A stretch of DNA of 64,000 nucleotides from Nocardia cyriacigeorgica (GTDB lineage: Bacteria; Actinomycetota; Actinomycetes; Mycobacteriales; Mycobacteriaceae). The stretch's first letter is position 1, and each line of letters starts with the position of its first letter. The notes beneath the pieces are model-generated. The model was not told the DNA's origin. It saw nothing but the letters and a program-made list of their open reading frames with translations, and did not search any database. The translations under genes were made by a program, and so were the position numbers. The stretch spans positions 659,279 through 723,278 of the forward strand of contig NZ_VBUT01000002.1 in assembly GCF_005863245.1 (NCBI RefSeq). The letters are read 5' to 3'. Positions 1 through 64,000 of the stretch are shown here, in pieces.

Positions 1-1181
1 CGCAGATCGGCTGCACCGTCGAGGTCGACGTGCCCGAGACCGGCCACGGCCAGCTCGTGGTCACCCCGCCGAGCTGGCGGCCCGACCTGGCCCAGCCCGC
101 CGACCTGGTGGAGGAGGTGCTGCGGCTGGAGGGTCTCGAGCAGATCCCGTCGGTGCTGCCCGCCGCGCCGGCCGGTCGTGGCCTGACCCCGACCCAGCGG
201 CGGCGTCGCGCGGTGAGCCGCGCACTGGCCTTCGCCGGGGCGGTCGAGGTGCCGCCGCCGGTGTTCCTGCCCGCCGGGGTGTTCGACACCTGGGGCCTGG
301 ACGCCGACGATCCGCGCCGCACCACGACCACGGTGCTCAACCCGCTCGACGTCGAGCGGCCCGAACTGGCCACCACGCTGCTGCCCGGCCTGCTCGAGGT
401 CGCCGGACGCAATATCTCGCGCGGTGCGAAGGATCTGGCCATCTACGGCATCGCGCAGGTCGTGCTGCCCGGGCCGGATACCCGCCCGGTCGACCCGCTG
501 CCGGTGGACCGGCGCCCGACCGACGACGAGGTCGCCGAACTGCTGGCCTCGCTGCCCGACCAGCCGGTGCACGTCGCCGCCGTGCTGAGCGGACGCCGGG
601 AGCCGCGCGGACCGTGGGGTGAGGGCCGCCCGGCCGAGGCCGCCGATGCCTTCGCGCTGGCCGACGCGGTCGCCGATGCGGCGGGCGTGGTCATCGAACG
701 CCGGGCCGGGGCCTATCTGCCGTGGCATCCGGGCCGCTGCGCCGAACTGGTGGTCGAGGGCGTGGTCGTCGGGCATGCCGGTGAACTGCACCCGGCGGTG
801 CTGGAGCGTTCCGGGTTGCCGCCGCGCACCTGCGCGTTCGAGCTGAACCTGGACGCACTGCCGTTGCGTGAGGCTCGTCCGGTGCCGGTGGTTTCGCCGT
901 TCCCCGCAGTGCTGCAAGACGTTTCGGTGAGCGTGGAGAAGGCCGTACCGGCTGCCAGGGTGGAGTCCGCGCTGCGCAGCGGCGGCGGCGAACTGCTCGA
1001 AGACATCACGCTGTTCGACGTCTACGAGGGCGCGCAGGCCGGTGAGGGCCGCAAATCGCTCACCTACGCACTGCGGTTCCGCGCCCCGGACCGCACCCTG
1101 ACCGAGGACGAGGCCAGCGCCGCGCGCGATGCGGCGGTATCGGCGGCGTCGGAGGCGGTCGGCGCGGTCCTGCGCGGATAA
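1..1181 (+). CDS. pheT: Phenylalanine-tRNA ligase beta subunit (3' part)
   Basis: The coding frame is already open at base 3 and runs to TAA at 1179-1181, so the gene starts before the window; about 393 residues are visible. PheT pairs with PheS to charge tRNA-Phe in the cytosol. The visible part starts near the end of the B5 domain ([20 protein letters not shown], the usual RPD...DLxEEV signature), passes through the catalytic-like core, and ends with the ferredoxin-fold anticodon-binding domain ([18 protein letters not shown], then LFDVYEG and [19 protein letters not shown]). The reading frame is intact and the 3' end is normal for the family. A strong hairpin follows the stop. Homology is assigned by recognition of these motifs; the start and editing domain cannot be judged. 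Confidence 0.96.
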
Positions 1182-1194
1182 CGCCATCGTGTCC

Positions 1195-1230
1195 ACGGCC
1201 CGGCCTGCCGTCGATCGGCAGCCGGGCCGT
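1195..1230 (+). terminator. Hairpin terminator after pheT
   Basis: ACGGCCCGG-C-CTGCCG pairs with CGGCAG-CCGGGCCGT around a TCGAT loop: a 15-bp GC-rich stem with one bulged C. It lies 14 bases after the pheT stop and is followed by TGCGCTCTTC rather than a clean U tract, as is common in actinobacteria. Confidence 0.75.
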
Positions 1231-1316
1231 TGCGCTCTTCGGTGCGGGCAGGTCAGATCGGTCTCGATGTGCCCGGCGTACTGAGGACCGGCTGCGGATG
1301 CGGTAGGAACGAGAAC

Positions 1317-2087
1317 ATGCGACACCCGGCAACCCCCGTCCTCAACGCGCTGGCCTTCCAGCCGCAACCGCGGCGCATCGAACAGACCCCGGCCCTGCTC
1401 GAGCTGGATTACGCCGAACTGTCCATCCCCACCGCCGACGGCCAGACCCTGCACGGCTGGTGGGTGCGCGCGCCGCGCTCGATCGGGCATGTGCTGTTCG
1501 CCCACGGCAACGGCGGCAATATCGGGGACCGGGTACCCATGTACGCGCTGCTGGCCGACGCCGGCTTCGACGTGCTGGCCTTCGACTATCGCGGCTACGG
1601 CCACAGCACCGGGCGCCCGAGCGAACGCGGTACCGCACTCGACGCGCGGGCCGCGCGCACCATCCTGCTCGACCAGCCGGGCGTGGACCCCGAGCGAGTG
1701 CTCTACCTCGGGGAATCGCTGGGCGGGGCGGTCATGCTCGAGCTGGCGCTCGCCCACCCGCCCGCCGGACTGATCCTCATGTCCACCTTCACCGGACTGC
1801 GAGACGCGGCCAGGGCGGTGTACCCGTTCCTGCCGCCGCCGTTCATCCCGGACGCCTACCCGAGCCTGCGCCGCATCCCGGAACTGCGCGCGCCGCTGCT
1901 GACCATGCACGGCGACCGCGACGAACTGCTGCCGCTGCGGCACGCGCGGATGCTGTACGAGGCGGCCCCCGAACCGAAGGAGCTGGTGATCTACCCCGGC
2001 GCGGGCCACAACGACATCATCGCGCTGGCCGCCGGGCACTGGATCGACACCATCGGGCGCTGGGCCCGCACGGTGTGCCCGACCTGA
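1317..2087 (+). CDS. Alpha/beta hydrolase (BEM46/ABHD-like)
   Basis: This 256-residue protein has the complete alpha/beta-hydrolase layout. The oxyanion region is HGNGGNIGDR (about residue 62), the nucleophile elbow is LGESLGG (about 135), the acid is in MHGDRDELLPL (about 197), and the histidine is in GAGHNDI (about 224). The order and spacing match serine hydrolases of the BEM46/ABHD13 type; the substrate cannot be told. I chose ATG 1317 because the codons upstream (from 1230) give a poor N-terminus that overlaps the pheT terminator. There is no signal peptide, so it is probably cytosolic or membrane-peripheral. It appears to be monocistronic, with a 58-bp gap to the next gene. Confidence 0.85.
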   Translation: MRHPATPVLNALAFQPQPRRIEQTPALLELDYAELSIPTADGQTLHGWWVRAPRSIGHVLFAHGNGGNIGDRVPMYALLADAGFDVLAFDYRGYGHSTGRPSERGTALDARAARTILLDQPGVDPERVLYLGESLGGAVMLELALAHPPAGLILMSTFTGLRDAARAVYPFLPPPFIPDAYPSLRRIPELRAPLLTMHGDRDELLPLRHARMLYEAAPEPKELVIYPGAGHNDIIALAAGHWIDTIGRWARTVCPT

Positions 2088-2145
2088 CCGGCTGCACCGG
2101 CCTCGAAGGCCCGGCGATCGGCGCCGACCTGCGTAGCCTGTGGGT

Positions 2146-2643
2146 ATGAGCGAGTTCACCGAGATCTCCGCGCGATTGGCCGAGCTGTCCGATGCCGATC
2201 TGCTGGCCGTCATCCGTATCGCCACGGCGGGCCGGGCGGCGCTCGCTCCGGTGCATGAGGCCGCGGTGAACATGCCCGCCGAAACCGGTCATACCCACCC
2301 TCATCCCGATGTGTCTCCTCCCACTGTGATAGGCGCTGACTATGAGTCGGCTCCGGTGGCTCCGGTATCCGACCAGGTCGGAGACGTTTCGGCGGTACCG
2401 CCGGTACCGGGTTCGCTGGGCGGTGTGGCGACCGCCGGATATTCCTCCGGCGGCGTACCTACTTTCGAGTCAGTTCGGGATAAAGTCGAGCAGCGCTACG
2501 GCACTGCGCAGGGGATGAGTGAGCTCGATCGGCAGACCCCCGCGGGCCGCAGCGCCGACGAACAGTGGCAGGCGCGCGAAGAGGCCGCGCGTGAGCGCCT
2601 GGAGCAGATCCGGAAATCGTTGCGCGACAACGACGACGAGTAA
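2146..2643 (+). CDS. Hypothetical protein with a disordered middle
   Basis: A 165-residue protein I cannot assign to a family. The first 45 residues look helical (ARLAELSDADLLAVIRIA). A Pro/Val/Gly-rich stretch follows (about 50-115, for example VIGADYESAPVAPVSDQVG), then a charged helical C-terminus (EEAARERLEQIRKSLRDNDD). ATG 2146 is preferred over an in-frame GTG two codons upstream. It is followed 47 bp later by another conserved hypothetical gene in the same direction, so the two may be co-transcribed. Codon use is like the neighbours, and reading-frame GC bias supports real coding. Confidence 0.7.
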   Translation: MSEFTEISARLAELSDADLLAVIRIATAGRAALAPVHEAAVNMPAETGHTHPHPDVSPPTVIGADYESAPVAPVSDQVGDVSAVPPVPGSLGGVATAGYSSGGVPTFESVRDKVEQRYGTAQGMSELDRQTPAGRSADEQWQAREEAARERLEQIRKSLRDNDDE

Positions 2644-2690
2644 ACCGATCCGTGGTCTGGCCGGCGCCGGACAACGAATGGGTGGACCAG

Positions 2691-3722
2691 ATGACCGAGC
2701 CGCGCGATATCGCCGAACGGCTGCTCGACGCTCAGGTGGAATTCCTGCTCGCCGAGGTGAGCGGCGACCGATTCAGCGAAGTCGTCGCCCGCGATGTGGC
2801 GGCGGTGCTCGAGGTGGCCGACACCATCGTCTTCCGGGACGTGGTGTCGATCGAACAGGCCGAGGCCACCGTCGCCACCGTCATCGATCTCATCGGCGGC
2901 AGTCCGGTGATCGCCGATATGGTCGGCGTCTTCGCCGACGCCATCTACGACAACATCTCCGGCAGCCACGACTACACCCTCGGCCAGGTCGTCGAGCGGG
3001 AGCCGGTGGAGGCGCTGCTGGAGAAGATCTTCGCCATGCACCAGGCCCAGGAACGCATCCTGGACCGGCTCACCGAGAGCCCGCTGGTGGCCACGGTTGC
3101 CTCGAAGTTCGTCGACAAACTGATCAACGACTTCATGCAGGCCAACCGGGAACGCGCCGAGAAGATCCCCGGCGTCTCCTCGCTGATGTCGCTGGGGCAG
3201 TCGGCGGCCAACCGGGCCAAGAAGGTCGCCGCCGACAACACCTTCATCGGCGATATGGCGGGCAAGGGCGCGCTGTTCGCGCTGCGCCGCACCAACAACG
3301 CGATCCGCGAAATGCTGCGCGATGCCCCGGTGCACGGTGCGGCGATGGAGTTCTGGGACCTGCACGCCGATGAGCCGGTGAGTGGCCTCCGCGACTACCT
3401 CACCCAGAAGGATCTGCGCGAGCTCGTGCTCATCTGCTACGAGATCGCGGTGACCACCAGGGAGAAGGAGTACTTCGGCCTGCTCGTCGACGAATGCGTG
3501 CAGGTCTTCTTCACCAAGTACGGCGACTACACCCTGGCCGCCATGCTCCCCGAACTCGGCCTCACCCCCGACGACATCAGCACCGAGATCCTGCGCTACG
3601 GCCCCGCGGTGATCGAGGCGGCCAAGAAGAACGGGGTGCTCGCGGGGCTGATCCGCGAGCGGCTGGAACCGTTCTACCTATCCGATCAGGTCCTCGGCAT
3701 CCTGGGCGGCGCCGAGAGCTGA
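2691..3722 (+). CDS. Conserved hypothetical helical protein
   Basis: This 343-residue protein has no recognised catalytic motif. It is predicted helical and soluble throughout: it starts EPRDIAERLLDAQVEFLLAE, has a central basic stretch (NRAKKVAADNTFIGDMAGKG) and a C-terminal half with LTQKDLRELVLICYEIAVT. ATG 2691 was chosen; an in-frame GTG at 2652 would add 13 atypical residues. It follows the previous hypothetical gene with a short gap and converges on the lipoprotein gene 9 bp downstream. No function can be proposed. Confidence 0.8.
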   Translation: MTEPRDIAERLLDAQVEFLLAEVSGDRFSEVVARDVAAVLEVADTIVFRDVVSIEQAEATVATVIDLIGGSPVIADMVGVFADAIYDNISGSHDYTLGQVVEREPVEALLEKIFAMHQAQERILDRLTESPLVATVASKFVDKLINDFMQANRERAEKIPGVSSLMSLGQSAANRAKKVAADNTFIGDMAGKGALFALRRTNNAIREMLRDAPVHGAAMEFWDLHADEPVSGLRDYLTQKDLRELVLICYEIAVTTREKEYFGLLVDECVQVFFTKYGDYTLAAMLPELGLTPDDISTEILRYGPAVIEAAKKNGVLAGLIRERLEPFYLSDQVLGILGGAES

Positions 3723-3731
3723 TCGCTACGT

Positions 3732-4253
3732 CTACTCCGAGAGCTGCGTCGGGCAGGAGTCGATCGGGACGGCGAAAGTGACCGCACCCGACCGGTCGAA
3801 GGTGAACGTCATCTCGACATGCTTACCGGGCCGCACGGCATCGGCCGGATCCATCAGCATCACCCGGATCGGTTCGTCGGGCGCCGACGGCGGACGCACC
3901 TGCTCGACCGGCTGACCCGCGGTCAGCATGGTTTCCGGACGCAGGGTCAGCTGCTCGGGGGTGGCCTGGATACGGACCGATTCGGCGGCCGGGGTGTCGA
4001 TGGAGACCAGGCGATCGGCGTCGGCCGGGCTGTTGTTGACCGCCGCGAACGCCAGCATCGCCGGTGCGTCGGCCTGGATGACGCACTGGCCGGGCACCAC
4101 CGCGGGCACGATGTGGACGTTGCGCAGGGTGATGTCGCCGGTGCGCGCTTCGCTGCCGGCCGCATGCGAACTCGATTCTCCCGGTGCGTCTGTGCCGCAT
4201 CCCGCTGTCAGTAGCAGGGCCGCGAGGGCCGCAAGGGTTGCTCCGCGTCTCAT
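3732..4253 (-). CDS. Lipoprotein with PCu(A)C-like copper-chaperone fold (LpqE-like)
   Basis: A 173-residue secreted lipoprotein. The N-terminus MRRGATLAALAALLL-TAGC is a type II signal peptide with the acylated cysteine at residue 19. The rest resembles the PCu(A)C (DUF461) beta-sandwich: N-x-S-x-x-DRLVSIDTPAAESV, then an acidic/Met stretch and PGKHVEMTFTFDRSGAVTFAVPI. The methionine/histidine copper ligands of true PCu(A)C proteins (H-x-M type) are mostly absent, as in mycobacterial LpqE-type lipoproteins, so copper binding is uncertain. ATG 4253 fits the signal peptide; the open frame upstream is not plausible coding. It is convergent with the hypothetical gene ending at 3722. Confidence 0.82.
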   Translation of the reverse strand: MRRGATLAALAALLLTAGCGTDAPGESSSHAAGSEARTGDITLRNVHIVPAVVPGQCVIQADAPAMLAFAAVNNSPADADRLVSIDTPAAESVRIQATPEQLTLRPETMLTAGQPVEQVRPPSAPDEPIRVMLMDPADAVRPGKHVEMTFTFDRSGAVTFAVPIDSCPTQLSE

Positions 4254-4281
4254 ACCGCCGGGATAACCGGATCGGGCGCGC

Positions 4282-4494
4282 TCAACCAGGTGTAGCTCGC
4301 TCGGTGGCGGCTCGGTCGGCGCGGGCGGGGTGGCCGGGCGGCACGGGCAGGCCGTGACGCACCCGTGAGAACGCGTCCACGCCGCCGGCGATCTGGCGGA
4401 CGGTACTGCGCAGCGCCCGGCCGGCTCGGCGGCTCCGGTCTCGTGCGCGGCGCAGCGGCCTGGAGGACTGCGTGGATGGCGTGAGAGTGGACAT
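4282..4494 (-). CDS. Small basic hypothetical protein
   Basis: A possible 70-residue product, MSTLTPSTQSSRPL..., very rich in Arg and Pro, lying between the lipoprotein gene and the divergent GlxA-type regulator. The ATG at 4494 is 73 bp from the regulator start, so the two would share a promoter region, a common layout for an AraC-type regulator and its target. There are no membrane segments or known motifs. Arg-rich composition is also what non-coding GC-rich DNA gives, so this is only a tentative gene. Confidence 0.4.
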   Translation of the reverse strand: MSTLTPSTQSSRPLRRARDRSRRAGRALRSTVRQIAGGVDAFSRVRHGLPVPPGHPARADRAATERATPG

Positions 4495-4567
4495 GACTCG
4501 ACGATCGCACTGCCCGCCCGGCGCCGCGAGTGGCAGAATCGACACAAAGTGATGGGATTTTGCCACT

Positions 4568-5554
4568 ATGAACGATCAGGCCGACACCCCGCGCAGGCCC
4601 TCCATCGCGGTCCCGCTCGTCGACGGAATGACGTTGTTCGAGATCGGCATGCCGCTGGAAGCCCTTGGATACGACTGGGATCCGGGCGCACCGCCGCTGT
4701 ATGAGGTGACGCTCTGCGGCGATATGCGCGGCGTCCGCACCCACACCGGCGCGCGCCTGCACCCGCAACGTCCGCTGAGCGCGCTGTCGACCGCGGACAC
4801 CGTACTGGTTCCCGCCGTGCCACCGGGCCGCTCCGTCGGTGCGCCGCTGGTGCGGCACCTGCGCGCCGCCGCCGAGCGCGGTGCCCGCATCGCCGCACTG
4901 TGCACCGGGACCTTCGCCCTCGCCGCGGCCGGGTTGCTCGATGGCCGCCGGGCCACCACGCACTGGCGGCACGCAGCGCTGCTACAACGGATGTACCCGG
5001 CCGTCGAGGTCGACGCACGCGCCATCTACCTCGAAGACGACGGCATATTCACCAGCGCGGGGTCGGCCGCCGGACTGGATCTGTGCCTGCACCTGATCCG
5101 CCGGGATCACGGCGAGCGCGCGGCCAACACCATCGCCCGCAACCTCGTCATCGCCGCGCACCGCGACGGCGACCAGGCCCAGTACGTGCACGCCGAACCG
5201 CTCGACGAGGCCGCCGCCTGGCTCGACGAGCTGCGCACCTGGCTGCGCGGGCAGCTGCGGCGCTCGATCACCCTCGCCGACCTCAGCCGCGCCGCGAACA
5301 TGTCACCGCGCACGCTCGCGCGGCGCTTCGACCGCGATATCGGCACCACCCCCATGCGCTGGGTCGCGGCCGAGCGCCTCGCGGTGGCCAGGGAACTGCT
5401 CGAGACCACCGATTTCACGGTCGACCGGATCGCCTCGCAGGCCGGCTTCGGCTCACCGGTCACCTTCCGCTCGGTCTTCACCCAGGACGTCGGCATCTCC
5501 CCGAGCCGCTATCGAGCGAAGTTCGCGACCGGCGCTCAGCGCACCCGGTCCTAG
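4568..5554 (+). CDS. GlxA/FtrA-type transcriptional regulator (DJ-1/PfpI + AraC HTH)
   Basis: A 328-residue two-domain regulator. Residues about 10-190 form a DJ-1/PfpI domain: IAVPLVDGMTLFEIGMPLEAL, then the nucleophile-elbow cysteine in AALCTGTFALAAAGLLDGR and RATTHW. Residues about 215-320 are an AraC-type pair of helix-turn-helices (ITLADLSRAANMSPRTLARR, then VDRIASQAGFGSPVTFRSVF). This is the ArgR/CdhR/GlxA family, which senses small metabolites through the amidase-like domain; the ligand here is unknown. ATG 4568 is the only reasonable start. Length is normal for the family. It is divergent from the small gene at 4282-4494, its likeliest local target along with itself. Confidence 0.93.
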   Translation: MNDQADTPRRPSIAVPLVDGMTLFEIGMPLEALGYDWDPGAPPLYEVTLCGDMRGVRTHTGARLHPQRPLSALSTADTVLVPAVPPGRSVGAPLVRHLRAAAERGARIAALCTGTFALAAAGLLDGRRATTHWRHAALLQRMYPAVEVDARAIYLEDDGIFTSAGSAAGLDLCLHLIRRDHGERAANTIARNLVIAAHRDGDQAQYVHAEPLDEAAAWLDELRTWLRGQLRRSITLADLSRAANMSPRTLARRFDRDIGTTPMRWVAAERLAVARELLETTDFTVDRIASQAGFGSPVTFRSVFTQDVGISPSRYRAKFATGAQRTRS

Positions 5555-5660
5555 ACCGCGGGGGACACTCGGCGATGCCCAGCGCCTGCCCCAGTCGGTC
5601 TTGTCATCGGCGGCGGTTCATCGGGTGCGGGTAGTGCCGCGGCATCTCTAGAGTCGGGAC

Positions 5661-6560
5661 GTGATCGCGATCCCGGAGGACTTCGTGCGTGAGACCGTCG
5701 GCAGGGAAGGAGAACCGGGGCAGCGGTGGATCGCCTCGCTACCGGCGCTGGTCGACGAACTGCTGGACCGCTGGTCGTGTATGCCGGACGGGCCGGTGAT
5801 GCACGGGCGGGTGGGGCTCGTGGTGCCGGTGCGGCGCACGGATCTGCCGCCCGCGGTGCTGAAGGTGTCGTTTCCGCATCCGGGCAATGTGTTCGAGCCC
5901 CATGCGTTCGCCGCCTGGTCGGGGCGCGGGGCGGTGCGGCTGTTCGAACGCGACGACGAGCGGTTCGCGATGCTGCTGGAGCGCGCCCGCGGAACCCTCG
6001 CCGAGATCGAGGATTTCGACACCGCGGTGTCGGCACTCGGGCAGGTGTCGCGGCGGCTCGCGGTCGACGCGCCCGCCGGACTGCCGCTGCTGGCCGACCT
6101 CACCGCGGAATGGGCCGGCGAAATGACCGAGATCGCCGCCGAATTCGGCAACCCGCTGCCGCCGCGGATAGTCGACGCCGCCCTCGACACCCTGCGCGAC
6201 CTCGGCCCGGATCAGCCCGGCACGCTCGTCCACGGTGACCTGCACGACGGGAATGTGCTGCTCGGCGAACGTGAACCGTTCTTGGCGATCGACCCGAAGG
6301 GCTACGTCGGCGACCCCGCCTACGACACGTTCACCGTCATCCGCAGCCTCCGTTTCGCCCACCTGCTGTTCGCGCCCGACGCGGTGCCGCAGCTGCTGCG
6401 TGGGCTCGAGATCTTTTGTGACGCCGCCGAACTCGACCGCGAACGGGCCCGGCGGTGGGCGCAGGTGCGGGCGGTCAAGTCGACGCTGTGGGGCCGGAGG
6501 CACGGGGACGAGGCGTGGTTGATCGACGTCACCGATCGGCTGGCCGAAGCGCTCGGATAG
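5661..6560 (+). CDS. APH(6)-like aminoglycoside/hydroxyurea antibiotic kinase
   Basis: This 299-residue kinase-like protein resembles streptomycin 6-phosphotransferases. The catalytic loop is LVHGDLHDGNVLLG (about 192-205) and the metal/DFG-equivalent site is AIDPKGYVGDPAYD (about 214-227), a signature typical of the APH(6) group. The N-lobe has VLKVSFP with the expected lysine. It would phosphorylate an aminoglycoside or related small molecule in the cytosol using ATP. Start is GTG 5661; upstream pairing to 16S is weak (GGGAC). It stands alone, convergent with the kinase gene. Actual resistance cannot be inferred from sequence, since many actinobacterial homologues have unknown substrates. 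Confidence 0.85.
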   Translation: MIAIPEDFVRETVGREGEPGQRWIASLPALVDELLDRWSCMPDGPVMHGRVGLVVPVRRTDLPPAVLKVSFPHPGNVFEPHAFAAWSGRGAVRLFERDDERFAMLLERARGTLAEIEDFDTAVSALGQVSRRLAVDAPAGLPLLADLTAEWAGEMTEIAAEFGNPLPPRIVDAALDTLRDLGPDQPGTLVHGDLHDGNVLLGEREPFLAIDPKGYVGDPAYDTFTVIRSLRFAHLLFAPDAVPQLLRGLEIFCDAAELDRERARRWAQVRAVKSTLWGRRHGDEAWLIDVTDRLAEALG

Positions 6561-6570
6561 GCGCGGGGCG

Positions 6571-9500
6571 TCAGCGGCTGAGCACGAGTACCGACGAACC
6601 GTCGGTCACATAGACGGAATGCGTTGTGGTGTCAACGGCGATGTCTTCGGCGCTGTGGCCGGCCATGAGGTCGACCGAGCTGATCTGAGTTCGTTCTTGC
6701 GTGTCGATCACCTGAACGTCGGTGTAGTTGGCGATGTAGACGGTGTGTCCGCTCGGGTCGATGGCGATATCGAGAGCATTGCCGTCGGCGGTGGGGGCGG
6801 CGAGCACCGCGCGAGTACCCGGGTCGATGATCGATAGCGTCCGATCATCGGAGTCGTTTCCGCCGTACGCCGTCACGTAGACGAGGTGCGTGGCCGGATC
6901 GACCGCCACATCGAGCGGATTCGGGTAGCGGTCGTAGGTAGGGATGGCCAGGCTGCCGGTGACAGTGCTGGTCTTGGTGTCGATCATCATCAGGTCCTGG
7001 TCCGCGACGACGTAGAGGGTGTCGGTGCCCGGATCGAGGGCTGCTTTGCGCGTTCCGCTGTCGACCGGAATCGTGGCGGTCACCGTGCGGGTGGCGGTAT
7101 CGACGATCGACACATCGGAGCTACCGATGACATAAATCGTGGAAGAGTCGGGGTCGATGATCACCGACTGCGGGTCGTAGCCGACCGGAATGGTCGCGAC
7201 GGCTGTGCGCGTACCGGTGTCGATCAGCGCAACGGTCCGCTGCTCGCCATCGGTCACGTAGAGCATGCCCCGGCCCGGGTCGACCGCCAGGCCACCGGGG
7301 TCGGGACCGGCGGCGATCGTGCCGACGACCTCGTGGGTGCCGGTATCGATCACCGAGACCGGCTCACCCATCCCGCCGGTCACATAGGCCCTGCGGTTGA
7401 CCGGATCGACCGCGATCTCTTGTGCCCCGGCAGACACCTCGATGGTGTCGACGATCTTGGGCATACGAGTCTTATCTGTTCGCGACTCAGCCTGGGTGAC
7501 GGCCACAGCCACACCCACGACCACCACCAGTGCGAGTACCGCCGCGCCCCAGATGAACTCGACGCGGCCTTGGCCCGGCTGCGTGATCCCGGAGATCGCT
7601 GCGTTCGATTGCGCGGCGGCGACCTCGGTGACGGCCAACCGTGGGTCGGACGTAGTGGGCGCGCTGGACGGGCCACCGGGACGGCCGGCAAGCGGGCGGC
7701 TGCCGACGGCGCTCGCATAACCGGGGTCGGCCGACGCAAGCGCGTGCGGTGCCACTTCGGTGGCGGCTGAGCGCGGGTCGGCGGCGGGATGGTCGGCCGA
7801 AGGGATGGTGGGCGGGCCATCGGGGTGGCCGACAGGCCGGCTGTTGCCTCCGGCACTCGCGTAGCCGGGATCGGTTGATGCCAGCGCGTGCGGTGCCACT
7901 TCGGTGGCGGCCGAGCGCGAGTCGGGGGAGGGGTGGTGGGCTCCAGGGGCGGTGGGCGTGCCGAGCACTACGACCGAGCCGATCATCTTGTCGGCGATGG
8001 TCTGCGCCTTGGCATCCCAGAGCGGAAACAGGAAGCCGAGATAGCACGGCAGCGCGTCGACGATGTGCGCGAGCTGGCGGCCGACCGACCTGCCGGCGCC
8101 GAGCGGACGTCCGGTCTGCGCATCCACGACCGAGATCCCGACAACCCGTTTGCCCCAGGTCTGACCGGAAAGTCCCTGCCGGAAACCGGCATTCCAGATG
8201 AGGTAGGCGATCAGCCCGGCGTAACAGAGCATCATCACCACCAGGCCGCCGCCGGAGGAGTGAGCGCCGCTCGAAGCCCGCGCGAGCCCGACCCCCAGAC
8301 CCGCGAGCAGGCCGGCGGGTAGTCCGTCCAGCAGCGCCGCACCCACCCGCTGCGCCCAGGTGGCGTACGGCGCGGAGCTGCCGCCGACGTGGATGCCGTC
8401 CGGTGCTGCCGTGGCCGCGCGGCCAGGAGCGGCGGCCGCGACACCGATGCCCATCAGCACGGCCAGCGCGGCGAAAACCACCAGCAGCACCAGGGCACGA
8501 CTGACACCGAGCGCGGCCACCGCGTTCGCTGTGACATCGGCGCGCCAATCGCCGAGCGCCATCGGAAACGACGCGACGAACAGCACACCCGCACACGCGA
8601 TGACCGCGGAGGGCCGCCGCACGACCAGCGCGCGGACCGCGAGCGCCAGAACGGTCACCAATGCCAGTACCGGAAGCCAGAAGTCGGGAAAGCTGACCGA
8701 ATGCTGCTCGCCGTAGCTCGCCGCGGCCGCGATCAGCCGGGCGATCGTCAGCCCACACACCACCACGAGGCAGGCGAGGGCGAGACCGCCGATACCCGCC
8801 TTGTCGGCCGGTACGGGTGCGGGCGTTGCCTGCGAAGCGACGACAGTGGGCGCCGCGCCCGGTGCCGACTCACCGACCATCAGCGCGCCGGGGGTCCACC
8901 CGCCTGGCGCGGGTTCGCCCGGTGCTGATCCCATTGCCGATGCTGCGCCCGGCGCGGCTGCGCCGACCGCCGCCCGGCCGGGTGCCGACCCATCCCGTGC
9001 TTGGCTGCCTGCTCCCGACCCGATCGACGTCGGCGCTCGACGCGGATCGGTCTCCACCCCACCGTCCGGCGCCGAATCGAGCGCGCGGCGCGCGGCGGCC
9101 GCGAACGCACCGGCACTGGGAAACCGTTGCTCCGGCAGCTTGGCCATCCCACGCACAACCACCTCGTCCAGCGCCTCGGGGATCCCCGCACGGGCGCGGC
9201 TCGGCCGCGGCGGTTCGGCGGTGAGATGCGCGGCGATCTGCTCGGCCACGACGGACCCGGGGAAAGGCCGGGCGCCGGTGAGGCATTCGTAGAGCACGCA
9301 GGCCAGCGAGTAGATGTCGGCGCGTGCGTCGGTCGGCTGCCCGGGCGTGAAACGTTCCGGCGCCATATACGCGAAGGTGCCGAGGGTGGTGCCGATGCTC
9401 GTCATCGCGGTCGCCGAATCGTCGCGGGCGATGCCGAAATCGATCAGGTAGGCGAAATCGCGGTCGCCGAGCACGATATTGGACGGTTTGACGTCGCGGT

Positions 9501-9891
9501 GCACCAGTCCGGCGGCGTGCGCGGCATCCAATGCGGCGGCGACCTGCTCGATGACGTGCACCGCCCGCGCGGGTGGCAGCGGCCCGTGCTCGGCCACGAC
9601 GGTGCCGAGATCGACGCCATCGATCAGGCGCATGTCGAGGAACAGCCGCCCGTCGATCTCGCCGTAGTCGTGGATCGGCACGATATGCGGCTCGCGCAAT
9701 CTGGCCGCGGCGTGCGCCTCGCGGCGGAATCGTTCGCGGAATTCGCCGTTGGCGGCCAGCGCTTCCGGCAGCACCTTCAGCGCCACCGTCCGGTCGGTCA
9801 CGGTGTCGAAGGCTTCGTACACCCGCCCCATCCCGCCCTCGCCGATGACCCGGCCCAACCGGTACCGGCCGAACGCCGCCCCGTCCACCAT
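6571..9891 (-). CDS. Membrane Ser/Thr protein kinase with RDD domain and YVTN beta-propeller
   Basis: A 1106-residue receptor-like kinase. Residues 1-270 are a Hanks-type kinase: glycine loop GEGGMGRV, Lys39 in VALKVL, catalytic HRDVKPSN (about 136), DFGIA. An Ala/Pro/Gly-rich linker follows, then about four hydrophobic segments (365-500) and an RDD domain (about 530-650, [26 protein letters not shown]). A second linker carries a 48-residue repeat, then one membrane segment ([18 protein letters not shown], about 770), and finally some seven YVTN-type blades ([26 protein letters not shown] and relatives) that would lie outside the membrane. The start is ATG 9891 because GGGAGG sits 5 nt upstream; the ATG at 9918 is less likely. 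The plan recalls PknD, which has an NHL propeller, but adds an RDD module. Confidence 0.93.
7618..7930 (-). repeat. In-frame 48-codon linker repeat inside the kinase gene
   Basis: Two copies about 144 bp apart (for example the near-identical stretch GCGCGTGCGGTGCCACTTCG at 7740 and 7884, plus strand) encode [21 protein letters not shown]. A third, shorter and more diverged copy (RLAVTEVAA) follows toward the membrane segment. The unit lies between the RDD domain and the propeller and probably sets the linker length. Confidence 0.85.
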
Positions 9892-10076
9892 CTCGCCCTC
9901 CCGAAGCTTGCCGGTCACCGTGCAGGTGACCGGCCCGCCGCAGGATATCGGAAGTCCGCGGGCGGGTCAGCGGAAGTGCGCCGCCCGCTCATGCTCGGTG
10001 CAGTGCCGCCGACGCCGTAGTGGACGCGACAGGAGACCGGGGCGGGTTCGGCCGCATACCCGCTACCGTGGGGCGA

Positions 10077-10634
10077 ATGGGTGAGCACAAGCAACGCATG
10101 CTGGCCGGTGAGCTCTACCGGGACAACGATCCCGAACTGGTGGCCGAACGGCGGCGGGCGCAGACCCTCTGCGACGAGTTCAACCGCACCGGACCCGCGG
10201 AGACCGACCGCCGCGACGCGGTGCTCCGGCAGCTGCTCGGAAAGCTCGGCGAGGGTTCCTGGATCATGCCGCGATTCCAATGCGATTACGGCTACCTCAT
10301 CGAGATCGGCGCCAACAGTTTCCTCAACTACGACGCGATCCTGCTGGACTGCGCGCCCATCACCATCGGCGACGACGTCTCCATCGGGCCGCGCTGTCAG
10401 TTGCTGACGGCCCTGCATCCGATGGAGGACCACGAGCGGCGCAGGCAGCGATGGGAGTCGGCCGCGCCCATCGTCATCGGGAACAACGTCTGGTTCGGCG
10501 GCGGGGTGATCGTCTGCCCTGGCGTCACTGTCGGCGACGACACGGTGGTCGGCGCGGGCAGCGTGGTCACTCGCGATCTGCCGTCCCGGGTCTTCGCGGC
10601 GGGCAACCCGGCGCGGGTCATCCGGCAACTCTGA
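10077..10634 (+). CDS. Sugar O-acetyltransferase, left-handed beta-helix family (Maa/NodL-like)
   Basis: A 185-residue acetyl-CoA-dependent acetyltransferase. The N-terminal mac domain is MLAGELYRDNDPELVAERRR. The hexapeptide-repeat helix includes FLNYDAILLDCAPITIGDDV, the catalytic-histidine region TALHPMEDHERR, and the C-terminal NVWFGGGVIVCPGVTVGDDT. These are typical of maltose/galactoside acetyltransferases, which act in the cytosol on sugars of uncertain identity. ATG 10077 has the purine stretch GGGGCGA just upstream; the longer frame from 10020 is not credible. It is transcribed ahead of ppc, with a 108-bp gap and divergent from the kinase gene. Confidence 0.92.
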   Translation: MGEHKQRMLAGELYRDNDPELVAERRRAQTLCDEFNRTGPAETDRRDAVLRQLLGKLGEGSWIMPRFQCDYGYLIEIGANSFLNYDAILLDCAPITIGDDVSIGPRCQLLTALHPMEDHERRRQRWESAAPIVIGNNVWFGGGVIVCPGVTVGDDTVVGAGSVVTRDLPSRVFAAGNPARVIRQL

Positions 10635-10742
10635 GAACCCGCCGGTAACGGGCGCGCGAGCCCGCGCCGCAGCGTCTCGCCCCGCCCGACGCACCGCCCG
10701 ACCGAGCAGATGTTCGGCAATCTCCGGCAGTACTGTCGGACC

Positions 10743-13598
10743 ATGACCGAACCGCGGATCGAGACCGAGCAGGACGCGACCCGGCCGCTGCGCGAGGACA
10801 TCCGATTCCTCGGCGGTGTTCTCGGCGACACCATCCGGGATCACGAAGGCCCCGAGGTGTTCGACCTCATCGAACGGGTCCGCGTCGAGGCGTTCCGTGT
10901 GCGCCGGGAGGAGGTCGGGCGCAGCGCCGTCGCCGACATGCTCGACGGGGTCGACATCGATGTGGCGCTGCCGCTGATCCGGGCCTTCAGCTATTTCGTC
11001 CTGCTGGCCAATCTCGCCGAGGATCTGCAACGCGACCGGCGCCGCGCCGCGCACGAGGCGGCGGGGGAGCCGCCGCAGGATTCGTCGCTGGCGGCTACCT
11101 ACCGCAAACTCGACGCGGCGGCGCTGCCCGCATCGAAGGTCGCCGATCTGCTCACCGACGCGCTGGTTTCGCCGGTGATCACCGCGCATCCCACCGAGAC
11201 CAGGCGCCGCACGGTGTTCGATGTGCAGAGCCGGATCACCGAACTGATGCGCAGGCGTCAGCACTACCCGGAACGTGACCGCGCGGGCCTCGAACTCGAG
11301 ATCCGCCGTCAGGTCCTCACGCTGTGGCGCACAGCCCTGATCCGGTTGGCGCGCTTGCGGATTCAGGACGAGATCGCGGTGGGGCTGCGCTACTACGAGC
11401 TCACCCTCTTCGATGTGATTCCGGCGATCAACGCCGAGGTGCGCGCGGCGCTGCGCTCGCGCTGGCCCGAGGCCGACCTGCTGCCGAAGCCGATCCTGCG
11501 CCCCGGCTCCTGGATCGGCGGTGACCGCGACGGCAACCCGTACGTCACCGCCGACGTGGTGCGCACCGCGGCCGGGCAGGCGGCGGGCGTGGCGTTCGGC
11601 CGGTACCTGCGGGAACTGGTGGAGCTGGAGAAGACGCTGTCGCAGTCCGGCCGGCTGGTGCAGGTCGGCGAGACGGTATCGGAGCTGGCTGCCGCCGGCT
11701 ACGCCGACCCCTCGATCCACGCCGACGAACCGTATCGCCGTGCGCTGCACCGTATCCGGGAGCGCTTGACCACCACGGCGGAGGAGTCGCTCGGCGTTCC
11801 TTTGCGCTCGACCGGTGTCGCCGCGCTCGGAGTGGGAGCTGGTATCGGCGTAGGCCTCGTCCCCGGTGCGCTGCCCGGCGGCGCGCCCGACGCGACCGCG
11901 ACCGGAACCCAGACCGCGCCCGCCTATCCCGACCCGCAATCGCTGCTCGACGATCTCGACGCCATCGACGCCTCCCTGCGCGCCTCCGGCGACGGCCTGC
12001 TCGCCGACGACCGCCTGGCCGCGCTGCGCCACGCGGTGGAAACCTTCGGCTTCCACCTCCAGGGCCTGGACATGCGGCAGAACTCCGAGGTGCACGAACA
12101 AGTCGTGGCCGAACTGCTGGCCTGGGCGGGCGTGCACCCGGACTACGCGAGTCTGCCGGAGCCCGAACGGGTGCGGATCCTGGCGGCGGAACTGAGCACC
12201 CGCCGTCCGCTGCTCGGCCCGCACGCGCGGCTGAGCGAGCTCGCGACCAAGGAACTCGATATCGTGCGCGCCGCGGCCGACGTGGTCGCGACCTTCGGTG
12301 AACCCGCCATCCCGAACTACATCATCAGCATGTGCACCTCGGTGAGCGACATGCTCGAGGCGGCGCTGCTGTTGAAGGAGGGTGGGCTGCTCGATCCGGG
12401 CGCGCCCGGCGGATCGCCGAGTTGCGCGGCCGGGATCGTGCCGTTGTTCGAGACGATCGAGGATCTCAGGGCGGGCGCGGCGACCTTGGCGGCGGCGCTG
12501 GAGGTGCCGGTGTACCGAGACCTGGTGGCGGCCAAGGGGATGCGCCAGGAAGTGATGCTCGGCTACTCCGATTCCAACAAGGACGGCGGCTATCTGGCCG
12601 CGAACTGGGCGCTGTACCGGGCCGAACTGGATCTGGTGGAGGTGGCGCGCAAGACCGGCATCCGGTTGCGGCTGTTCCACGGCCGCGGCGGTACGGTCGG
12701 CCGCGGCGGCGGCCGCAGCTACGACGCCATCCTGGCTCAGCCCGCCGGCGCGGTGCACGGGTCGTTGCGGCTCACCGAACAGGGCGAGGTGATCGCGGCC
12801 AAATACGCCGAATCCGGTTCGGCGCACCGGAATCTGGAGTCGCTGATCGCAGGCACCCTGGAGTCGACGCTGCTGGACGTGGAGGGCCTCGGCGCCGACG
12901 CCGAACCGTCCTACCAGCTGATGGACGAGCTGGCCGCACGGGCGCGCGCCGCGTATGCCCGGTTGGTCCACGACACACCGGGATTCGTCGAATACTTCCG
13001 CCAATCGACCCCGGTCGCCGAGGTCGGTGACCTGAACATCGGCAGCAGACCGGCCTCGCGCAAGCCCACAAACTCGGTCGCCGATCTGCGCGCCATCCCG
13101 TGGGTGATGTCGTGGAGTCAGGCGCGGGTGATGCTGCCCGGCTGGTACGGCACCGGCACCGCGCTCGAGGACTGGGTCGGCGACGAACCGCAGCGGATGG
13201 CGACCCTCGCCGATCTGTACCGGCGCTGGCCGTTCTTCCGTACCGTGCTGTCGAACCTGGCGCAGGTGATGGCCAAGAGCGATCTCGCCATCGCGGCTCG
13301 CTACGCCGAACTGGTCGAGGATCAGGCGCTGCGCGAGCAGATCTTCGGCATGATCAGCGACGAGCACGCCCGCACCATCCGCATGCACGCCGCCATCACC
13401 GGCAACGATCACCTGCTCTCGGACAACCCGTCATTGGCCGAATCCATCCACAACCGCTTCCCCTATCTGGAACCGCTCAACCAGATGCAGGTGGAGCTGC
13501 TGCGACGTTTGCGGGCAGGCGACGATTCGGAACTGGTGAAGCGCGGAATCCTGCTCACCATGAACGGCCTGGCCACCGCATTGCGCAACTCCGGGTAG
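10743..13598 (+). CDS. ppc: Phosphoenolpyruvate carboxylase
   Basis: A 951-residue enzyme making oxaloacetate from PEP and bicarbonate, the anaplerotic entry to the TCA cycle. Visible motifs in order: [15 protein letters not shown] (catalytic His), [46 protein letters not shown], and the C-terminal [12 protein letters not shown] (the family usually ends NTG). Between the N-terminal barrel and [12 protein letters not shown] there is a Gly/Ala-rich insertion (about residues 357-396) that standard enzymes lack. ATG 10743 is preferred over the upstream ATG at 10710. A hairpin terminator lies just past the stop. It appears active, as all catalytic residues I can check are present. Confidence 0.96.
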
Positions 13599-13608
13599 CG
13601 ACCGCGGC

Positions 13609-13635
13609 GTGAACTGTTGCGGGGCAACGGTTCAC
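13609..13635. terminator. Bidirectional hairpin between ppc and the TetR gene
   Basis: GTGAACTGTTGC pairs with GCAACGGTTCAC around GGG: a 12-bp stem with one G-T wobble, in the 47-bp gap between two converging genes. Confidence 0.75.
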
Positions 13636-13645
13636 GTTCGGGTGA

Positions 13646-14287
13646 TCAGCCGGCGGCACCGGATGGGCCGATCAACGCGGCGATCATGCGGCGCATCTGC
13701 GGCCCCGGATCCTCGTCGGCCCGCGGTGCGCCGAGGCGATGCATGATCACGCCTTCGAGGTAGTCCACCACCGGAGTCGTGACCGCGGCGTCCGCACCGA
13801 GGCCGCCCAGCATGGTGCCCGCCCACTCGGTGAGCCGCAGGTGCCCGCGGCGCAGGGACTCCAGCAGTGCCGGTGCGGTCTGCGCCTCCAGGAACAGCGC
13901 GTAGCGGGCCAGGGTGCGGGTGCGGTCGGTGGTGACCGCGTGCACCACGAAGCGCGTCAGGTCCGCGGCCAGGGCGTCGACCGTGTCGGGCGTGGGCGCA
14001 TCGCTCAGGGCGGCCCAGTCGGCGTAGTCGCGCTGTTCGAGCCGTTCGGTGACGCCGATGAGTAGCGCTTCGCGGGTGCGGAAGTAGTTCGAGGTGGTTC
14101 CGGTCGGCACCGCCGCCGCCTCGTCCACGGCGCGGTGGGTGAGCGCGCGCGGGCCGCGGGTGCCGAGCACCTCGATCGCGGCGTCGAGGACCAGCTCGCG
14201 CTTGCTCGATGCCGAGCGGCCCGCGGATGCCTTCGCCCCGCTCGGTGTGTTCCCGGCCACCAGAGGTTTCTCTTCCACCCGATCCAT
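13646..14287 (-). CDS. TetR-family repressor
   Basis: A 213-residue regulator. After a 28-residue Ser/Ala-rich head, the N-terminal DNA-binding domain reads RELVLDAAIEVLGTRGPRAL, THRAVDEAAAVPTGTTSNYF, RTREALL, a standard TetR helix-turn-helix. The C-terminal ligand domain is helical and unassigned. ATG 14287 is the only sensible start. The gene is divergent from an FAD monooxygenase with just 44 bp between them, and that gap contains two palindromes likely to be its operator, so it probably represses both genes until an aromatic or similar substrate binds. Confidence 0.92.
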   Translation of the reverse strand: MDRVEEKPLVAGNTPSGAKASAGRSASSKRELVLDAAIEVLGTRGPRALTHRAVDEAAAVPTGTTSNYFRTREALLIGVTERLEQRDYADWAALSDAPTPDTVDALAADLTRFVVHAVTTDRTRTLARYALFLEAQTAPALLESLRRGHLRLTEWAGTMLGGLGADAAVTTPVVDYLEGVIMHRLGAPRADEDPGPQMRRMIAALIGPSGAAG

Positions 14288-14288
14288 A

Positions 14289-14320
14289 CTACATTTGTAG
14301 TGACGTTACTACGGATGTAG
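14289..14320. promoter_or_regulatory. Tandem palindromic operator of the TetR/monooxygenase pair
   Basis: CTACATTTGTAG (14289-14300; perfect 5-bp arms) and CTACGGATGTAG (14309-14320; 4-bp arms) are spaced 20 bp centre to centre, so both dyads face the same side of the helix. They fill most of the 44-bp divergent gap, next to the GGAGGG ribosome site of the monooxygenase, as expected for TetR-type operators. Confidence 0.75.
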
Positions 14321-14331
14321 TGGAGGGTTCG

Positions 14332-15492
14332 ATGGCGGGGACAACACACGACGGACAGCGCGCGATCATCGTCGGCGCCGGAATCGGTGGTCTGGCGACC
14401 GCCATCGCGCTGGCCCGGCGCGGCTGGCAGGTGCAGATCCTCGAACGCTCCGCCGAGATCGGTGAGGCCGGATCGGGTCTGACGGTGTGGGCCAACGGCC
14501 TGCGCGCTCTCGATGTGCTCGGCGTCGGTGCCCAGGTCCGCGAGCGGGCCATGGCCGACACCGACGCCGGGATCCGCGACCCGGGCGGGCGCTGGCTGAC
14601 CCGCACCGACACCGACGCATTGGCCCGCCGCTTCGGTGAGGTCGTGATGATCCCGCGCACCGACCTGTTCGAGATCCTGCGCGGCGCGCTGCCGCCGGGT
14701 TCGGTGCGGCTCGGCTGCGCCGTAACCGGGGTCGAACATGTCGATGACGGCGTCGAGGTGGCCCACAGCGGTGGCGTTGCCACGGGCGATCTCGTCGTCG
14801 GGGCCGACGGGATTCACAGCGCGGTTCGGCAATCGGTGTTCTGCGGCGCGCCCGCACCGCGCTACGCCGGATACACCGCCTGGCGGATGATCACCGCGCA
14901 TCCGGTGCCCGCGCTGCATGACGGCGGCCAGGCCTGGGGGCGCGGTGAACGATTCGGCGTCATCGCCCTGCCCGACGACCGGGTGTACATGTTCGGCGTC
15001 GCCGATTCGGCGCCGGGATTGCGCGGTCCGGACGGCGAATACGCCGAAGTGAGAAGGCGTTTCGCCACCTGGCACGATCCGATCCCCGCCCTGCTGGATG
15101 CCGTCGACCCGGCTGCGGTGCTGCGCCACGACATCTACGAACTGCCCCCGCTGTCGAGCTATGTCCTCGGCCGCATCGCGCTGCTCGGCGACGCGGCGCA
15201 CGCGATGACTCCGAATATGGGTCAGGGCGCCAACCAAGGCCTCGAAGACGCCGTCACCCTCGCGGCTCTTCTCGACCGGATCGATTCCGTGCCTGCGGCC
15301 CTGGCGGAATACGACCGGGTCCGTCGCCCACGCACCCAGGACATCGCCCGCCGCTCGCACCGCATCGGTGTCCTCGCGCAATTGTCCTCGGCACCGGCGG
15401 TGTTCCTCCGCGACACGGTCCTGCGGCTGACCCCCGGACGCGCGATGCTCGGTTCATTCGCGCCCGCGCTCACCTGGCAACCGCCGGCGTGA
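14332..15492 (+). CDS. FAD-dependent aromatic-ring monooxygenase
   Basis: This 386-residue class A flavoprotein monooxygenase has the N-terminal Rossmann motif IIVGAGIGGLATAIALARRGW, a DG-type middle motif (VVGADGIHSAVRQ, about 160) and the FAD ribose motif GDAAHAMTPNMGQGANQGLE (about 287-306). Such enzymes hydroxylate phenols and other rings with NAD(P)H and O2 (salicylate, 3-hydroxybenzoate and kynurenine hydroxylase relatives). The start at 14332 is set by GGAGGG at 14322-14327. It is probably controlled by the divergent TetR. Its last 39 bp overlap the 3' end of the convergent WYL-regulator gene, so both C-termini are read from opposite strands of the same DNA. Confidence 0.93.
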   Translation: MAGTTHDGQRAIIVGAGIGGLATAIALARRGWQVQILERSAEIGEAGSGLTVWANGLRALDVLGVGAQVRERAMADTDAGIRDPGGRWLTRTDTDALARRFGEVVMIPRTDLFEILRGALPPGSVRLGCAVTGVEHVDDGVEVAHSGGVATGDLVVGADGIHSAVRQSVFCGAPAPRYAGYTAWRMITAHPVPALHDGGQAWGRGERFGVIALPDDRVYMFGVADSAPGLRGPDGEYAEVRRRFATWHDPIPALLDAVDPAAVLRHDIYELPPLSSYVLGRIALLGDAAHAMTPNMGQGANQGLEDAVTLAALLDRIDSVPAALAEYDRVRRPRTQDIARRSHRIGVLAQLSSAPAVFLRDTVLRLTPGRAMLGSFAPALTWQPPA

Positions 15493-16467
15493 GTTCGTCG
15501 GCTGCCCGTACAGCGCGTGCATCGCTGAAGCCGTCGCGGCGAAGCGGGCGCGTAACTCGGGTGGATCGAGCACCTCGGCGAACTCCCCGAGCGGGAGCAG
15601 CCCGGTGACCAGCACGTCCCAGGATTCGGACGGCACCGTCAGCTCCAGCCAGCCGTCCGCGTCGGGTGGACCGGCCGACGCCATCGCCTCGGCGACGACG
15701 GCAGGATCGTTCATCAAGCGCAGCAGGCTCAGGTGGGTGCGCTTGATCCGGCAGCGGGCTCGGACCCGCAATATCGACCGGGCGAATTCGCCCGCAGAAT
15801 CGGCCCAATGCGCGGCTAGATCGAAATCGGCCGGGCGGTCGAAGGTTTCGCCGTTCGGTGTGGCCGAGGCAATGCGTCCGACGCGATAGGACCGCACCGC
15901 ATCACCGTCGCGGGCCACCAGATACCAGGTGCCCGCCTTCAACACGAGCCCGAGCGGATCCAGCGTGCGGTCGACGGTGCGGTCCTTGCGGGCATAGCGC
16001 ACCGCCAGCCTGCGGTCGTGCCAGAGCGCGTCGGCGACGGTGGCGAGGGTGGGCGTGTCCTCGGGCCGGTGGAACCAGCCGGGGGCGTCGATGTGCACGC
16101 GATCGGCGATGCGGGTGGCGCGCCCGCGCAGTTCCGGCGGCAGCGCGGCGAGCACCTTGAGCTGCGCGGTCGCCAGCACCGTGCCCAATCCGAGATCGGC
16201 TGCGGCGCCCGGCAGCCCCGCCAGCAGTACCGCGTCGGCTTCGTCGCTGGTCAGGCCGGTGAGCCGGGTTCGGTAGCCGTCGACCAGCTCGACCCCGCCC
16301 GCCCGTCCTGGCTCGGTGTATACCGGCACACCCGCGGCCGACAGCGCCTCGATATCGCGGTACACCGTGCGCACCGAGACCTCCAGTTCACCGGCCAGCT
16401 GCGCCGCCGTGGACCGGCCCCGCGTTTGCAGCAGCAACAGCAACTGCACCAATCGACTCGCCCGCAC
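15454..16467 (-). CDS. YafY-type transcriptional regulator (HTH + WYL domain)
   Basis: A 337-residue regulator. The DeoR-like HTH is at residues 1-60 (LVQLLLLLQTRGRSTAAQLA, then VSVRTVYRDIEALSAAGVPV) and the WYL sensor domain in the middle (RRLAVRYARKDRTVDRTLDP, GLVLKAGTWYLVARDG). WYL domains bind small ligands or nucleic acid. The start is GTG 16467. It is divergent from the PPOX gene across a 62-bp gap containing TGACA-N5-TGTCA, a typical operator for this family. The 3' end overlaps the monooxygenase gene by 39 bp. Confidence 0.92.
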   Translation of the reverse strand: MRASRLVQLLLLLQTRGRSTAAQLAGELEVSVRTVYRDIEALSAAGVPVYTEPGRAGGVELVDGYRTRLTGLTSDEADAVLLAGLPGAAADLGLGTVLATAQLKVLAALPPELRGRATRIADRVHIDAPGWFHRPEDTPTLATVADALWHDRRLAVRYARKDRTVDRTLDPLGLVLKAGTWYLVARDGDAVRSYRVGRIASATPNGETFDRPADFDLAAHWADSAGEFARSILRVRARCRIKRTHLSLLRLMNDPAVVAEAMASAGPPDADGWLELTVPSESWDVLVTGLLPLGEFAEVLDPPELRARFAATASAMHALYGQPTNSRRRLPGERGRE

Positions 16468-16491
16468 ACTCCGAAGCCTAGTGGAAAACCT

Positions 16492-16506
16492 TGACAGAAG
16501 ATGTCA
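16492..16506. promoter_or_regulatory. Inverted repeat TGACA-N5-TGTCA between the WYL and PPOX genes
   Basis: A perfect 5-bp-arm dyad lies 24 bp before the PPOX start. Its left arm is part of TTGACA (16491-16496), which would serve as the -35 box, so a bound repressor would block RNA polymerase. Dyads of this shape are common before genes paired with YafY/WYL regulators. Confidence 0.65.
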
Positions 16507-16529
16507 GCAATAGCTCGTACCGTCGGGAT

Positions 16530-17021
16530 ATGACCACTTGGAGCCAGTTCACCGAAGAAGCGCCACGGATCTCCGCGATCTTCCTGCGCCGGCACAAGGC
16601 CACCGGCAACCTCTGCATGCTCGGCACGCTCCGCTCCGACGGCTTCCCGCGGATCAGTCCGGTCGAGCCGATGATCTTCGAGGATCAGTTGGTGATCGTT
16701 GGCATGCCGGACACCACGAAGTTCAAGGACCTGGCCCGCGATCCGCGGTTCTGCCTGCACACCGCCACCGTCGACACCAATGTCTCCGACGGCGATGCCA
16801 AACTCTTCGGCCGCGTCACCGATATCACCGACCGCGCGGTGCACGCCCGATTCGCGCAGAAGCTGTTCGACGACAGCGGTTTCGACCTCCGCGATCAGGA
16901 GTTCGATCACTTCTTCGTCGCCGATCTGACGACCGCGTCGTCGGTCGAGGTCGTCGACGATCGCCTCGAGATCACCATCTGGAAGCCGGGCGAAGGGGAG
17001 CGCGTCGTGCACAAGGACTGA
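16530..17021 (+). CDS. PPOX-class flavin-binding split-barrel protein
   Basis: This 163-residue protein resembles pyridoxamine 5'-phosphate oxidase: GNLCMLGTLRSDGFPRISPV (about 29-48), EDQLVIVGMPDTTKFKDLAR (the phosphate/flavin-binding segment), and PRFCLHTATVD. The fold binds FMN or F420; in actinobacteria many members are F420-dependent reductases or haem oxygenase-like. ATG 16530 is preferred to an in-frame ATG at 16491 that would overlap the presumed promoter. It is divergent from a WYL regulator that probably controls it. Confidence 0.85.
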   Translation: MTTWSQFTEEAPRISAIFLRRHKATGNLCMLGTLRSDGFPRISPVEPMIFEDQLVIVGMPDTTKFKDLARDPRFCLHTATVDTNVSDGDAKLFGRVTDITDRAVHARFAQKLFDDSGFDLRDQEFDHFFVADLTTASSVEVVDDRLEITIWKPGEGERVVHKD

Positions 17022-17090
17022 GTGCCACACCCTGTTCGGTCGAAGCCCGGCCCGCCGGCACGCGTCGGCGTAGGCTTCGCCGCGTAGCCA

Positions 17091-17999
17091 GTGGCATCGC
17101 AGCTGGCGGGGGCAACGATCAAGGATGCTGCGCAATTGACTGACACCACATCGGTACTCGAGGTCACCCATCACACGGTCGACGGTGTGCGCTGCGCCGT
17201 CTACGACAGCGATCCCGGCGGGAGCGGGGAAGCGGTCGTGTTCGTGCACGGCAACCCCGGACCCATGGATGACTGGGCCGAACTGGCTCCCGCGATCGCC
17301 CGGTTCGCACGGGTGATCGCCATGGATATGCCGGGATTCGGGCAGTCGGAGCGTCCGGCGTCGTTCGATCACAGCGTGGTCGGGCACGCCCGGTTCCTCG
17401 GCCTGCTGCTCGACCGGCTCGGCGTCGACCGGGTGCATCTGGTGCTGCACGATTTCGGCGGGCCCTGGGGTATGCGGTGGATGCTGGACCATCCCGAGAA
17501 ACTGGCGAGCCTGTCGGTGATCAACTGCGGCGTCCTCGACGGCTACCGCTGGCACCGGTACGCCAAGATCTGGCAGACCCCGGTCCTCGGTGAGCTGTTC
17601 CAGCTGATGAGCAGCCCCCGCGCCATGCGGATCGCGCTCAGCCGCGACAATCCCCGCCCGATCCCGCGCAGCTACGTCGAGCGGGTGGCCCGCTACTCGG
17701 ATTGGGCGCACAAGCGGGCCGTGTTGCGGCTCTACCGCAATTCGCGCGATCCCAGCGGCGCCTTCCCGGAGAAGGACTCGGGCCTCGCGGCCGAGGGTCT
17801 GCCGGTCTGCGTGATCTGGGGCGACGGCGACCCCTACATTCCGGTGCGCTTCGCCGCCCAGCAGCGGGCCTTCTTCCCCGACGCCGAGATCCACATCCTG
17901 GAAGGTCTCGGGCACTGGCCGTTCGTCGACGACCCGCAGGCCGTGCTCACCCCGCTCGAGGCGTTTCTCCGCAAACACGTCGGCGCGGCGCCCGAGTAG
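17091..17999 (+). CDS. Alpha/beta hydrolase, haloalkane dehalogenase-like
   Basis: This is a roughly 300-residue hydrolase. Motifs are VVFVHGNPGPMDDW (oxyanion hole), LVLHDFGGPWGMRW with aspartate at the nucleophile elbow (HDFGG, as in haloalkane dehalogenases and epoxide hydrolases rather than G-x-S-x-G), VIWGDGDPYIPV, and LEGLGHWPFVDDP (catalytic His). Asp as nucleophile points to dehalogenase or epoxide hydrolase chemistry; the substrate is unknown. GTG 17091 has no good ribosome site, whereas TTG 17136 has AAGGA ten bases upstream, so the true protein may begin at L-TDTTSVLEV. It ends 3 bp from the converging sigma-factor gene. Confidence 0.85.
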   Translation: MASQLAGATIKDAAQLTDTTSVLEVTHHTVDGVRCAVYDSDPGGSGEAVVFVHGNPGPMDDWAELAPAIARFARVIAMDMPGFGQSERPASFDHSVVGHARFLGLLLDRLGVDRVHLVLHDFGGPWGMRWMLDHPEKLASLSVINCGVLDGYRWHRYAKIWQTPVLGELFQLMSSPRAMRIALSRDNPRPIPRSYVERVARYSDWAHKRAVLRLYRNSRDPSGAFPEKDSGLAAEGLPVCVIWGDGDPYIPVRFAAQQRAFFPDAEIHILEGLGHWPFVDDPQAVLTPLEAFLRKHVGAAPE

Positions 18000-18002
18000 G
18001 TG

Positions 18003-19280
18003 TCACCGCCCGGGATCCGGCCGCGGAGATAGCTCCTCGCGGCGGCGGATCAGGTAGCGACGTTCGGCCTCGTTGGTCGTGTGGCGGATGGCGTCGTCGT
18101 AGGCGGTGTGCGCCTCGGCGGTTCGGCCGAGACGGCGCAGTAGATCCGCGCGGACGGCGTGGAACAGGTGGTAGTCCGCGAGCGGCAGATCCTCGATGAG
18201 CGCCAGCGCGGTGGCCGGGCCCTCGGTTTCGGCGACGGCCACCGCCCGATTGAGCGCGACGACCGGGCTCGGCGCAATCGTCATCAGCTGGTCGTAGAGC
18301 TGCACGATCTGCGCCCAATCGGTGGCGTCGGCGGTGGCGGCGTCGGTGTGCACGGCATGGATGGCGGCCTGGATCTGATACGGACCGGGAGTATTGCGGC
18401 GCAGGCATTCCCGGACCAGTGCGTGCCCCTCGGCGATGAGCGCCCGATCCCACCGGCGGCGATCCTGCTCGGCCAGAGCGATCGGTGTGCCGTCGGCGTC
18501 GGTGCGGGCAGGGCGGCGGGCCTCTGTGAGCAGCATGAGCGCAAGCAGGCCGAGCACTTCCGGGTCGTCCGGCAGTAATTCGCGCAGCACACGGCCCAGC
18601 CGTATCGCTTCCGCGCACAACTCGGCGCGCACCAATTCCGCACTGCCGGTGGCGGTGTGGCCCTCGGTGAAGATCAGATAGATCACCGCGAGCACCGAGT
18701 TCATCCGCTCCGGTAACTCGTCGGCGCCGGGCACCCGATACGGGATGTGGGCATCGCGAATCTTGTTCTTGGCCCGCACGATTCGCTGCGCCATGGTCGG
18801 CTCCGGCACCAGGAACGCACGCGCGATCTGGGCGGTGCTCAACCCGCCCAGCAGCCGCAAGGTCAAGGCCACCCGCGCGTTCATCGCGAGCGCCGGATGA
18901 CAGCAGGTGAAGATCAGCCGCAGCCGGTCATCGGGCACCGGCTGCGGCGGTGCCGGTTCCTCGTCCCGGACATGCACAAGTGCGGCCTCGGCATGCCGGT
19001 CCGCGCGCGAAGCCTCGCGGCGCAGCCGATCGATCGCCCGGTTGCGGGCGGTGGTGATGATCCAGCCGGGCGGGCTCGGCGGCAGCCCGTCCTCGGGCCA
19101 GCGTGCCACTGCCGCGGTGAACGCGTCCTGGACCGCGTCTTCGGCGAGGCCGATATCGCCGAAGACGCGGATCAGCGAGGCCACCGCACGGCCGTAGTTG
19201 TCGCGGAACACCTCCCGGATCTGCGCATCGGTCACCGGTGGCGCCGCACGGTCGTCGCGATCACGCTCGCCGGAGCGCAC
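18003..19280 (-). CDS. ECF sigma factor with C-terminal TPR-like extension (ECF42 type)
   Basis: This 425-residue sigma factor has region 2 (IREVFRDNYGRAVASLIRVF, LAEDAVQDAFTAAVARWP), region 4 (ALTLRLLGGLSTAQIARAFL) and a long helical C-terminal domain (ADYHLFHAVRADLLRRLGRT, about 375-395) as in the ECF42 group. That group is known to sit beside YCII/DGPF proteins, exactly as here. GTG 19280 is chosen because GAAGGG overlaps the end of the YCII gene 5 bases before it, implying translational coupling; GTG 19235 is the alternative. There is no anti-sigma gene nearby, consistent with ECF42, where the extension itself is needed for activity. Inducing signal unknown. Confidence 0.93.
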   Translation of the reverse strand: MRSGERDRDDRAAPPVTDAQIREVFRDNYGRAVASLIRVFGDIGLAEDAVQDAFTAAVARWPEDGLPPSPPGWIITTARNRAIDRLRREASRADRHAEAALVHVRDEEPAPPQPVPDDRLRLIFTCCHPALAMNARVALTLRLLGGLSTAQIARAFLVPEPTMAQRIVRAKNKIRDAHIPYRVPGADELPERMNSVLAVIYLIFTEGHTATGSAELVRAELCAEAIRLGRVLRELLPDDPEVLGLLALMLLTEARRPARTDADGTPIALAEQDRRRWDRALIAEGHALVRECLRRNTPGPYQIQAAIHAVHTDAATADATDWAQIVQLYDQLMTIAPSPVVALNRAVAVAETEGPATALALIEDLPLADYHLFHAVRADLLRRLGRTAEAHTAYDDAIRHTTNEAERRYLIRRREELSPRPDPGR

Positions 19281-19282
19281 CG

Positions 19283-19624
19283 CTACCCTTCGGCCAGCGG
19301 TCGCACCTCGATCGGCAAGGTGACCACGGCGGCCAGTCTGCTCGCCCAGCGCAGTGCCTCGTCCAGATCGGCCACCTCGATGATGGTGAACCCGCCGATG
19401 TGCTCCTTCGCCTCGATGTAGGGCCCGTCGGTGATCAGCGTCTCGGATCCTTTCGCACGCACCACCGTCGAAGCACTCGGCGCGTGCAGCCCGGCCGCGA
19501 ACACCCACGCCCCCGCGGCCCGGATCTCGTCGTTGAGGGCCTCGAGATCGCGCATGATCTCGTCGAGATTCTCGGGCACCTCCTCGGTGTCGGGTTGATA
19601 GATCCCCAGCAGGTAGTGCGGCAT
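19283..19624 (-). CDS. YCII-related (DGPF) protein
   Basis: A 113-residue ferredoxin-like protein: MPHYLLGIYQPDTE, then LITDGPYIEAKEHIGGFTII, the DGP[FY]xExKE signature. These small proteins of unknown chemistry are standard partners of ECF42/SigJ-like sigma factors. It is the middle gene of a three-gene operon: its start is 3 bp after the DHFR-like gene and its stop is 3 bp before the sigma factor. The ribosome site GAGAGGAGCTGAC precedes ATG 19624. Confidence 0.93.
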   Translation of the reverse strand: MPHYLLGIYQPDTEEVPENLDEIMRDLEALNDEIRAAGAWVFAAGLHAPSASTVVRAKGSETLITDGPYIEAKEHIGGFTIIEVADLDEALRWASRLAAVVTLPIEVRPLAEG

Positions 19625-19626
19625 CG

Positions 19627-20223
19627 TCAGCTCCTCTCGGCGGTGCGGTAGGTCGCGATCAGCACTCCGGTCGTAGTGGGAACACAGTCGACCAGGCGCA
19701 GATCGCCGAGCGTGGTCCGTCCGTCGAACAGCCGCCGCCCGCTCCCGAGCACCAGTGGATGGATCTGCAGCAGATACTCGTCGACCAGGCCGTGCGCCAT
19801 CAGCGATTGCAGCAGATTCCCGCTGCCGAGCACCACCAGATCCCGATCGGGCCGCTGCTGCTGTAGCCGGGGCACCGCACGGATCGCGTCGCCGTCGAGC
19901 AGGATCGAGTTCTGCCACGGCAACGGCTCGGTCAACGTCGTCGACGCCACATATTTGTCGGTCTTGTTCAGCACATCGGTGAACGGATTGCCGGACTGGT
20001 GCGGCCAATACCCGGCGAAGTCCAGGTAGGTACGCCGTCCCAGCAGCAAGGCGCCCCGATGCGCGGACATGTGCTCGGCCATGACGCGGGCCTGCACCTC
20101 GTCGGTGAATCGGTACGCCCAGCCGCCATGGGTGAATCCGTCGCGTGGATCCTCCTCTGCGCGTCCTGGTGACTGCATGACTCCGTCCAGCGTCACGCTC
20201 ACGACAGCGATGATCTTGCTCAT
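19627..20223 (-). CDS. Dihydrofolate reductase-family protein (RibD/DHFR fold)
   Basis: A 198-residue protein of the bacterial bifunctional deaminase-reductase C-terminal family: MSKIIAVVSVTLDGVMQSPG, GALLLGRRTYLDFAGYWP, LVVLGSGNLLQSLMAHGLVD, EYLLQIHPLVLGSGRRLF. The NADPH fold is evident, but the substrate is unlikely to be dihydrofolate; many such genes sit next to ECF sigma factors. ATG 20223 is preceded by GGAAAGGAGCCGGAA. It is the first gene of the operon with YCII and the sigma factor, divergent from the antiporter. Confidence 0.92.
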   Translation of the reverse strand: MSKIIAVVSVTLDGVMQSPGRAEEDPRDGFTHGGWAYRFTDEVQARVMAEHMSAHRGALLLGRRTYLDFAGYWPHQSGNPFTDVLNKTDKYVASTTLTEPLPWQNSILLDGDAIRAVPRLQQQRPDRDLVVLGSGNLLQSLMAHGLVDEYLLQIHPLVLGSGRRLFDGRTTLGDLRLVDCVPTTTGVLIATYRTAERS

Positions 20224-20400
20224 TTCCGGCTCCTTTCCGGACCGGCCGATGCACGGTCTCACCACCTACACGAACGGCCCACCCCCGGATCGACAGTGCG
20301 AAGAAAAAATGCCGTTACCGAGACGACGACCGGTCCGACCTGCCGATATCGCACGGTGTCGTACCCGTGGGTGGCTGTCCGGCCGTGCCACGATGACCGG

Positions 20401-21714
20401 ATGGTGCACCTGGCCGAGGCAGCCGAGAGCGCGAGCCTGTCACCGATCGTGTCGCTGTTCTGGATCGCCATGGCTGCCGCCGTGGCGCCGCTCATCGCGC
20501 GCCTGCTGCGCGGGTTCGTGCCGGATGTGGTGATCCTGCTGCTGTTCGGAGTGGTGCTCGGTCCGCACGCGCTCGGCCTGGCCGGCACCGGCGGCGGCGT
20601 CGATCTGCTGAGCGAACTCGGGCTCGGCATGCTGTTCCTGCTGGCCGGTTACGAACTCGATCCGCGCCTGCTCGGCGGCAAGTCCGGACGCACGGCATGG
20701 TTCACCTGGGTCGGGTGCCTGCTCATGGCGATGGTGTTCGTGGCGCTGGTCGCCCACGACGCGACGTTCACCGCCGTCGCCGCGGTAGCCATCGCGATGA
20801 CCTCGACCGCGCTCGGCACCCTGCTGCCGATCATCAAGGCGCGCGGCATCCTCGACACCGGGCTGGGCCGGGCGGTCCTCGCGCACGGCGCCGTCGGCGA
20901 ACTCGGCCCCGTTGTGGCCATGTCGATCCTGCTGACCAGCCGCAATATCGGCGCCGCGATCGTGGTGCTGGTGTTGTTCGCGATCGCGGCCGCGCTGATC
21001 GGCCTGATGCACCAGCACATCCTCGACCGCGTGCCCGCCGTCGGGCGACTGCTGACCGAGCTGTCGGCCGGGACCGCTCAACTGCCGGTGCGGGTGGTGT
21101 TCCTGCTGCTGCTGGTGCTGATGACGCTGGCGGAGGAGTTCGGGCTCGACGTGGTGCTCGGCGCGTTCGCCGCAGGCATCATCCTGCGCAAACTGGTCGG
21201 CGGTGAACGCCCGGAGATCGGTTCCTCGCTCGAGACCATCGGCTACGGCGTGCTCATTCCGATCTTCTTCGTCGTCTCGGGAATGGGAATCGACGTGGCC
21301 GCGGTCGCCGACGAGCCGCTCACGTGGGCGTTGTTCGTGATGTCGATCGCGGTGGCCCGCGGGGTGCCGGTGTGGTTCAGTGAGCGGTTCATCCAGCACG
21401 GCGCCAACCTCGGCGAGCCGCACGAACGGTTGCAGCTGGCGTTGTACGCCGCGACGGGGCTGCCGATCATCGTCGCCGTCACCCAGGTGGCGACCAGCAC
21501 CGGTCTGATGGAGCAGGGGCTCGCGTCCACGATGGTGGCGGCCGGTGCGACGACTGTGCTGCTGTTCCCGTTGCTCGCGCGGTGGGTGGGTGCTCGCGGC
21601 GACCACCGGTCACCCGATGACGTGGCGGGGCGCGACGAGATGAACGGGCGCAACGACGAGATCGGGCGCGACGAGAAGAACGGGCCGACGAGAGGGCCGG
21701 GCGTGACGGGGTGA
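20401..21714 (+). CDS. Cation:proton antiporter (CPA2, KefB/NhaS-like)
   Basis: A 437-residue inner-membrane protein with about 12 hydrophobic segments. Key landmarks are DVVILLLFGVVLGPHALGLA, LGMLFLLAGYELDPRLLG (the CPA2 TM4 region), MTSTALGTLLPIIKARG and GLDVVLGAFAAGIILRKLVGG (conserved Asp/Ala motif). It exchanges K+ or Na+ for protons. No TrkA-N/RCK domain follows. The last 40 residues are a hydrophilic low-complexity tail (GRDEMNGRNDEIGRDEKNG) that runs into a tandem DNA repeat, so the C-terminus may vary between strains. ATG 20401 chosen; the upstream open frame is basic and unlikely. Confidence 0.92.
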   Translation: MVHLAEAAESASLSPIVSLFWIAMAAAVAPLIARLLRGFVPDVVILLLFGVVLGPHALGLAGTGGGVDLLSELGLGMLFLLAGYELDPRLLGGKSGRTAWFTWVGCLLMAMVFVALVAHDATFTAVAAVAIAMTSTALGTLLPIIKARGILDTGLGRAVLAHGAVGELGPVVAMSILLTSRNIGAAIVVLVLFAIAAALIGLMHQHILDRVPAVGRLLTELSAGTAQLPVRVVFLLLLVLMTLAEEFGLDVVLGAFAAGIILRKLVGGERPEIGSSLETIGYGVLIPIFFVVSGMGIDVAAVADEPLTWALFVMSIAVARGVPVWFSERFIQHGANLGEPHERLQLALYAATGLPIIVAVTQVATSTGLMEQGLASTMVAAGATTVLLFPLLARWVGARGDHRSPDDVAGRDEMNGRNDEIGRDEKNGPTRGPGVTG

Positions 21715-21770
21715 GCGGGCGTGACGGGTGACCGGGTCGCGACGGGTGAGCGGGCGTGACGGAGTGACCG
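21698..21770 (+). repeat. Degenerate short tandem repeat at the antiporter 3' end
   Basis: About four imperfect units of 17-18 bp built on CGGGCGTGACGGGGTGAG and CGGGTCGCGACGGGTGAG run through the last codons and stop of the antiporter into the intergenic space. The unit contains TGA in one frame, so copy-number changes would alter the protein's C-terminus. The rest of this gap, to 21952, holds nothing else I can name. Confidence 0.6.
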
Positions 21771-21952
21771 GCCCCAACTGGTGACCGCGCCTGACGGGGA
21801 CATCGGGCCACGGCGCCAGCCACTACACGGCTATGCGACCGTAGGGCCCAACCCGTGCCTTGCGGCGTGATCGGGGCGCGAGTGAACCGGCCGGACCGGC
21901 TTTCCGGGGTCGGGCCGGGACGCGGGCCTGGTGCACTGCCCTATTCCGCGCC

Positions 21953-22156
21953 CTACTCCGTGCGGTCACCCAGCCGACGACGATGCGCCACCACCCGGGC
22001 GACGAACCCCGCTAGATTCCGCGTCCGCGATTCCACCCGCTGCTGGAGTTCGGTCAAATCCGCGTCGGAGGCCTGCGTGAGGTCGAGCGCGAGCAGACCA
22101 TCGGTGGCCTTGTCCAGGGCTTTCAACCGATCGTCGAACACTCGATTCGAACGCAT
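21953..22156 (-). CDS. Small protein, N-terminal remnant of a DUF222/HNH (13E12-type) gene
   Basis: A 67-residue frame, MRSNRVFDDRLKALDKATDG. It aligns by eye with the N-terminus of the full DUF222-HNH protein encoded at 37781: AL-x2-A-x3-LL...LT-x3-D...L-x3-VE-x2-TR-x-L...A. It then stops where the full protein continues for about 420 more residues. Its start codon is embedded in an SOS box just as in the full gene. I read it as a truncated relic that kept its promoter, though a short functional protein cannot be excluded. No downstream DUF222/HNH remains are visible between here and the antiporter. Confidence 0.6.
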   Translation of the reverse strand: MRSNRVFDDRLKALDKATDGLLALDLTQASDADLTELQQRVESRTRNLAGFVARVVAHRRRLGDRTE

Positions 22157-22162
22157 GTTCTA
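22147..22162 (-). promoter_or_regulatory. SOS (LexA) box over the start of the DUF222 remnant
   Basis: On the minus strand TAGAAC-ATGC-GTTCGA, one mismatch from the actinobacterial LexA consensus TCGAAC-N4-GTTCGA. The ATG inside the spacer is the start codon of the small gene, the same geometry as at 37775-37790. Confidence 0.7.
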
Positions 22163-22214
22163 ATCCTAGCGCATCAGGCGGTAGTGTGGAGGCGGGAAAT
22201 TCCCGCACCGCCGG

Positions 22215-24517
<2,303 letters not shown>

Positions 24518-24521
<4 letters not shown>

Positions 24522-25440
24522 CCGGCGACATCCTGCACAGTCTGTCGGCGCTGGACAAGGCCCACGTCCTCGCCGACGCGCTGCCGTGGTTGCAGAAGTT
24601 CCACGACAAGATCGTGGTGGTGAAGTACGGCGGCAACGCCATGATCGACGATCGGCTCAAGCGCGATTTCGCCGCCGATATGGCGTTCCTGCGCACCGTC
24701 GGCGTGCACCCGGTGGTGGTGCACGGCGGCGGCCCGCAGATCAACGCCATGCTGAAGCGGCTCGGGCTCACCGGTGAATTCCGCGGCGGTTTCCGGGTCA
24801 CCACGCCGGAGATCATGGATGTGGTGCGGATGGTGCTGTTCGGGCAGGTCGGGCGCGAGCTGGTCGGGCTGATCAACGCGCACGGCCCGTATGCGGTCGG
24901 CATCTCCGGTGAGGACGCGCACCTGTTCACCGCCACCCGCCGCACCGTCGACGTCGACGGCGAGGCCACCGATATCGGCCTGGTCGGCGACGTCACCGAG
25001 GTGAACCCCGCCGCCGTGCTCGACCTCATCGGCGCGGGCCGCATCCCGGTCGTGTCCACCATCGCCCCCGACGCCGACGGCATCGTGCACAACATCAACG
25101 CCGATACCGCCGCGGCCGCACTGGCCGAAGGCATCGGCGCGGAGAAACTGGTGGTCCTCACCGATGTCGAGGGCCTCTACACCGACTGGCCTGACCGCTC
25201 GTCGCTGACCTCGGCCATCGACGCCGACGCCCTGGCGGAGTTGCTCCCGCGCCTGGATGCGGGCATGGTGCCCAAGATGGAAGCCTGCCTGCGCGCGGTG
25301 CGCGGCGGGGTGCCCAGCGCGCACGTCATCGACGGACGCGTCCCGCATTCGGTGCTGCTCGAGCTGTTCACCGGAGAGGGCATCGGGACCATGGTCACCC
25401 CAGCCTCGCCCGGGCGGACGAACGAAAACGGAGCCGGAGC

Positions 25441-25444
<4 letters not shown>
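24518..25444 (+). CDS. argB: Acetylglutamate kinase
   Basis: A 308-residue amino-acid kinase phosphorylating N-acetylglutamate. Motifs are [15 protein letters not shown] (ATP-binding lysine), [38 protein letters not shown] and VLTDVEGLY. An N-terminal helix before the first strand ([20 protein letters not shown]) is the mark of arginine-inhibited hexameric NAGKs, so feedback inhibition is likely. ATG 24518 overlaps the argJ stop (ATGA); the stop overlaps argD in the same way. Confidence 0.97.
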
Positions 25445-28141
<2,697 letters not shown>

Positions 28142-28190
28142 TCATCGTCAGGGATTCGATGGGACGTCTGCGGGGAGGTCATGACCAACT

Positions 28191-28211
28191 GTCAGCGTGA
28201 TCGCCGCTGAC
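28191..28211 (+). terminator. Candidate hairpin after argR
   Basis: GTCAGCG and CGCTGAC form a perfect 7-bp stem around a 7-base loop, 50 bp after argR in the 185-bp gap to the hsdR stop. There is no U tract. It may end the arg operon, and it marks the left edge of the island. Confidence 0.45.
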
Positions 28212-28326
28212 GAATGGAACTGAACTGGCTGTTGGCTGACATTGCGTGCCCTGAAACGTACGTGAACAGACCTGATCGAGCACTTGCCCGACCTGGTTGC
28301 AGATCGCGCCGCGACCTGTCATTGCC

Positions 28327-31300
28327 CTATCCGCTGGCCGCATGCTGCTCGGCCGCATCTGGTAATGCAGTGGTGCGAATGTGCTTGACCACCGCGACAA
28401 TCCGGTCGACCTCCTCGTCGCTGAAGATGTCCTCCGGTCCCGTCGGCGCCACCGATTTGAACGGCGGCTCATAAAGGGCGCCCACGTCGATCACACCGTT
28501 CTTGGTGATGTAGTCGATGAGCAATTTGAGGAAATGCAGCTGGTTGGCGGTGAGGGTGCGGCCGGTGAGGAACTCGTCGAAGGCGTCAGTAGCCGTGGTT
28601 GAATCGAGGCCGGTGAGTGAGCGCAGGAACAGCCCGAGGCCGCCGTAGGAGGCGGCCGCGTGCTCGATGTCCTCGGCGGTGCCGAAGCCGTTGTCGAGGA
28701 AGACCTGTTCGAGCTCGGCCAGGTCTGCAGAGGTGATCTGCTTGTTGCGCAGCAGCTTCTGCACGGCGAGCATGTCTTCGTGGCTGCGCAGGTACGTGCG
28801 CACCTTCGACTCGAAACGCGCCATACCCTTGCCGCCGCCCGGCAGCACAGCCATCTCGATGTCGGAAACCTCGCCGAGCTCGTCCCGGAAGTCGGTGTAG
28901 AGCGGGTTCTGGGCGTCCTTCGGCGGGATCGCCTTGACCAGCCCCCGCAACCGGCGGCGCATGGTCTCCAGCATCGGAACGGTGACGTCGTCCCACCAAG
29001 CATCCCCGGCGACGTCCTCGATGAACTCGTGACGCTGACGGATGGCGGTGATGTTGTTCAGACTGGGATTCAGCAGTGCCGAGGCGATCTCCTGGACCTT
29101 CTCCCGGAGCTTGTCGAAGGTGGTGTCGCCGGTGAGCTGGGCCAGTTGCAAGCGCAGTGCGAGCAGATCGAAGCGTTTGGCGGCCGGGCTCGGATCGTCG
29201 TCGCTGAACTGCGTGGGCAGCCCGGCCAGGTTGCTGACCTCCATCCGGACCTCGGGTGTGACGATGTCCCAGTTGCGGCGTTCGGCGAACTTCTCTACGT
29301 GCGGCAGTTCCTTACGCACTTCGATGTTCTGGGTGTTCATGCTTGCCACTTCCACCCACAGCCGTTCGGCGAGTTGCCAGCGCACATCTGGAAGGCTGGC
29401 CGGTTCCCCGGCCGGGACCTCCGCGGGTCGCTCACCGGGTGGCTGGAGCTTATCGATGTCGCGCAGCAGGTCCGCGCGGGCTTCGAACAGCCTTTCACTC
29501 ATCGACGCCTGCGTGCGGCCCTCGGCGGTGGGCAGGTCCTGGTTGAAATATTCGATGTTCTGGCACAGGTCGAACACCAGGAACCGCTGCTTGTCCTGGT
29601 TCGGTGCGTACAGGTCCGGGCACAGCCGGGTGCCGCGACCGATCATCTGCCAATACTTCGAACTCGTCCGCACCGCCTTGGCGAACACCAGGTTCGCGAC
29701 CGCGGGAACATCGAGCCCGGTGTCGAGCATGTCGACCGAGACCGCGATATGCGGTGCCTTGGCAGGGTTTTCGAACTTGTCGATCAGGCTCTGCGCGTGG
29801 CTGACGCTGTGGGTGATCATCTCGATGAAATCGCCGGGCAGGTCGGGGTAGAGCACCCGGAACCGCTGCACGATCAACTCGGCGTGCCGGTTGTTGCGGG
29901 CGAAGATGATCGTCTTGCCGATGCGTTCGCCGTCGGCGACCCGATCGCCCTGTTCCATGAGCACCAGCAGCATCTGGTCGATGGTGTCGTGATTGAACAG
30001 GAACTTGTTGAGCGCGTGCGCGTCGACACTATCCGGGATGTCGGCGTCCTCGCGCCATTCGAGGTCTTCCCAATATTCCTTCTCCTCGTCGGAGAGCTCG
30101 GCGTAGCGGATGCCGGTGCGCAGGAACTTCAACGGCACCGATTTCGCCACCGGCGGCACCAGATAGCCCTCGGCGACGGCTTGTTCCAGGTCGTAGACAT
30201 CCGTCGGCACCCCTTCTTCCAGATGGAACAGCCGGTAGGTATTGCGGTCGATCTCGTTCTTCGGTGTCGCGGTCAAACCCACCAGCAGGGAGTCGAAGTG
30301 CTCGAAGATCGCCCCGTATTTCTGATACACCGAGCGGTGCGCCTCGTCGATGATCACCAGATCGAAGTATCCGGGTCCGAACGGGCGCTGTTTGGTGTCA
30401 TCGATCTGGTTGATGAGGTTCAGCATCGTCGGGTACGTGGACACGTAGACGCGCGCGTTGGCGTCCTTGTCGGTGAGCAGGTTCACCGTCGGCACGCTCG
30501 GCAGATGCGTCTTGAACGCATTCGTCGCCTGCGACACCAGCACCTGCCGGTCGGCCAGGAACAGCACCCGCTTCACCCAGCCCGCCCGGATCAGCTGATC
30601 CACCAGCGCGATCACCGTGCGGGTCTTACCCGTCCCGGTGGCCATCACCAGCAGCGCTTGCCGCTGCTTATCCTTCTCGAAGGCGTGGTTGATGCGCCCG
30701 ATGGCGCGCTTCTGGTAGTGCCTGCCCGCAATCGCCTCGTTGATCGGTTCGGTGGACAGGCTCTTGCGCTTGGCCCGGCGCTGAACGAGCGTGCGCAGTT
30801 GGTCTTTGGTGTAGAAGCCCTGCACCGGCCGGGGCGGGTAGAAATCGTCATCCCAGATCTGGGTCTGGTGGCCGTTGGTGTAGAAGATGACCGGCCGCTG
30901 CCCGTGCTCGCGCTCCAGCGCATCCGCATACAGCGACGCCTGGTACTTGCCGGATTCCACACTCTTCGATGTCTGCTTGGCTTCCACCACCGCCAGCGGT
31001 TTGCCATTGTCGTCCCACAGCACGTAATCGGCTCTGCCCTTGCCGCTGGGCGTCGGCATTCCGCTGACCGGATACTCGCGGTCGTCGGGCCCCGACAACG
31101 TCCACCCTGCCTCGAGCAACAACAGGTCGATGTAGTTCGTGCGGGTCTCGGCCTCGTTGTAATCGTGGTGATCCGGCACCGTGGCATTGGCCGCTTTCGC
31201 CGCCTTTACCGCGGCCCGCAGCCGCTTGACCTCGTCGTCGAGTTCCTTGCGCTGCCGCCGCTCCGCCGCCAGCTCCGCCTGCTGCGCGGCGAACTCGTCG

Positions 31301-31791
31301 GCCATCTGCCGGATCTCGGCCTGCTTCTTGCGCCGGACCTCCGCCGGCACCGGCCGCGGAATCAGCGAGGTATCGAACCGCTGCCCATCGAACGGCTTAC
31401 CCGCCTCGGTGCGCGCATACGTGCGCCCCAGCCAATACAGCACATGAAACAGCTCCGCCACGGTACTCACCGCATCCTGCGCGGGAATCTCGGTGCTGCG
31501 GTGCACGGCGATATTCCCGCGCCGCCGCACCACATCCATCTTCGTGACGATCGCCGACCCCGCCACCTGCGTCAGCGTCGGCTCATTGATTCTGGCGCTC
31601 AGATCATCCCGGTACGGCATGCGCAGCGCATCATCGGCTTTGAACAGCCAATTCAACGCCAACTCCAGCGCCCGCCGCGCGAAGAAGCACGCCACCCGCG
31701 GATCACCGACCGCGCTACGCTCCGCCCTGACGGCCTCGCCGTGCAGCTCCGGCCACTCGGCCTGCAGGAAGTCGAAGTTGCTCTCGGTCAC
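28327..31791 (-). CDS. hsdR: Type I restriction enzyme, R subunit (DUF4145-nuclease-helicase)
   Basis: This 1154-residue protein is the ATP-driven translocase and nuclease of a type I system. Domains: DUF4145 at about 10-130 (FFARRALELALNWLFKADDA), a charged coiled coil at about 150-195, the HsdR nuclease core (ADYVLWDDNGKPLAVVEAKQ, with D and ExK), Walker A MATGTGKTRT (about 381), DEAHRS (about 483), the SAT-like LVGLTATP, helicase C motif VSVDMLDTGLDVPAVANLVF, and MIGRGTRLCPDL. The start is GTG 31791, with GGGGAGGG 8 bases upstream. It is the third gene of the hsdM-hsdS-hsdR operon, 14 bp after hsdS. All catalytic motifs look intact. Confidence 0.96.
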   Translation of the reverse strand: MTESNFDFLQAEWPELHGEAVRAERSAVGDPRVACFFARRALELALNWLFKADDALRMPYRDDLSARINEPTLTQVAGSAIVTKMDVVRRRGNIAVHRSTEIPAQDAVSTVAELFHVLYWLGRTYARTEAGKPFDGQRFDTSLIPRPVPAEVRRKKQAEIRQMADEFAAQQAELAAERRQRKELDDEVKRLRAAVKAAKAANATVPDHHDYNEAETRTNYIDLLLLEAGWTLSGPDDREYPVSGMPTPSGKGRADYVLWDDNGKPLAVVEAKQTSKSVESGKYQASLYADALEREHGQRPVIFYTNGHQTQIWDDDFYPPRPVQGFYTKDQLRTLVQRRAKRKSLSTEPINEAIAGRHYQKRAIGRINHAFEKDKQRQALLVMATGTGKTRTVIALVDQLIRAGWVKRVLFLADRQVLVSQATNAFKTHLPSVPTVNLLTDKDANARVYVSTYPTMLNLINQIDDTKQRPFGPGYFDLVIIDEAHRSVYQKYGAIFEHFDSLLVGLTATPKNEIDRNTYRLFHLEEGVPTDVYDLEQAVAEGYLVPPVAKSVPLKFLRTGIRYAELSDEEKEYWEDLEWREDADIPDSVDAHALNKFLFNHDTIDQMLLVLMEQGDRVADGERIGKTIIFARNNRHAELIVQRFRVLYPDLPGDFIEMITHSVSHAQSLIDKFENPAKAPHIAVSVDMLDTGLDVPAVANLVFAKAVRTSSKYWQMIGRGTRLCPDLYAPNQDKQRFLVFDLCQNIEYFNQDLPTAEGRTQASMSERLFEARADLLRDIDKLQPPGERPAEVPAGEPASLPDVRWQLAERLWVEVASMNTQNIEVRKELPHVEKFAERRNWDIVTPEVRMEVSNLAGLPTQFSDDDPSPAAKRFDLLALRLQLAQLTGDTTFDKLREKVQEIASALLNPSLNNITAIRQRHEFIEDVAGDAWWDDVTVPMLETMRRRLRGLVKAIPPKDAQNPLYTDFRDELGEVSDIEMAVLPGGGKGMARFESKVRTYLRSHEDMLAVQKLLRNKQITSADLAELEQVFLDNGFGTAEDIEHAAASYGGLGLFLRSLTGLDSTTATDAFDEFLTGRTLTANQLHFLKLLIDYITKNGVIDVGALYEPPFKSVAPTGPEDIFSDEEVDRIVAVVKHIRTTALPDAAEQHAASG

Positions 31792-31805
31792 GAAAATCCC
31801 TCCCC

Positions 31806-32981
31806 TTACAGATCTTTCAGGTCATCTTGCCAGAGTTCGCCGCGGAAGGCGCGGGACTGAAGGGAGGAGAAGAGGGTGTCGAGATGGGCGAGGTGTGATC
31901 GGTGGGTAGCTTCCTGGGAACGGAGCTGACGCAATCGGTGGGCAAAAATTCTTTGTAGCTCATATGGCGGTTGCGGAACACGAATCGACTTGAGCTCTTT
32001 TGCGTTGATATTCGCCATGCCGACAATGGATTTACACATCGCTCGAAGCACTCGCTTCGAGTAACTCGTGTTCAAGAAAGAGGAAATGTAGTCCGGGTCG
32101 TTATCGCAATTTGCTCGAAGGCGGATGAGGTATCCAGCGTACGCCATCGGCGCGTTGCCTGTGAACACTGCTGTCTTTCCGACGAGTTCTGCGCTATTTG
32201 TTCGGTTGAACAGGATATCGCCGGCTCTGACCATATAGCGTTCCGGCGGTTCAGACGCCAGGTACTTCAGGTCGCGAAGATCCATTCTTCCGGCGTATGT
32301 GATGTTATTCATTCGTAGAACAGGGATCGGTCCGCTCGGCGCAGCCTTCTCCGCGGTCCCGTATGTGGCGGACTCCGTGAGGTCGCCGATGGTCCTGACA
32401 GGCCAGGCTGACGGTTTTGATGGATCCCCGAACATGTCGAGGAAGATGGATTGGGCGAGCTCGTCGAGGAGGGCGATGGACTTCCGCCGCTTCTCCCGCA
32501 GCGCATCCACATGATCCAGCACCTCCGCAATCCGCCGCTGCACAGCAATCGGGGGGACCGGGAGCGTGAATTTGCCGAGTTCTGCCGGATTGATCCTAGG
32601 TAAGTTGACGCCGGTCGCCCGCGCGTTTGCCTTGGAAATCATTGATGGCTGCGATAAGAAGTGGCAGAGATAGTTTCGGTCTATAGCAGGACTCGGCTCG
32701 ATCGGCAGGATATCTGTGCTGCATACTCCTCCGAAATTCGGCCGCGCTATCTTCGCTAGATACGGGCGGAGTTTTCCATACAGGATGTGGTCAGCGGTGA
32801 ACTGATACTTCTGGCTCTCGATCCCGGCTGCCTCGGCCGTCGATACGTTGATGATCCGACCACCGCTCTCGATGTTTTCGAGGCCGACGTACTTCGTATC
32901 ACCGTCGATGTCGCGCGGATTGATTCCAATTCGGAGGATGGTCGCAACATGCGCGAGTTCCTTGATAGGCCACGCACTCAT
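31806..32981 (-). CDS. hsdS: Type I restriction-modification specificity subunit
   Basis: A 391-residue HsdS with two target-recognition domains (about 1-140 and 195-335), each followed by a conserved helix: LPVPPIAVQRRIAEVLDHVD and VPQPPYELQRIFAHRLRQLR. The half-site target cannot be read from sequence. Base composition is clearly lower in GC than the neighbours, especially 31900-32350, as usual for exchangeable recognition domains. ATG 32981 overlaps the hsdM stop by 4 bp. Confidence 0.95.
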   Translation of the reverse strand: MSAWPIKELAHVATILRIGINPRDIDGDTKYVGLENIESGGRIINVSTAEAAGIESQKYQFTADHILYGKLRPYLAKIARPNFGGVCSTDILPIEPSPAIDRNYLCHFLSQPSMISKANARATGVNLPRINPAELGKFTLPVPPIAVQRRIAEVLDHVDALREKRRKSIALLDELAQSIFLDMFGDPSKPSAWPVRTIGDLTESATYGTAEKAAPSGPIPVLRMNNITYAGRMDLRDLKYLASEPPERYMVRAGDILFNRTNSAELVGKTAVFTGNAPMAYAGYLIRLRANCDNDPDYISSFLNTSYSKRVLRAMCKSIVGMANINAKELKSIRVPQPPYELQRIFAHRLRQLRSQEATHRSHLAHLDTLFSSLQSRAFRGELWQDDLKDL

Positions 32982-34486
32982 CCCAGCATCCCCTTCAACT
33001 CCGACATCCCCCGCTGAATCTCCCCCTCGATCACTTCCAACTCCTCGATGATCTCCAACGGCGGGCGATGCTCCACTTCCTCGTGCACGACCTCCTTGTA
33101 TCGGTTGAGGCTCAGGTCGTAATCCTGCGCCGCGATATCCGCTTTCGGCACACAGAAACTCTGCTCGGTCCGCGCACGTTCACGTTCGGTAGTGGTGCGG
33201 TGCGACCAGCGGGCCAGCACGTCGGGCAGGTTGTTATTCACTTGCTCGTCCTCGGTGAGAGCAGCAGCGACACCGAGCTTTTCGTCCGGAAGCAGTGGGT
33301 TGCGCTTGTCGTCGAGGCTGAATCCGTCGGCGGTGACGTCGTAGAACCACACGTGGTCGGTTTCGTCATCCTTGGTGAAGAACAGGATCGCCGTCGACAC
33401 TCCCGCGTACGGTTTGAACACCCCGGAGGGCAGTTTCACCACGGCATCGAGGCCGTGGTCCTCGACCAGGATCTTGCGTAGTTCCTTGTGCGCCTTGGTC
33501 GATCCGAACAGCACACCGTCGGGCACGATGACGGCCGCCTTGCCGCCGGTTTTCAGCAGGCGCAGGAACAACGCCAGGAACAGCAGTTCTGTCTTCTTCG
33601 TCTTCACCACCTGGAGCAGGCCCTTCGCGGTGGTCTCGTAGTCCAGGCTGCCGGCGAAGGGCGGGTTGGCGAGGATCATCGAATAGCGGCCCTCTTCGCC
33701 CGATACCGATTCGGCGAGCGAATCCCGGTAGCGGATATCGGGGTGCTCGATCTGGTGCATGAGCATGTTCATGCTGGCGATGCGCAGCATGGTGGAGTCG
33801 AAGTCGAAGCCGTGGAACATGCTGCGGTGGAAGTGATCCTGCTGCGCGGAGTCGAGCAGGGCGTCGCGGTGGGTGCGCTGAATGTATTCGGCGGCGCCGA
33901 CCAGGAAGCCGGCGGTACCGCAGGCCGGGTCGCAGATCTCGTCGCTGGGGCCGGGCGCCATCATCGCCACCATCAGGTCGATGATGTGGCGCGGGGTGCG
34001 GAACTGGCCGTTCTGGCCGGCTGTCGCGATCTTGGACAGCATGTACTCGTACAGATCGCCCTTGACGTCGCCGCCCTCGGCCAGCGGCAGTTCGTCGAGC
34101 ATATCGACGGCTTTGGTGAGCAGGCTCGCCGTCGGGATGGTGAACCGGGCGTCCTTCATGTGCTCGCCGTAGGTGGATTCCTCGCCGCCGAGCAGGCGCA
34201 ACCAGGGGAAGACGTCATCGCGAACGGTCCGCAGCAGCTGCTCCGGTGCGAGCTCGCGGAATTTCGACCACCGCAGGGACTCGGTGTCGGCGTCGAAGAT
34301 CGGGTTCTCGATCGGCCGCCCACTGCGGTTGGCTTTGCGTTCCTTGCCGGTCTGCAGGTCGTCGAGGCGCTTGAGGAACATCAGGTAGGTGATCTGCTCG
34401 ATCACCTCCAGCGGATTCGAGATGCCACCCGACCAGAACGCATCCCACAACCGGTCGATCTTGCTCCGCAGTTCCCCAGTGATCAT
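32978..34486 (-). CDS. hsdM: Type I restriction-modification DNA methyltransferase
   Basis: This 502-residue N6-adenine methyltransferase starts MITGELRSKIDRLWDAFW, typical of HsdM. It has the N-terminal helical domain (YLMFLKRLDDLQ), SAM-binding motif I DPACGTAGFLVGAAEYIQ (about 188), the catalytic NPPF (ILANPPFAGS, about 275), and AVIVPDGVLFGSTKAHKELR. It modifies adenine in the half sites read by HsdS. ATG 34486 is the family start, but the frame is open upstream without a stop all the way into the DUF4254 region, so automated calls may make a false fusion. First gene of hsdMSR. Confidence 0.95.
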   Translation of the reverse strand: MITGELRSKIDRLWDAFWSGGISNPLEVIEQITYLMFLKRLDDLQTGKERKANRSGRPIENPIFDADTESLRWSKFRELAPEQLLRTVRDDVFPWLRLLGGEESTYGEHMKDARFTIPTASLLTKAVDMLDELPLAEGGDVKGDLYEYMLSKIATAGQNGQFRTPRHIIDLMVAMMAPGPSDEICDPACGTAGFLVGAAEYIQRTHRDALLDSAQQDHFHRSMFHGFDFDSTMLRIASMNMLMHQIEHPDIRYRDSLAESVSGEEGRYSMILANPPFAGSLDYETTAKGLLQVVKTKKTELLFLALFLRLLKTGGKAAVIVPDGVLFGSTKAHKELRKILVEDHGLDAVVKLPSGVFKPYAGVSTAILFFTKDDETDHVWFYDVTADGFSLDDKRNPLLPDEKLGVAAALTEDEQVNNNLPDVLARWSHRTTTERERARTEQSFCVPKADIAAQDYDLSLNRYKEVVHEEVEHRPPLEIIEELEVIEGEIQRGMSELKGMLG

Positions 34487-34625
34487 GGCGGGAACGTTAG
34501 CCGAGGGCGCCGACAGATTTCGCGGGAGTGAGCTATTCGGAGTGCATCGAACGATTCCCAGCGCAGCATCGGCCGAAGCTGCGATGCCGCGGGCCGGGCA
34601 CCGCCGATGCGGAATCGACTCGTCG

Positions 34626-35041
34626 CTACCGGAAGATTGCGGGCGTAGTGGTGGATGCGAGCTGGTCGGCGAGGTCCTGATACATGACGCGTCGCCCAGC
34701 TCGGTCAGTCGCACTGTGGCGTCATACACCAGTGCATCCGGTGCATGGGCCAGCGTGATGTAGGCCTCGACGGTGAGCGCGGCGATATCGTCGACCAACC
34801 GGCCCACCCCGTGCATCCCGCCGGAACCGGGTCGGGCACTCACCGCGACCCAGAGGTCGATCGCGACACGAAGGTGGCTGCGGTGCCGGTCCAGTGCGGC
34901 CGAACCTGCCGCCGGTGTCTGTTCGCGTGCCTGGTGGATCGCGGCCAGCTCGCCCGCGGCATCCAGGATCGGATGGTCGCCGGCCGGCAGGCCACGGCAG
35001 GCGGCGAGCAGCAGTTCCTTGCGGGGCAGGGCGATGTTCAC
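34626..35041 (-). pseudogene. DUF4254-family protein, second copy, frameshifted near the 3' end
   Basis: From GTG 35041 (overlapping the stop of the upstream paralogue by 4 bp) the frame reads VNIALPRKELLLAACRGLP and aligns well with its neighbour (ELL-x2-RG...DHP...H...AIDLWV...ID-I...). It ends its homology at RLTELGDA (about 34690). There the match shifts frame: YQDLADQLAS and a TAG at 34626 lie in another frame. Removing the five bases TCATG would restore GDA-YQDL and a normal end. Unshifted, the frame continues in phase into hsdM. It could be a real break, a sequencing error or a natural variant end. Confidence 0.65.
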
Positions 35042-35484
35042 CAGTGGTCTCCAAGGATCGGCAAACGGCGTTGTCCGCGAACGACTTCGGTGGCGCAATC
35101 GGTGTATCCGGTGACGAGTTCGGCGAGCCGATGCCAGGCGCTGTGCACGCGCGGGTCGGCGGGCGGGACGGTCATCAGCAGCCGATAGGCGTGGACCTGG
35201 GCGCCGGCGATTCGGTCGATCATGGTGCCCGCGGATTCGGTGTGCAGGGGCGCGCCGGGGCGCGGGACGGGTAGCCGGGCGGTCAGCCACAAGTCGATGG
35301 CCGCGATGAGCCCGGTGCGCCGCCACAGCAAATCCGCCGGGTCGGCGGTGGCATCGAGTTCGCTGCGGTGCGCCGCGCCCAGCCGGCTCGCCAGCCGCGC
35401 GACCGGATGGTCCGGCACATGGTGCCCGCGGATAGCGGCGAGCAGCTCGTCGCCGCCGACGAAAATCGCCGGTTCGGGACGCAT
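35038..35484 (-). CDS. DUF4254-family protein
   Basis: This 148-residue protein starts MRPEPAIFVGGDELLAAIRG. Further conserved parts are DHPVARLASRLGAAHRSELD, RTGLIAAIDLWLTARLPVPR, ESAGTMIDRIAGAQVHAYRL, AWHRLAELVTGYTDCATEVV. I assign DUF4254 from the H-x4-R, IDxWL and ID-R-A pattern; the function of the family is unknown. It is helical and cytosolic. It sits between an unknown gene (2 bp upstream) and a second DUF4254 copy (4-bp overlap), so the three form an operon pointing toward hsdM. Confidence 0.75.
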   Translation of the reverse strand: MRPEPAIFVGGDELLAAIRGHHVPDHPVARLASRLGAAHRSELDATADPADLLWRRTGLIAAIDLWLTARLPVPRPGAPLHTESAGTMIDRIAGAQVHAYRLLMTVPPADPRVHSAWHRLAELVTGYTDCATEVVRGQRRLPILGDHW

Positions 35485-35486
35485 CG

Positions 35487-35981
35487 TCAATACCCGCACG
35501 GCCGGGTGGACGCCCACATCTCCAGGACCTCGCGGGCCGCAGCGAGCACCGTCGACCGGCGCGGCAACGTCAGCGGGCCGGGGCTGGGAGCGCACGCCCA
35601 GTAACGGTCGAACTCGATCTCCGGCACCGGCAGGACAATCCTGGCCCCGGCCGGCATCGTCGCGACCCCGCGCCGGCTCACCGCATCGAGCGTGCGCGCC
35701 CCGACCCGGCCGTCCGGCGAGACCAGGAATATCCAATGCGAGTTCGCCTTCGACACCCCGATGACCGGCACCGACGGCTCATCCCGCAGTGCCTGCCGGA
35801 CACTCCAAGCGAGCCGAGGGGGAATCTGCACCGCCGCGAGCGACTGGGTCGTGTACAGGGCCGCATGCCCGTCGACGGGTTCGGCGGGCAGGCCGAAGTC
35901 GCGACGGTAGCGGAGCACGGCTGTGCGGATGTGGTTGTCGGGGGAGGGGTGGTCGAGCGTGGAAGTCGTCATCTGCGTCAC
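35487..35981 (-). CDS. Unknown protein, first gene of the DUF4254 operon
   Basis: A 164-residue soluble alpha/beta protein I do not recognise. Visible segments are HIRTAVLRYRRDFGLPAEPV, LYTTQSLAAVQIPPRLAWSV, VIGVSKANSHWIFLVSPDGR and PVPEIEFDRYWACAPSPG. There are no membrane segments. GTG 35981 or ATG 35972 could start it; neither has a strong ribosome site. It ends 2 bp before the first DUF4254 gene, so the products probably work together. It is divergent from the XRE/DUF397 pair across 196 bp that contain a 14-bp palindrome. Confidence 0.7.
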   Translation of the reverse strand: MTQMTTSTLDHPSPDNHIRTAVLRYRRDFGLPAEPVDGHAALYTTQSLAAVQIPPRLAWSVRQALRDEPSVPVIGVSKANSHWIFLVSPDGRVGARTLDAVSRRGVATMPAGARIVLPVPEIEFDRYWACAPSPGPLTLPRRSTVLAAAREVLEMWASTRPCGY

Positions 35982-36053
35982 CGCTCTGGCAGGTCGTCTA
36001 CCTGCCTGATCGAAGGTATGTACCTAGTCGCGGAAGAGCATAGCCATGATTGA

Positions 36054-36067
36054 CTGTATATATACAG
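36054..36067. promoter_or_regulatory. AT-rich 14-bp palindrome in the divergent promoter region
   Basis: CTGTATATATACAG is a perfect palindrome in an otherwise GC-rich genome. The plus strand has TTGACT overlapping its left arm (36050-36055), so it sits over a likely promoter between the DUF4254 operon and the XRE gene. It is a reasonable operator for the adjacent XRE regulator. Confidence 0.55.
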
Positions 36068-36177
36068 AAATGAATGTAGATGGCTGTAATCGGCTCGGCT
36101 GTATCGAAGTGCGATGCTCTGGCCGCGTGCTGTGCGAGGGTGTCCGATGTAGCTGACGCACAGATTGGGAGGATGAA

Positions 36178-37032
36178 GTGCCGGATCGTCGCTCTGATCC
36201 CGCCGCGCTGCGGTTCTTGATTGGACATGACCTGCGAGTGTCGCGTGAACGCGCGGGGATGAAGCAGGCGGAGGCGGCGCGGGTACTGGGCTGCAATCAG
36301 CCCAAGATCAACTATCTGGAGACCGGCAAAACGCAACAGAAGCCGCATGAAACGACGGCGCTGCTCAAGGCGTACGGCGCAAATATCGAGCACATCGACC
36401 GAATCGCTTCGCTGGCCGGGCAAGCGGACCGGGCGACCTGGTGGGCGCCATTCTCCGATGTCCTTCCGGACTGGTTCAGGACGTTCGTCGGGTTGGAAGG
36501 CTTGGCCACGAGCCAGTTTGTCTACCGGTCGAAGACCATCCCCGGGCAGATGCAGACAGAGGAGTACGCGAGGACCCTGTTGGAAGGCAGCCTGCAAATC
36601 GCGTTGATGGACGCGCCGCAGGCGGTTCGGAGCCGGATGGCGCGGCAGCGACTGGCCGATGATGACCATCCCCTGCATATACGGGCCGTCATCGAGGAAT
36701 CGGTGCTCGATCGGCTGGTCGGCGGACCGAGAGTGATGCTGGGTCAACTTCGGCACCTGCTCGACCTCATGCAGCGCGACAACGTCGAACTGCGGATCAT
36801 GCCGACTCGTGTCGCCGTCCATGACGGTTTGGACGACGAGTTCACCCTGCTGGACTTCGACGCGGCGCAAGGTATCGGCTACTTGGAGCACGCCGCAGGC
36901 GCGCTGTACGTGCAGGATCAGGACCAGGTACGGCTCTATAGAATGATGGCGGACCGTCTGTGTAGCGCCGCGCTATCGACGTCCGAGTCCATAGATGCGA
37001 TCACCGAGCGCATCGACAAGCTACATGAATGA
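36178..37032 (+). CDS. Scr1-family XRE transcriptional regulator (HTH + DUF5753)
   Basis: This 284-residue regulator has an N-terminal helix-turn-helix (RERAGMKQAEAARVLGCNQP, KINYLETGKT, about 20-50) followed by DUF5753 (WFRTFVGLEGLATSQFVYRS, TIPGQMQTEEYARTLLEG, VIEESVLDRLVGGPRVMLGQ). In Streptomyces and Nocardia such genes are paired with a small DUF397 protein, as here. GTG 36178 has GGGAGG ten bases upstream. Some pairs (Scr1/Scr2 and BldB/WhiJ-like) act in development; others behave like toxin-antitoxin or defence regulators. The DUF397 gene begins 16 bp downstream. Confidence 0.93.
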   Translation: MPDRRSDPAALRFLIGHDLRVSRERAGMKQAEAARVLGCNQPKINYLETGKTQQKPHETTALLKAYGANIEHIDRIASLAGQADRATWWAPFSDVLPDWFRTFVGLEGLATSQFVYRSKTIPGQMQTEEYARTLLEGSLQIALMDAPQAVRSRMARQRLADDDHPLHIRAVIEESVLDRLVGGPRVMLGQLRHLLDLMQRDNVELRIMPTRVAVHDGLDDEFTLLDFDAAQGIGYLEHAAGALYVQDQDQVRLYRMMADRLCSAALSTSESIDAITERIDKLHE

Positions 37033-37048
37033 GTTCGGAGTGCCCTGA

Positions 37049-37408
37049 ATGAAGACCACAGCTCTCGCGTGGCGTAAGTCCAGCTACAGTGGGACCAACG
37101 GGGGCGAGTGCGTAGAGGTTGCCTACACCAGCGAATCCGTACTCATCCGCGACACCAAATACCTGCGCAACCCCGCGAACGACCCCGCGGCCCAGCCCGT
37201 CATCGCGCTGCCGGCCTCCGCGTGGCCGGCGTTCCTCGCCGCGGCCTGCGCCCACGCCTCGCACGCCATTGCCGGCGCCCCGGCGATCACTCGTCACCGC
37301 GACGGCTCGGTCACGCTCACCGGGTCCGCCGCCACACTGCACTACACCGCGGGGGAGTGGCGCGCCTTCCTGGCGGGTGTCCGTGACGGAGAGTTCGTCG
37401 CGGTCTGA
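37049..37408 (+). CDS. DUF397 protein with a duplicated C-terminal half
   Basis: A 119-residue protein. WRKSSYSGTNGGECVEVAYT and VLIRDTKYLRNP are the DUF397 signature, followed by IALPASAWPAFLAAACA. A second copy of the back half follows: ITRHRDGSVTLTGSAATLHY then EWRAFLAGVRDGEF. Ordinary DUF397 proteins are 60-80 residues with only one [ST]xxxWxAFL segment, so this one is extended. DUF397 proteins bind their partner XRE regulator, here the gene immediately upstream. Confidence 0.92.
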   Translation: MKTTALAWRKSSYSGTNGGECVEVAYTSESVLIRDTKYLRNPANDPAAQPVIALPASAWPAFLAAACAHASHAIAGAPAITRHRDGSVTLTGSAATLHYTAGEWRAFLAGVRDGEFVAV

Positions 37409-37768
37409 CCTGCCGATGGGATCGGCGCCTTCCCGTTTTGGGGCTGCCGTACTCGCGCCGCATCATCGACGTGCCATGCGTCGTTGGACCCACCGTCGCG
37501 AATGGGCCGACTGCTAGGGGCCGGAAACGACGAAGCAGGCGTCGGACCGGGCGTCGCTGCCCTACGTCGTGGGCACCTCGGCGCCGCCACGAGGTCTCCG
37601 GTCGAGTCGGCTCAGTCTTGAAGTGTTGCGGCTGGGCCGCCAGGAGTGCTGCGGCGACGGCCCCGCTGCCGAAACTTCGTTGGTCCACAACAGGTTTCGG
37701 GCATTTGTCCAGTGTGAAGATGTGGATATCAGATGCGGTTTCTGCTGATTCTGGGGCGTTGCTTGGGA
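37409..37768. other. 360-bp intergenic stretch without a convincing gene
   Basis: Open frames here are short and Arg/Ser-rich, with no ribosome sites, repeats or similarity I can recognise. GC content falls toward the right end, where the promoter of the next gene lies. No tRNA or hairpin terminator of note was seen. Confidence 0.5.
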
Positions 37769-37774
37769 TAGAAT

Positions 37775-37790
37775 TCGAACATGGGTTCGA
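37775..37790 (+). promoter_or_regulatory. Perfect SOS (LexA) box over the DUF222-HNH start
   Basis: TCGAAC-ATGG-GTTCGA matches the actinobacterial LexA consensus TCGAAC-N4-GTTCGA exactly. The ATG is the start codon of the gene. TAGAAT at 37769-37774 is a good -10 box ending six bases before the ATG, so the mRNA is probably leaderless and LexA would cover the transcription start. Confidence 0.9.
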
Positions 37791-39268
37791 GTGGGGGAAT
37801 CGGCGAAGACAGTGCAGCAGCGGCACTGCATGCCGCCGTCACCGATCTACTCGACGAACCCCTCACACCAATCACCGATGATGGCGTCATTGGTCTGATG
37901 CGCGACGTGGAGCGCTGCACGCGAATGCTGACCATGGTCCGCCACCGCCTGCTCGCGGAAGCCTCCGACCGGTCCCTGCCCGCCCGTTATGGTTCGAAAT
38001 CGTTGAAACGCTTCCTGATGGAAACGCTGAACCTTGCCAGCGCCGACGCAGGCGCCCGCGTCCACCAAGCGCAATCGGTCGCATCCTTCCACGACATGGC
38101 CGGTGAACCGGTCGACCCGCGCCTGCCACATACCGCGCAAGCATTGACTGCGGGTGATATTTCCGCCGATCACGCTCGCGGTATCGCAGCAGTGATCAAC
38201 CGTGTCCCGCGTGGCGCGTCCGCCGATGACCGCGCTGCTGCCGAGGAGATCCTCACCGACTTCGCCCGCACCGGCTCCCCGGACGATATCGGCAAGGTCG
38301 GCGACAGAATCCTGGCCTACCTCGACCCCGACGGCCGCCTCACCACCGACCATGACCGAGCTCGCATGCGCGGCATCGTGATCGGCCGTCAACGCCCCGA
38401 CGGGATGAGCCCCATCCGCGGCGAGGTCGACCCCGTGCTGCGCGCCTTGCTGGATCCGTTGCTGGCCAAGTACGCCCGCCCGGGTATGTGCAATCCGGAC
38501 GACCCCACCAGCCCCGGCGACACCGATTCGGTGGACCCGGCGGTGCTTGCCGAGGCCGCCGCCCGCGACCACCGCACACCCGCCCAACGCAACCATGATG
38601 CACTCAAAGCGCTCCTGGCATCCGGCGTCATCAGCGAACAGCTCGGCACCCACCGCGGAGTCCCGGTCGCAACGATTGTGACGATGTCGATTGATGATGT
38701 GGAACGTGAAGCCGGAGTCGCGACCACCGCCACCGGCGGCACCGTACCGATCCGGGACGCCCTGGAACTGGCCGGGAGGTCACAACCCTGGCTGGCGGTG
38801 TTCGACCACGCCGGGCTCCCACTACATCTCGGGCGGATGAAGCGGCTCGCGTCCCGGGATCAGCGTTTGGCGTTGATCGCCGCCCTGAAGGGCTGCTCCC
38901 GCCCTGGATGCAACGCGCCCGCGAGCCTGTGCGCGGTCCACCACGTTCTCGACTACCGCAAGAACGGCAGCACCGACATCGAGAATCTCACCCTCGCCTG
39001 CGATGCCTGCCACGCGTTGATCCACGATGGCCCCGGCGGATGGAAAACCCGGATCGAAGGGCCTCGCTCCCCGTATGCGGGGCGTACCGCGTGGATCGCC
39101 CCACCGCATATCGACCCGCAACAGAAACCACGAATCAACCACCGCCACAATGCCAGCGAACTACTCGCTCGAGCACTCTCACGTATCCACCTGCGCCACG
39201 AACGCGACCGCGAACAACACCGACAATGGCGACTCCAACAAACGCAACCCCAGCCAACCGCGGCATGA
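37781..39268 (+). CDS. DUF222 / HNH endonuclease (13E12 repeat family)
   Basis: This 495-residue protein has a long N-terminal DUF222 helical domain (MRDVERCTRMLTMVRHRLLA, ALTAGDISADHARGIAAVIN) and a C-terminal HNH nuclease motif: CSRPGCNAPASLCAVHHVLD, NGSTDIENLTLACDACHALI, H. Two Cys pairs would bind zinc, and HH plus N plus H form the metal site; CDACHALIH replaces the commoner CxxHHRLIH. Members are abundant in Mycobacterium and Nocardia; several are LexA-controlled, and the box here predicts DNA-damage induction. The start is fixed by the promoter and box. The biological role, mobile or repair, is unknown. Confidence 0.93.
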   Translation: MGSSGGIGEDSAAAALHAAVTDLLDEPLTPITDDGVIGLMRDVERCTRMLTMVRHRLLAEASDRSLPARYGSKSLKRFLMETLNLASADAGARVHQAQSVASFHDMAGEPVDPRLPHTAQALTAGDISADHARGIAAVINRVPRGASADDRAAAEEILTDFARTGSPDDIGKVGDRILAYLDPDGRLTTDHDRARMRGIVIGRQRPDGMSPIRGEVDPVLRALLDPLLAKYARPGMCNPDDPTSPGDTDSVDPAVLAEAAARDHRTPAQRNHDALKALLASGVISEQLGTHRGVPVATIVTMSIDDVEREAGVATTATGGTVPIRDALELAGRSQPWLAVFDHAGLPLHLGRMKRLASRDQRLALIAALKGCSRPGCNAPASLCAVHHVLDYRKNGSTDIENLTLACDACHALIHDGPGGWKTRIEGPRSPYAGRTAWIAPPHIDPQQKPRINHRHNASELLARALSRIHLRHERDREQHRQWRLQQTQPQPTAA

Positions 39269-39461
39269 TCGGACGATCGCCTGGGCGGGCGGAGCCGCCG
39301 GGCGGCGCCGGCGGCGGATTGCCGCATGAATAGTCGGCCGAGACATCACTGCACCGGCCCATACAGTCGCCCGGCTGACGTCGCGGTGTGGCGTCTCGGC
39401 TGACACGGGTTGGTAATCTGCGTGGCGCAGAGGCGGTTTGAGAAATCGGGGGATTCTTGGC

Positions 39462-40058
39462 ATGGCTGGATGGTGGAGAAGACGCTCAGACAAGAAATCA
39501 TGGCATTTTCCACCCGGCTACTCCAGGAAGGAGAAGGCCAGGATTATCGCTCAGTTCGCGGAGTTCGATCGCGACCGCCGGCAAGCCGAGGCCGACGCTC
39601 TGGCCAATCCCTATCGTCCCGACTCGAGCGACGATCCCGCCATCGAAGCCGCCCTGTGCGCGGCGCCGCGGGAAGCGTGGGATCGGCTGTGGTCTGCGGT
39701 AGACCAACTCCTCGTGGAGGACCAGGCGTCGCACGCGACTATGCGGTTCGAGAACACTGACGGCTCGCTGTGCATGCCGCACGTCGACTACAGCAAGGCG
39801 GTCGATCGGGTCGTCGAGTCGCTGTACGAGGTCGATGCGATCGTGAGCTTCCCGTGGATGAAGTGGAAGCTGCGCAGCGTGTACCCGGGTGGTCGGGGCT
39901 TGGAAGCAGCCCCGGTCGCCGATGCCGCCCGCGTGCTCACCGCCGTCGTGCGTGCCGAGCGTTTCAACGACGGCGTCATCCTTGCGGCGCTGGGCGACGG
40001 CACGCTGCAGGCGGCACTGAACAGGCTGCGCACCTGGTACGAGGATCAGCCGGCTTGA
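39462..40058 (+). CDS. DUF6508-like hypothetical protein
   Basis: A 198-residue protein starting MAGWWRRRSDKKSWHFPPGY. The C-terminal half (FPWMKWKLRSVYPGGRGLEA, VLTAVVRAERFNDGVILAAL, DGTLQAALNRL) matches the pattern I know from DUF6508: W-x-G, then an R-x-ERF-x-(D/E)G and a GxLxxxLxRL end. No function is known; DUF6508 genes are often in accessory DNA. ATG 39462 has GGGGGA nine bases upstream. It stands alone in the island. Confidence 0.75.
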   Translation: MAGWWRRRSDKKSWHFPPGYSRKEKARIIAQFAEFDRDRRQAEADALANPYRPDSSDDPAIEAALCAAPREAWDRLWSAVDQLLVEDQASHATMRFENTDGSLCMPHVDYSKAVDRVVESLYEVDAIVSFPWMKWKLRSVYPGGRGLEAAPVADAARVLTAVVRAERFNDGVILAALGDGTLQAALNRLRTWYEDQPA

Positions 40059-40195
40059 TGCCGCCGATCGGTATCACCACAGTCACGGTGCCGCATCAGT
40101 GGGGTGACGGCATCGCCGCAAGTCAGCCTGGGGCAGAGGCCGAGACCTAGGGTCGGGACTGGCCGGATCGTCCTGCGAGAAGGAGGCGTCGCGTT

Positions 40196-40522
40196 ATGCC
40201 GAAGTACTTGTGGCGGGTCAGTTACACCCAGGAGGGGGCGTCCGGGTTGCTCGCGCAGGGCGGCAGTGCCCGCCGGGCGGCGATCACGGAGATGGTGGAG
40301 AGTGTGGGCGGGCATGTCGCGGCCTGCTATTTCGCGTTCGGGGAGGATGATCTGTTCGTGATCGGTGACGCGCCCGACGAGGTGTCGGCCGCTGCGCTCG
40401 CCATTCGCACCGCGGCGTCGGGTGCCGCGATCTCGCATACGGTGCCGCTACTCACTCCCGAGCAGGTCGATGAGGCGGTCGCGCGCGAGGTCACGTACAC
40501 GCCACCGATCGCAGAGGGGTAG
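40196..40522 (+). CDS. GYD-domain protein
   Basis: A 108-residue ferredoxin-like protein: MPKYLWRVSYTQEGASGLLA, then SARRAAITEMVESVGGHVAA, YFAFGEDDLFVIGDAPD, the GYD family pattern in which GYD is replaced by GEDD. Function unknown; possibly a small-ligand sensor or oligomeric enzyme. A clear ribosome site (AGAAGGAGG) precedes ATG 40196. Monocistronic. Confidence 0.88.
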   Translation: MPKYLWRVSYTQEGASGLLAQGGSARRAAITEMVESVGGHVAACYFAFGEDDLFVIGDAPDEVSAAALAIRTAASGAAISHTVPLLTPEQVDEAVAREVTYTPPIAEG

Positions 40523-40604
40523 CGAAACAGCGGGCCGCTACCGAGTGCGAGCGGCCGTGGTTGTGCGGCGCGGTGATCCTGTGGATGCCGCGCCGCATCG
40601 GTGT

Positions 40605-40784
40605 TCAGTAGTTGCGCCCGGGCGGATACTCGGAGAAGAACTGCTGCAACAACGGCGTCGCCACGTCGAGTCCGTGCTTGGCGAGGCCGAGGGCGGCGTT
40701 GCCGAGGTTGATCACGACGAAACCGATCAGGTCGCGGTTCTGTTCGGCCAGGTCGCGGAGTGGTTCGATGATGTTGGTGAACAT
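40605..40784 (-). CDS. Small amphipathic protein, 59 residues
   Basis: MFTNIIEPLRDLAEQNRDLI then GFVVINLGNAALGLAKHGLD, VATPLLQQFFSEYP. A central hydrophobic stretch could be a weak membrane segment or amphipathic helix. GAAGGA lies nine bases before ATG 40784, which supports translation. Not recognised. It faces argG across a region holding the ArgR box. Confidence 0.6.
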   Translation of the reverse strand: MFTNIIEPLRDLAEQNRDLIGFVVINLGNAALGLAKHGLDVATPLLQQFFSEYPPGRNY

Positions 40785-40903
40785 GGTGTCGGTCCTTCGG
40801 CATGGATGCGCATGGACACGGCCTACATTTCCACAGCGGAGAGGCGGGGCCAAGGCTCTTCGGGCAGAATCTGCGCAGGCAGCGGCCATCGCAACCCCGG
40901 TTA

Positions 40904-40934
40904 TGAATGAGATTGCATCATCATGCATAATCAT
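40904..40934. promoter_or_regulatory. ArgR box before argG
   Basis: A 31-bp element matching 27 of 31 positions of the box before argC, with dyad halves ATGAGATTGCAT and ATGCATAATCAT. CATAAT at 40926-40931 is the probable -10 box, which would place the transcription start about 80 bases before the argG ATG, so argG has a leader whereas argC does not. Confidence 0.85.
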
Positions 40935-41016
40935 TTCCAGGCGCGAGCCGAACCGGCGACCAGCATGCTGCCCCGAGCAGCCGCGCAGACCCACACAGAC
41001 TTAGGAGCACCAGATC

Positions 41017-42219
<1,203 letters not shown>

Positions 42220-42229
42220 TTCGCGCGAC

Positions 42230-42258
42230 GCGGTGTGCCGGTAAATCCGGCCCACCGC
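42230..42258 (+). terminator. Hairpin after argG
   Basis: GCGGTG-T-GCCGG pairs with CCGGC-C-CACCGC around TAAAT: an 11-bp stem with one mismatch, 10 bases after the argG stop. The remaining gap to argH (42259-42528) holds no gene or second ArgR box that I can see. Confidence 0.6.
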
Positions 42259-42315
42259 GCACGATCTTCCGGTGCGGTGGCACCGTGCCGGATCGTCGCT
42301 CCCCGTCGTGGGTAG

Positions 42316-43950
<1,635 letters not shown>

Positions 43951-43978
43951 ATTCTCTTCGGTAGCGGCGGTCGCGTGC

Positions 43979-44005
43979 GCCGGGCGGGCCGGTGGCTCGC
44001 CCGGC
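43979..44005 (+). terminator. Hairpin after argH
   Basis: GCCGGGCGGGC pairs with GCTCGCCCGGC around CGGTG: an 11-bp stem with one G-T wobble, 28 bases after the stop and without a U tract. Confidence 0.6.
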
Positions 44006-44074
44006 CGATACCGATGCGGGCGAACCGGTTTCGCGGCCGGGGGAGGGGAGCGGGTCGTTCGCTACTCTGCGGCC

Positions 44075-44398
44075 ATGACCTTCCTGTTTCTGGCGCTGGC
44101 GATCGTTTCCGAGATCTCGGCGACCGTATCGCTCAAACTGTCCGAGGGCTTCACCAAGCTGGTTCCGTCCGTGGTGGTCGTCGTCGGGTACGGCGCGGCC
44201 TTCGCATTCCTGTCGCAAGCGTTGAAGCGGGGGATGGCGGTGGGTGTGGCCTACGGGATCTGGTCGGCGGTCGGTGTGGCGGCGGTGGCCGTCATCGGGG
44301 CCTTGTTCCTGGGCGAACGGTTGAGCCTGGTGCAGGTCGGCGGGATCGTGCTGGTGATTCTCGGGGTGGTGGCGTTGGAACTGGGCGGGGCGCACTGA
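44075..44398 (+). CDS. Small multidrug resistance (SMR) transporter
   Basis: This 107-residue protein has four hydrophobic helices. The proton/drug-binding glutamate is Glu13 in ALAIVSEISATVSLKLSEGF, and VAYGIWSAVGVAAVAVIGAL is the TM3 signature. The family works as an antiparallel dimer exchanging cationic drugs or guanidinium for protons; this resembles the Mmr/EmrE branch. ATG 44075 fits the usual start. Confidence 0.93.
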   Translation: MTFLFLALAIVSEISATVSLKLSEGFTKLVPSVVVVVGYGAAFAFLSQALKRGMAVGVAYGIWSAVGVAAVAVIGALFLGERLSLVQVGGIVLVILGVVALELGGAH

Positions 44399-44646
44399 GA
44401 TTCGGGTCTCCTCGGACGGAAGTCGCCTACCGACGTCTTGAGCAATCTGGGTACGTAGATATGCGCATCAAACCATGTAAGGCTCGAAGCTGCGACCAGC
44501 CCATACGAGCAGGCCTCCAGACCCGCAAGGACGACGAGGACCCCCGGACCCCCGCCGCGATCAGCACCGATACGCTCCGCACCACCGCGCCCCCTCGTAG
44601 CATGGGCGCCCGGACCGACCCCGCGACGGAGCGAAGGAAGTGCGCG

Positions 44647-45822
44647 ATGCAGCCACAGATCTCCGAGACCGCGCTGGCGATGCTGCATGACCGGGCGATC
44701 GCGGTGGTCGACCGGTTCGCCGCCGAGCTGCCGCTCTACGAGGCGCTGCCGCAATCGTTGATCGAAGGCGATTTCCTGCGCGGTTCGCGATTGAACGTCG
44801 AGCTGTTCTTCGCCTACCTGCGTACCGGCCGGCTGCCTGACGAATCCGATACCGAGGAGATCGTGAAACTGGCGGTCGCGCGGGTGCGCGACGGTGCACC
44901 GTTGGCGGAAGTGCTGAACAACTACCGGATCGGTGCGTTCGTGCTGCGCTCACAGCTGGCGGAGTCGGGCTCGGCCGAGGACGTCGAACTCCTGCGGGAA
45001 ATCACCGAACCGCTGATCCAGTATCTGCTGACGGTGACCGGCCGGATCGCGGTGGCCGCCGCCGACGGTGCCCACGATCCCGGCTGGGAGCAGCGCGAAC
45101 GCCTCCGCGTGGTGGCCGACGCGCTACTCAACGGCACCGATCCGGGGGAGTGGCTGCCCGGCTCGCCGACGCCGATCGGCACGGCTTTCCACATCGTGGT
45201 GTTCCGGGTCGGTGAGGGTGATCCGGCCGCGTTGACCGAGCTGCGCAATGCGATCGACGCGGCCGCGGGCTCGTTCGTCCGGATGGACCGTCGCGGGTGG
45301 ACGGCGTTGTTGCCGTGCGACACAGCAGCCGTCGGCGATGAGGTGCCGTCGGCCCTGTCGGATCTCGTGCCGAAGTTCGCCGCCCGCACCGATTGCGGGT
45401 GGTGGGCCGGTGTCGCGCGCGCAGGCACCAGGGCCGAGATCCCGGCGGCGTTCGCGCAGGCGCGGGTGCTTGCCGAACTCGGCCGCTGCCTGGAACGGGC
45501 CGAACGGATATGCCTGTTGCGCGACCTGCCCTTGGAATACACGCTGGCCCGCAGTGGCGCTGCGTGCGCCGATCTGGCCGCGGTACTGAACCCGCTCGAC
45601 GATCAGCCGCAACTGGCGCAGACCCTCGATCTGTACCTCGACACCGATTTCAACCAGCTGGCCACCGCGCGGGCGCTCTACGTGCACCGCAACACGGTCA
45701 CCTACCGGCTCTCCCGCATCCACGAACTCACCGGCTTCGACCCGGCCTCGACCGCGGGCGCGGTACAGCTCGCGGCCGCGCGGACGGCTCGACGCATCCA
45801 GGGCGGCCATTTCACCGAGTGA
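44647..45822 (+). CDS. PucR/CdaR-type helix-turn-helix regulator
   Basis: This 391-residue regulator has a helical N-terminal domain (ALAMLHDRAIAVVDRFAAEL, LNNYRIGAFVLRSQLAESG), a GGDEF-like middle, and the C-terminal PucR HTH: QTLDLYLDTDFNQLATARAL, YVHRNTVTYRLSRIHELTGF. PucR/CdaR regulators respond to metabolites such as purines, sugars or amino acids. ATG 44647 has GAAGGAAG seven bases upstream. It lies ahead of an acyl-CoA synthetase gene in the same direction, 198 bp apart, a possible target. Confidence 0.9.
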   Translation: MQPQISETALAMLHDRAIAVVDRFAAELPLYEALPQSLIEGDFLRGSRLNVELFFAYLRTGRLPDESDTEEIVKLAVARVRDGAPLAEVLNNYRIGAFVLRSQLAESGSAEDVELLREITEPLIQYLLTVTGRIAVAAADGAHDPGWEQRERLRVVADALLNGTDPGEWLPGSPTPIGTAFHIVVFRVGEGDPAALTELRNAIDAAAGSFVRMDRRGWTALLPCDTAAVGDEVPSALSDLVPKFAARTDCGWWAGVARAGTRAEIPAAFAQARVLAELGRCLERAERICLLRDLPLEYTLARSGAACADLAAVLNPLDDQPQLAQTLDLYLDTDFNQLATARALYVHRNTVTYRLSRIHELTGFDPASTAGAVQLAAARTARRIQGGHFTE

Positions 45823-46020
45823 CCACGCCGAACCTCGATTGGTCGTATGCCCAATCGGCGGCGGCGGTTTTCGAGCGATTGTCAATTGTCGCCGCACTCT
45901 GTCCTGCGATGTGCTGATGGGCGTACCCGAGGTCGTCTGCGCCGCGATCATCCGGGCCGGCTGTGGCCGCGCCCGGCGCCGGCGCCGTCGACCCGACCGG
46001 CGAGACGAGAGATCCATTCG

Positions 46021-47637
46021 ATGACACGTATGACCAGCGCCGTTCGGGCCGCTGCGGTGGCCGGCCGCCAGGTGGCGGTGCTCCAGCGCGCCGGGATCAT
46101 CGACCTGCGCCATCCGCTGCGGGTGGCGCGCACCGCCCGGACCGTGCGCGAACTCGGTCCGATAGCCGGAGGGGTGCGATCGGCGGCGAGGACGACGCCG
46201 GACCGGGTGGCCCTGGTGGATGCGGCCGGCTCGATCGGCTACCGCGAACTCGACCGGTGGACCGACGCGATCGCGACGCACTGGCGCGCCCACGGCCTCG
46301 GCGCCGACAGCGTGGTCGCCGCACTCGGTCGCGACGACCGCGACCTGGTCGCCACCATGATCGCCGTGGCCAAGATCGGTGCGCGCCTGGTTCTGATGAA
46401 CACCGGGTTCAGCGGCACCCAGCTGGCCGATGTCGCGGCACGCGAAGCGGTCACCTGCATCGTCAGCTCCGGCGAGTTCGCCGATGTGGTGGCCGCGCTA
46501 CCGGATTCGGTGAGCAGTCTCGACCTCCCCGCGCCGCCGGCCGCGAGCGCGGCAGTGACCGCACCGCCCGTCCCGGCGCACCCGGGTGGGTTCGTCCTGC
46601 TCACCGGCGGCACCACCGGCACGCCGAAGGGTGCGCCGCGCACCGTCCAATCCCCGCTGGCCGCAGCGCAATTCCTGGACCGGGTGCCCTGGCGCCGGGG
46701 TTCGACGATGCTGTTGTGCGCGCCGCTGTTCCACGGCACCGCGCTCTCGCAGTTCATCCTCGCCCTCAATCTCGGCTGCACGGTCGTGCTGCACGGCCGG
46801 TTCGACGCCCGGCGCGCGGTGGCGCAGATCGAACGGCACCGCTGCGACGGCGTGGTTCTCGTGCCGACGATGTTGCGGCGGATTCTCGACCTCGGCGCGG
46901 GCGAACTCGCGACGTTCGACACGAGCGCGCTGCGCGTCATCTTCACCGCCGGTGCCGCGCTGGCGCCCTCGCTCGGCAACCGGGCCATCGAGGTCTTCGG
47001 GCCGGTGATCTACAACTTCTACGGGTGCACCGAGACCGGCACCGCGACCATCGCCACGCCCGAGGATTGGATCGCCGCACCCGGCACCGTCGGCAAACCG
47101 CCGGTCGGCATCGGGGTGGCGCTGTACGGCGAGGACGGAACCCGCCTCGACCGGCCGGGGCAGGTCGGCACGGTCTACGTCGGCAATACCATCGCCTTCG
47201 CCGGTTACTCCGGCGGCGGATCCAAGAAGACGATCGACGGGCTGATGAGCACCGGCGACCTCGGGCATTTCGACAGCGACGGCCGGCTGTTCATCGACGG
47301 CCGCGACGACGACATGATCGTCTCCGGCGGCGAGAACGTCTTCCCCGGCGAGATCGAAGACCTGCTGTACGCGCACCCGGCGATCGCGGAGGCGGCGGTG
47401 ATCGGGGTCGAGGACGAGGAATTCGGTCAGCGCTTGGCGGCGTTCATCGTCCGGTCCGGCGAACTCGACGAGGCGGGCGTGCGCGCCTATGTGAAGTCGC
47501 GTTCCGCGCGATTCAAGGTGCCGCGCGATGTCGTCTTCGTCGACGAGATCCCGCGCACCACCACGGGTAAAACCGACCGGCGCGCGCTGGCCAGGATCGA
47601 CCGCACGCAGCCGCCCGCACCCTCGGGCGCGCGATGA
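46021..47637 (+). CDS. AMP-binding acyl-CoA synthetase (FadD-like)
   Basis: This 538-residue ANL-superfamily ligase activates a carboxylic acid as acyl-AMP and then acyl-CoA. The motifs are complete: P-loop LLTGGTTGTPKGAPRT, A5 YNFYGCTETGTAT, A7 STGDLGHFDSDGRLFIDGRD, and the catalytic lysine in PRTTTGKTDRRAL. The N-terminal part (VAGRQVAVLQRAGIIDLRHP) resembles mycobacterial FadD12/FadD2-type proteins. Start ATG 46021; a second ATG three codons on (46030) is also possible. Ends 19 bp before the converging idi gene. Confidence 0.92.
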   Translation: MTRMTSAVRAAAVAGRQVAVLQRAGIIDLRHPLRVARTARTVRELGPIAGGVRSAARTTPDRVALVDAAGSIGYRELDRWTDAIATHWRAHGLGADSVVAALGRDDRDLVATMIAVAKIGARLVLMNTGFSGTQLADVAAREAVTCIVSSGEFADVVAALPDSVSSLDLPAPPAASAAVTAPPVPAHPGGFVLLTGGTTGTPKGAPRTVQSPLAAAQFLDRVPWRRGSTMLLCAPLFHGTALSQFILALNLGCTVVLHGRFDARRAVAQIERHRCDGVVLVPTMLRRILDLGAGELATFDTSALRVIFTAGAALAPSLGNRAIEVFGPVIYNFYGCTETGTATIATPEDWIAAPGTVGKPPVGIGVALYGEDGTRLDRPGQVGTVYVGNTIAFAGYSGGGSKKTIDGLMSTGDLGHFDSDGRLFIDGRDDDMIVSGGENVFPGEIEDLLYAHPAIAEAAVIGVEDEEFGQRLAAFIVRSGELDEAGVRAYVKSRSARFKVPRDVVFVDEIPRTTTGKTDRRALARIDRTQPPAPSGAR

Positions 47638-47656
47638 CGCCCGGTCCGGTGACCCG

Positions 47657-48211
47657 TCAGCCCTGACCTGACCCGGTCGCGATCTCGAGGACCCCGCCGA
47701 GCCACGGGCTGTAGCTGTCCGGGTTCGCGGCGAGCGCGGTGCGGAGTTCGTCCGGGTCGACCCACGCGTAGTCGGCGACCTCGGCCGGATGCGGACGGGG
47801 CGTGCTGTCCAGGTAGCCGATCAGCACGTGATCCCATTCGTGCTCGACCCGCCCGGTAGCCGGGTCCTCGGCCTGATAGCGGAAAACGCCGGTCTCGCGG
47901 AGATCGGCGCGCACACCCATCTCCTCGACGAGCCGCACGCTCGCCGCTTCGGTGACCGAGCCACCCGGCGCGGGATGGCCGCAGCAGGTGTTGGACCAGC
48001 GGCCGGGGAACCGGGTCTTGATGTGGGCGCGCTGTTGCAGCAGCACCCGGCCGGACCGGTCGAACAGCAGGACCGAGAACGCGCGGTGCAGCATGCCCGG
48101 CGCCCGATGCGCCTGCGCCACCTGGCATGCGCCGACCGCGCGCCCGGCATCGTCGACCAGCTCGACGTCCATGGTCTCGCGGTCGATCCGCTGAGCGAGG
48201 GTTTCGGTCAC
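47657..48211 (-). CDS. idi: Isopentenyl-diphosphate delta-isomerase, type 1
   Basis: This 184-residue Nudix-fold enzyme interconverts IPP and DMAPP for isoprenoids. Motifs are VLLQQRAHIKTRFPGRWSNT with catalytic Cys in NTCCGHP, VRLVEEMGV (Nudix-like), and EHEWDHVLIG. Length is typical when translation begins at GTG 48211; the open frame upstream is not coding-like. Lone gene, convergent with the acyl-CoA synthetase. Confidence 0.94.
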   Translation of the reverse strand: MTETLAQRIDRETMDVELVDDAGRAVGACQVAQAHRAPGMLHRAFSVLLFDRSGRVLLQQRAHIKTRFPGRWSNTCCGHPAPGGSVTEAASVRLVEEMGVRADLRETGVFRYQAEDPATGRVEHEWDHVLIGYLDSTPRPHPAEVADYAWVDPDELRTALAANPDSYSPWLGGVLEIATGSGQG

Positions 48212-48374
48212 CAAACCACCATATCTTCGGCATTTGCGCCGTCCTTGCCCGCGGCGGTCCATCATGGAACACGTCACAGCAGACACATGACCGAGGCTCG
48301 GTATGGGAAGCTCGTTCGAACACATCGGGGTGTGTGATGGGCGTCACGTTTCAGGGTAGGGCTGGGAGCGGATC

Positions 48375-51320
48375 GTGAAGTTGAGTGTGCAAGAGATGGC
48401 CGGATCGGTGCAGCGGTTGATGGCGACCGCGCAGAACGGTCTGGAGGTGATCCGTTTCGGCGGGCTGAGTCATGATGTGGAGTCCTCGCCGTTCGAGGTG
48501 GTCGAGCGACGCCGCATGTACCGGCTGCGCCATTACTTCCCCGACGACACCACGCCGGGACGTCCGGTGGCGGTGCTGGTGCCGCCGCTGATGGTCAATG
48601 CCGACATCTGGGATGTGAACGCCGAAGGCGGCGCCGTCGGCATCTTGCACAACGCCGGAATCGATTGCTGGGTGGTCGATTTCGGTTCGCCGGCGATCGA
48701 GGAGGGCGGCTGGGAGCGCGATCTCGCCGATCACGTCCTCGCCGTCGACAGCGCCATCGACACCGTCTGCGAGGCCACCGGATCCGGCGTGCATTTGATG
48801 GGGTACTCGCAGGGCGGCATGTTCGCCTATCAGACCACCGCCTTCCGCTACGGCAAGGGCGTGTCCAGCATCGTCACCTTCGGCAGCCCGGTCGACATCG
48901 TCGCCGGCATGCCGTTCGGGCTGCCCTACGGCCTGGCCTCCGATGTGGCCGATTTCCTGGCCGACCATGTGGTGACCCGGCTGCCGATCACCGATTCCAT
49001 GGTGCGCATCGGCTTCCAGATGCTCGATCCGGTGAAGACGGCCAAATCCCGGATCGACTTCCTGCGCCAGCTGCACGACCGGGAGGCGCTGCTGCCCAAG
49101 GAGCGTCAGCGCCGGTTCCTCAACAGCGACGGCTGGGTGGGCTACGCGGGCCCGGCGGCGGCGGATCTGCTCAAACAGTTCGTCGCGCACAACCGGATGA
49201 TGCTCGGCGGATTCGTCATCCGCGATCAGCCGATCTCCCTCGCGGAACTGAAATGCCCGATCCTGGCGTTCGTCGGCGAGGTCGACGATATCGGCCAGCC
49301 CGCCGCCGTGCGCGGCATCGTCCGGGCCGCACCGAACGCCGAGGTGTACGAGGCGACGCTGCTGGCCGGGCATTTCGGTCTGGTCGCGGGCAGCGTCGCC
49401 ACCAACCACACCTGGCCGATGGTGCGGGACTGGATCGGCTGGGTGGAGGGCAGCTCCGCGCTGCCCGAACAGATCCACCGGATGTCGGAGCACGTGGACA
49501 GCAAACGTCCACGCACCGCCGCCACCCGCGTCGTGCACACCGCGGCCGCGCTGGCCGAGGCCGGGACCGGCATGGGCCGCGCGCTCGAAGAGATCGCGGG
49601 CAACACGATGCGCGGATCGCTGGAGCTGGCGGGCGAAGCCGCGCGCGCCCTGCCCCGGCTGACGCGCCTCGGCATGATCCAGCCGCACACCCGCATCTCG
49701 CTCGGCAAGCTCATGGCCGAACAGTCCAAGCGGGCGCCGCTGCGCGAATGCTTCCTGTTCGACGACCGGGTGCACACCAACGCCGCCGTCGACGTCCGCA
49801 TCGACAATGTGGTGCGCGGCCTGATCTCGGTCGGCATCCGGCCCGCCACCCGCGTCGGCGTCGTGATGGAGACCCGCCCCAGCGCGCTGGTCGCCGTGGC
49901 CGCGCTGTCGCGGCTGGGTGCCGTCGCGGTGCTGCTGGCCCCGGGCAGCGAACTGCGCGGCGCGCTCGAGCAGACCGGCACCAAGATCCTCATCTCCGAT
50001 CCGGAGAACCTGCGCCACGCCGCCGCGACCGGGCATCGGGTGCTGGTGCTCGGCGGCGGCGACGCCCGCGGGCTCGATATCCCGCTCGGCGATGACGTCA
50101 TCGACCTCGAGCAGGTCGACCCGGCGAAGGTGCGGATGCCCGCCTGGTACCGCCCGAACCCCGGGCTGGCACGGGAACTGGCGTTCGTGCTGGTCACCGG
50201 CACGGGCGACCGGCTCGACATCAAATACATCACCAATCACCGGTGGGCGCTGTCGGCGTTCGGCACCGCGTCGGCGGCCGACCTCGACCGCCGCGACACC
50301 GTCTACTGCCTGGCGCCGCTGCATCATTCGTCGGGACTGCTGGTCAGCCTGGGCGGGGCGATCGCGGGCGGCAGCCGGATCGCGCTGGCGCGCTCGCTGG
50401 ATCCGGCCCGCTTCGCCGAGGAGGTGCACCGCTACGGCGTCACCGTGGTCACCTACACCTGGACGATGCTGCGCGACATCCTCGACGCGCAGGTCTTCCC
50501 GGCCGGCCATCAGCATCCGATCCGGTTGTTCATCGGCTCCGGTATGCCCGCCGGCCTGTGGCGGCGCACCACCGAACAGTTCGCGCCCGCCCGGGTGCTC
50601 GAGTTCTACGCCTCCATCGAAGGCGATGTAGTGCTGGCGCATGTGTCGGGCAGCAAGCCCGGCTGCAAGGGCAGGCCGGTGCCCGGTACCGCGCGCGTGG
50701 AACTGGTGGCCTACGACCCGGTGACCGAGCAGATCGAGGTCGACGAATCCGGTTTCGCCCGGCGCTGCGCCGACAACGAGGTGGGGCTGCTCATCGGGTC
50801 CGCCTCCGAGGGCGTCGACCTCTCGCGCGGCGGTCTGCGCGGTGTGTTCACCGCCGGTGATTCGTGGATGCCGACCGAGAATCTGTTCCGCCGCGACTCC
50901 GACGGCGACTACTGGCTGGTCGACCGCACCGACACCGTCATGCTGACTCCGCGCGGGCCGGTGTTCACCCAGCCGATTGTCGACGTGCTCAACGACATCA
51001 CCGCCGTCGATATGGAGGTCGCCTACGGGCTGCCAGTGGGGGATCGCACCCTCGCGGTCGCCGCGGTCAGTGTGCGTGGGGGTTTCCGGTTGGAGCCCAA
51101 GGACGTCACCGAGGCGTTGCAGGCGCTGGATTACCGGCAGCGACCCGACCTGGTGTACGTGGTGGACGAGATTCCGCGCAGCTCCTCCTACCGGCCGTCC
51201 ACCCGTGCGGTGCAGGCGGCGGGGCGACCGCAGCCGGGGCCGGGCACCTGGTGGTACAACCGCGAGACCGAGTCCTACGATGTGCTGACCGACGCCGCGG
51301 CACGCGAACTACTCGGCTGA
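48375..51320 (+). CDS. Alpha/beta hydrolase (PhaC-like) fused to a degenerate AMP-binding domain (Rv1683-like)
   Basis: A 981-residue fusion. Residues about 55-365 are a PhaC-like alpha/beta hydrolase: VLVPPLMVNADIWDVN, nucleophile in LMGYSQGGMFAYQTTA, acid in LAFVGEVDDIGQPAAV, histidine in LLAGHFGLVAG. Residues about 420-960 have the acyl-CoA synthetase fold, but the ATP P-loop is VTGTGDRLDIKY instead of TSGTTGxPKG, and the catalytic-lysine motif reads PRSSSYRPSTR with no lysine. The TGD...DR and E of A5 remain. The gene resembles Rv1683 of M. tuberculosis, annotated as acyl-CoA synthase plus lipase and linked to triacylglycerol or polyester metabolism. Start GTG 48375. Synthetase activity is doubtful. 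Confidence 0.9.
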   Translation: MKLSVQEMAGSVQRLMATAQNGLEVIRFGGLSHDVESSPFEVVERRRMYRLRHYFPDDTTPGRPVAVLVPPLMVNADIWDVNAEGGAVGILHNAGIDCWVVDFGSPAIEEGGWERDLADHVLAVDSAIDTVCEATGSGVHLMGYSQGGMFAYQTTAFRYGKGVSSIVTFGSPVDIVAGMPFGLPYGLASDVADFLADHVVTRLPITDSMVRIGFQMLDPVKTAKSRIDFLRQLHDREALLPKERQRRFLNSDGWVGYAGPAAADLLKQFVAHNRMMLGGFVIRDQPISLAELKCPILAFVGEVDDIGQPAAVRGIVRAAPNAEVYEATLLAGHFGLVAGSVATNHTWPMVRDWIGWVEGSSALPEQIHRMSEHVDSKRPRTAATRVVHTAAALAEAGTGMGRALEEIAGNTMRGSLELAGEAARALPRLTRLGMIQPHTRISLGKLMAEQSKRAPLRECFLFDDRVHTNAAVDVRIDNVVRGLISVGIRPATRVGVVMETRPSALVAVAALSRLGAVAVLLAPGSELRGALEQTGTKILISDPENLRHAAATGHRVLVLGGGDARGLDIPLGDDVIDLEQVDPAKVRMPAWYRPNPGLARELAFVLVTGTGDRLDIKYITNHRWALSAFGTASAADLDRRDTVYCLAPLHHSSGLLVSLGGAIAGGSRIALARSLDPARFAEEVHRYGVTVVTYTWTMLRDILDAQVFPAGHQHPIRLFIGSGMPAGLWRRTTEQFAPARVLEFYASIEGDVVLAHVSGSKPGCKGRPVPGTARVELVAYDPVTEQIEVDESGFARRCADNEVGLLIGSASEGVDLSRGGLRGVFTAGDSWMPTENLFRRDSDGDYWLVDRTDTVMLTPRGPVFTQPIVDVLNDITAVDMEVAYGLPVGDRTLAVAAVSVRGGFRLEPKDVTEALQALDYRQRPDLVYVVDEIPRSSSYRPSTRAVQAAGRPQPGPGTWWYNRETESYDVLTDAAARELLG

Positions 51321-51359
51321 GCCGGGGCTGCCCGGGGTTGCTTCGCCCGGCCCCGGGCC

Positions 51360-52499
51360 TCAGACCGTGAAGGCTCGCACCGCGTCGACCACCCGCTCGA
51401 TCTGAGCCGTCTCGAGCATCGGCCACAGCGGCAACCGGACGATGGTGGCGGAGAATTCGGCGCTGCGGGTGCACGGCACCGGCGTGCGGCCGTACTTCAA
51501 CCCGGCGGGGCTGGAATCCAGCGGCACATAGTGGAACGGTGCGACGATGCCGCGCTCGGCCAGGTGACCGATCATGGCGTCGCGCGCGTCTTCGGTGGGT
51601 AACCGCAGGTAGAACAGGTGCGCGGTGTGCTCGCGATCGCCGGGCACCCGCATCACCCGGACGTCGTTGCGGCGCGCCCAGTCCGGCAGCGCCGCCGCGT
51701 AGGCATTCCACACGCGGTGCCTGCCGGCCTGGATGCGGTCGAACTCGGCCAGCTGCGCGTCCAGCACGGCGGCATTGAGTTCGCTGGGCAGATAACTGGA
51801 TCCGATGTCCTGCCAGGAGTATTTGTCCACCTGCCCGCGCAGGAACCGGGCCCGGTCGGTGCCCTTCTCGCGGATGATCTCCGCGCGGCCCATCAGGATC
51901 TCATCCGAGAGCAGCAGCGCCCCGCCTTCGCCGCAGTGCACGTTCTTGGTGTCGTGGAAGCTCTGCGTGCCGAGGGTGCCGATGGTGCCGAGCGCGCGAC
52001 CACGCCAGGTCCCGCCGAGACCGTGCGCGTTGTCTTCGATGATTTCCAGTCCGTGCTCGGCGGCGATCTCGAGCAGCGGCCCCATCTCCGCGGCGACCCC
52101 GCCGTAATGCATCACCAGCACCGCCTTGGTGCGGGCGGTGACGGCGTCGGCGACCGCGGCCGGGTCGATATTGCCGGTCTCGGGGTCGATATCGACGAAC
52201 ACGCAGGTCGCCCCGCGCAGGGCAATGGAGGTCGCGGCGGAGGTGAAGGCGAAGCTGGGGACGATCACCTCGTCGTCGGGGCCCAGTTCCAGCAGCAGCG
52301 CGCCCAATTCGAGGGCGTGCGTGCAGGAGGTGGTCAGCAGTGCGTGCGGGCTGCCGGTGATGGCTTTGATCTTGGCGGTCGCGGCCTTGGTGAACCGGCC
52401 GTCGCCGTGGCTGTGGTCGGAGTCCAGCACGGCGCGCACGTTTTCCAGTTCGACGGCCGCACGGTAGGGCCTGCTGAAGATGATGCGGTCGGCGTTCAC
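51360..52499 (-). CDS. DegT/DnrJ/StrS sugar aminotransferase (WecE/RffA-like)
   Basis: This 379-residue PLP enzyme resembles dTDP-4-amino-4,6-dideoxygalactose transaminases. Motifs are TTSCTHALELGALLL, VIVPSFAFTSAATSIAL, VDIDPETGNIDPAAV, EDNAHGLGG, and the PLP lysine in SFHDTKNVHCGEGGALLLSD. It transfers an amino group to a dTDP-4-keto-6-deoxyhexose. GTG 52499 overlaps the stop of the glycosyltransferase gene by 4 bp, so both are translated from one mRNA. No dTDP-sugar synthesis (rmlAB) genes lie in the window. Confidence 0.93.
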   Translation of the reverse strand: MNADRIIFSRPYRAAVELENVRAVLDSDHSHGDGRFTKAATAKIKAITGSPHALLTTSCTHALELGALLLELGPDDEVIVPSFAFTSAATSIALRGATCVFVDIDPETGNIDPAAVADAVTARTKAVLVMHYGGVAAEMGPLLEIAAEHGLEIIEDNAHGLGGTWRGRALGTIGTLGTQSFHDTKNVHCGEGGALLLSDEILMGRAEIIREKGTDRARFLRGQVDKYSWQDIGSSYLPSELNAAVLDAQLAEFDRIQAGRHRVWNAYAAALPDWARRNDVRVMRVPGDREHTAHLFYLRLPTEDARDAMIGHLAERGIVAPFHYVPLDSSPAGLKYGRTPVPCTRSAEFSATIVRLPLWPMLETAQIERVVDAVRAFTV

Positions 52500-53596
52500 G
52501 ATGCGGCCCCCTCGCCGACCTCGGCGGTGACCTTCTCGCGGCGCGGCGGCGGCGAGGCGACGGTCAGATACAGCGGTTTGCCCACCAGGATATGCAGTGC
52601 CACACCGAGATATTCGGCGATCAAACCGAGCGAGAACAGCACCGCACCCGAGCACAACAGCAGCACGACAATGATCGAGGCCCAGCCCTCCGGATCATTG
52701 TTGTCGCTGGTCAAAGCCGTGTAGATGATGACGGCCGCGAGGATTCCGCCGGCCAGCGCGAGCGTGATGCCGAGCAGGCTGACCAACCGCAGCCCGCGGG
52801 TGCCGGTGCACAGCACCATCTTCCAGAACAGCGAGAACAGCCGCCGGTAGTTGTAACCGGATTCCTCGCGGCCCTCCGCGCGCAACGTCACCGGGACCGT
52901 CACCGTGGTGCCGACCACCCAGGTCAGCGCCACGTCGAGGTAGACGCCGTTGGCGGCGACGTCGGCGAGCTGCCTGCCGATATCGCCGCGGATCAGCCGG
53001 AAGCTTTCGAACCGGGTGGAATCGGGGAAGGCGAACACCGTCGCCAGCACGATCTTCGCGCCACGCGAGGTGAGGTTGCGCAGGAAGCCGTGCGGGCGGG
53101 TGTTGGTGGGTTTGGAATAGACGAGATCGGCGCGCCCGGCCATGGCGGCATCGAGAAACGCCGCGATGCAGGCCGGATCATGCTGGCCGTCCTCGTCCAT
53201 GGTGACGATCCATTCGCCACGCGCGGCCGACATTCCGGCGATGGTGGCCGCGTCCTGACCGAAGTTGCGGCTCAGCCACACCACCCGCACCCGCGGGTAG
53301 TCGCGGCGCAGCTGTTCGAGGACGACGTCGGAGCGGTCGGGGCCGTGGTCGTGCACCAGCACGATGTCGTCGACGACGAAGCTGATGCCCTCCGGGGTGA
53401 GCGTCGGCCGCGACAGCAGATCGAGTTCGCGCACCAGCGCGGCGATCGTGTGCTCGCCCCGGTACACCGGCACCACCACCGACACCGAACGCACGGCGGC
53501 GCGGCCATTGGCCGAATCCGACTCCAGGGCCGGCACGGCGGTATCAGGACCTGACGCCGGCGGCTGCGAAGGAACCGGCTGGGAAGGAATCGGCAT
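52496..53596 (-). CDS. Polyprenyl-phosphate glycosyltransferase, GtrB/DPM1-like
   Basis: This 366-residue GT2 enzyme has an N-terminal catalytic domain (VSVVVPVYRGEHTIAALVRE, VVWLSRNFGQDAATIAGMSA, TMDEDGQHDPACI: the DxD-type site) and two C-terminal membrane helices (VSLLGITLALAGGILAAVII, IIVVLLLCSGAVLFSLGLI). Such proteins load a sugar onto polyprenyl phosphate for later flipping by GtrA. A 40-residue Pro/Ser-rich head precedes the domain. ATG 53596 lacks a strong ribosome site. It is divergent from the large membrane protein by 69 bp. Confidence 0.93.
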   Translation of the reverse strand: MPIPSQPVPSQPPASGPDTAVPALESDSANGRAAVRSVSVVVPVYRGEHTIAALVRELDLLSRPTLTPEGISFVVDDIVLVHDHGPDRSDVVLEQLRRDYPRVRVVWLSRNFGQDAATIAGMSAARGEWIVTMDEDGQHDPACIAAFLDAAMAGRADLVYSKPTNTRPHGFLRNLTSRGAKIVLATVFAFPDSTRFESFRLIRGDIGRQLADVAANGVYLDVALTWVVGTTVTVPVTLRAEGREESGYNYRRLFSLFWKMVLCTGTRGLRLVSLLGITLALAGGILAAVIIYTALTSDNNDPEGWASIIVVLLLCSGAVLFSLGLIAEYLGVALHILVGKPLYLTVASPPPRREKVTAEVGEGAAS

Positions 53597-53665
53597 TGGC
53601 GAGATCGACTTTCGATGACGGTGCACGTGCCGGTACTCGTCACGGATGGGTGAGCCCGAGCCGCC

Positions 53666-56020
53666 GTGAACAATAACACGGGGTCGGGGCCGCGCCGCCG
53701 ACCCGATTCGCCGGTGCGTCATCGGATTCGCGACCGGCCGAGGCCGGGCATGTATGGTCTGGAACTCGTGGTGGAAAGTCGAGCCGGTACCCGGTCGGAC
53801 GTGTTCAGGTGGGGCATCATCACCGCGGCCGGCGTGGTCGTGGCCTATCTCGCGGTGCTCGCCGCCAACGCCAGGCATTTCTACACCGACGACACCGAAT
53901 CCCAGTACGCCCCGCTGTGGGTGATGACCGGCCGCTACCTGCGCGAAGGCCGTTTCCCGGCGATGGTGCCCGAACACTGGCTGGCCGGTAACTACACCAT
54001 CGAGGAAGCGGGGCTGCTCAATCCGCCGCAGCTGCTGATCGATCTGATCGCGCCCTCGGTGCCCGATATCGGGCTGTACGCCACCATAGTCAAGCTGATC
54101 TTCGCGGTGATCCTCGGACTCGGCGTCTACCGCGTCGCCCTGGTCTACGGCGCCGGGCCCGCCTGGGCCGCGGTGGCGGGCGTGTCGTTCCCGTTCACCG
54201 GATTCCTGCTGTTCTTCGACGCGGCCAGCTGGATGACCGCGTTCACCGGGACGGCCTGGTTGGTGCACGCCTGGGCGTCGGGGGTGCGGTACGCGCGCGG
54301 TCGCAGCGGCCCGATCCCGGTATTCGTATTCCTGTACCTGGCGATTTCGGTGCAGTACATCTTCCCCGCGGTCGAGGCGGGCGTGATGATCGCCGCGGTG
54401 ATCATCGGCGAGGTGATCTATCAGCGGCGCTGGGCGCCGTCGCTGCGGCTCGCGCTGGTCGCGGGCAGTGCGGCGCTGGCCGGGCTGGCGACATATCTGC
54501 CCAGCCTGCTGACCGCCGACGTCACCTGGCGTGGCGCCGACGAGATCAAGAACGACCCCTTCCTCACGGTGCCGTGGTCGGAATCGCTGAACGCCAGCCT
54601 GCCCAGCACCCTGCCCGCGTTCACCTCGTGGTGGGGTTTCGTGCAACCGCTGCCGATGGTCTACATCGCCTGGTTCCTGATTCCGGCGCTGGCGTTCATC
54701 GACTGGCGTCGCGCGGCCGGTGCGGCCAGGGAACTGAGCGCCCTCGGCATGTTCACCGTCGCCGCGCTGCTGTGGACCGCGGGCCCGGGCACGATGGGAC
54801 CGTTGCGCTGGCCGGCGCGGGTGCTGCCGATGGTGGCGCTCGGCTTGCTGCTGCTGGTGTGCGTGCTGCTGGGCCGATACGGCACCACCGCCGGATGGCG
54901 TCGGCGCGGTATCGGCGCCGGGCTGCTGATCGGGGTGCTGCTGCTGCGTTCGCTGGCGGCGGCGCCGTCGGAAGCGGTCTGGCATATCGTCTCCGCGCTC
55001 GGGATCGCCGCCCTCGGTACCGCCGTGGTGTGGCTGGGCCGCACCCGCGGCACCGCCCTGGCCTGCGCGCTCAGCATCGTCGCGGTCGCGCCCATCGCCT
55101 ATCTCCAGGTGCGGGCCGCCCAGCCCACCCCGATGAGCTGGAACCTGCCCGCCGACCGCGACGAGGCGAAAGCCGCCTTCCCCGATTTCGGCGGCACCAC
55201 CCTGCAACTGGGCGAACGCGGCCTGATCCAGCCCGGCCAGAACACCCTCGACGGCGCCTACGGTTCGCTGGTCTTCGGCAATTACGCCAAGGACCTGGAA
55301 CTGACCTACGTCGGCGGCTACACCCCGAACGGGCACTTCTACTTCGGTGAACTGCTGTGCATGCGCTGGGACACCAGCGTCTGCCCGGACGCCTACCGCC
55401 GCGCCTTCGCCACCGAACCGGACACCGGGCGCACCATCGTCGACCTGATGAAGATCGACCGGGTCGTGTTACAGCGTGCCCTGTTCCCGGACGCGCGCTC
55501 GCAGCCCGCGCCCACCGGCTGGAAGTGGGTCGACTATCCCGGCCACGAGGACTACATCTGGGTGCTCGAACGCGAGAACGGGCCCGTGTCCACCGGGAAC
55601 GGCCGCATCGCCCACACCGATGGTGTCACCGCCACATCGCTCGGCGAAACGGATCTGACCAGCCGGGTTCGGGTCGACTCGGCCGAGGGCGGCAAGGTCG
55701 TGTTCGCCCGCCTCGGCTGGCCCGGCTACCGCGCGAGCATCGACGGCCGCGACGTGCCGATCAGCGTCGTCGCGAAAACCTTCGTCGCGGTGCAGATCCC
55801 GCCGGGCACCCAGGGCGCGGAACTGGTGCTGAGCTGGCGTCCGCCGGGCTGGAAGATCGGCGGCGCGGCCATCGTGGCCGGGCTGCTCGGGCTCGCGGTG
55901 ATGGAATGGGCGTACCTGCGTTCTCGTCGTCGGGATACCGGCGAACCGGCCGCGGACACGTCGGCGGAATCGGATGCGCCCGAACCCGAGCGACCCGATC
56001 TGGTGGAAGCCCGCCCGTGA
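53666..56020 (+). CDS. Large multispanning membrane protein, YfhO/GT-C-like
   Basis: A roughly 784-residue membrane protein with about 12 hydrophobic segments in the first 480 residues, and an extracytoplasmic C-terminal half (TLQLGERGLIQPGQNTLDGA, LSWRPPGWKIGGAAIVAG) ending in a final helix and an acidic tail. The first loop has TDDTESQYAPLWVMTGRYLR, typical of GT-C glycosyltransferases and YfhO relatives, where an aspartate pair near the first loop is catalytic. It probably moves sugars from a lipid carrier to cell-envelope glycan. The start may be GTG 53666, ATG 53750 or GTG 53768; the latter two remove a basic leader. Overlaps the GtrA gene by 4 bp. Confidence 0.82.
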   Translation: MNNNTGSGPRRRPDSPVRHRIRDRPRPGMYGLELVVESRAGTRSDVFRWGIITAAGVVVAYLAVLAANARHFYTDDTESQYAPLWVMTGRYLREGRFPAMVPEHWLAGNYTIEEAGLLNPPQLLIDLIAPSVPDIGLYATIVKLIFAVILGLGVYRVALVYGAGPAWAAVAGVSFPFTGFLLFFDAASWMTAFTGTAWLVHAWASGVRYARGRSGPIPVFVFLYLAISVQYIFPAVEAGVMIAAVIIGEVIYQRRWAPSLRLALVAGSAALAGLATYLPSLLTADVTWRGADEIKNDPFLTVPWSESLNASLPSTLPAFTSWWGFVQPLPMVYIAWFLIPALAFIDWRRAAGAARELSALGMFTVAALLWTAGPGTMGPLRWPARVLPMVALGLLLLVCVLLGRYGTTAGWRRRGIGAGLLIGVLLLRSLAAAPSEAVWHIVSALGIAALGTAVVWLGRTRGTALACALSIVAVAPIAYLQVRAAQPTPMSWNLPADRDEAKAAFPDFGGTTLQLGERGLIQPGQNTLDGAYGSLVFGNYAKDLELTYVGGYTPNGHFYFGELLCMRWDTSVCPDAYRRAFATEPDTGRTIVDLMKIDRVVLQRALFPDARSQPAPTGWKWVDYPGHEDYIWVLERENGPVSTGNGRIAHTDGVTATSLGETDLTSRVRVDSAEGGKVVFARLGWPGYRASIDGRDVPISVVAKTFVAVQIPPGTQGAELVLSWRPPGWKIGGAAIVAGLLGLAVMEWAYLRSRRRDTGEPAADTSAESDAPEPERPDLVEARP

Positions 56021-56646
56021 GTGGCACCGGCCGTCCGGAGCCGAGCCCGCCGAGCATCGTCGATCTCGGCGCGGATGAGGATGTCGCGCGCGTGTCGGCC
56101 CCGGTGACCGAGTCCGGGGCCGACTCCGCCCTGGCTTCCGATGCCGAGTCGCACGCATTCGAGCTGTCCACGCCACCCGGCGCGAAGCATGCGTCTCAGG
56201 CGCCCGACCTCGACAGCGACTCCTCGGCAGCCGCCGACCCCGGCCCACTGCTGCGCCTGGTCCGCCGCCAGGAACTGGCCTTCGCCATCGTCGGCGGGTT
56301 CAACACCGTCCTCGGCATCGTGCTCACGGTGGCGTGGCTAGCGATTCTCGGCGACGGTGTTCCGCCGTCGGTGGCCGTCGTCGCCGCCTACTGCGTGAGT
56401 GTCGTGGTCGCGTTCGTGCTGCACCGGACGCTGGTCTTCCGGGTGCGCGGGCAGCTGCTGCGCGATTTCCTCGCCTTCGTCGCGGTCAATTCCGGTGGGC
56501 TGGTGATGAACGTGGTGCTGCTGGAGCTGGCCGTGACGGTGCTCGGTTTCCCGGAGAAACCGGCCGCCGTGGTGGTGATGGGATTCGTTGCGGTGGTGAG
56601 CTTCTTCGGCCACCGACATATCTCGTTCCGGCGGCGGGTAGGTTAG
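56017..56646 (+). CDS. GtrA-family membrane flippase-like protein
   Basis: This 209-residue protein has a 75-residue disordered acidic N-terminus, then four helices: RQELAFAIVGGFNTVLGIVL, AVVAAYCVSVVVAFVLHRTL, DFLAFVAVNSGGLVMNVVLL, VVVMGFVAVVSFFGHRHISF. GtrA proteins are thought to flip polyprenyl-phosphate sugars made by GtrB. It starts at GTG 56017, overlapping the upstream stop by 4 bp, so it is translationally coupled to the membrane glycosyltransferase. The long N-terminal extension is unusual for the family. Confidence 0.92.
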   Translation: MSGTGRPEPSPPSIVDLGADEDVARVSAPVTESGADSALASDAESHAFELSTPPGAKHASQAPDLDSDSSAAADPGPLLRLVRRQELAFAIVGGFNTVLGIVLTVAWLAILGDGVPPSVAVVAAYCVSVVVAFVLHRTLVFRVRGQLLRDFLAFVAVNSGGLVMNVVLLELAVTVLGFPEKPAAVVVMGFVAVVSFFGHRHISFRRRVG

Positions 56647-56651
56647 CCCTC

Positions 56652-56885
56652 ATGCCGGAGGAAACCACCGTCGACCCGACCCTGCTCAGCCTGCTCGCCT
56701 GCCCGCAGGACAAGGGCCCGCTGCATCTGGTGCGCACGGACGAGGGCGCGAGCGTGCTCTACAACCCGCGCCTGCGCCGCGCCTACCCGATCGACAACGG
56801 CATCCCGGTGCTGCTCATCGACGAAGCCCGCGACGTCGACGACGCCGAACACGAGCGTTTAAGCGCTCAGTTCTCCGAATCCTGA
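56652..56885 (+). CDS. Trm112-family protein
   Basis: This 77-residue protein has the zinc-ribbon-like core SLLACPQDKGPLHLVRTDEG, YNPRLRRAYPIDNGIPVLLI, DEARDV. Trm112-like proteins in bacteria activate or stabilise methyltransferases. Only one cysteine is left, so zinc binding is probably lost, as in many bacterial members. It starts 5 bp after the GtrA stop (so could be in its operon) and overlaps the converging TetR gene by 19 bp at its 3' end. Confidence 0.9.
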   Translation: MPEETTVDPTLLSLLACPQDKGPLHLVRTDEGASVLYNPRLRRAYPIDNGIPVLLIDEARDVDDAEHERLSAQFSES

Positions 56886-57535
56886 ACCTCGCCCGCACCG
56901 AGATCGCCGGTGAGGTAGTGCTGCACCGTCGGCCCGATGAGCGCCACCACCTGCGGTAGCGGCAGCGACGCCATCGGTTCCAGCAGCGCGATCTTGCGCG
57001 CCACCAGCAGCCCGACCATCTGCGAGGCCGCCAGATTCACCCGCAGCGTGCCGTCGTCTTCGGCTGTCGCGATGCGTGAGCGGATCCGTTCGAGCACCAC
57101 CTCGAGCAGGAAGGTCCGGGTCAGCGACGGGCCGGTGCCGCCGAGGAAGCTGCGCACCATCGCCACCACCCCCGCGCCGGCGGGGGAATCCCACACCGAC
57201 ACCACCGCCCGGACGATCGTCTCGCCCAGCTGATCCAGCGGCGCCGCATCGATCGCCCGCAGCGTGATCTCCGGATCGATCGGCATCTCCACGACCTTCG
57301 CGAACAGTTGCTGCTTGGTCCCGAAGTAGTGATGCACCAGCGCGGGATCCACGCCGGCGTCGGCCGCGATCGCCCGGATCGAGGTCTTGCCGAAGCCGGC
57401 GTCGGCGAACCGCGCCCGCGCCGCATCGAGGATCGCCTCCTTCGCTCCGGACTGCCCAGGTCGTCGCCCGGTCCGGCCGGCCCGCGTGTCCGGCGATGCG
57501 ACGCTGTCGTCGGCCGCGGCCGCGGCGCCGCTCAC
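56867..57535 (-). CDS. TetR-family regulator of the ABC exporter
   Basis: This 222-residue repressor follows a Ser/Ala-rich head with the HTH KEAILDAARARFADAGFGKT, SIRAIAADAGVDPALVHHYF, GTKQQLFAKVVEMP. The C-terminal domain is of the TetR_C type found with ABC-2 exporters. GTG 57535 overlaps the permease stop by 4 bp, so it is the third gene of an operon ATPase-permease-repressor. It probably binds the dyad at 59064-59099. It is syntenic with Rv1685c in M. tuberculosis (from memory). Confidence 0.93.
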   Translation of the reverse strand: MSGAAAAADDSVASPDTRAGRTGRRPGQSGAKEAILDAARARFADAGFGKTSIRAIAADAGVDPALVHHYFGTKQQLFAKVVEMPIDPEITLRAIDAAPLDQLGETIVRAVVSVWDSPAGAGVVAMVRSFLGGTGPSLTRTFLLEVVLERIRSRIATAEDDGTLRVNLAASQMVGLLVARKIALLEPMASLPLPQVVALIGPTVQHYLTGDLGAGEVQDSEN

Positions 57536-58326
57536 GGGGTGCGCCGCCGCAACGTCGCGGCCCCGAGAACCAGCGCCACCACCGCGAAACCGGCCACCAC
57601 GGCCAGATCCCGCCACATCGCCGCGGTCGGTTCGGCATGCACCGACACCTGCTGCAAGGCGTCGACGGCGTAACTCAACGGCATCACATTGCTGATCACC
57701 TCCAGCCACTCGGGCAGCTGGTTGCGCGGCACCAACAGCCCGCACAAAAAGATCTGCGGGGCCACGACCACCGGCATGAACTGCACCGCTTGGAATTCGG
57801 TGCGGGCGAACGCACTGGCCAGTAGCCCGAGCGCGACACCGAGCACCGCGTCCAGGACCGCGATCAGCACCACCCAGCCCGGACTCCCGGCCGCGTTGAG
57901 CCCGAGCAGCCCGAACGACACCAGGCACGCCGTCACCGCCTGCGCCGCGGCCGCCGAGGAGAACGCGGTGCCGTAGCCGGCGAGCAGGTCGAGTTTGGAC
58001 AGCGGGGTGGTGAGCAGCCGCTCCAGCGTGCCCGAGGTGCGTTCGCGCTGCATGGCGATCGCGGTGATCAGGAACATCACGATGAACGGCAGGATGCCGA
58101 GCATGCTGATGCCGACGCGGTCGAACAGCGTCGTGGTCTGGTTCGGCGCCTTCGGTGTGTCTTCGTAGATGAAGTACAGCAACGTCATCAGCAGGGCTGG
58201 GACGACCAGAATCATCGCCACCGTGCGATGGTCGTTGCGCAGCTGGCGCAGGATGCGACTGGTGGTCGCCAGATACGGACGCAGCGTCATCCGGCGGGCG
58301 GGGACGCGGTCGACGACGGTGCTCAT
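57532..58326 (-). CDS. ABC-2 type transporter permease
   Basis: This 264-residue membrane protein has six hydrophobic segments: TVAMILVVPALLMTLLYFIY, GISMLGILPFIVMFLITAIA, AVTACLVSFGLLGLNAAG, VLIAVLDAVLGVALGLLASA, VVVAPQIFLCGLLVPRNQLP and a C-terminal helix. QRERTSGTLERLLTTPLSKL is the coupling-region signature of ABC-2 exporters. It works with the ATPase whose gene overlaps it by 4 bp. Substrate unknown; drugs or lipids are typical. Confidence 0.93.
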   Translation of the reverse strand: MSTVVDRVPARRMTLRPYLATTSRILRQLRNDHRTVAMILVVPALLMTLLYFIYEDTPKAPNQTTTLFDRVGISMLGILPFIVMFLITAIAMQRERTSGTLERLLTTPLSKLDLLAGYGTAFSSAAAAQAVTACLVSFGLLGLNAAGSPGWVVLIAVLDAVLGVALGLLASAFARTEFQAVQFMPVVVAPQIFLCGLLVPRNQLPEWLEVISNVMPLSYAVDALQQVSVHAEPTAAMWRDLAVVAGFAVVALVLGAATLRRRTP

Positions 58327-59054
58327 GCTGACTGTCCCATCGTGATGAGGCTCAGGAAGGCCTGTTCGAGGTTCTGTTCGCCGGTGCGGCGACGCAATTC
58401 GTCGGGGCTGAGCTGGGCGAGCACCTTGCCCTCGCGCATGAGCAGTAGCTGATCGCAATGGTCGGCCTCGTCCATGACATGGCTGGACACCAGCAGGGTT
58501 TTTCCGCCGGCGGCGAGTTCACGGAACTGCTTCCACAGATCGACCCGCAGCACCGGGTCCAGCCCGACGGTCGGTTCGTCGAGCACGAGCAGTTCCGGCC
58601 CGGCCACCAGCGCGCAGGCCAGCGAGGCCCGGGTGCGCTGCCCGCCGGACAATTCGTCGCCGCGCTGGTGCTGGTAGTCCAGCAGGCCCACCGCGCCGAG
58701 CGCTTCGTCGATATCGCCGCGTTCGGCGCCGTAGAGCGCGGCGAAATACGCAACGTTCTCGCGCACGCTGATGTCGGAGTAGATGCTGGGGGACTGGGTC
58801 ACGTATCCGATGCGCCTGCGCAGCGCCGCCGATCCGGCAGGCAGCCCCAGCGCCGTGATCTCGCCGGCGGCGACGATCTGGGTGCCGACGATGCAGCGCA
58901 TCAGCGTGGTCTTCCCGCATCCGGACGGCCCGAGCAGGCCGGTGATGGATCCGCGCGGGATGGTCAGTGACACCTCGTGCAGCACTTCGCGTCCGCCACG
59001 GCGAACGGTGAGACCGTCCACGTCGACGGCGGGCGATGACGGGGTCTGCGACAT
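58323..59054 (-). CDS. ABC transporter ATP-binding protein
   Basis: This 243-residue ATPase has Walker A LLGPSGCGKTTLM, Q-loop YVTQSPSIYSDISV, signature ELSGGQRTRASLA, Walker B LLVLDEPTVGLDP and switch His in LLVSSHVMDEADH. It is the first gene of the operon ATPase-permease-TetR. The 36-bp inverted repeat lies 10-45 bp before ATG 59054, covering its promoter. Paralogues next to TetR genes export drugs or toxic lipids. Confidence 0.95.
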   Translation of the reverse strand: MSQTPSSPAVDVDGLTVRRGGREVLHEVSLTIPRGSITGLLGPSGCGKTTLMRCIVGTQIVAAGEITALGLPAGSAALRRRIGYVTQSPSIYSDISVRENVAYFAALYGAERGDIDEALGAVGLLDYQHQRGDELSGGQRTRASLACALVAGPELLVLDEPTVGLDPVLRVDLWKQFRELAAGGKTLLVSSHVMDEADHCDQLLLMREGKVLAQLSPDELRRRTGEQNLEQAFLSLITMGQSA

Positions 59055-59063
59055 GGCCGCCTC

Positions 59064-59099
59064 AATTCATCGAGTGTTGAATTCACTGTGTGATGAATT
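59064..59099. promoter_or_regulatory. 36-bp operator before the ABC-exporter operon
   Basis: The outer arms AATTCATC (59064-59071) and GATGAATT (59092-59099) are perfect; the centre contains TGAATTCA (59078-59085) flanked by GTG/CAC. The element combines three TTCA-type half sites, suiting two TetR dimers. The adjacent TetR of the same operon is the natural binder. Confidence 0.8.
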
Positions 59100-59146
59100 C
59101 TGCGCCGTCGAGCCGCAGAGCGCAATCAGGAACCGGAAAACGCTGG

Positions 59147-60670
59147 TCAATGCCCGTGAACAGGCGGCTTCCCCGCGACACCGCCGGGTTCCACGACCAC
59201 GAACTGGCCCATCATCCCGGTGTCCTCATGCCAGAGCAGATGGCAGTGATACATGTACGGCATATCCGGATCGGCGGGCCCGTCGAAGCGCAGGGCCAGC
59301 CGCACCGAACCACCCGGCGGCACGAACACCGTGTCCTTCGGCCCCGACAGATCCACCGGTGGCGGCGACCCGTCGCGCTCGAGCACGCGGAACTGCACAT
59401 CGTGGACGTGGAAGTTGTGCGGCATCCCGTCGACATTGCGGACCGTCCAGATCTCGGTGCTGCCGCGCGTCACCGCGAAATCGACGCGGTCCATCGCCAT
59501 CGCCTGCCCGTTGATCGAACCGGAACTCAGCTCGAACGCACGCTCGGTCGCGCCGGCGACATCGGCGTGCTCGTGCCGCACCAGGGCCGCCGGCAGCGGT
59601 GGCGACGGCCGCAACACGGCGGCAGGCCGGAACTCCATGAGGTCGAAGGTGTCGTCGCCGCCGCTGAAACGCTGGGTCCAGAAACCCAGCCCGGCATCGA
59701 GCGGGTAACTCCGCAAAACGGTCGGCGTGCCCGGCTGGAACCGGACGACGATCTCGGCCCGCTCACCCGGCGACAGCCGGATCCGGTTCAGTTCGGCCGG
59801 GCGTTCCAGCAGACCGCCGTCGGTGCCGATGAGCGCGAACGCGCGATCGTCGGAGAAACCGAAGGTGTAGGTGCGTGCGGTGGAGGCGTTGAGCAGGCGA
59901 AGTCGCACCAGCTCGTCGCCGACCATGCGGTACGGGGCGAGTGAGCCGTTGACCATGGTCTGATTCCCGAGAAACCCCACGTCACGGAACATGGCGTGGC
60001 TGCCGTCGAATTCGTCGCCGCGGAATTTCACGTCTTGGACGATGATCGGCAGATCGTCCACTCCATAGGTCCGTGGCAGCCTGGCGGCGTCGGCCGCCGG
60101 GTCGTCGAGGATGAACATCCCGGCCAGCCCACGCCGCACATGGGATTCCGTTTCGCCGTGCGGATGCGGGTGGTACCACAGGGTCGCCGCCGGCTGATCG
60201 ATCGTCCACTGCGGCGTCCACTGCGGCGTCCACTCCGCGCCGGACGCGACCATCTGATGCGGTCCACCGTCCATCGCCGCAGGTAGATGCATGCCGTGCC
60301 AATGCACCGTCGACGCATCCGGCAGCGTATTGCGCACCCGGACGCGCACGGTCTCACCGCGCGCCGCCCGCAGCGTGGGGCCGAGATAGTCGCCGTTGAA
60401 ACCCCAGGTTTCGGTGAAGCGCCCCGGCCGGAACTCCGTGCGACCGGCCTGCATCCGCAGGTCGAACACCCGGGTACCGTCGGCCTCGACCCGGGAATGC
60501 GCCAACGGCGGAACCGGCAACTCGTCGGTGAAGTCCACGCTGCCCACCGTCGAGACATCCGCCCGCTGATACACGAGCGTCACGCCGACGCCGATGGCGA
60601 GCGCCACCACCAACAACGCCGGAACGACGATGATCATCAGACGGCGAACTGCTCTCGACCTGCGAAACAT
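59147..60670 (-). CDS. Multicopper oxidase (CueO/bilirubin-oxidase-like)
   Basis: This 507-residue secreted or membrane-anchored oxidase starts with a Tat-like leader: AVRRLMIIVVPALLVVALAI. All four copper motifs are present: HWHGMHLP (about 121), WYHPHPHG (about 161), HNFHVHDVQF (about 438) and the T1/T3 cluster HCHLLWHEDTGMM (about 483). It oxidises metals or phenols with O2. In the first cupredoxin domain the segment before WYHPHPHG has WTPQ twice, the product of a 12-bp duplication. It is placed between the ABC operon and the DNA glycosylase gene; M. tuberculosis has no gene here, so it was probably gained. Confidence 0.94.
   Translation of the reverse strand: MFRRSRAVRRLMIIVVPALLVVALAIGVGVTLVYQRADVSTVGSVDFTDELPVPPLAHSRVEADGTRVFDLRMQAGRTEFRPGRFTETWGFNGDYLGPTLRAARGETVRVRVRNTLPDASTVHWHGMHLPAAMDGGPHQMVASGAEWTPQWTPQWTIDQPAATLWYHPHPHGETESHVRRGLAGMFILDDPAADAARLPRTYGVDDLPIIVQDVKFRGDEFDGSHAMFRDVGFLGNQTMVNGSLAPYRMVGDELVRLRLLNASTARTYTFGFSDDRAFALIGTDGGLLERPAELNRIRLSPGERAEIVVRFQPGTPTVLRSYPLDAGLGFWTQRFSGGDDTFDLMEFRPAAVLRPSPPLPAALVRHEHADVAGATERAFELSSGSINGQAMAMDRVDFAVTRGSTEIWTVRNVDGMPHNFHVHDVQFRVLERDGSPPPVDLSGPKDTVFVPPGGSVRLALRFDGPADPDMPYMYHCHLLWHEDTGMMGQFVVVEPGGVAGKPPVHGH
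60204..60239 (-). repeat. 12-bp in-frame tandem repeat in the multicopper oxidase gene
   Basis: GTCCACTGCGGC occurs twice head to tail (60204-60227), followed by a partial third copy GTCCACTCCGCG. It doubles the four residues WTPQ. Replication slippage is the simplest origin. Confidence 0.85.
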
Positions 60671-60806
60671 ATTCTGACGCTAGGTATTACCGGCGTCCCG
60701 GCACATCGGGGACCGCCCCTGACAACGGCCCTGGAACCACCCTGACACCACCCCGACACCGGGTGCCTGGATGATGCGACGGCACCCGGCTGGGAGAATC
60801 CGAGGG

Positions 60807-61427
60807 GTGAGTGCCGAGGAACTTGCCGTCGAACCGCTGGCGGCCGCGCGCCGGGTGCTCGGCGCGACGCTGTGGTCGGGTCCGGTGGGCGTGCGCATCG
60901 TCGAGGTCGAGGCCTACGGGGGAGACCCGGCGGGACCGTGGCACGATCCGGCGGCGCACTCCGGGCGCGGCCGCACCCCGCGCAATGCCGTCATGTTCGG
61001 CCCACCCGGCGTGCTGTATGTCTATCTCAGCTACGGGATGCACACCTGCGTCAATGTCACCAGCGGCCCCGACGGTGTGGCCAGCGCCGTGCTGATCCGC
61101 TCCGGTGAGGTCGTCGCAGGTGAGGACGTGGCCCGCGCCCGCCGCGCCGCTGCCCGCAACGGGCACGACCTGGCGCGCGGGCCAGGCAATCTCGGCAGCG
61201 CACTCGGAATCACCTTGGACGACTACGGGACTCGACTGTTCGACCCCGAGTCCCCGATCCGGCTCGAGCTCGGCCCGGTGCTGGATCCGTCCGCGATCGC
61301 CGTCGGCCCGCGGGTCGGCGTGAGTCTGGCCGCCGACCGTCCGTGGCGGTTGTGGTTGCCGGGTTCCGCTGCCGTCTCGGCGTATCGGCGCAGTCCGCGA
61401 GCTCCCCGCGTGGAGCGCAGCGCCTGA
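60807..61427 (+). CDS. mpg: 3-methyladenine DNA glycosylase (AAG/MPG family)
   Basis: This 206-residue base-excision repair enzyme removes alkylated purines. Motifs are ARRVLGATLWSGPVGVRIVE, the catalytic region EVEAYGGDPAGPWHDPAAHS (active-site Glu, then H), RTPRNAVMFGPPGVLYVYLS, YGMHTCVNVTSG and ARGPGNLGSALGI. GTG 60807 is preferred over ATG 60771 because GGGAG lies at 60792-60796 and the family starts near here. The neighbourhood matches Rv1688. Confidence 0.94.
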   Translation: MSAEELAVEPLAAARRVLGATLWSGPVGVRIVEVEAYGGDPAGPWHDPAAHSGRGRTPRNAVMFGPPGVLYVYLSYGMHTCVNVTSGPDGVASAVLIRSGEVVAGEDVARARRAAARNGHDLARGPGNLGSALGITLDDYGTRLFDPESPIRLELGPVLDPSAIAVGPRVGVSLAADRPWRLWLPGSAAVSAYRRSPRAPRVERSA

Positions 61428-61637
61428 CTGCGTTTCGTCGGCGCGAATGCTGCCACGGGGTTGCTTCCGGACAACCGGTCTTCACCTGAGCTTTTCGGCT
61501 CTCCGCGGCTTCTGCGCGTGACCGGTGCCGGTGGTCGCGGAAAAATTCTCGGCGGGTGCGATGAATTCCGCGCGAGGGGTCCGTCTCTTCTGGTGAACGC
61601 GCTACCAACCCGGCGCGCACGACCCGAAGGAATCGAC

Positions 61638-62063
61638 ATGACCGCCAACATCGCCGCCCCCGCCGTCTCCTACCGTCCCGGCACCGTCCGCAACCGCGTC
61701 CTGTGGACCTTGCAGATCGTTCTCGGCCTGTTCTTCATCATCGCCTCCGGCGGCCCGAAGCTCGTGATGCCGCAGTCGCTGGTGGACAACGCACCGGAGA
61801 ACCTGACCATCCCGATCGGGCTGCTGATCTTCATCGGCGTGGTCGAGGTCGCCGGCGGTATCGGGCTGATGGTGCCGAAGCTGAGCGCACTGGCCGCCGC
61901 GGGCCTGAGCGTGCTGACCGTGCTGGCCGCCGCCACCCAGGCCTTCGTCGCCGACGCCCCCGAGATGTCGATCTTCCCGCTGGTGCTGGCCGCGATCTTC
62001 GCCTGGATCGCCTACGAGCGCCGCGCCACCATCGCCGACCTGCGCAACGCACTCTCGCGATGA
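61638..62063 (+). CDS. DoxX-family membrane protein
   Basis: This 141-residue protein has four helices: VLWTLQIVLGLFFIIASGGP, LTIPIGLLIFIGVVEVAGGI, AAAGLSVLTVLAAATQAFV, and IFPLVLAAIFAWIAYE. FFxxSGxxKL-like FIIASGGPKLVMP is the DoxX signature. The family is linked to redox balance and sulfur stress, but this member is unassigned. ATG 61638 has GAAGGAA seven bases upstream. Confidence 0.9.
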   Translation: MTANIAAPAVSYRPGTVRNRVLWTLQIVLGLFFIIASGGPKLVMPQSLVDNAPENLTIPIGLLIFIGVVEVAGGIGLMVPKLSALAAAGLSVLTVLAAATQAFVADAPEMSIFPLVLAAIFAWIAYERRATIADLRNALSR

Positions 62064-62074
62064 CCCGACCCTGA

Positions 62075-62115
62075 GCACGACCGGCGATCGGTAACCACCG
62101 ATCGCCGTGTCGTGC
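62075..62115 (+). terminator. Long hairpin terminator after the DoxX gene
   Basis: GCACGAC-CGGCGATCGGT pairs with ACCGATCGCCG-T-GTCGTGC around AACC: an 18-bp stem with one bulge, followed by TTTCC. It lies 11 bases after the stop and is the clearest terminator in the window. Confidence 0.85.
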
Positions 62116-62299
62116 TTTCCGCGATCGATCACGTGTCGGGTTGGCGGTGATCGGTCCGGCGGCCATCTGGTCGCGACGCTGCCGGCGTCGTACCAGGTGG
62201 CCGTCGCCGTCTTGGGCCGGAGCACCTGTGGCCGGTCGCGCGATTTGCGCCGGGACCTGCGCATCGGCACGGGACCGCCGTACGGAAAGATGAGACGGC

Positions 62300-63592
62300 G
62301 TGAGCGGCCACATCATCGACGAACTGACCTGGCGCGGCTTGATCGCGCAGTCCACCGACCTCGACGCCCTGCGCGCCGCGCTGGCCGAGGGCCCGCAGAG
62401 CCTCTACGCCGGGTTCGACCCCACCGCGGCCAGCCTGCACGCCGGTCACCTGGTGCCGCTGCTGGCATTGAAGCGATTCCAGCGCGCGGGTCATCGGCCG
62501 ATCGTGCTGGCCGGCGGCGCCACCGGCCTCATCGGCGACCCACGCGACGTGGGCGAGCGCACCATGAACTCCGCCGACACCGTCGCCGAATGGGCCGGCC
62601 GCATCCGCTCCCAGCTCGAACGCTTCGTCGACATCGACGATTCGCCGACCGGCGCGATGATCGTCAACAACATGGACTGGACCGGGCAGCTGTCGGCGGT
62701 GAACTTCCTGCGCGATATCGGCAAGCACTTCTCGGTCAACGTCATGCTCGCCCGCGACACCGTCAAACGCCGGCTCGACGGCGAAGGCATCTCCTACACC
62801 GAGTTCAGCTACATGCTGTTGCAGGCCAACGACTACCTACAGCTGCGCCGCAACCACGGCTGCGTGCTCCAGGTCGGCGGCTCGGATCAGTGGGGCAACA
62901 TCATCGCGGGCGTCGAGCTCAACCGCCGCGTCGACGGCGCCCACGTGCACGCGCTCACCGTCCCGCTGGTGACCTCGGCCGACGGCAAGAAGTTCGGCAA
63001 GTCCACCGGTGGCGGCAGCCTGTGGCTCGACCCGGAGATGACCAGCCCGTACGCCTGGTACCAGTACTTCGTGAACACCGCCGACGCCGACGTCGTCCGG
63101 TACCTGCGCTGGTTCACCTTCCTCGACCGCGAGGAACTGGCCGAACTCGAGCAGGCCACCGCCGAACGCCCGCACGCCAGGGAGGCTCAGCGCCGCCTGG
63201 CCGCGGAGATGACCGACCTGGTGCACGGCCCCGAGCACACCCGCTCGGTGCAGCTGGCCAGCCAGGCCCTGTTCGGCCGTGCCGATCTGCGGGAGCTCGA
63301 CGAGCCGACCCTCGCCGCGGCACTGCGTGAGGCCGCCGTCGACGGCACCGTCGCCGAGATCGCCCCCGGCCAGCCGGACACCATCGTCGACCTGCTGGTG
63401 GCCTCCGGGCTGTGCGAGAGCCGCGGCGCGGCCCGTCGCGCGGTGAACGAGGGCGGTGCCTCGGTGAACAACGAGCGCATCACCGACATCGATTGGGTCC
63501 CAGGAACCGGCGACTACCTGCACGATCGGTGGCTGGTGCTGCGCCGCGGCAAGCGCAACTTCGCCGGCGTCCTGCGGGCCGGCGGAAATTGA
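62300..63592 (+). CDS. tyrS: Tyrosine-tRNA ligase
   Basis: This 430-residue class I synthetase has [20 protein letters not shown] (HIGH motif as HAGH), tyrosine-pocket residues in [26 protein letters not shown], the KMSKS equivalent KKFGKSTGG, and a C-terminal S4 RNA-binding domain ([20 protein letters not shown]). The start is GTG 62300, with GAAAGATGAGACG upstream. Monocistronic, closed by a hairpin at 63600. Confidence 0.96.
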
Positions 63593-63599
63593 TCTTGGT

Positions 63600-63629
63600 G
63601 GCCTGAGTCACATCCGTGTGATTCAGGCC
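63600..63629 (+). terminator. Hairpin terminator after tyrS
   Basis: GGCCTGA-GTCACA pairs with TGTGAT-TCAGGCC around TCCG: a 13-bp stem with one wobble pair, followed by GCTTTC. It separates tyrS from the rRNA promoters. Confidence 0.8.
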
Positions 63630-63688
63630 GCTTTCAAGGCCTTCCGCACGCCCCTGACCTGCATGAACATCCCTCTGACGTGGCGATT

Positions 63689-63717
63689 TGACGTGATGTT
63701 CTCCGCCGCGTAACTTA
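63689..63717 (+). promoter_or_regulatory. rRNA operon promoter P1
   Basis: TTGACG (63689-63694) and TAACTT (63712-63717) are separated by exactly 17 bp, a near-consensus housekeeping-sigma promoter. It lies about 290 bp before the window end, upstream of the 16S leader. Confidence 0.8.
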
Positions 63718-63815
63718 TTCAACGTCAGAGCGACACGGACACCGACCCGGAGCCCCGAGGGCCTGGGAAACGAGGTAGGACGAGGAGCGCCTGACGAAGC
63801 AGGTCCAGACGGTGT

Positions 63816-63844
63816 TTGACTCCGAGTCATGGACTGGCTAAGAT
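63816..63844 (+). promoter_or_regulatory. rRNA operon promoter P2
   Basis: TTGACT (63816-63821) and TAAGAT (63839-63844) with a 17-bp spacer, close to consensus and stronger-looking than P1. It lies just before the antitermination-like leader, as with the proximal promoter of mycobacterial rrn operons. Confidence 0.88.
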
Positions 63845-63899
63845 AGAAAAGTTGCCTCACAGAAGCCCCAGTTAGAACCTGGAGCGGAAGTGTGTGCGC

Positions 63900-64000
63900 C
63901 TGTTCTTTGAGAACTCAATAGTGTGTCGATGAATGTCAGTGCCAATATTGATTATTGGTTCCGGCCCCTCATACCCCCGTGTGTTGTGGGTCGGACATTG
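63900..64000 (+). other. rrs: 16S rRNA leader (antitermination and RNase III region), cut by window end
   Basis: TGTTCTTTGAGAACTCAATA (from 63901) is the boxA-like leader sequence typical of high-GC Gram-positive rrn operons. Downstream, CCAATA-TTGAT-TATTGG (63942-63958) forms a 6-bp hairpin. The mature 16S start (AGAGTTTGAT-type) is not yet reached, so the rRNA gene itself is outside the window. Confidence 0.85.

Follow-up and report, generated by a model that had tools for sequence, protein, structure and literature searches.

A candidate effector operon encoding a predicted degenerate Prim-Pol-fold protein and two DUF4254 proteins lies divergent from a WhiJ/DUF397-type pair in Nocardia cyriacigeorgica

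What does a compact three-gene operon encode that lies next to a type I restriction-modification (R-M) system and opposite a pair of regulator-like genes? The window, i.e., the whole stretch of 64,000 nucleotides analyzed here, comes from a Nocardia cyriacigeorgica genome of 6.5 Mb and carries on its minus strand gene A (35981 to 35487; 164 amino acids with a GTG start at 35981, an ATG at 35972 being also possible), gene B (35484 to 35038; 148 amino acids), and gene C (from 35041). Reading of the open reading frames (ORFs) gave a spacing of 2 bp between A and B and an overlap of 4 bp between B and C, with C starting at the GTG at 35041. Divergent from A, the plus strand harbors a gene for a WhiJ-type XRE regulator (36178 to 37032; Pfam matches to DUF5753 at 9e-51 and HTH_31 at 5e-13) and, directly downstream, a gene for a BldB-type DUF397 protein (37049 to 37408; Pfam match at 2.1e-22), which is the arrangement of a whiJ-bldB locus. 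A 14-bp perfect palindrome at 36054 to 36067, in the spacer that separates A from the XRE gene (35982 to 36177), is a candidate operator. A preliminary description of this DNA had proposed such an operon and the opposing XRE/DUF397 pair, and both are borne out by the sequence. We consider A-B-C to be, with a probability of roughly 55%, an effector operon that is controlled by the WhiJ/DUF397-type pair and encodes a degenerate Prim-Pol protein together with a DUF4254 pair.

Gene A encodes a basic protein (pI 9.6) that is, as previously assumed, unrecognized by family searches: neither Pfam nor NCBIfam gave a match above the curated cut-offs, and PADLOC returned nothing at an E value of 0.01. 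Its predicted structure resembles the Prim-Pol (archaeo-eukaryotic primase) fold, the ten best PDB entries representing two Prim-Pol proteins. None of 22 A family members matches PF09250, and a direct comparison of the A profile with the canonical Prim-Pol profile fails. A profile chain leading from A to small PF09250 proteins (94.1%) and from these to Prim-Pol (98.3%), with 16 of 28 loci matching both profiles, suggests that a sequence relation may exist. Small PF09250 proteins outside Nocardia adjoin XRE genes, too, in divergent orientation at L148 (read from the sequence) and L154 (by profile) and on the same strand, following an XRE-DUF397 pair, at L151.

The catalytic motifs of Prim-Pol enzymes consist of Asp-x-Asp/Glu, His, and Asp. 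Their positions were placed on A via hhalign alignments and by eye, and residues are numbered here according to the window protein. At the two motif I positions (residues 52 and 54), Asp, Glu, or His is found in 2 and 0 of 55 A members, respectively. His is absent from all 55 at motif II (residue 83 or 84, uncertain by one), with Trp at residue 83 in 54 of them, and residue 105 of motif III is acidic in two. As judged from these alignments, A has lost the aligned Prim-Pol catalytic positions. This bears on the idea of a type II toxin-antitoxin-like unit, in which the XRE protein would be the antitoxin of the DUF397 protein or B/C would neutralize a toxin A. XRE-DUF397 pairs have been proposed as toxin-antitoxin systems (PMC2701414), and the genes are compact and overlapping, but according to the account in PMC10364602 none of 14 such pairs of Streptomyces coelicolor behaved as one. 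Together with the missing catalytic residues of A and its lack of an NCBIfam match, this makes a toxin-antitoxin-like function very improbable.

The two DUF4254 paralogues suggested by the preliminary description differ in how they are recognized: while B matches DUF4254 (PF14063) in Pfam with 42.2 bits at a cut-off of 27, C yields no DUF4254 match there even at an E value of 1 and was assigned, across 34688 to 35035, by a purpose-built profile. Of the 19 DUF4254 members in the working alignment, 18 match PF14063 at E values up to 1. Folds were modeled for A and B, that of C being predicted by kinship; the model of B is a helical bundle (pLDDT of 93.8) with no convincing match in the PDB. In a DUF4254 tree (103 rows, few columns), all 13 second-position genes, like C, fall into one group together with six lone genes (support of 100/98), and all 29 first-position genes, like B, lie outside this group. 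This split indicates that the pair is likely old and its order fixed. Furthermore, A and B are fused in one protein of 291 amino acids (P0040), which hints at contact between the two. A DUF4254 family of flavobacteria, flavo9.02618, appears in PMC9425974 with a link to RfaF.

Gene C had also been taken for an intact gene ending at 34626. Its start frame, however, has no stop at the end of this 416-nucleotide span (34626 to 35041) and continues into the hsdM ORF (32978 to 35326), and it diverges from the frame of intact relatives about 20 residues ahead of their end. An intact C of 136 amino acids is found at the same locus in N. cyriacigeorgica NBRC 100375 (L073) and in a close relative, G013 (L033:645-1052), and therefore C in the window strain is frame-disrupted near its end or misassembled, the break being due to either mutation or assembly error. 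A broken C suggests that the module in this strain is decaying or works without C.

The A family is present in all 148 genomes of the genus searched, including the window's own. Among 298 genomes of the order, a search that scored 12 candidates per genome and therefore gives a lower bound found it in at least 36, including 29 from other genera. The closest named homologues of A come from N. cyriacigeorgica. In its own genome, we found nine full-length A places and one partial A, 16 DUF4254 places, and 33 matches each to DUF5753 and DUF397. The recurrence of A exceeds chance. Among 30 loci chosen by A (the 29 best matches of the genus and the window's own, with 1.5-kb flanks), 21 carry a DUF4254 gene directly downstream of A, and 13 carry an XRE-DUF5753 gene on the upstream side, which is divergent each time and never in the same orientation. 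The genes thus recur as a unit, of which the XRE/DUF397 pair is part.

A DUF4254 scan of named genomes returned 76 loci, all from Nocardia, holding 24 A loci (here called named A loci). A divergent XRE-DUF5753 gene is found upstream of A in 11 and a divergent XRE-TPR gene in 6 of these, i.e., in 17 of 24, with none in the same orientation; no XRE gene was detected upstream of A in the remaining seven. Scattering of the genes as singletons, named beforehand as the outcome that would speak against a unit, is partly seen, with 59 B-only DUF4254 matches in the 76 loci. Several A+B pairs (L093, L103, L117, L120, and L132) and many lone DUF4254 genes lie in similar chromosomal contexts in which no XRE gene was detected, and they are apparently core copies. 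Neighbors of several of these copies resemble genes that we take to belong to sulfur amino-acid metabolism. Outside Nocardia, 28 A homologues from 16 of the 29 matching genomes were inspected: a divergent XRE gene occurs within 1.5 kb of nine and a same-strand XRE gene near two, an XRE gene was undetected near 17, and DUF4254 lies near none. Hence, the regulator link reaches further than the DUF4254 link.

These counts can also be read differently, with A and DUF4254 as housekeeping or structural proteins of Nocardia whose accessory copies lie near XRE genes since both families have expanded and share insertion sites. The high DUF4254, DUF5753, and DUF397 numbers in one genome and the core-like A+B pairs without XRE genes would be expected in this case. 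The strictly divergent orientation at each of the 17 named loci where an XRE gene lies upstream, the above-chance occurrence in the own genome, and the similar layout outside Nocardia, where DUF4254 is missing, would not, and we regard a housekeeping role as quite unlikely.

Fuller versions of the cassette also exist. In 10 of the 24 named A loci (e.g., L067:4092-4394), the XRE gene and A are separated by a gene for a small protein of about 90 to 100 amino acids with the motif WVVSYLPGRTL; the one that was scanned has no Pfam match. Nine of these loci have a nucleoside-hydrolase-like gene (PF01156) after the genes, and four have S-adenosyl methyltransferase genes, the scanned example of which matches PF04672. 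The window operon contains neither the small protein nor the nucleoside-hydrolase-like gene; its genome has a fuller cassette at C5 (L018). PF01156 has two matches in this genome, one being the hydrolase-like gene of that cassette. All four cassette representatives scanned pass the PF01156 cut-off, one of them barely. With residues numbered after the canonical enzyme of the own genome, five of the 11 cassette hydrolases examined (L018, L067, L068, L069, and L071) carry other residues at both the Asp 10 and the His 263 position, and a further four have Ser in place of Asp 4. Since both A and the cassette hydrolase appear to lose catalysis, these two former nucleotide-handling folds may serve in binding or sensing.

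The preliminary description had further seen in the operon a candidate defense or plasmid-maintenance module abutting the type I R-M system. The R-M system is present, and its hsdM gene begins 139 bp beyond position 34626, but this neighborhood is not conserved: hsdM adjoins A at only 1 of the 24 named A loci (L073, N. cyriacigeorgica). It is an incidental neighbor outside the unit. The distance from argR to argG is about 12.9 kb here (28142 to 41016), and of 14 other Nocardia loci, seven have argR no more than 1.5 kb away from argG (in one of them just at the edge), so that the stretch looks like a variable insertion. It also encodes a DUF222-HNH protein (37781 to 39268) and a DUF6508 protein (39438 to 40058), and a DUF222 gene adjoins the locus in L073 as well.

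A role in anti-phage or anti-plasmid defense would mean that A senses foreign nucleic acid or replication intermediates in an R-M defense island, with DUF4254 and the hydrolase-like protein as effector. Such a role would agree with the patchy occurrence of the accessory cassettes and with the argR-argG stretch next to the R-M genes, and a descent from Prim-Pol enzymes together with the fold of a nucleoside hydrolase would suit nucleotide-based conflict. PADLOC matches among 67 neighboring proteins (from 16 of the 24 loci) are scattered, with Cas7, Cas8c, PD-T4-6, mad, MkoA, and PD-T7-3 found once each and HmaC twice, and no defense family matches more than two; A, B, and C themselves match no described anti-phage family in PADLOC at an E value of 0.01. 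Moreover, an A family present throughout the genus and A+B pairs with similar neighbors in several species argue against defense, which we consider unlikely. The link to R-M proposed earlier is not supported, and a false lead is thereby removed.

We favor the reading of A-B-C as an effector operon under the WhiJ/DUF397-type pair. The XRE protein would bind the intergenic region between its gene and A and turn on A-B-C, in the way of WhiJ9 and iosA, with the DUF397 protein modulating its action. The predicted Prim-Pol fold of the basic protein A, being catalytically dead, would serve in binding a nucleic acid or nucleotide and not in synthesis, and A, B, and C may act as one complex. By analogy to IosA and AbaA6, the output would be a brake on growth or development. 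In the fuller cassettes, the nucleoside-hydrolase-like protein, often without active-site residues, would join in. A broader proposal is tentative: regulated pseudoenzyme cassettes might form a family in actinomycetes, in which WhiJ-type XRE/DUF397 or XRE-TPR regulators switch on a dead Prim-Pol protein reading nucleic acid or nucleotides, a DUF4254 pair, and, in the fuller cassettes, a nucleoside hydrolase that is often dead, the former nucleotide enzymes being sensors that halt growth or development.

To our knowledge, few direct targets of WhiJ/BldB-type genes have been identified. The operon offers a recurring candidate target with a recognizable fold for these regulators, of which one genome can hold dozens. 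DUF4254 gains a partner and a likely regulator, a Prim-Pol fold appears to have turned into a non-enzyme, and two families of unknown function obtain a first testable role.

Comparison with known systems shows where the locus departs from them. To the Prim-Pol proteins (PF09250; pRN1 ORF904, NrS-1, and CAPP), A is linked by its predicted fold and possibly by the sequence chain via small PF09250 proteins, but it is a standalone protein of about 150 amino acids without a PF09250 match and without the catalytic Asp/His positions. What sets the locus apart from DUF4254 (PF14063) at large is that members of two groups follow A as a pair with a conserved order. The cassette protein scores above the cut-off for IU nucleoside hydrolases (PF01156), yet 5 of 11 copies lack the Asp and His active-site positions. 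For the regulatory part, the closest counterparts are the whiJ-bldB loci of Streptomyces. A 2013 review (PMC4255298) gives no known direct targets of WhiJ. In Streptomyces venezuelae, WhiJ9 is described to bind the iosA-whiJ9 intergenic region, and the activation of iosA that occurs in a bldB mutant depends on this regulator; co-overexpressed iosA and abaA6 recapitulate the bldB mutant phenotype (PMC10294661). The same study describes iosA as a non-AbaA partner and places abaA near five of ten paralogues; the HATPase (AbaA) family is absent among the Pfam and NCBIfam matches of A, B, and C. The host here is Nocardia and the partner comprises a predicted Prim-Pol-fold protein and two DUF4254 proteins, the likeness resting on gene layout, with IosA compared by description. 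Judged by this layout, the place that A-B-C appears to take matches the iosA slot. As in the Streptomyces whiJ-bldB-abaA and iosA loci (PMC10294661; PMC4255298), an XRE regulator and its DUF397 partner stand beside an adjacent gene and an intergenic control region, in many paralogous copies per genome and with a varying partner family (AbaA or IosA there).
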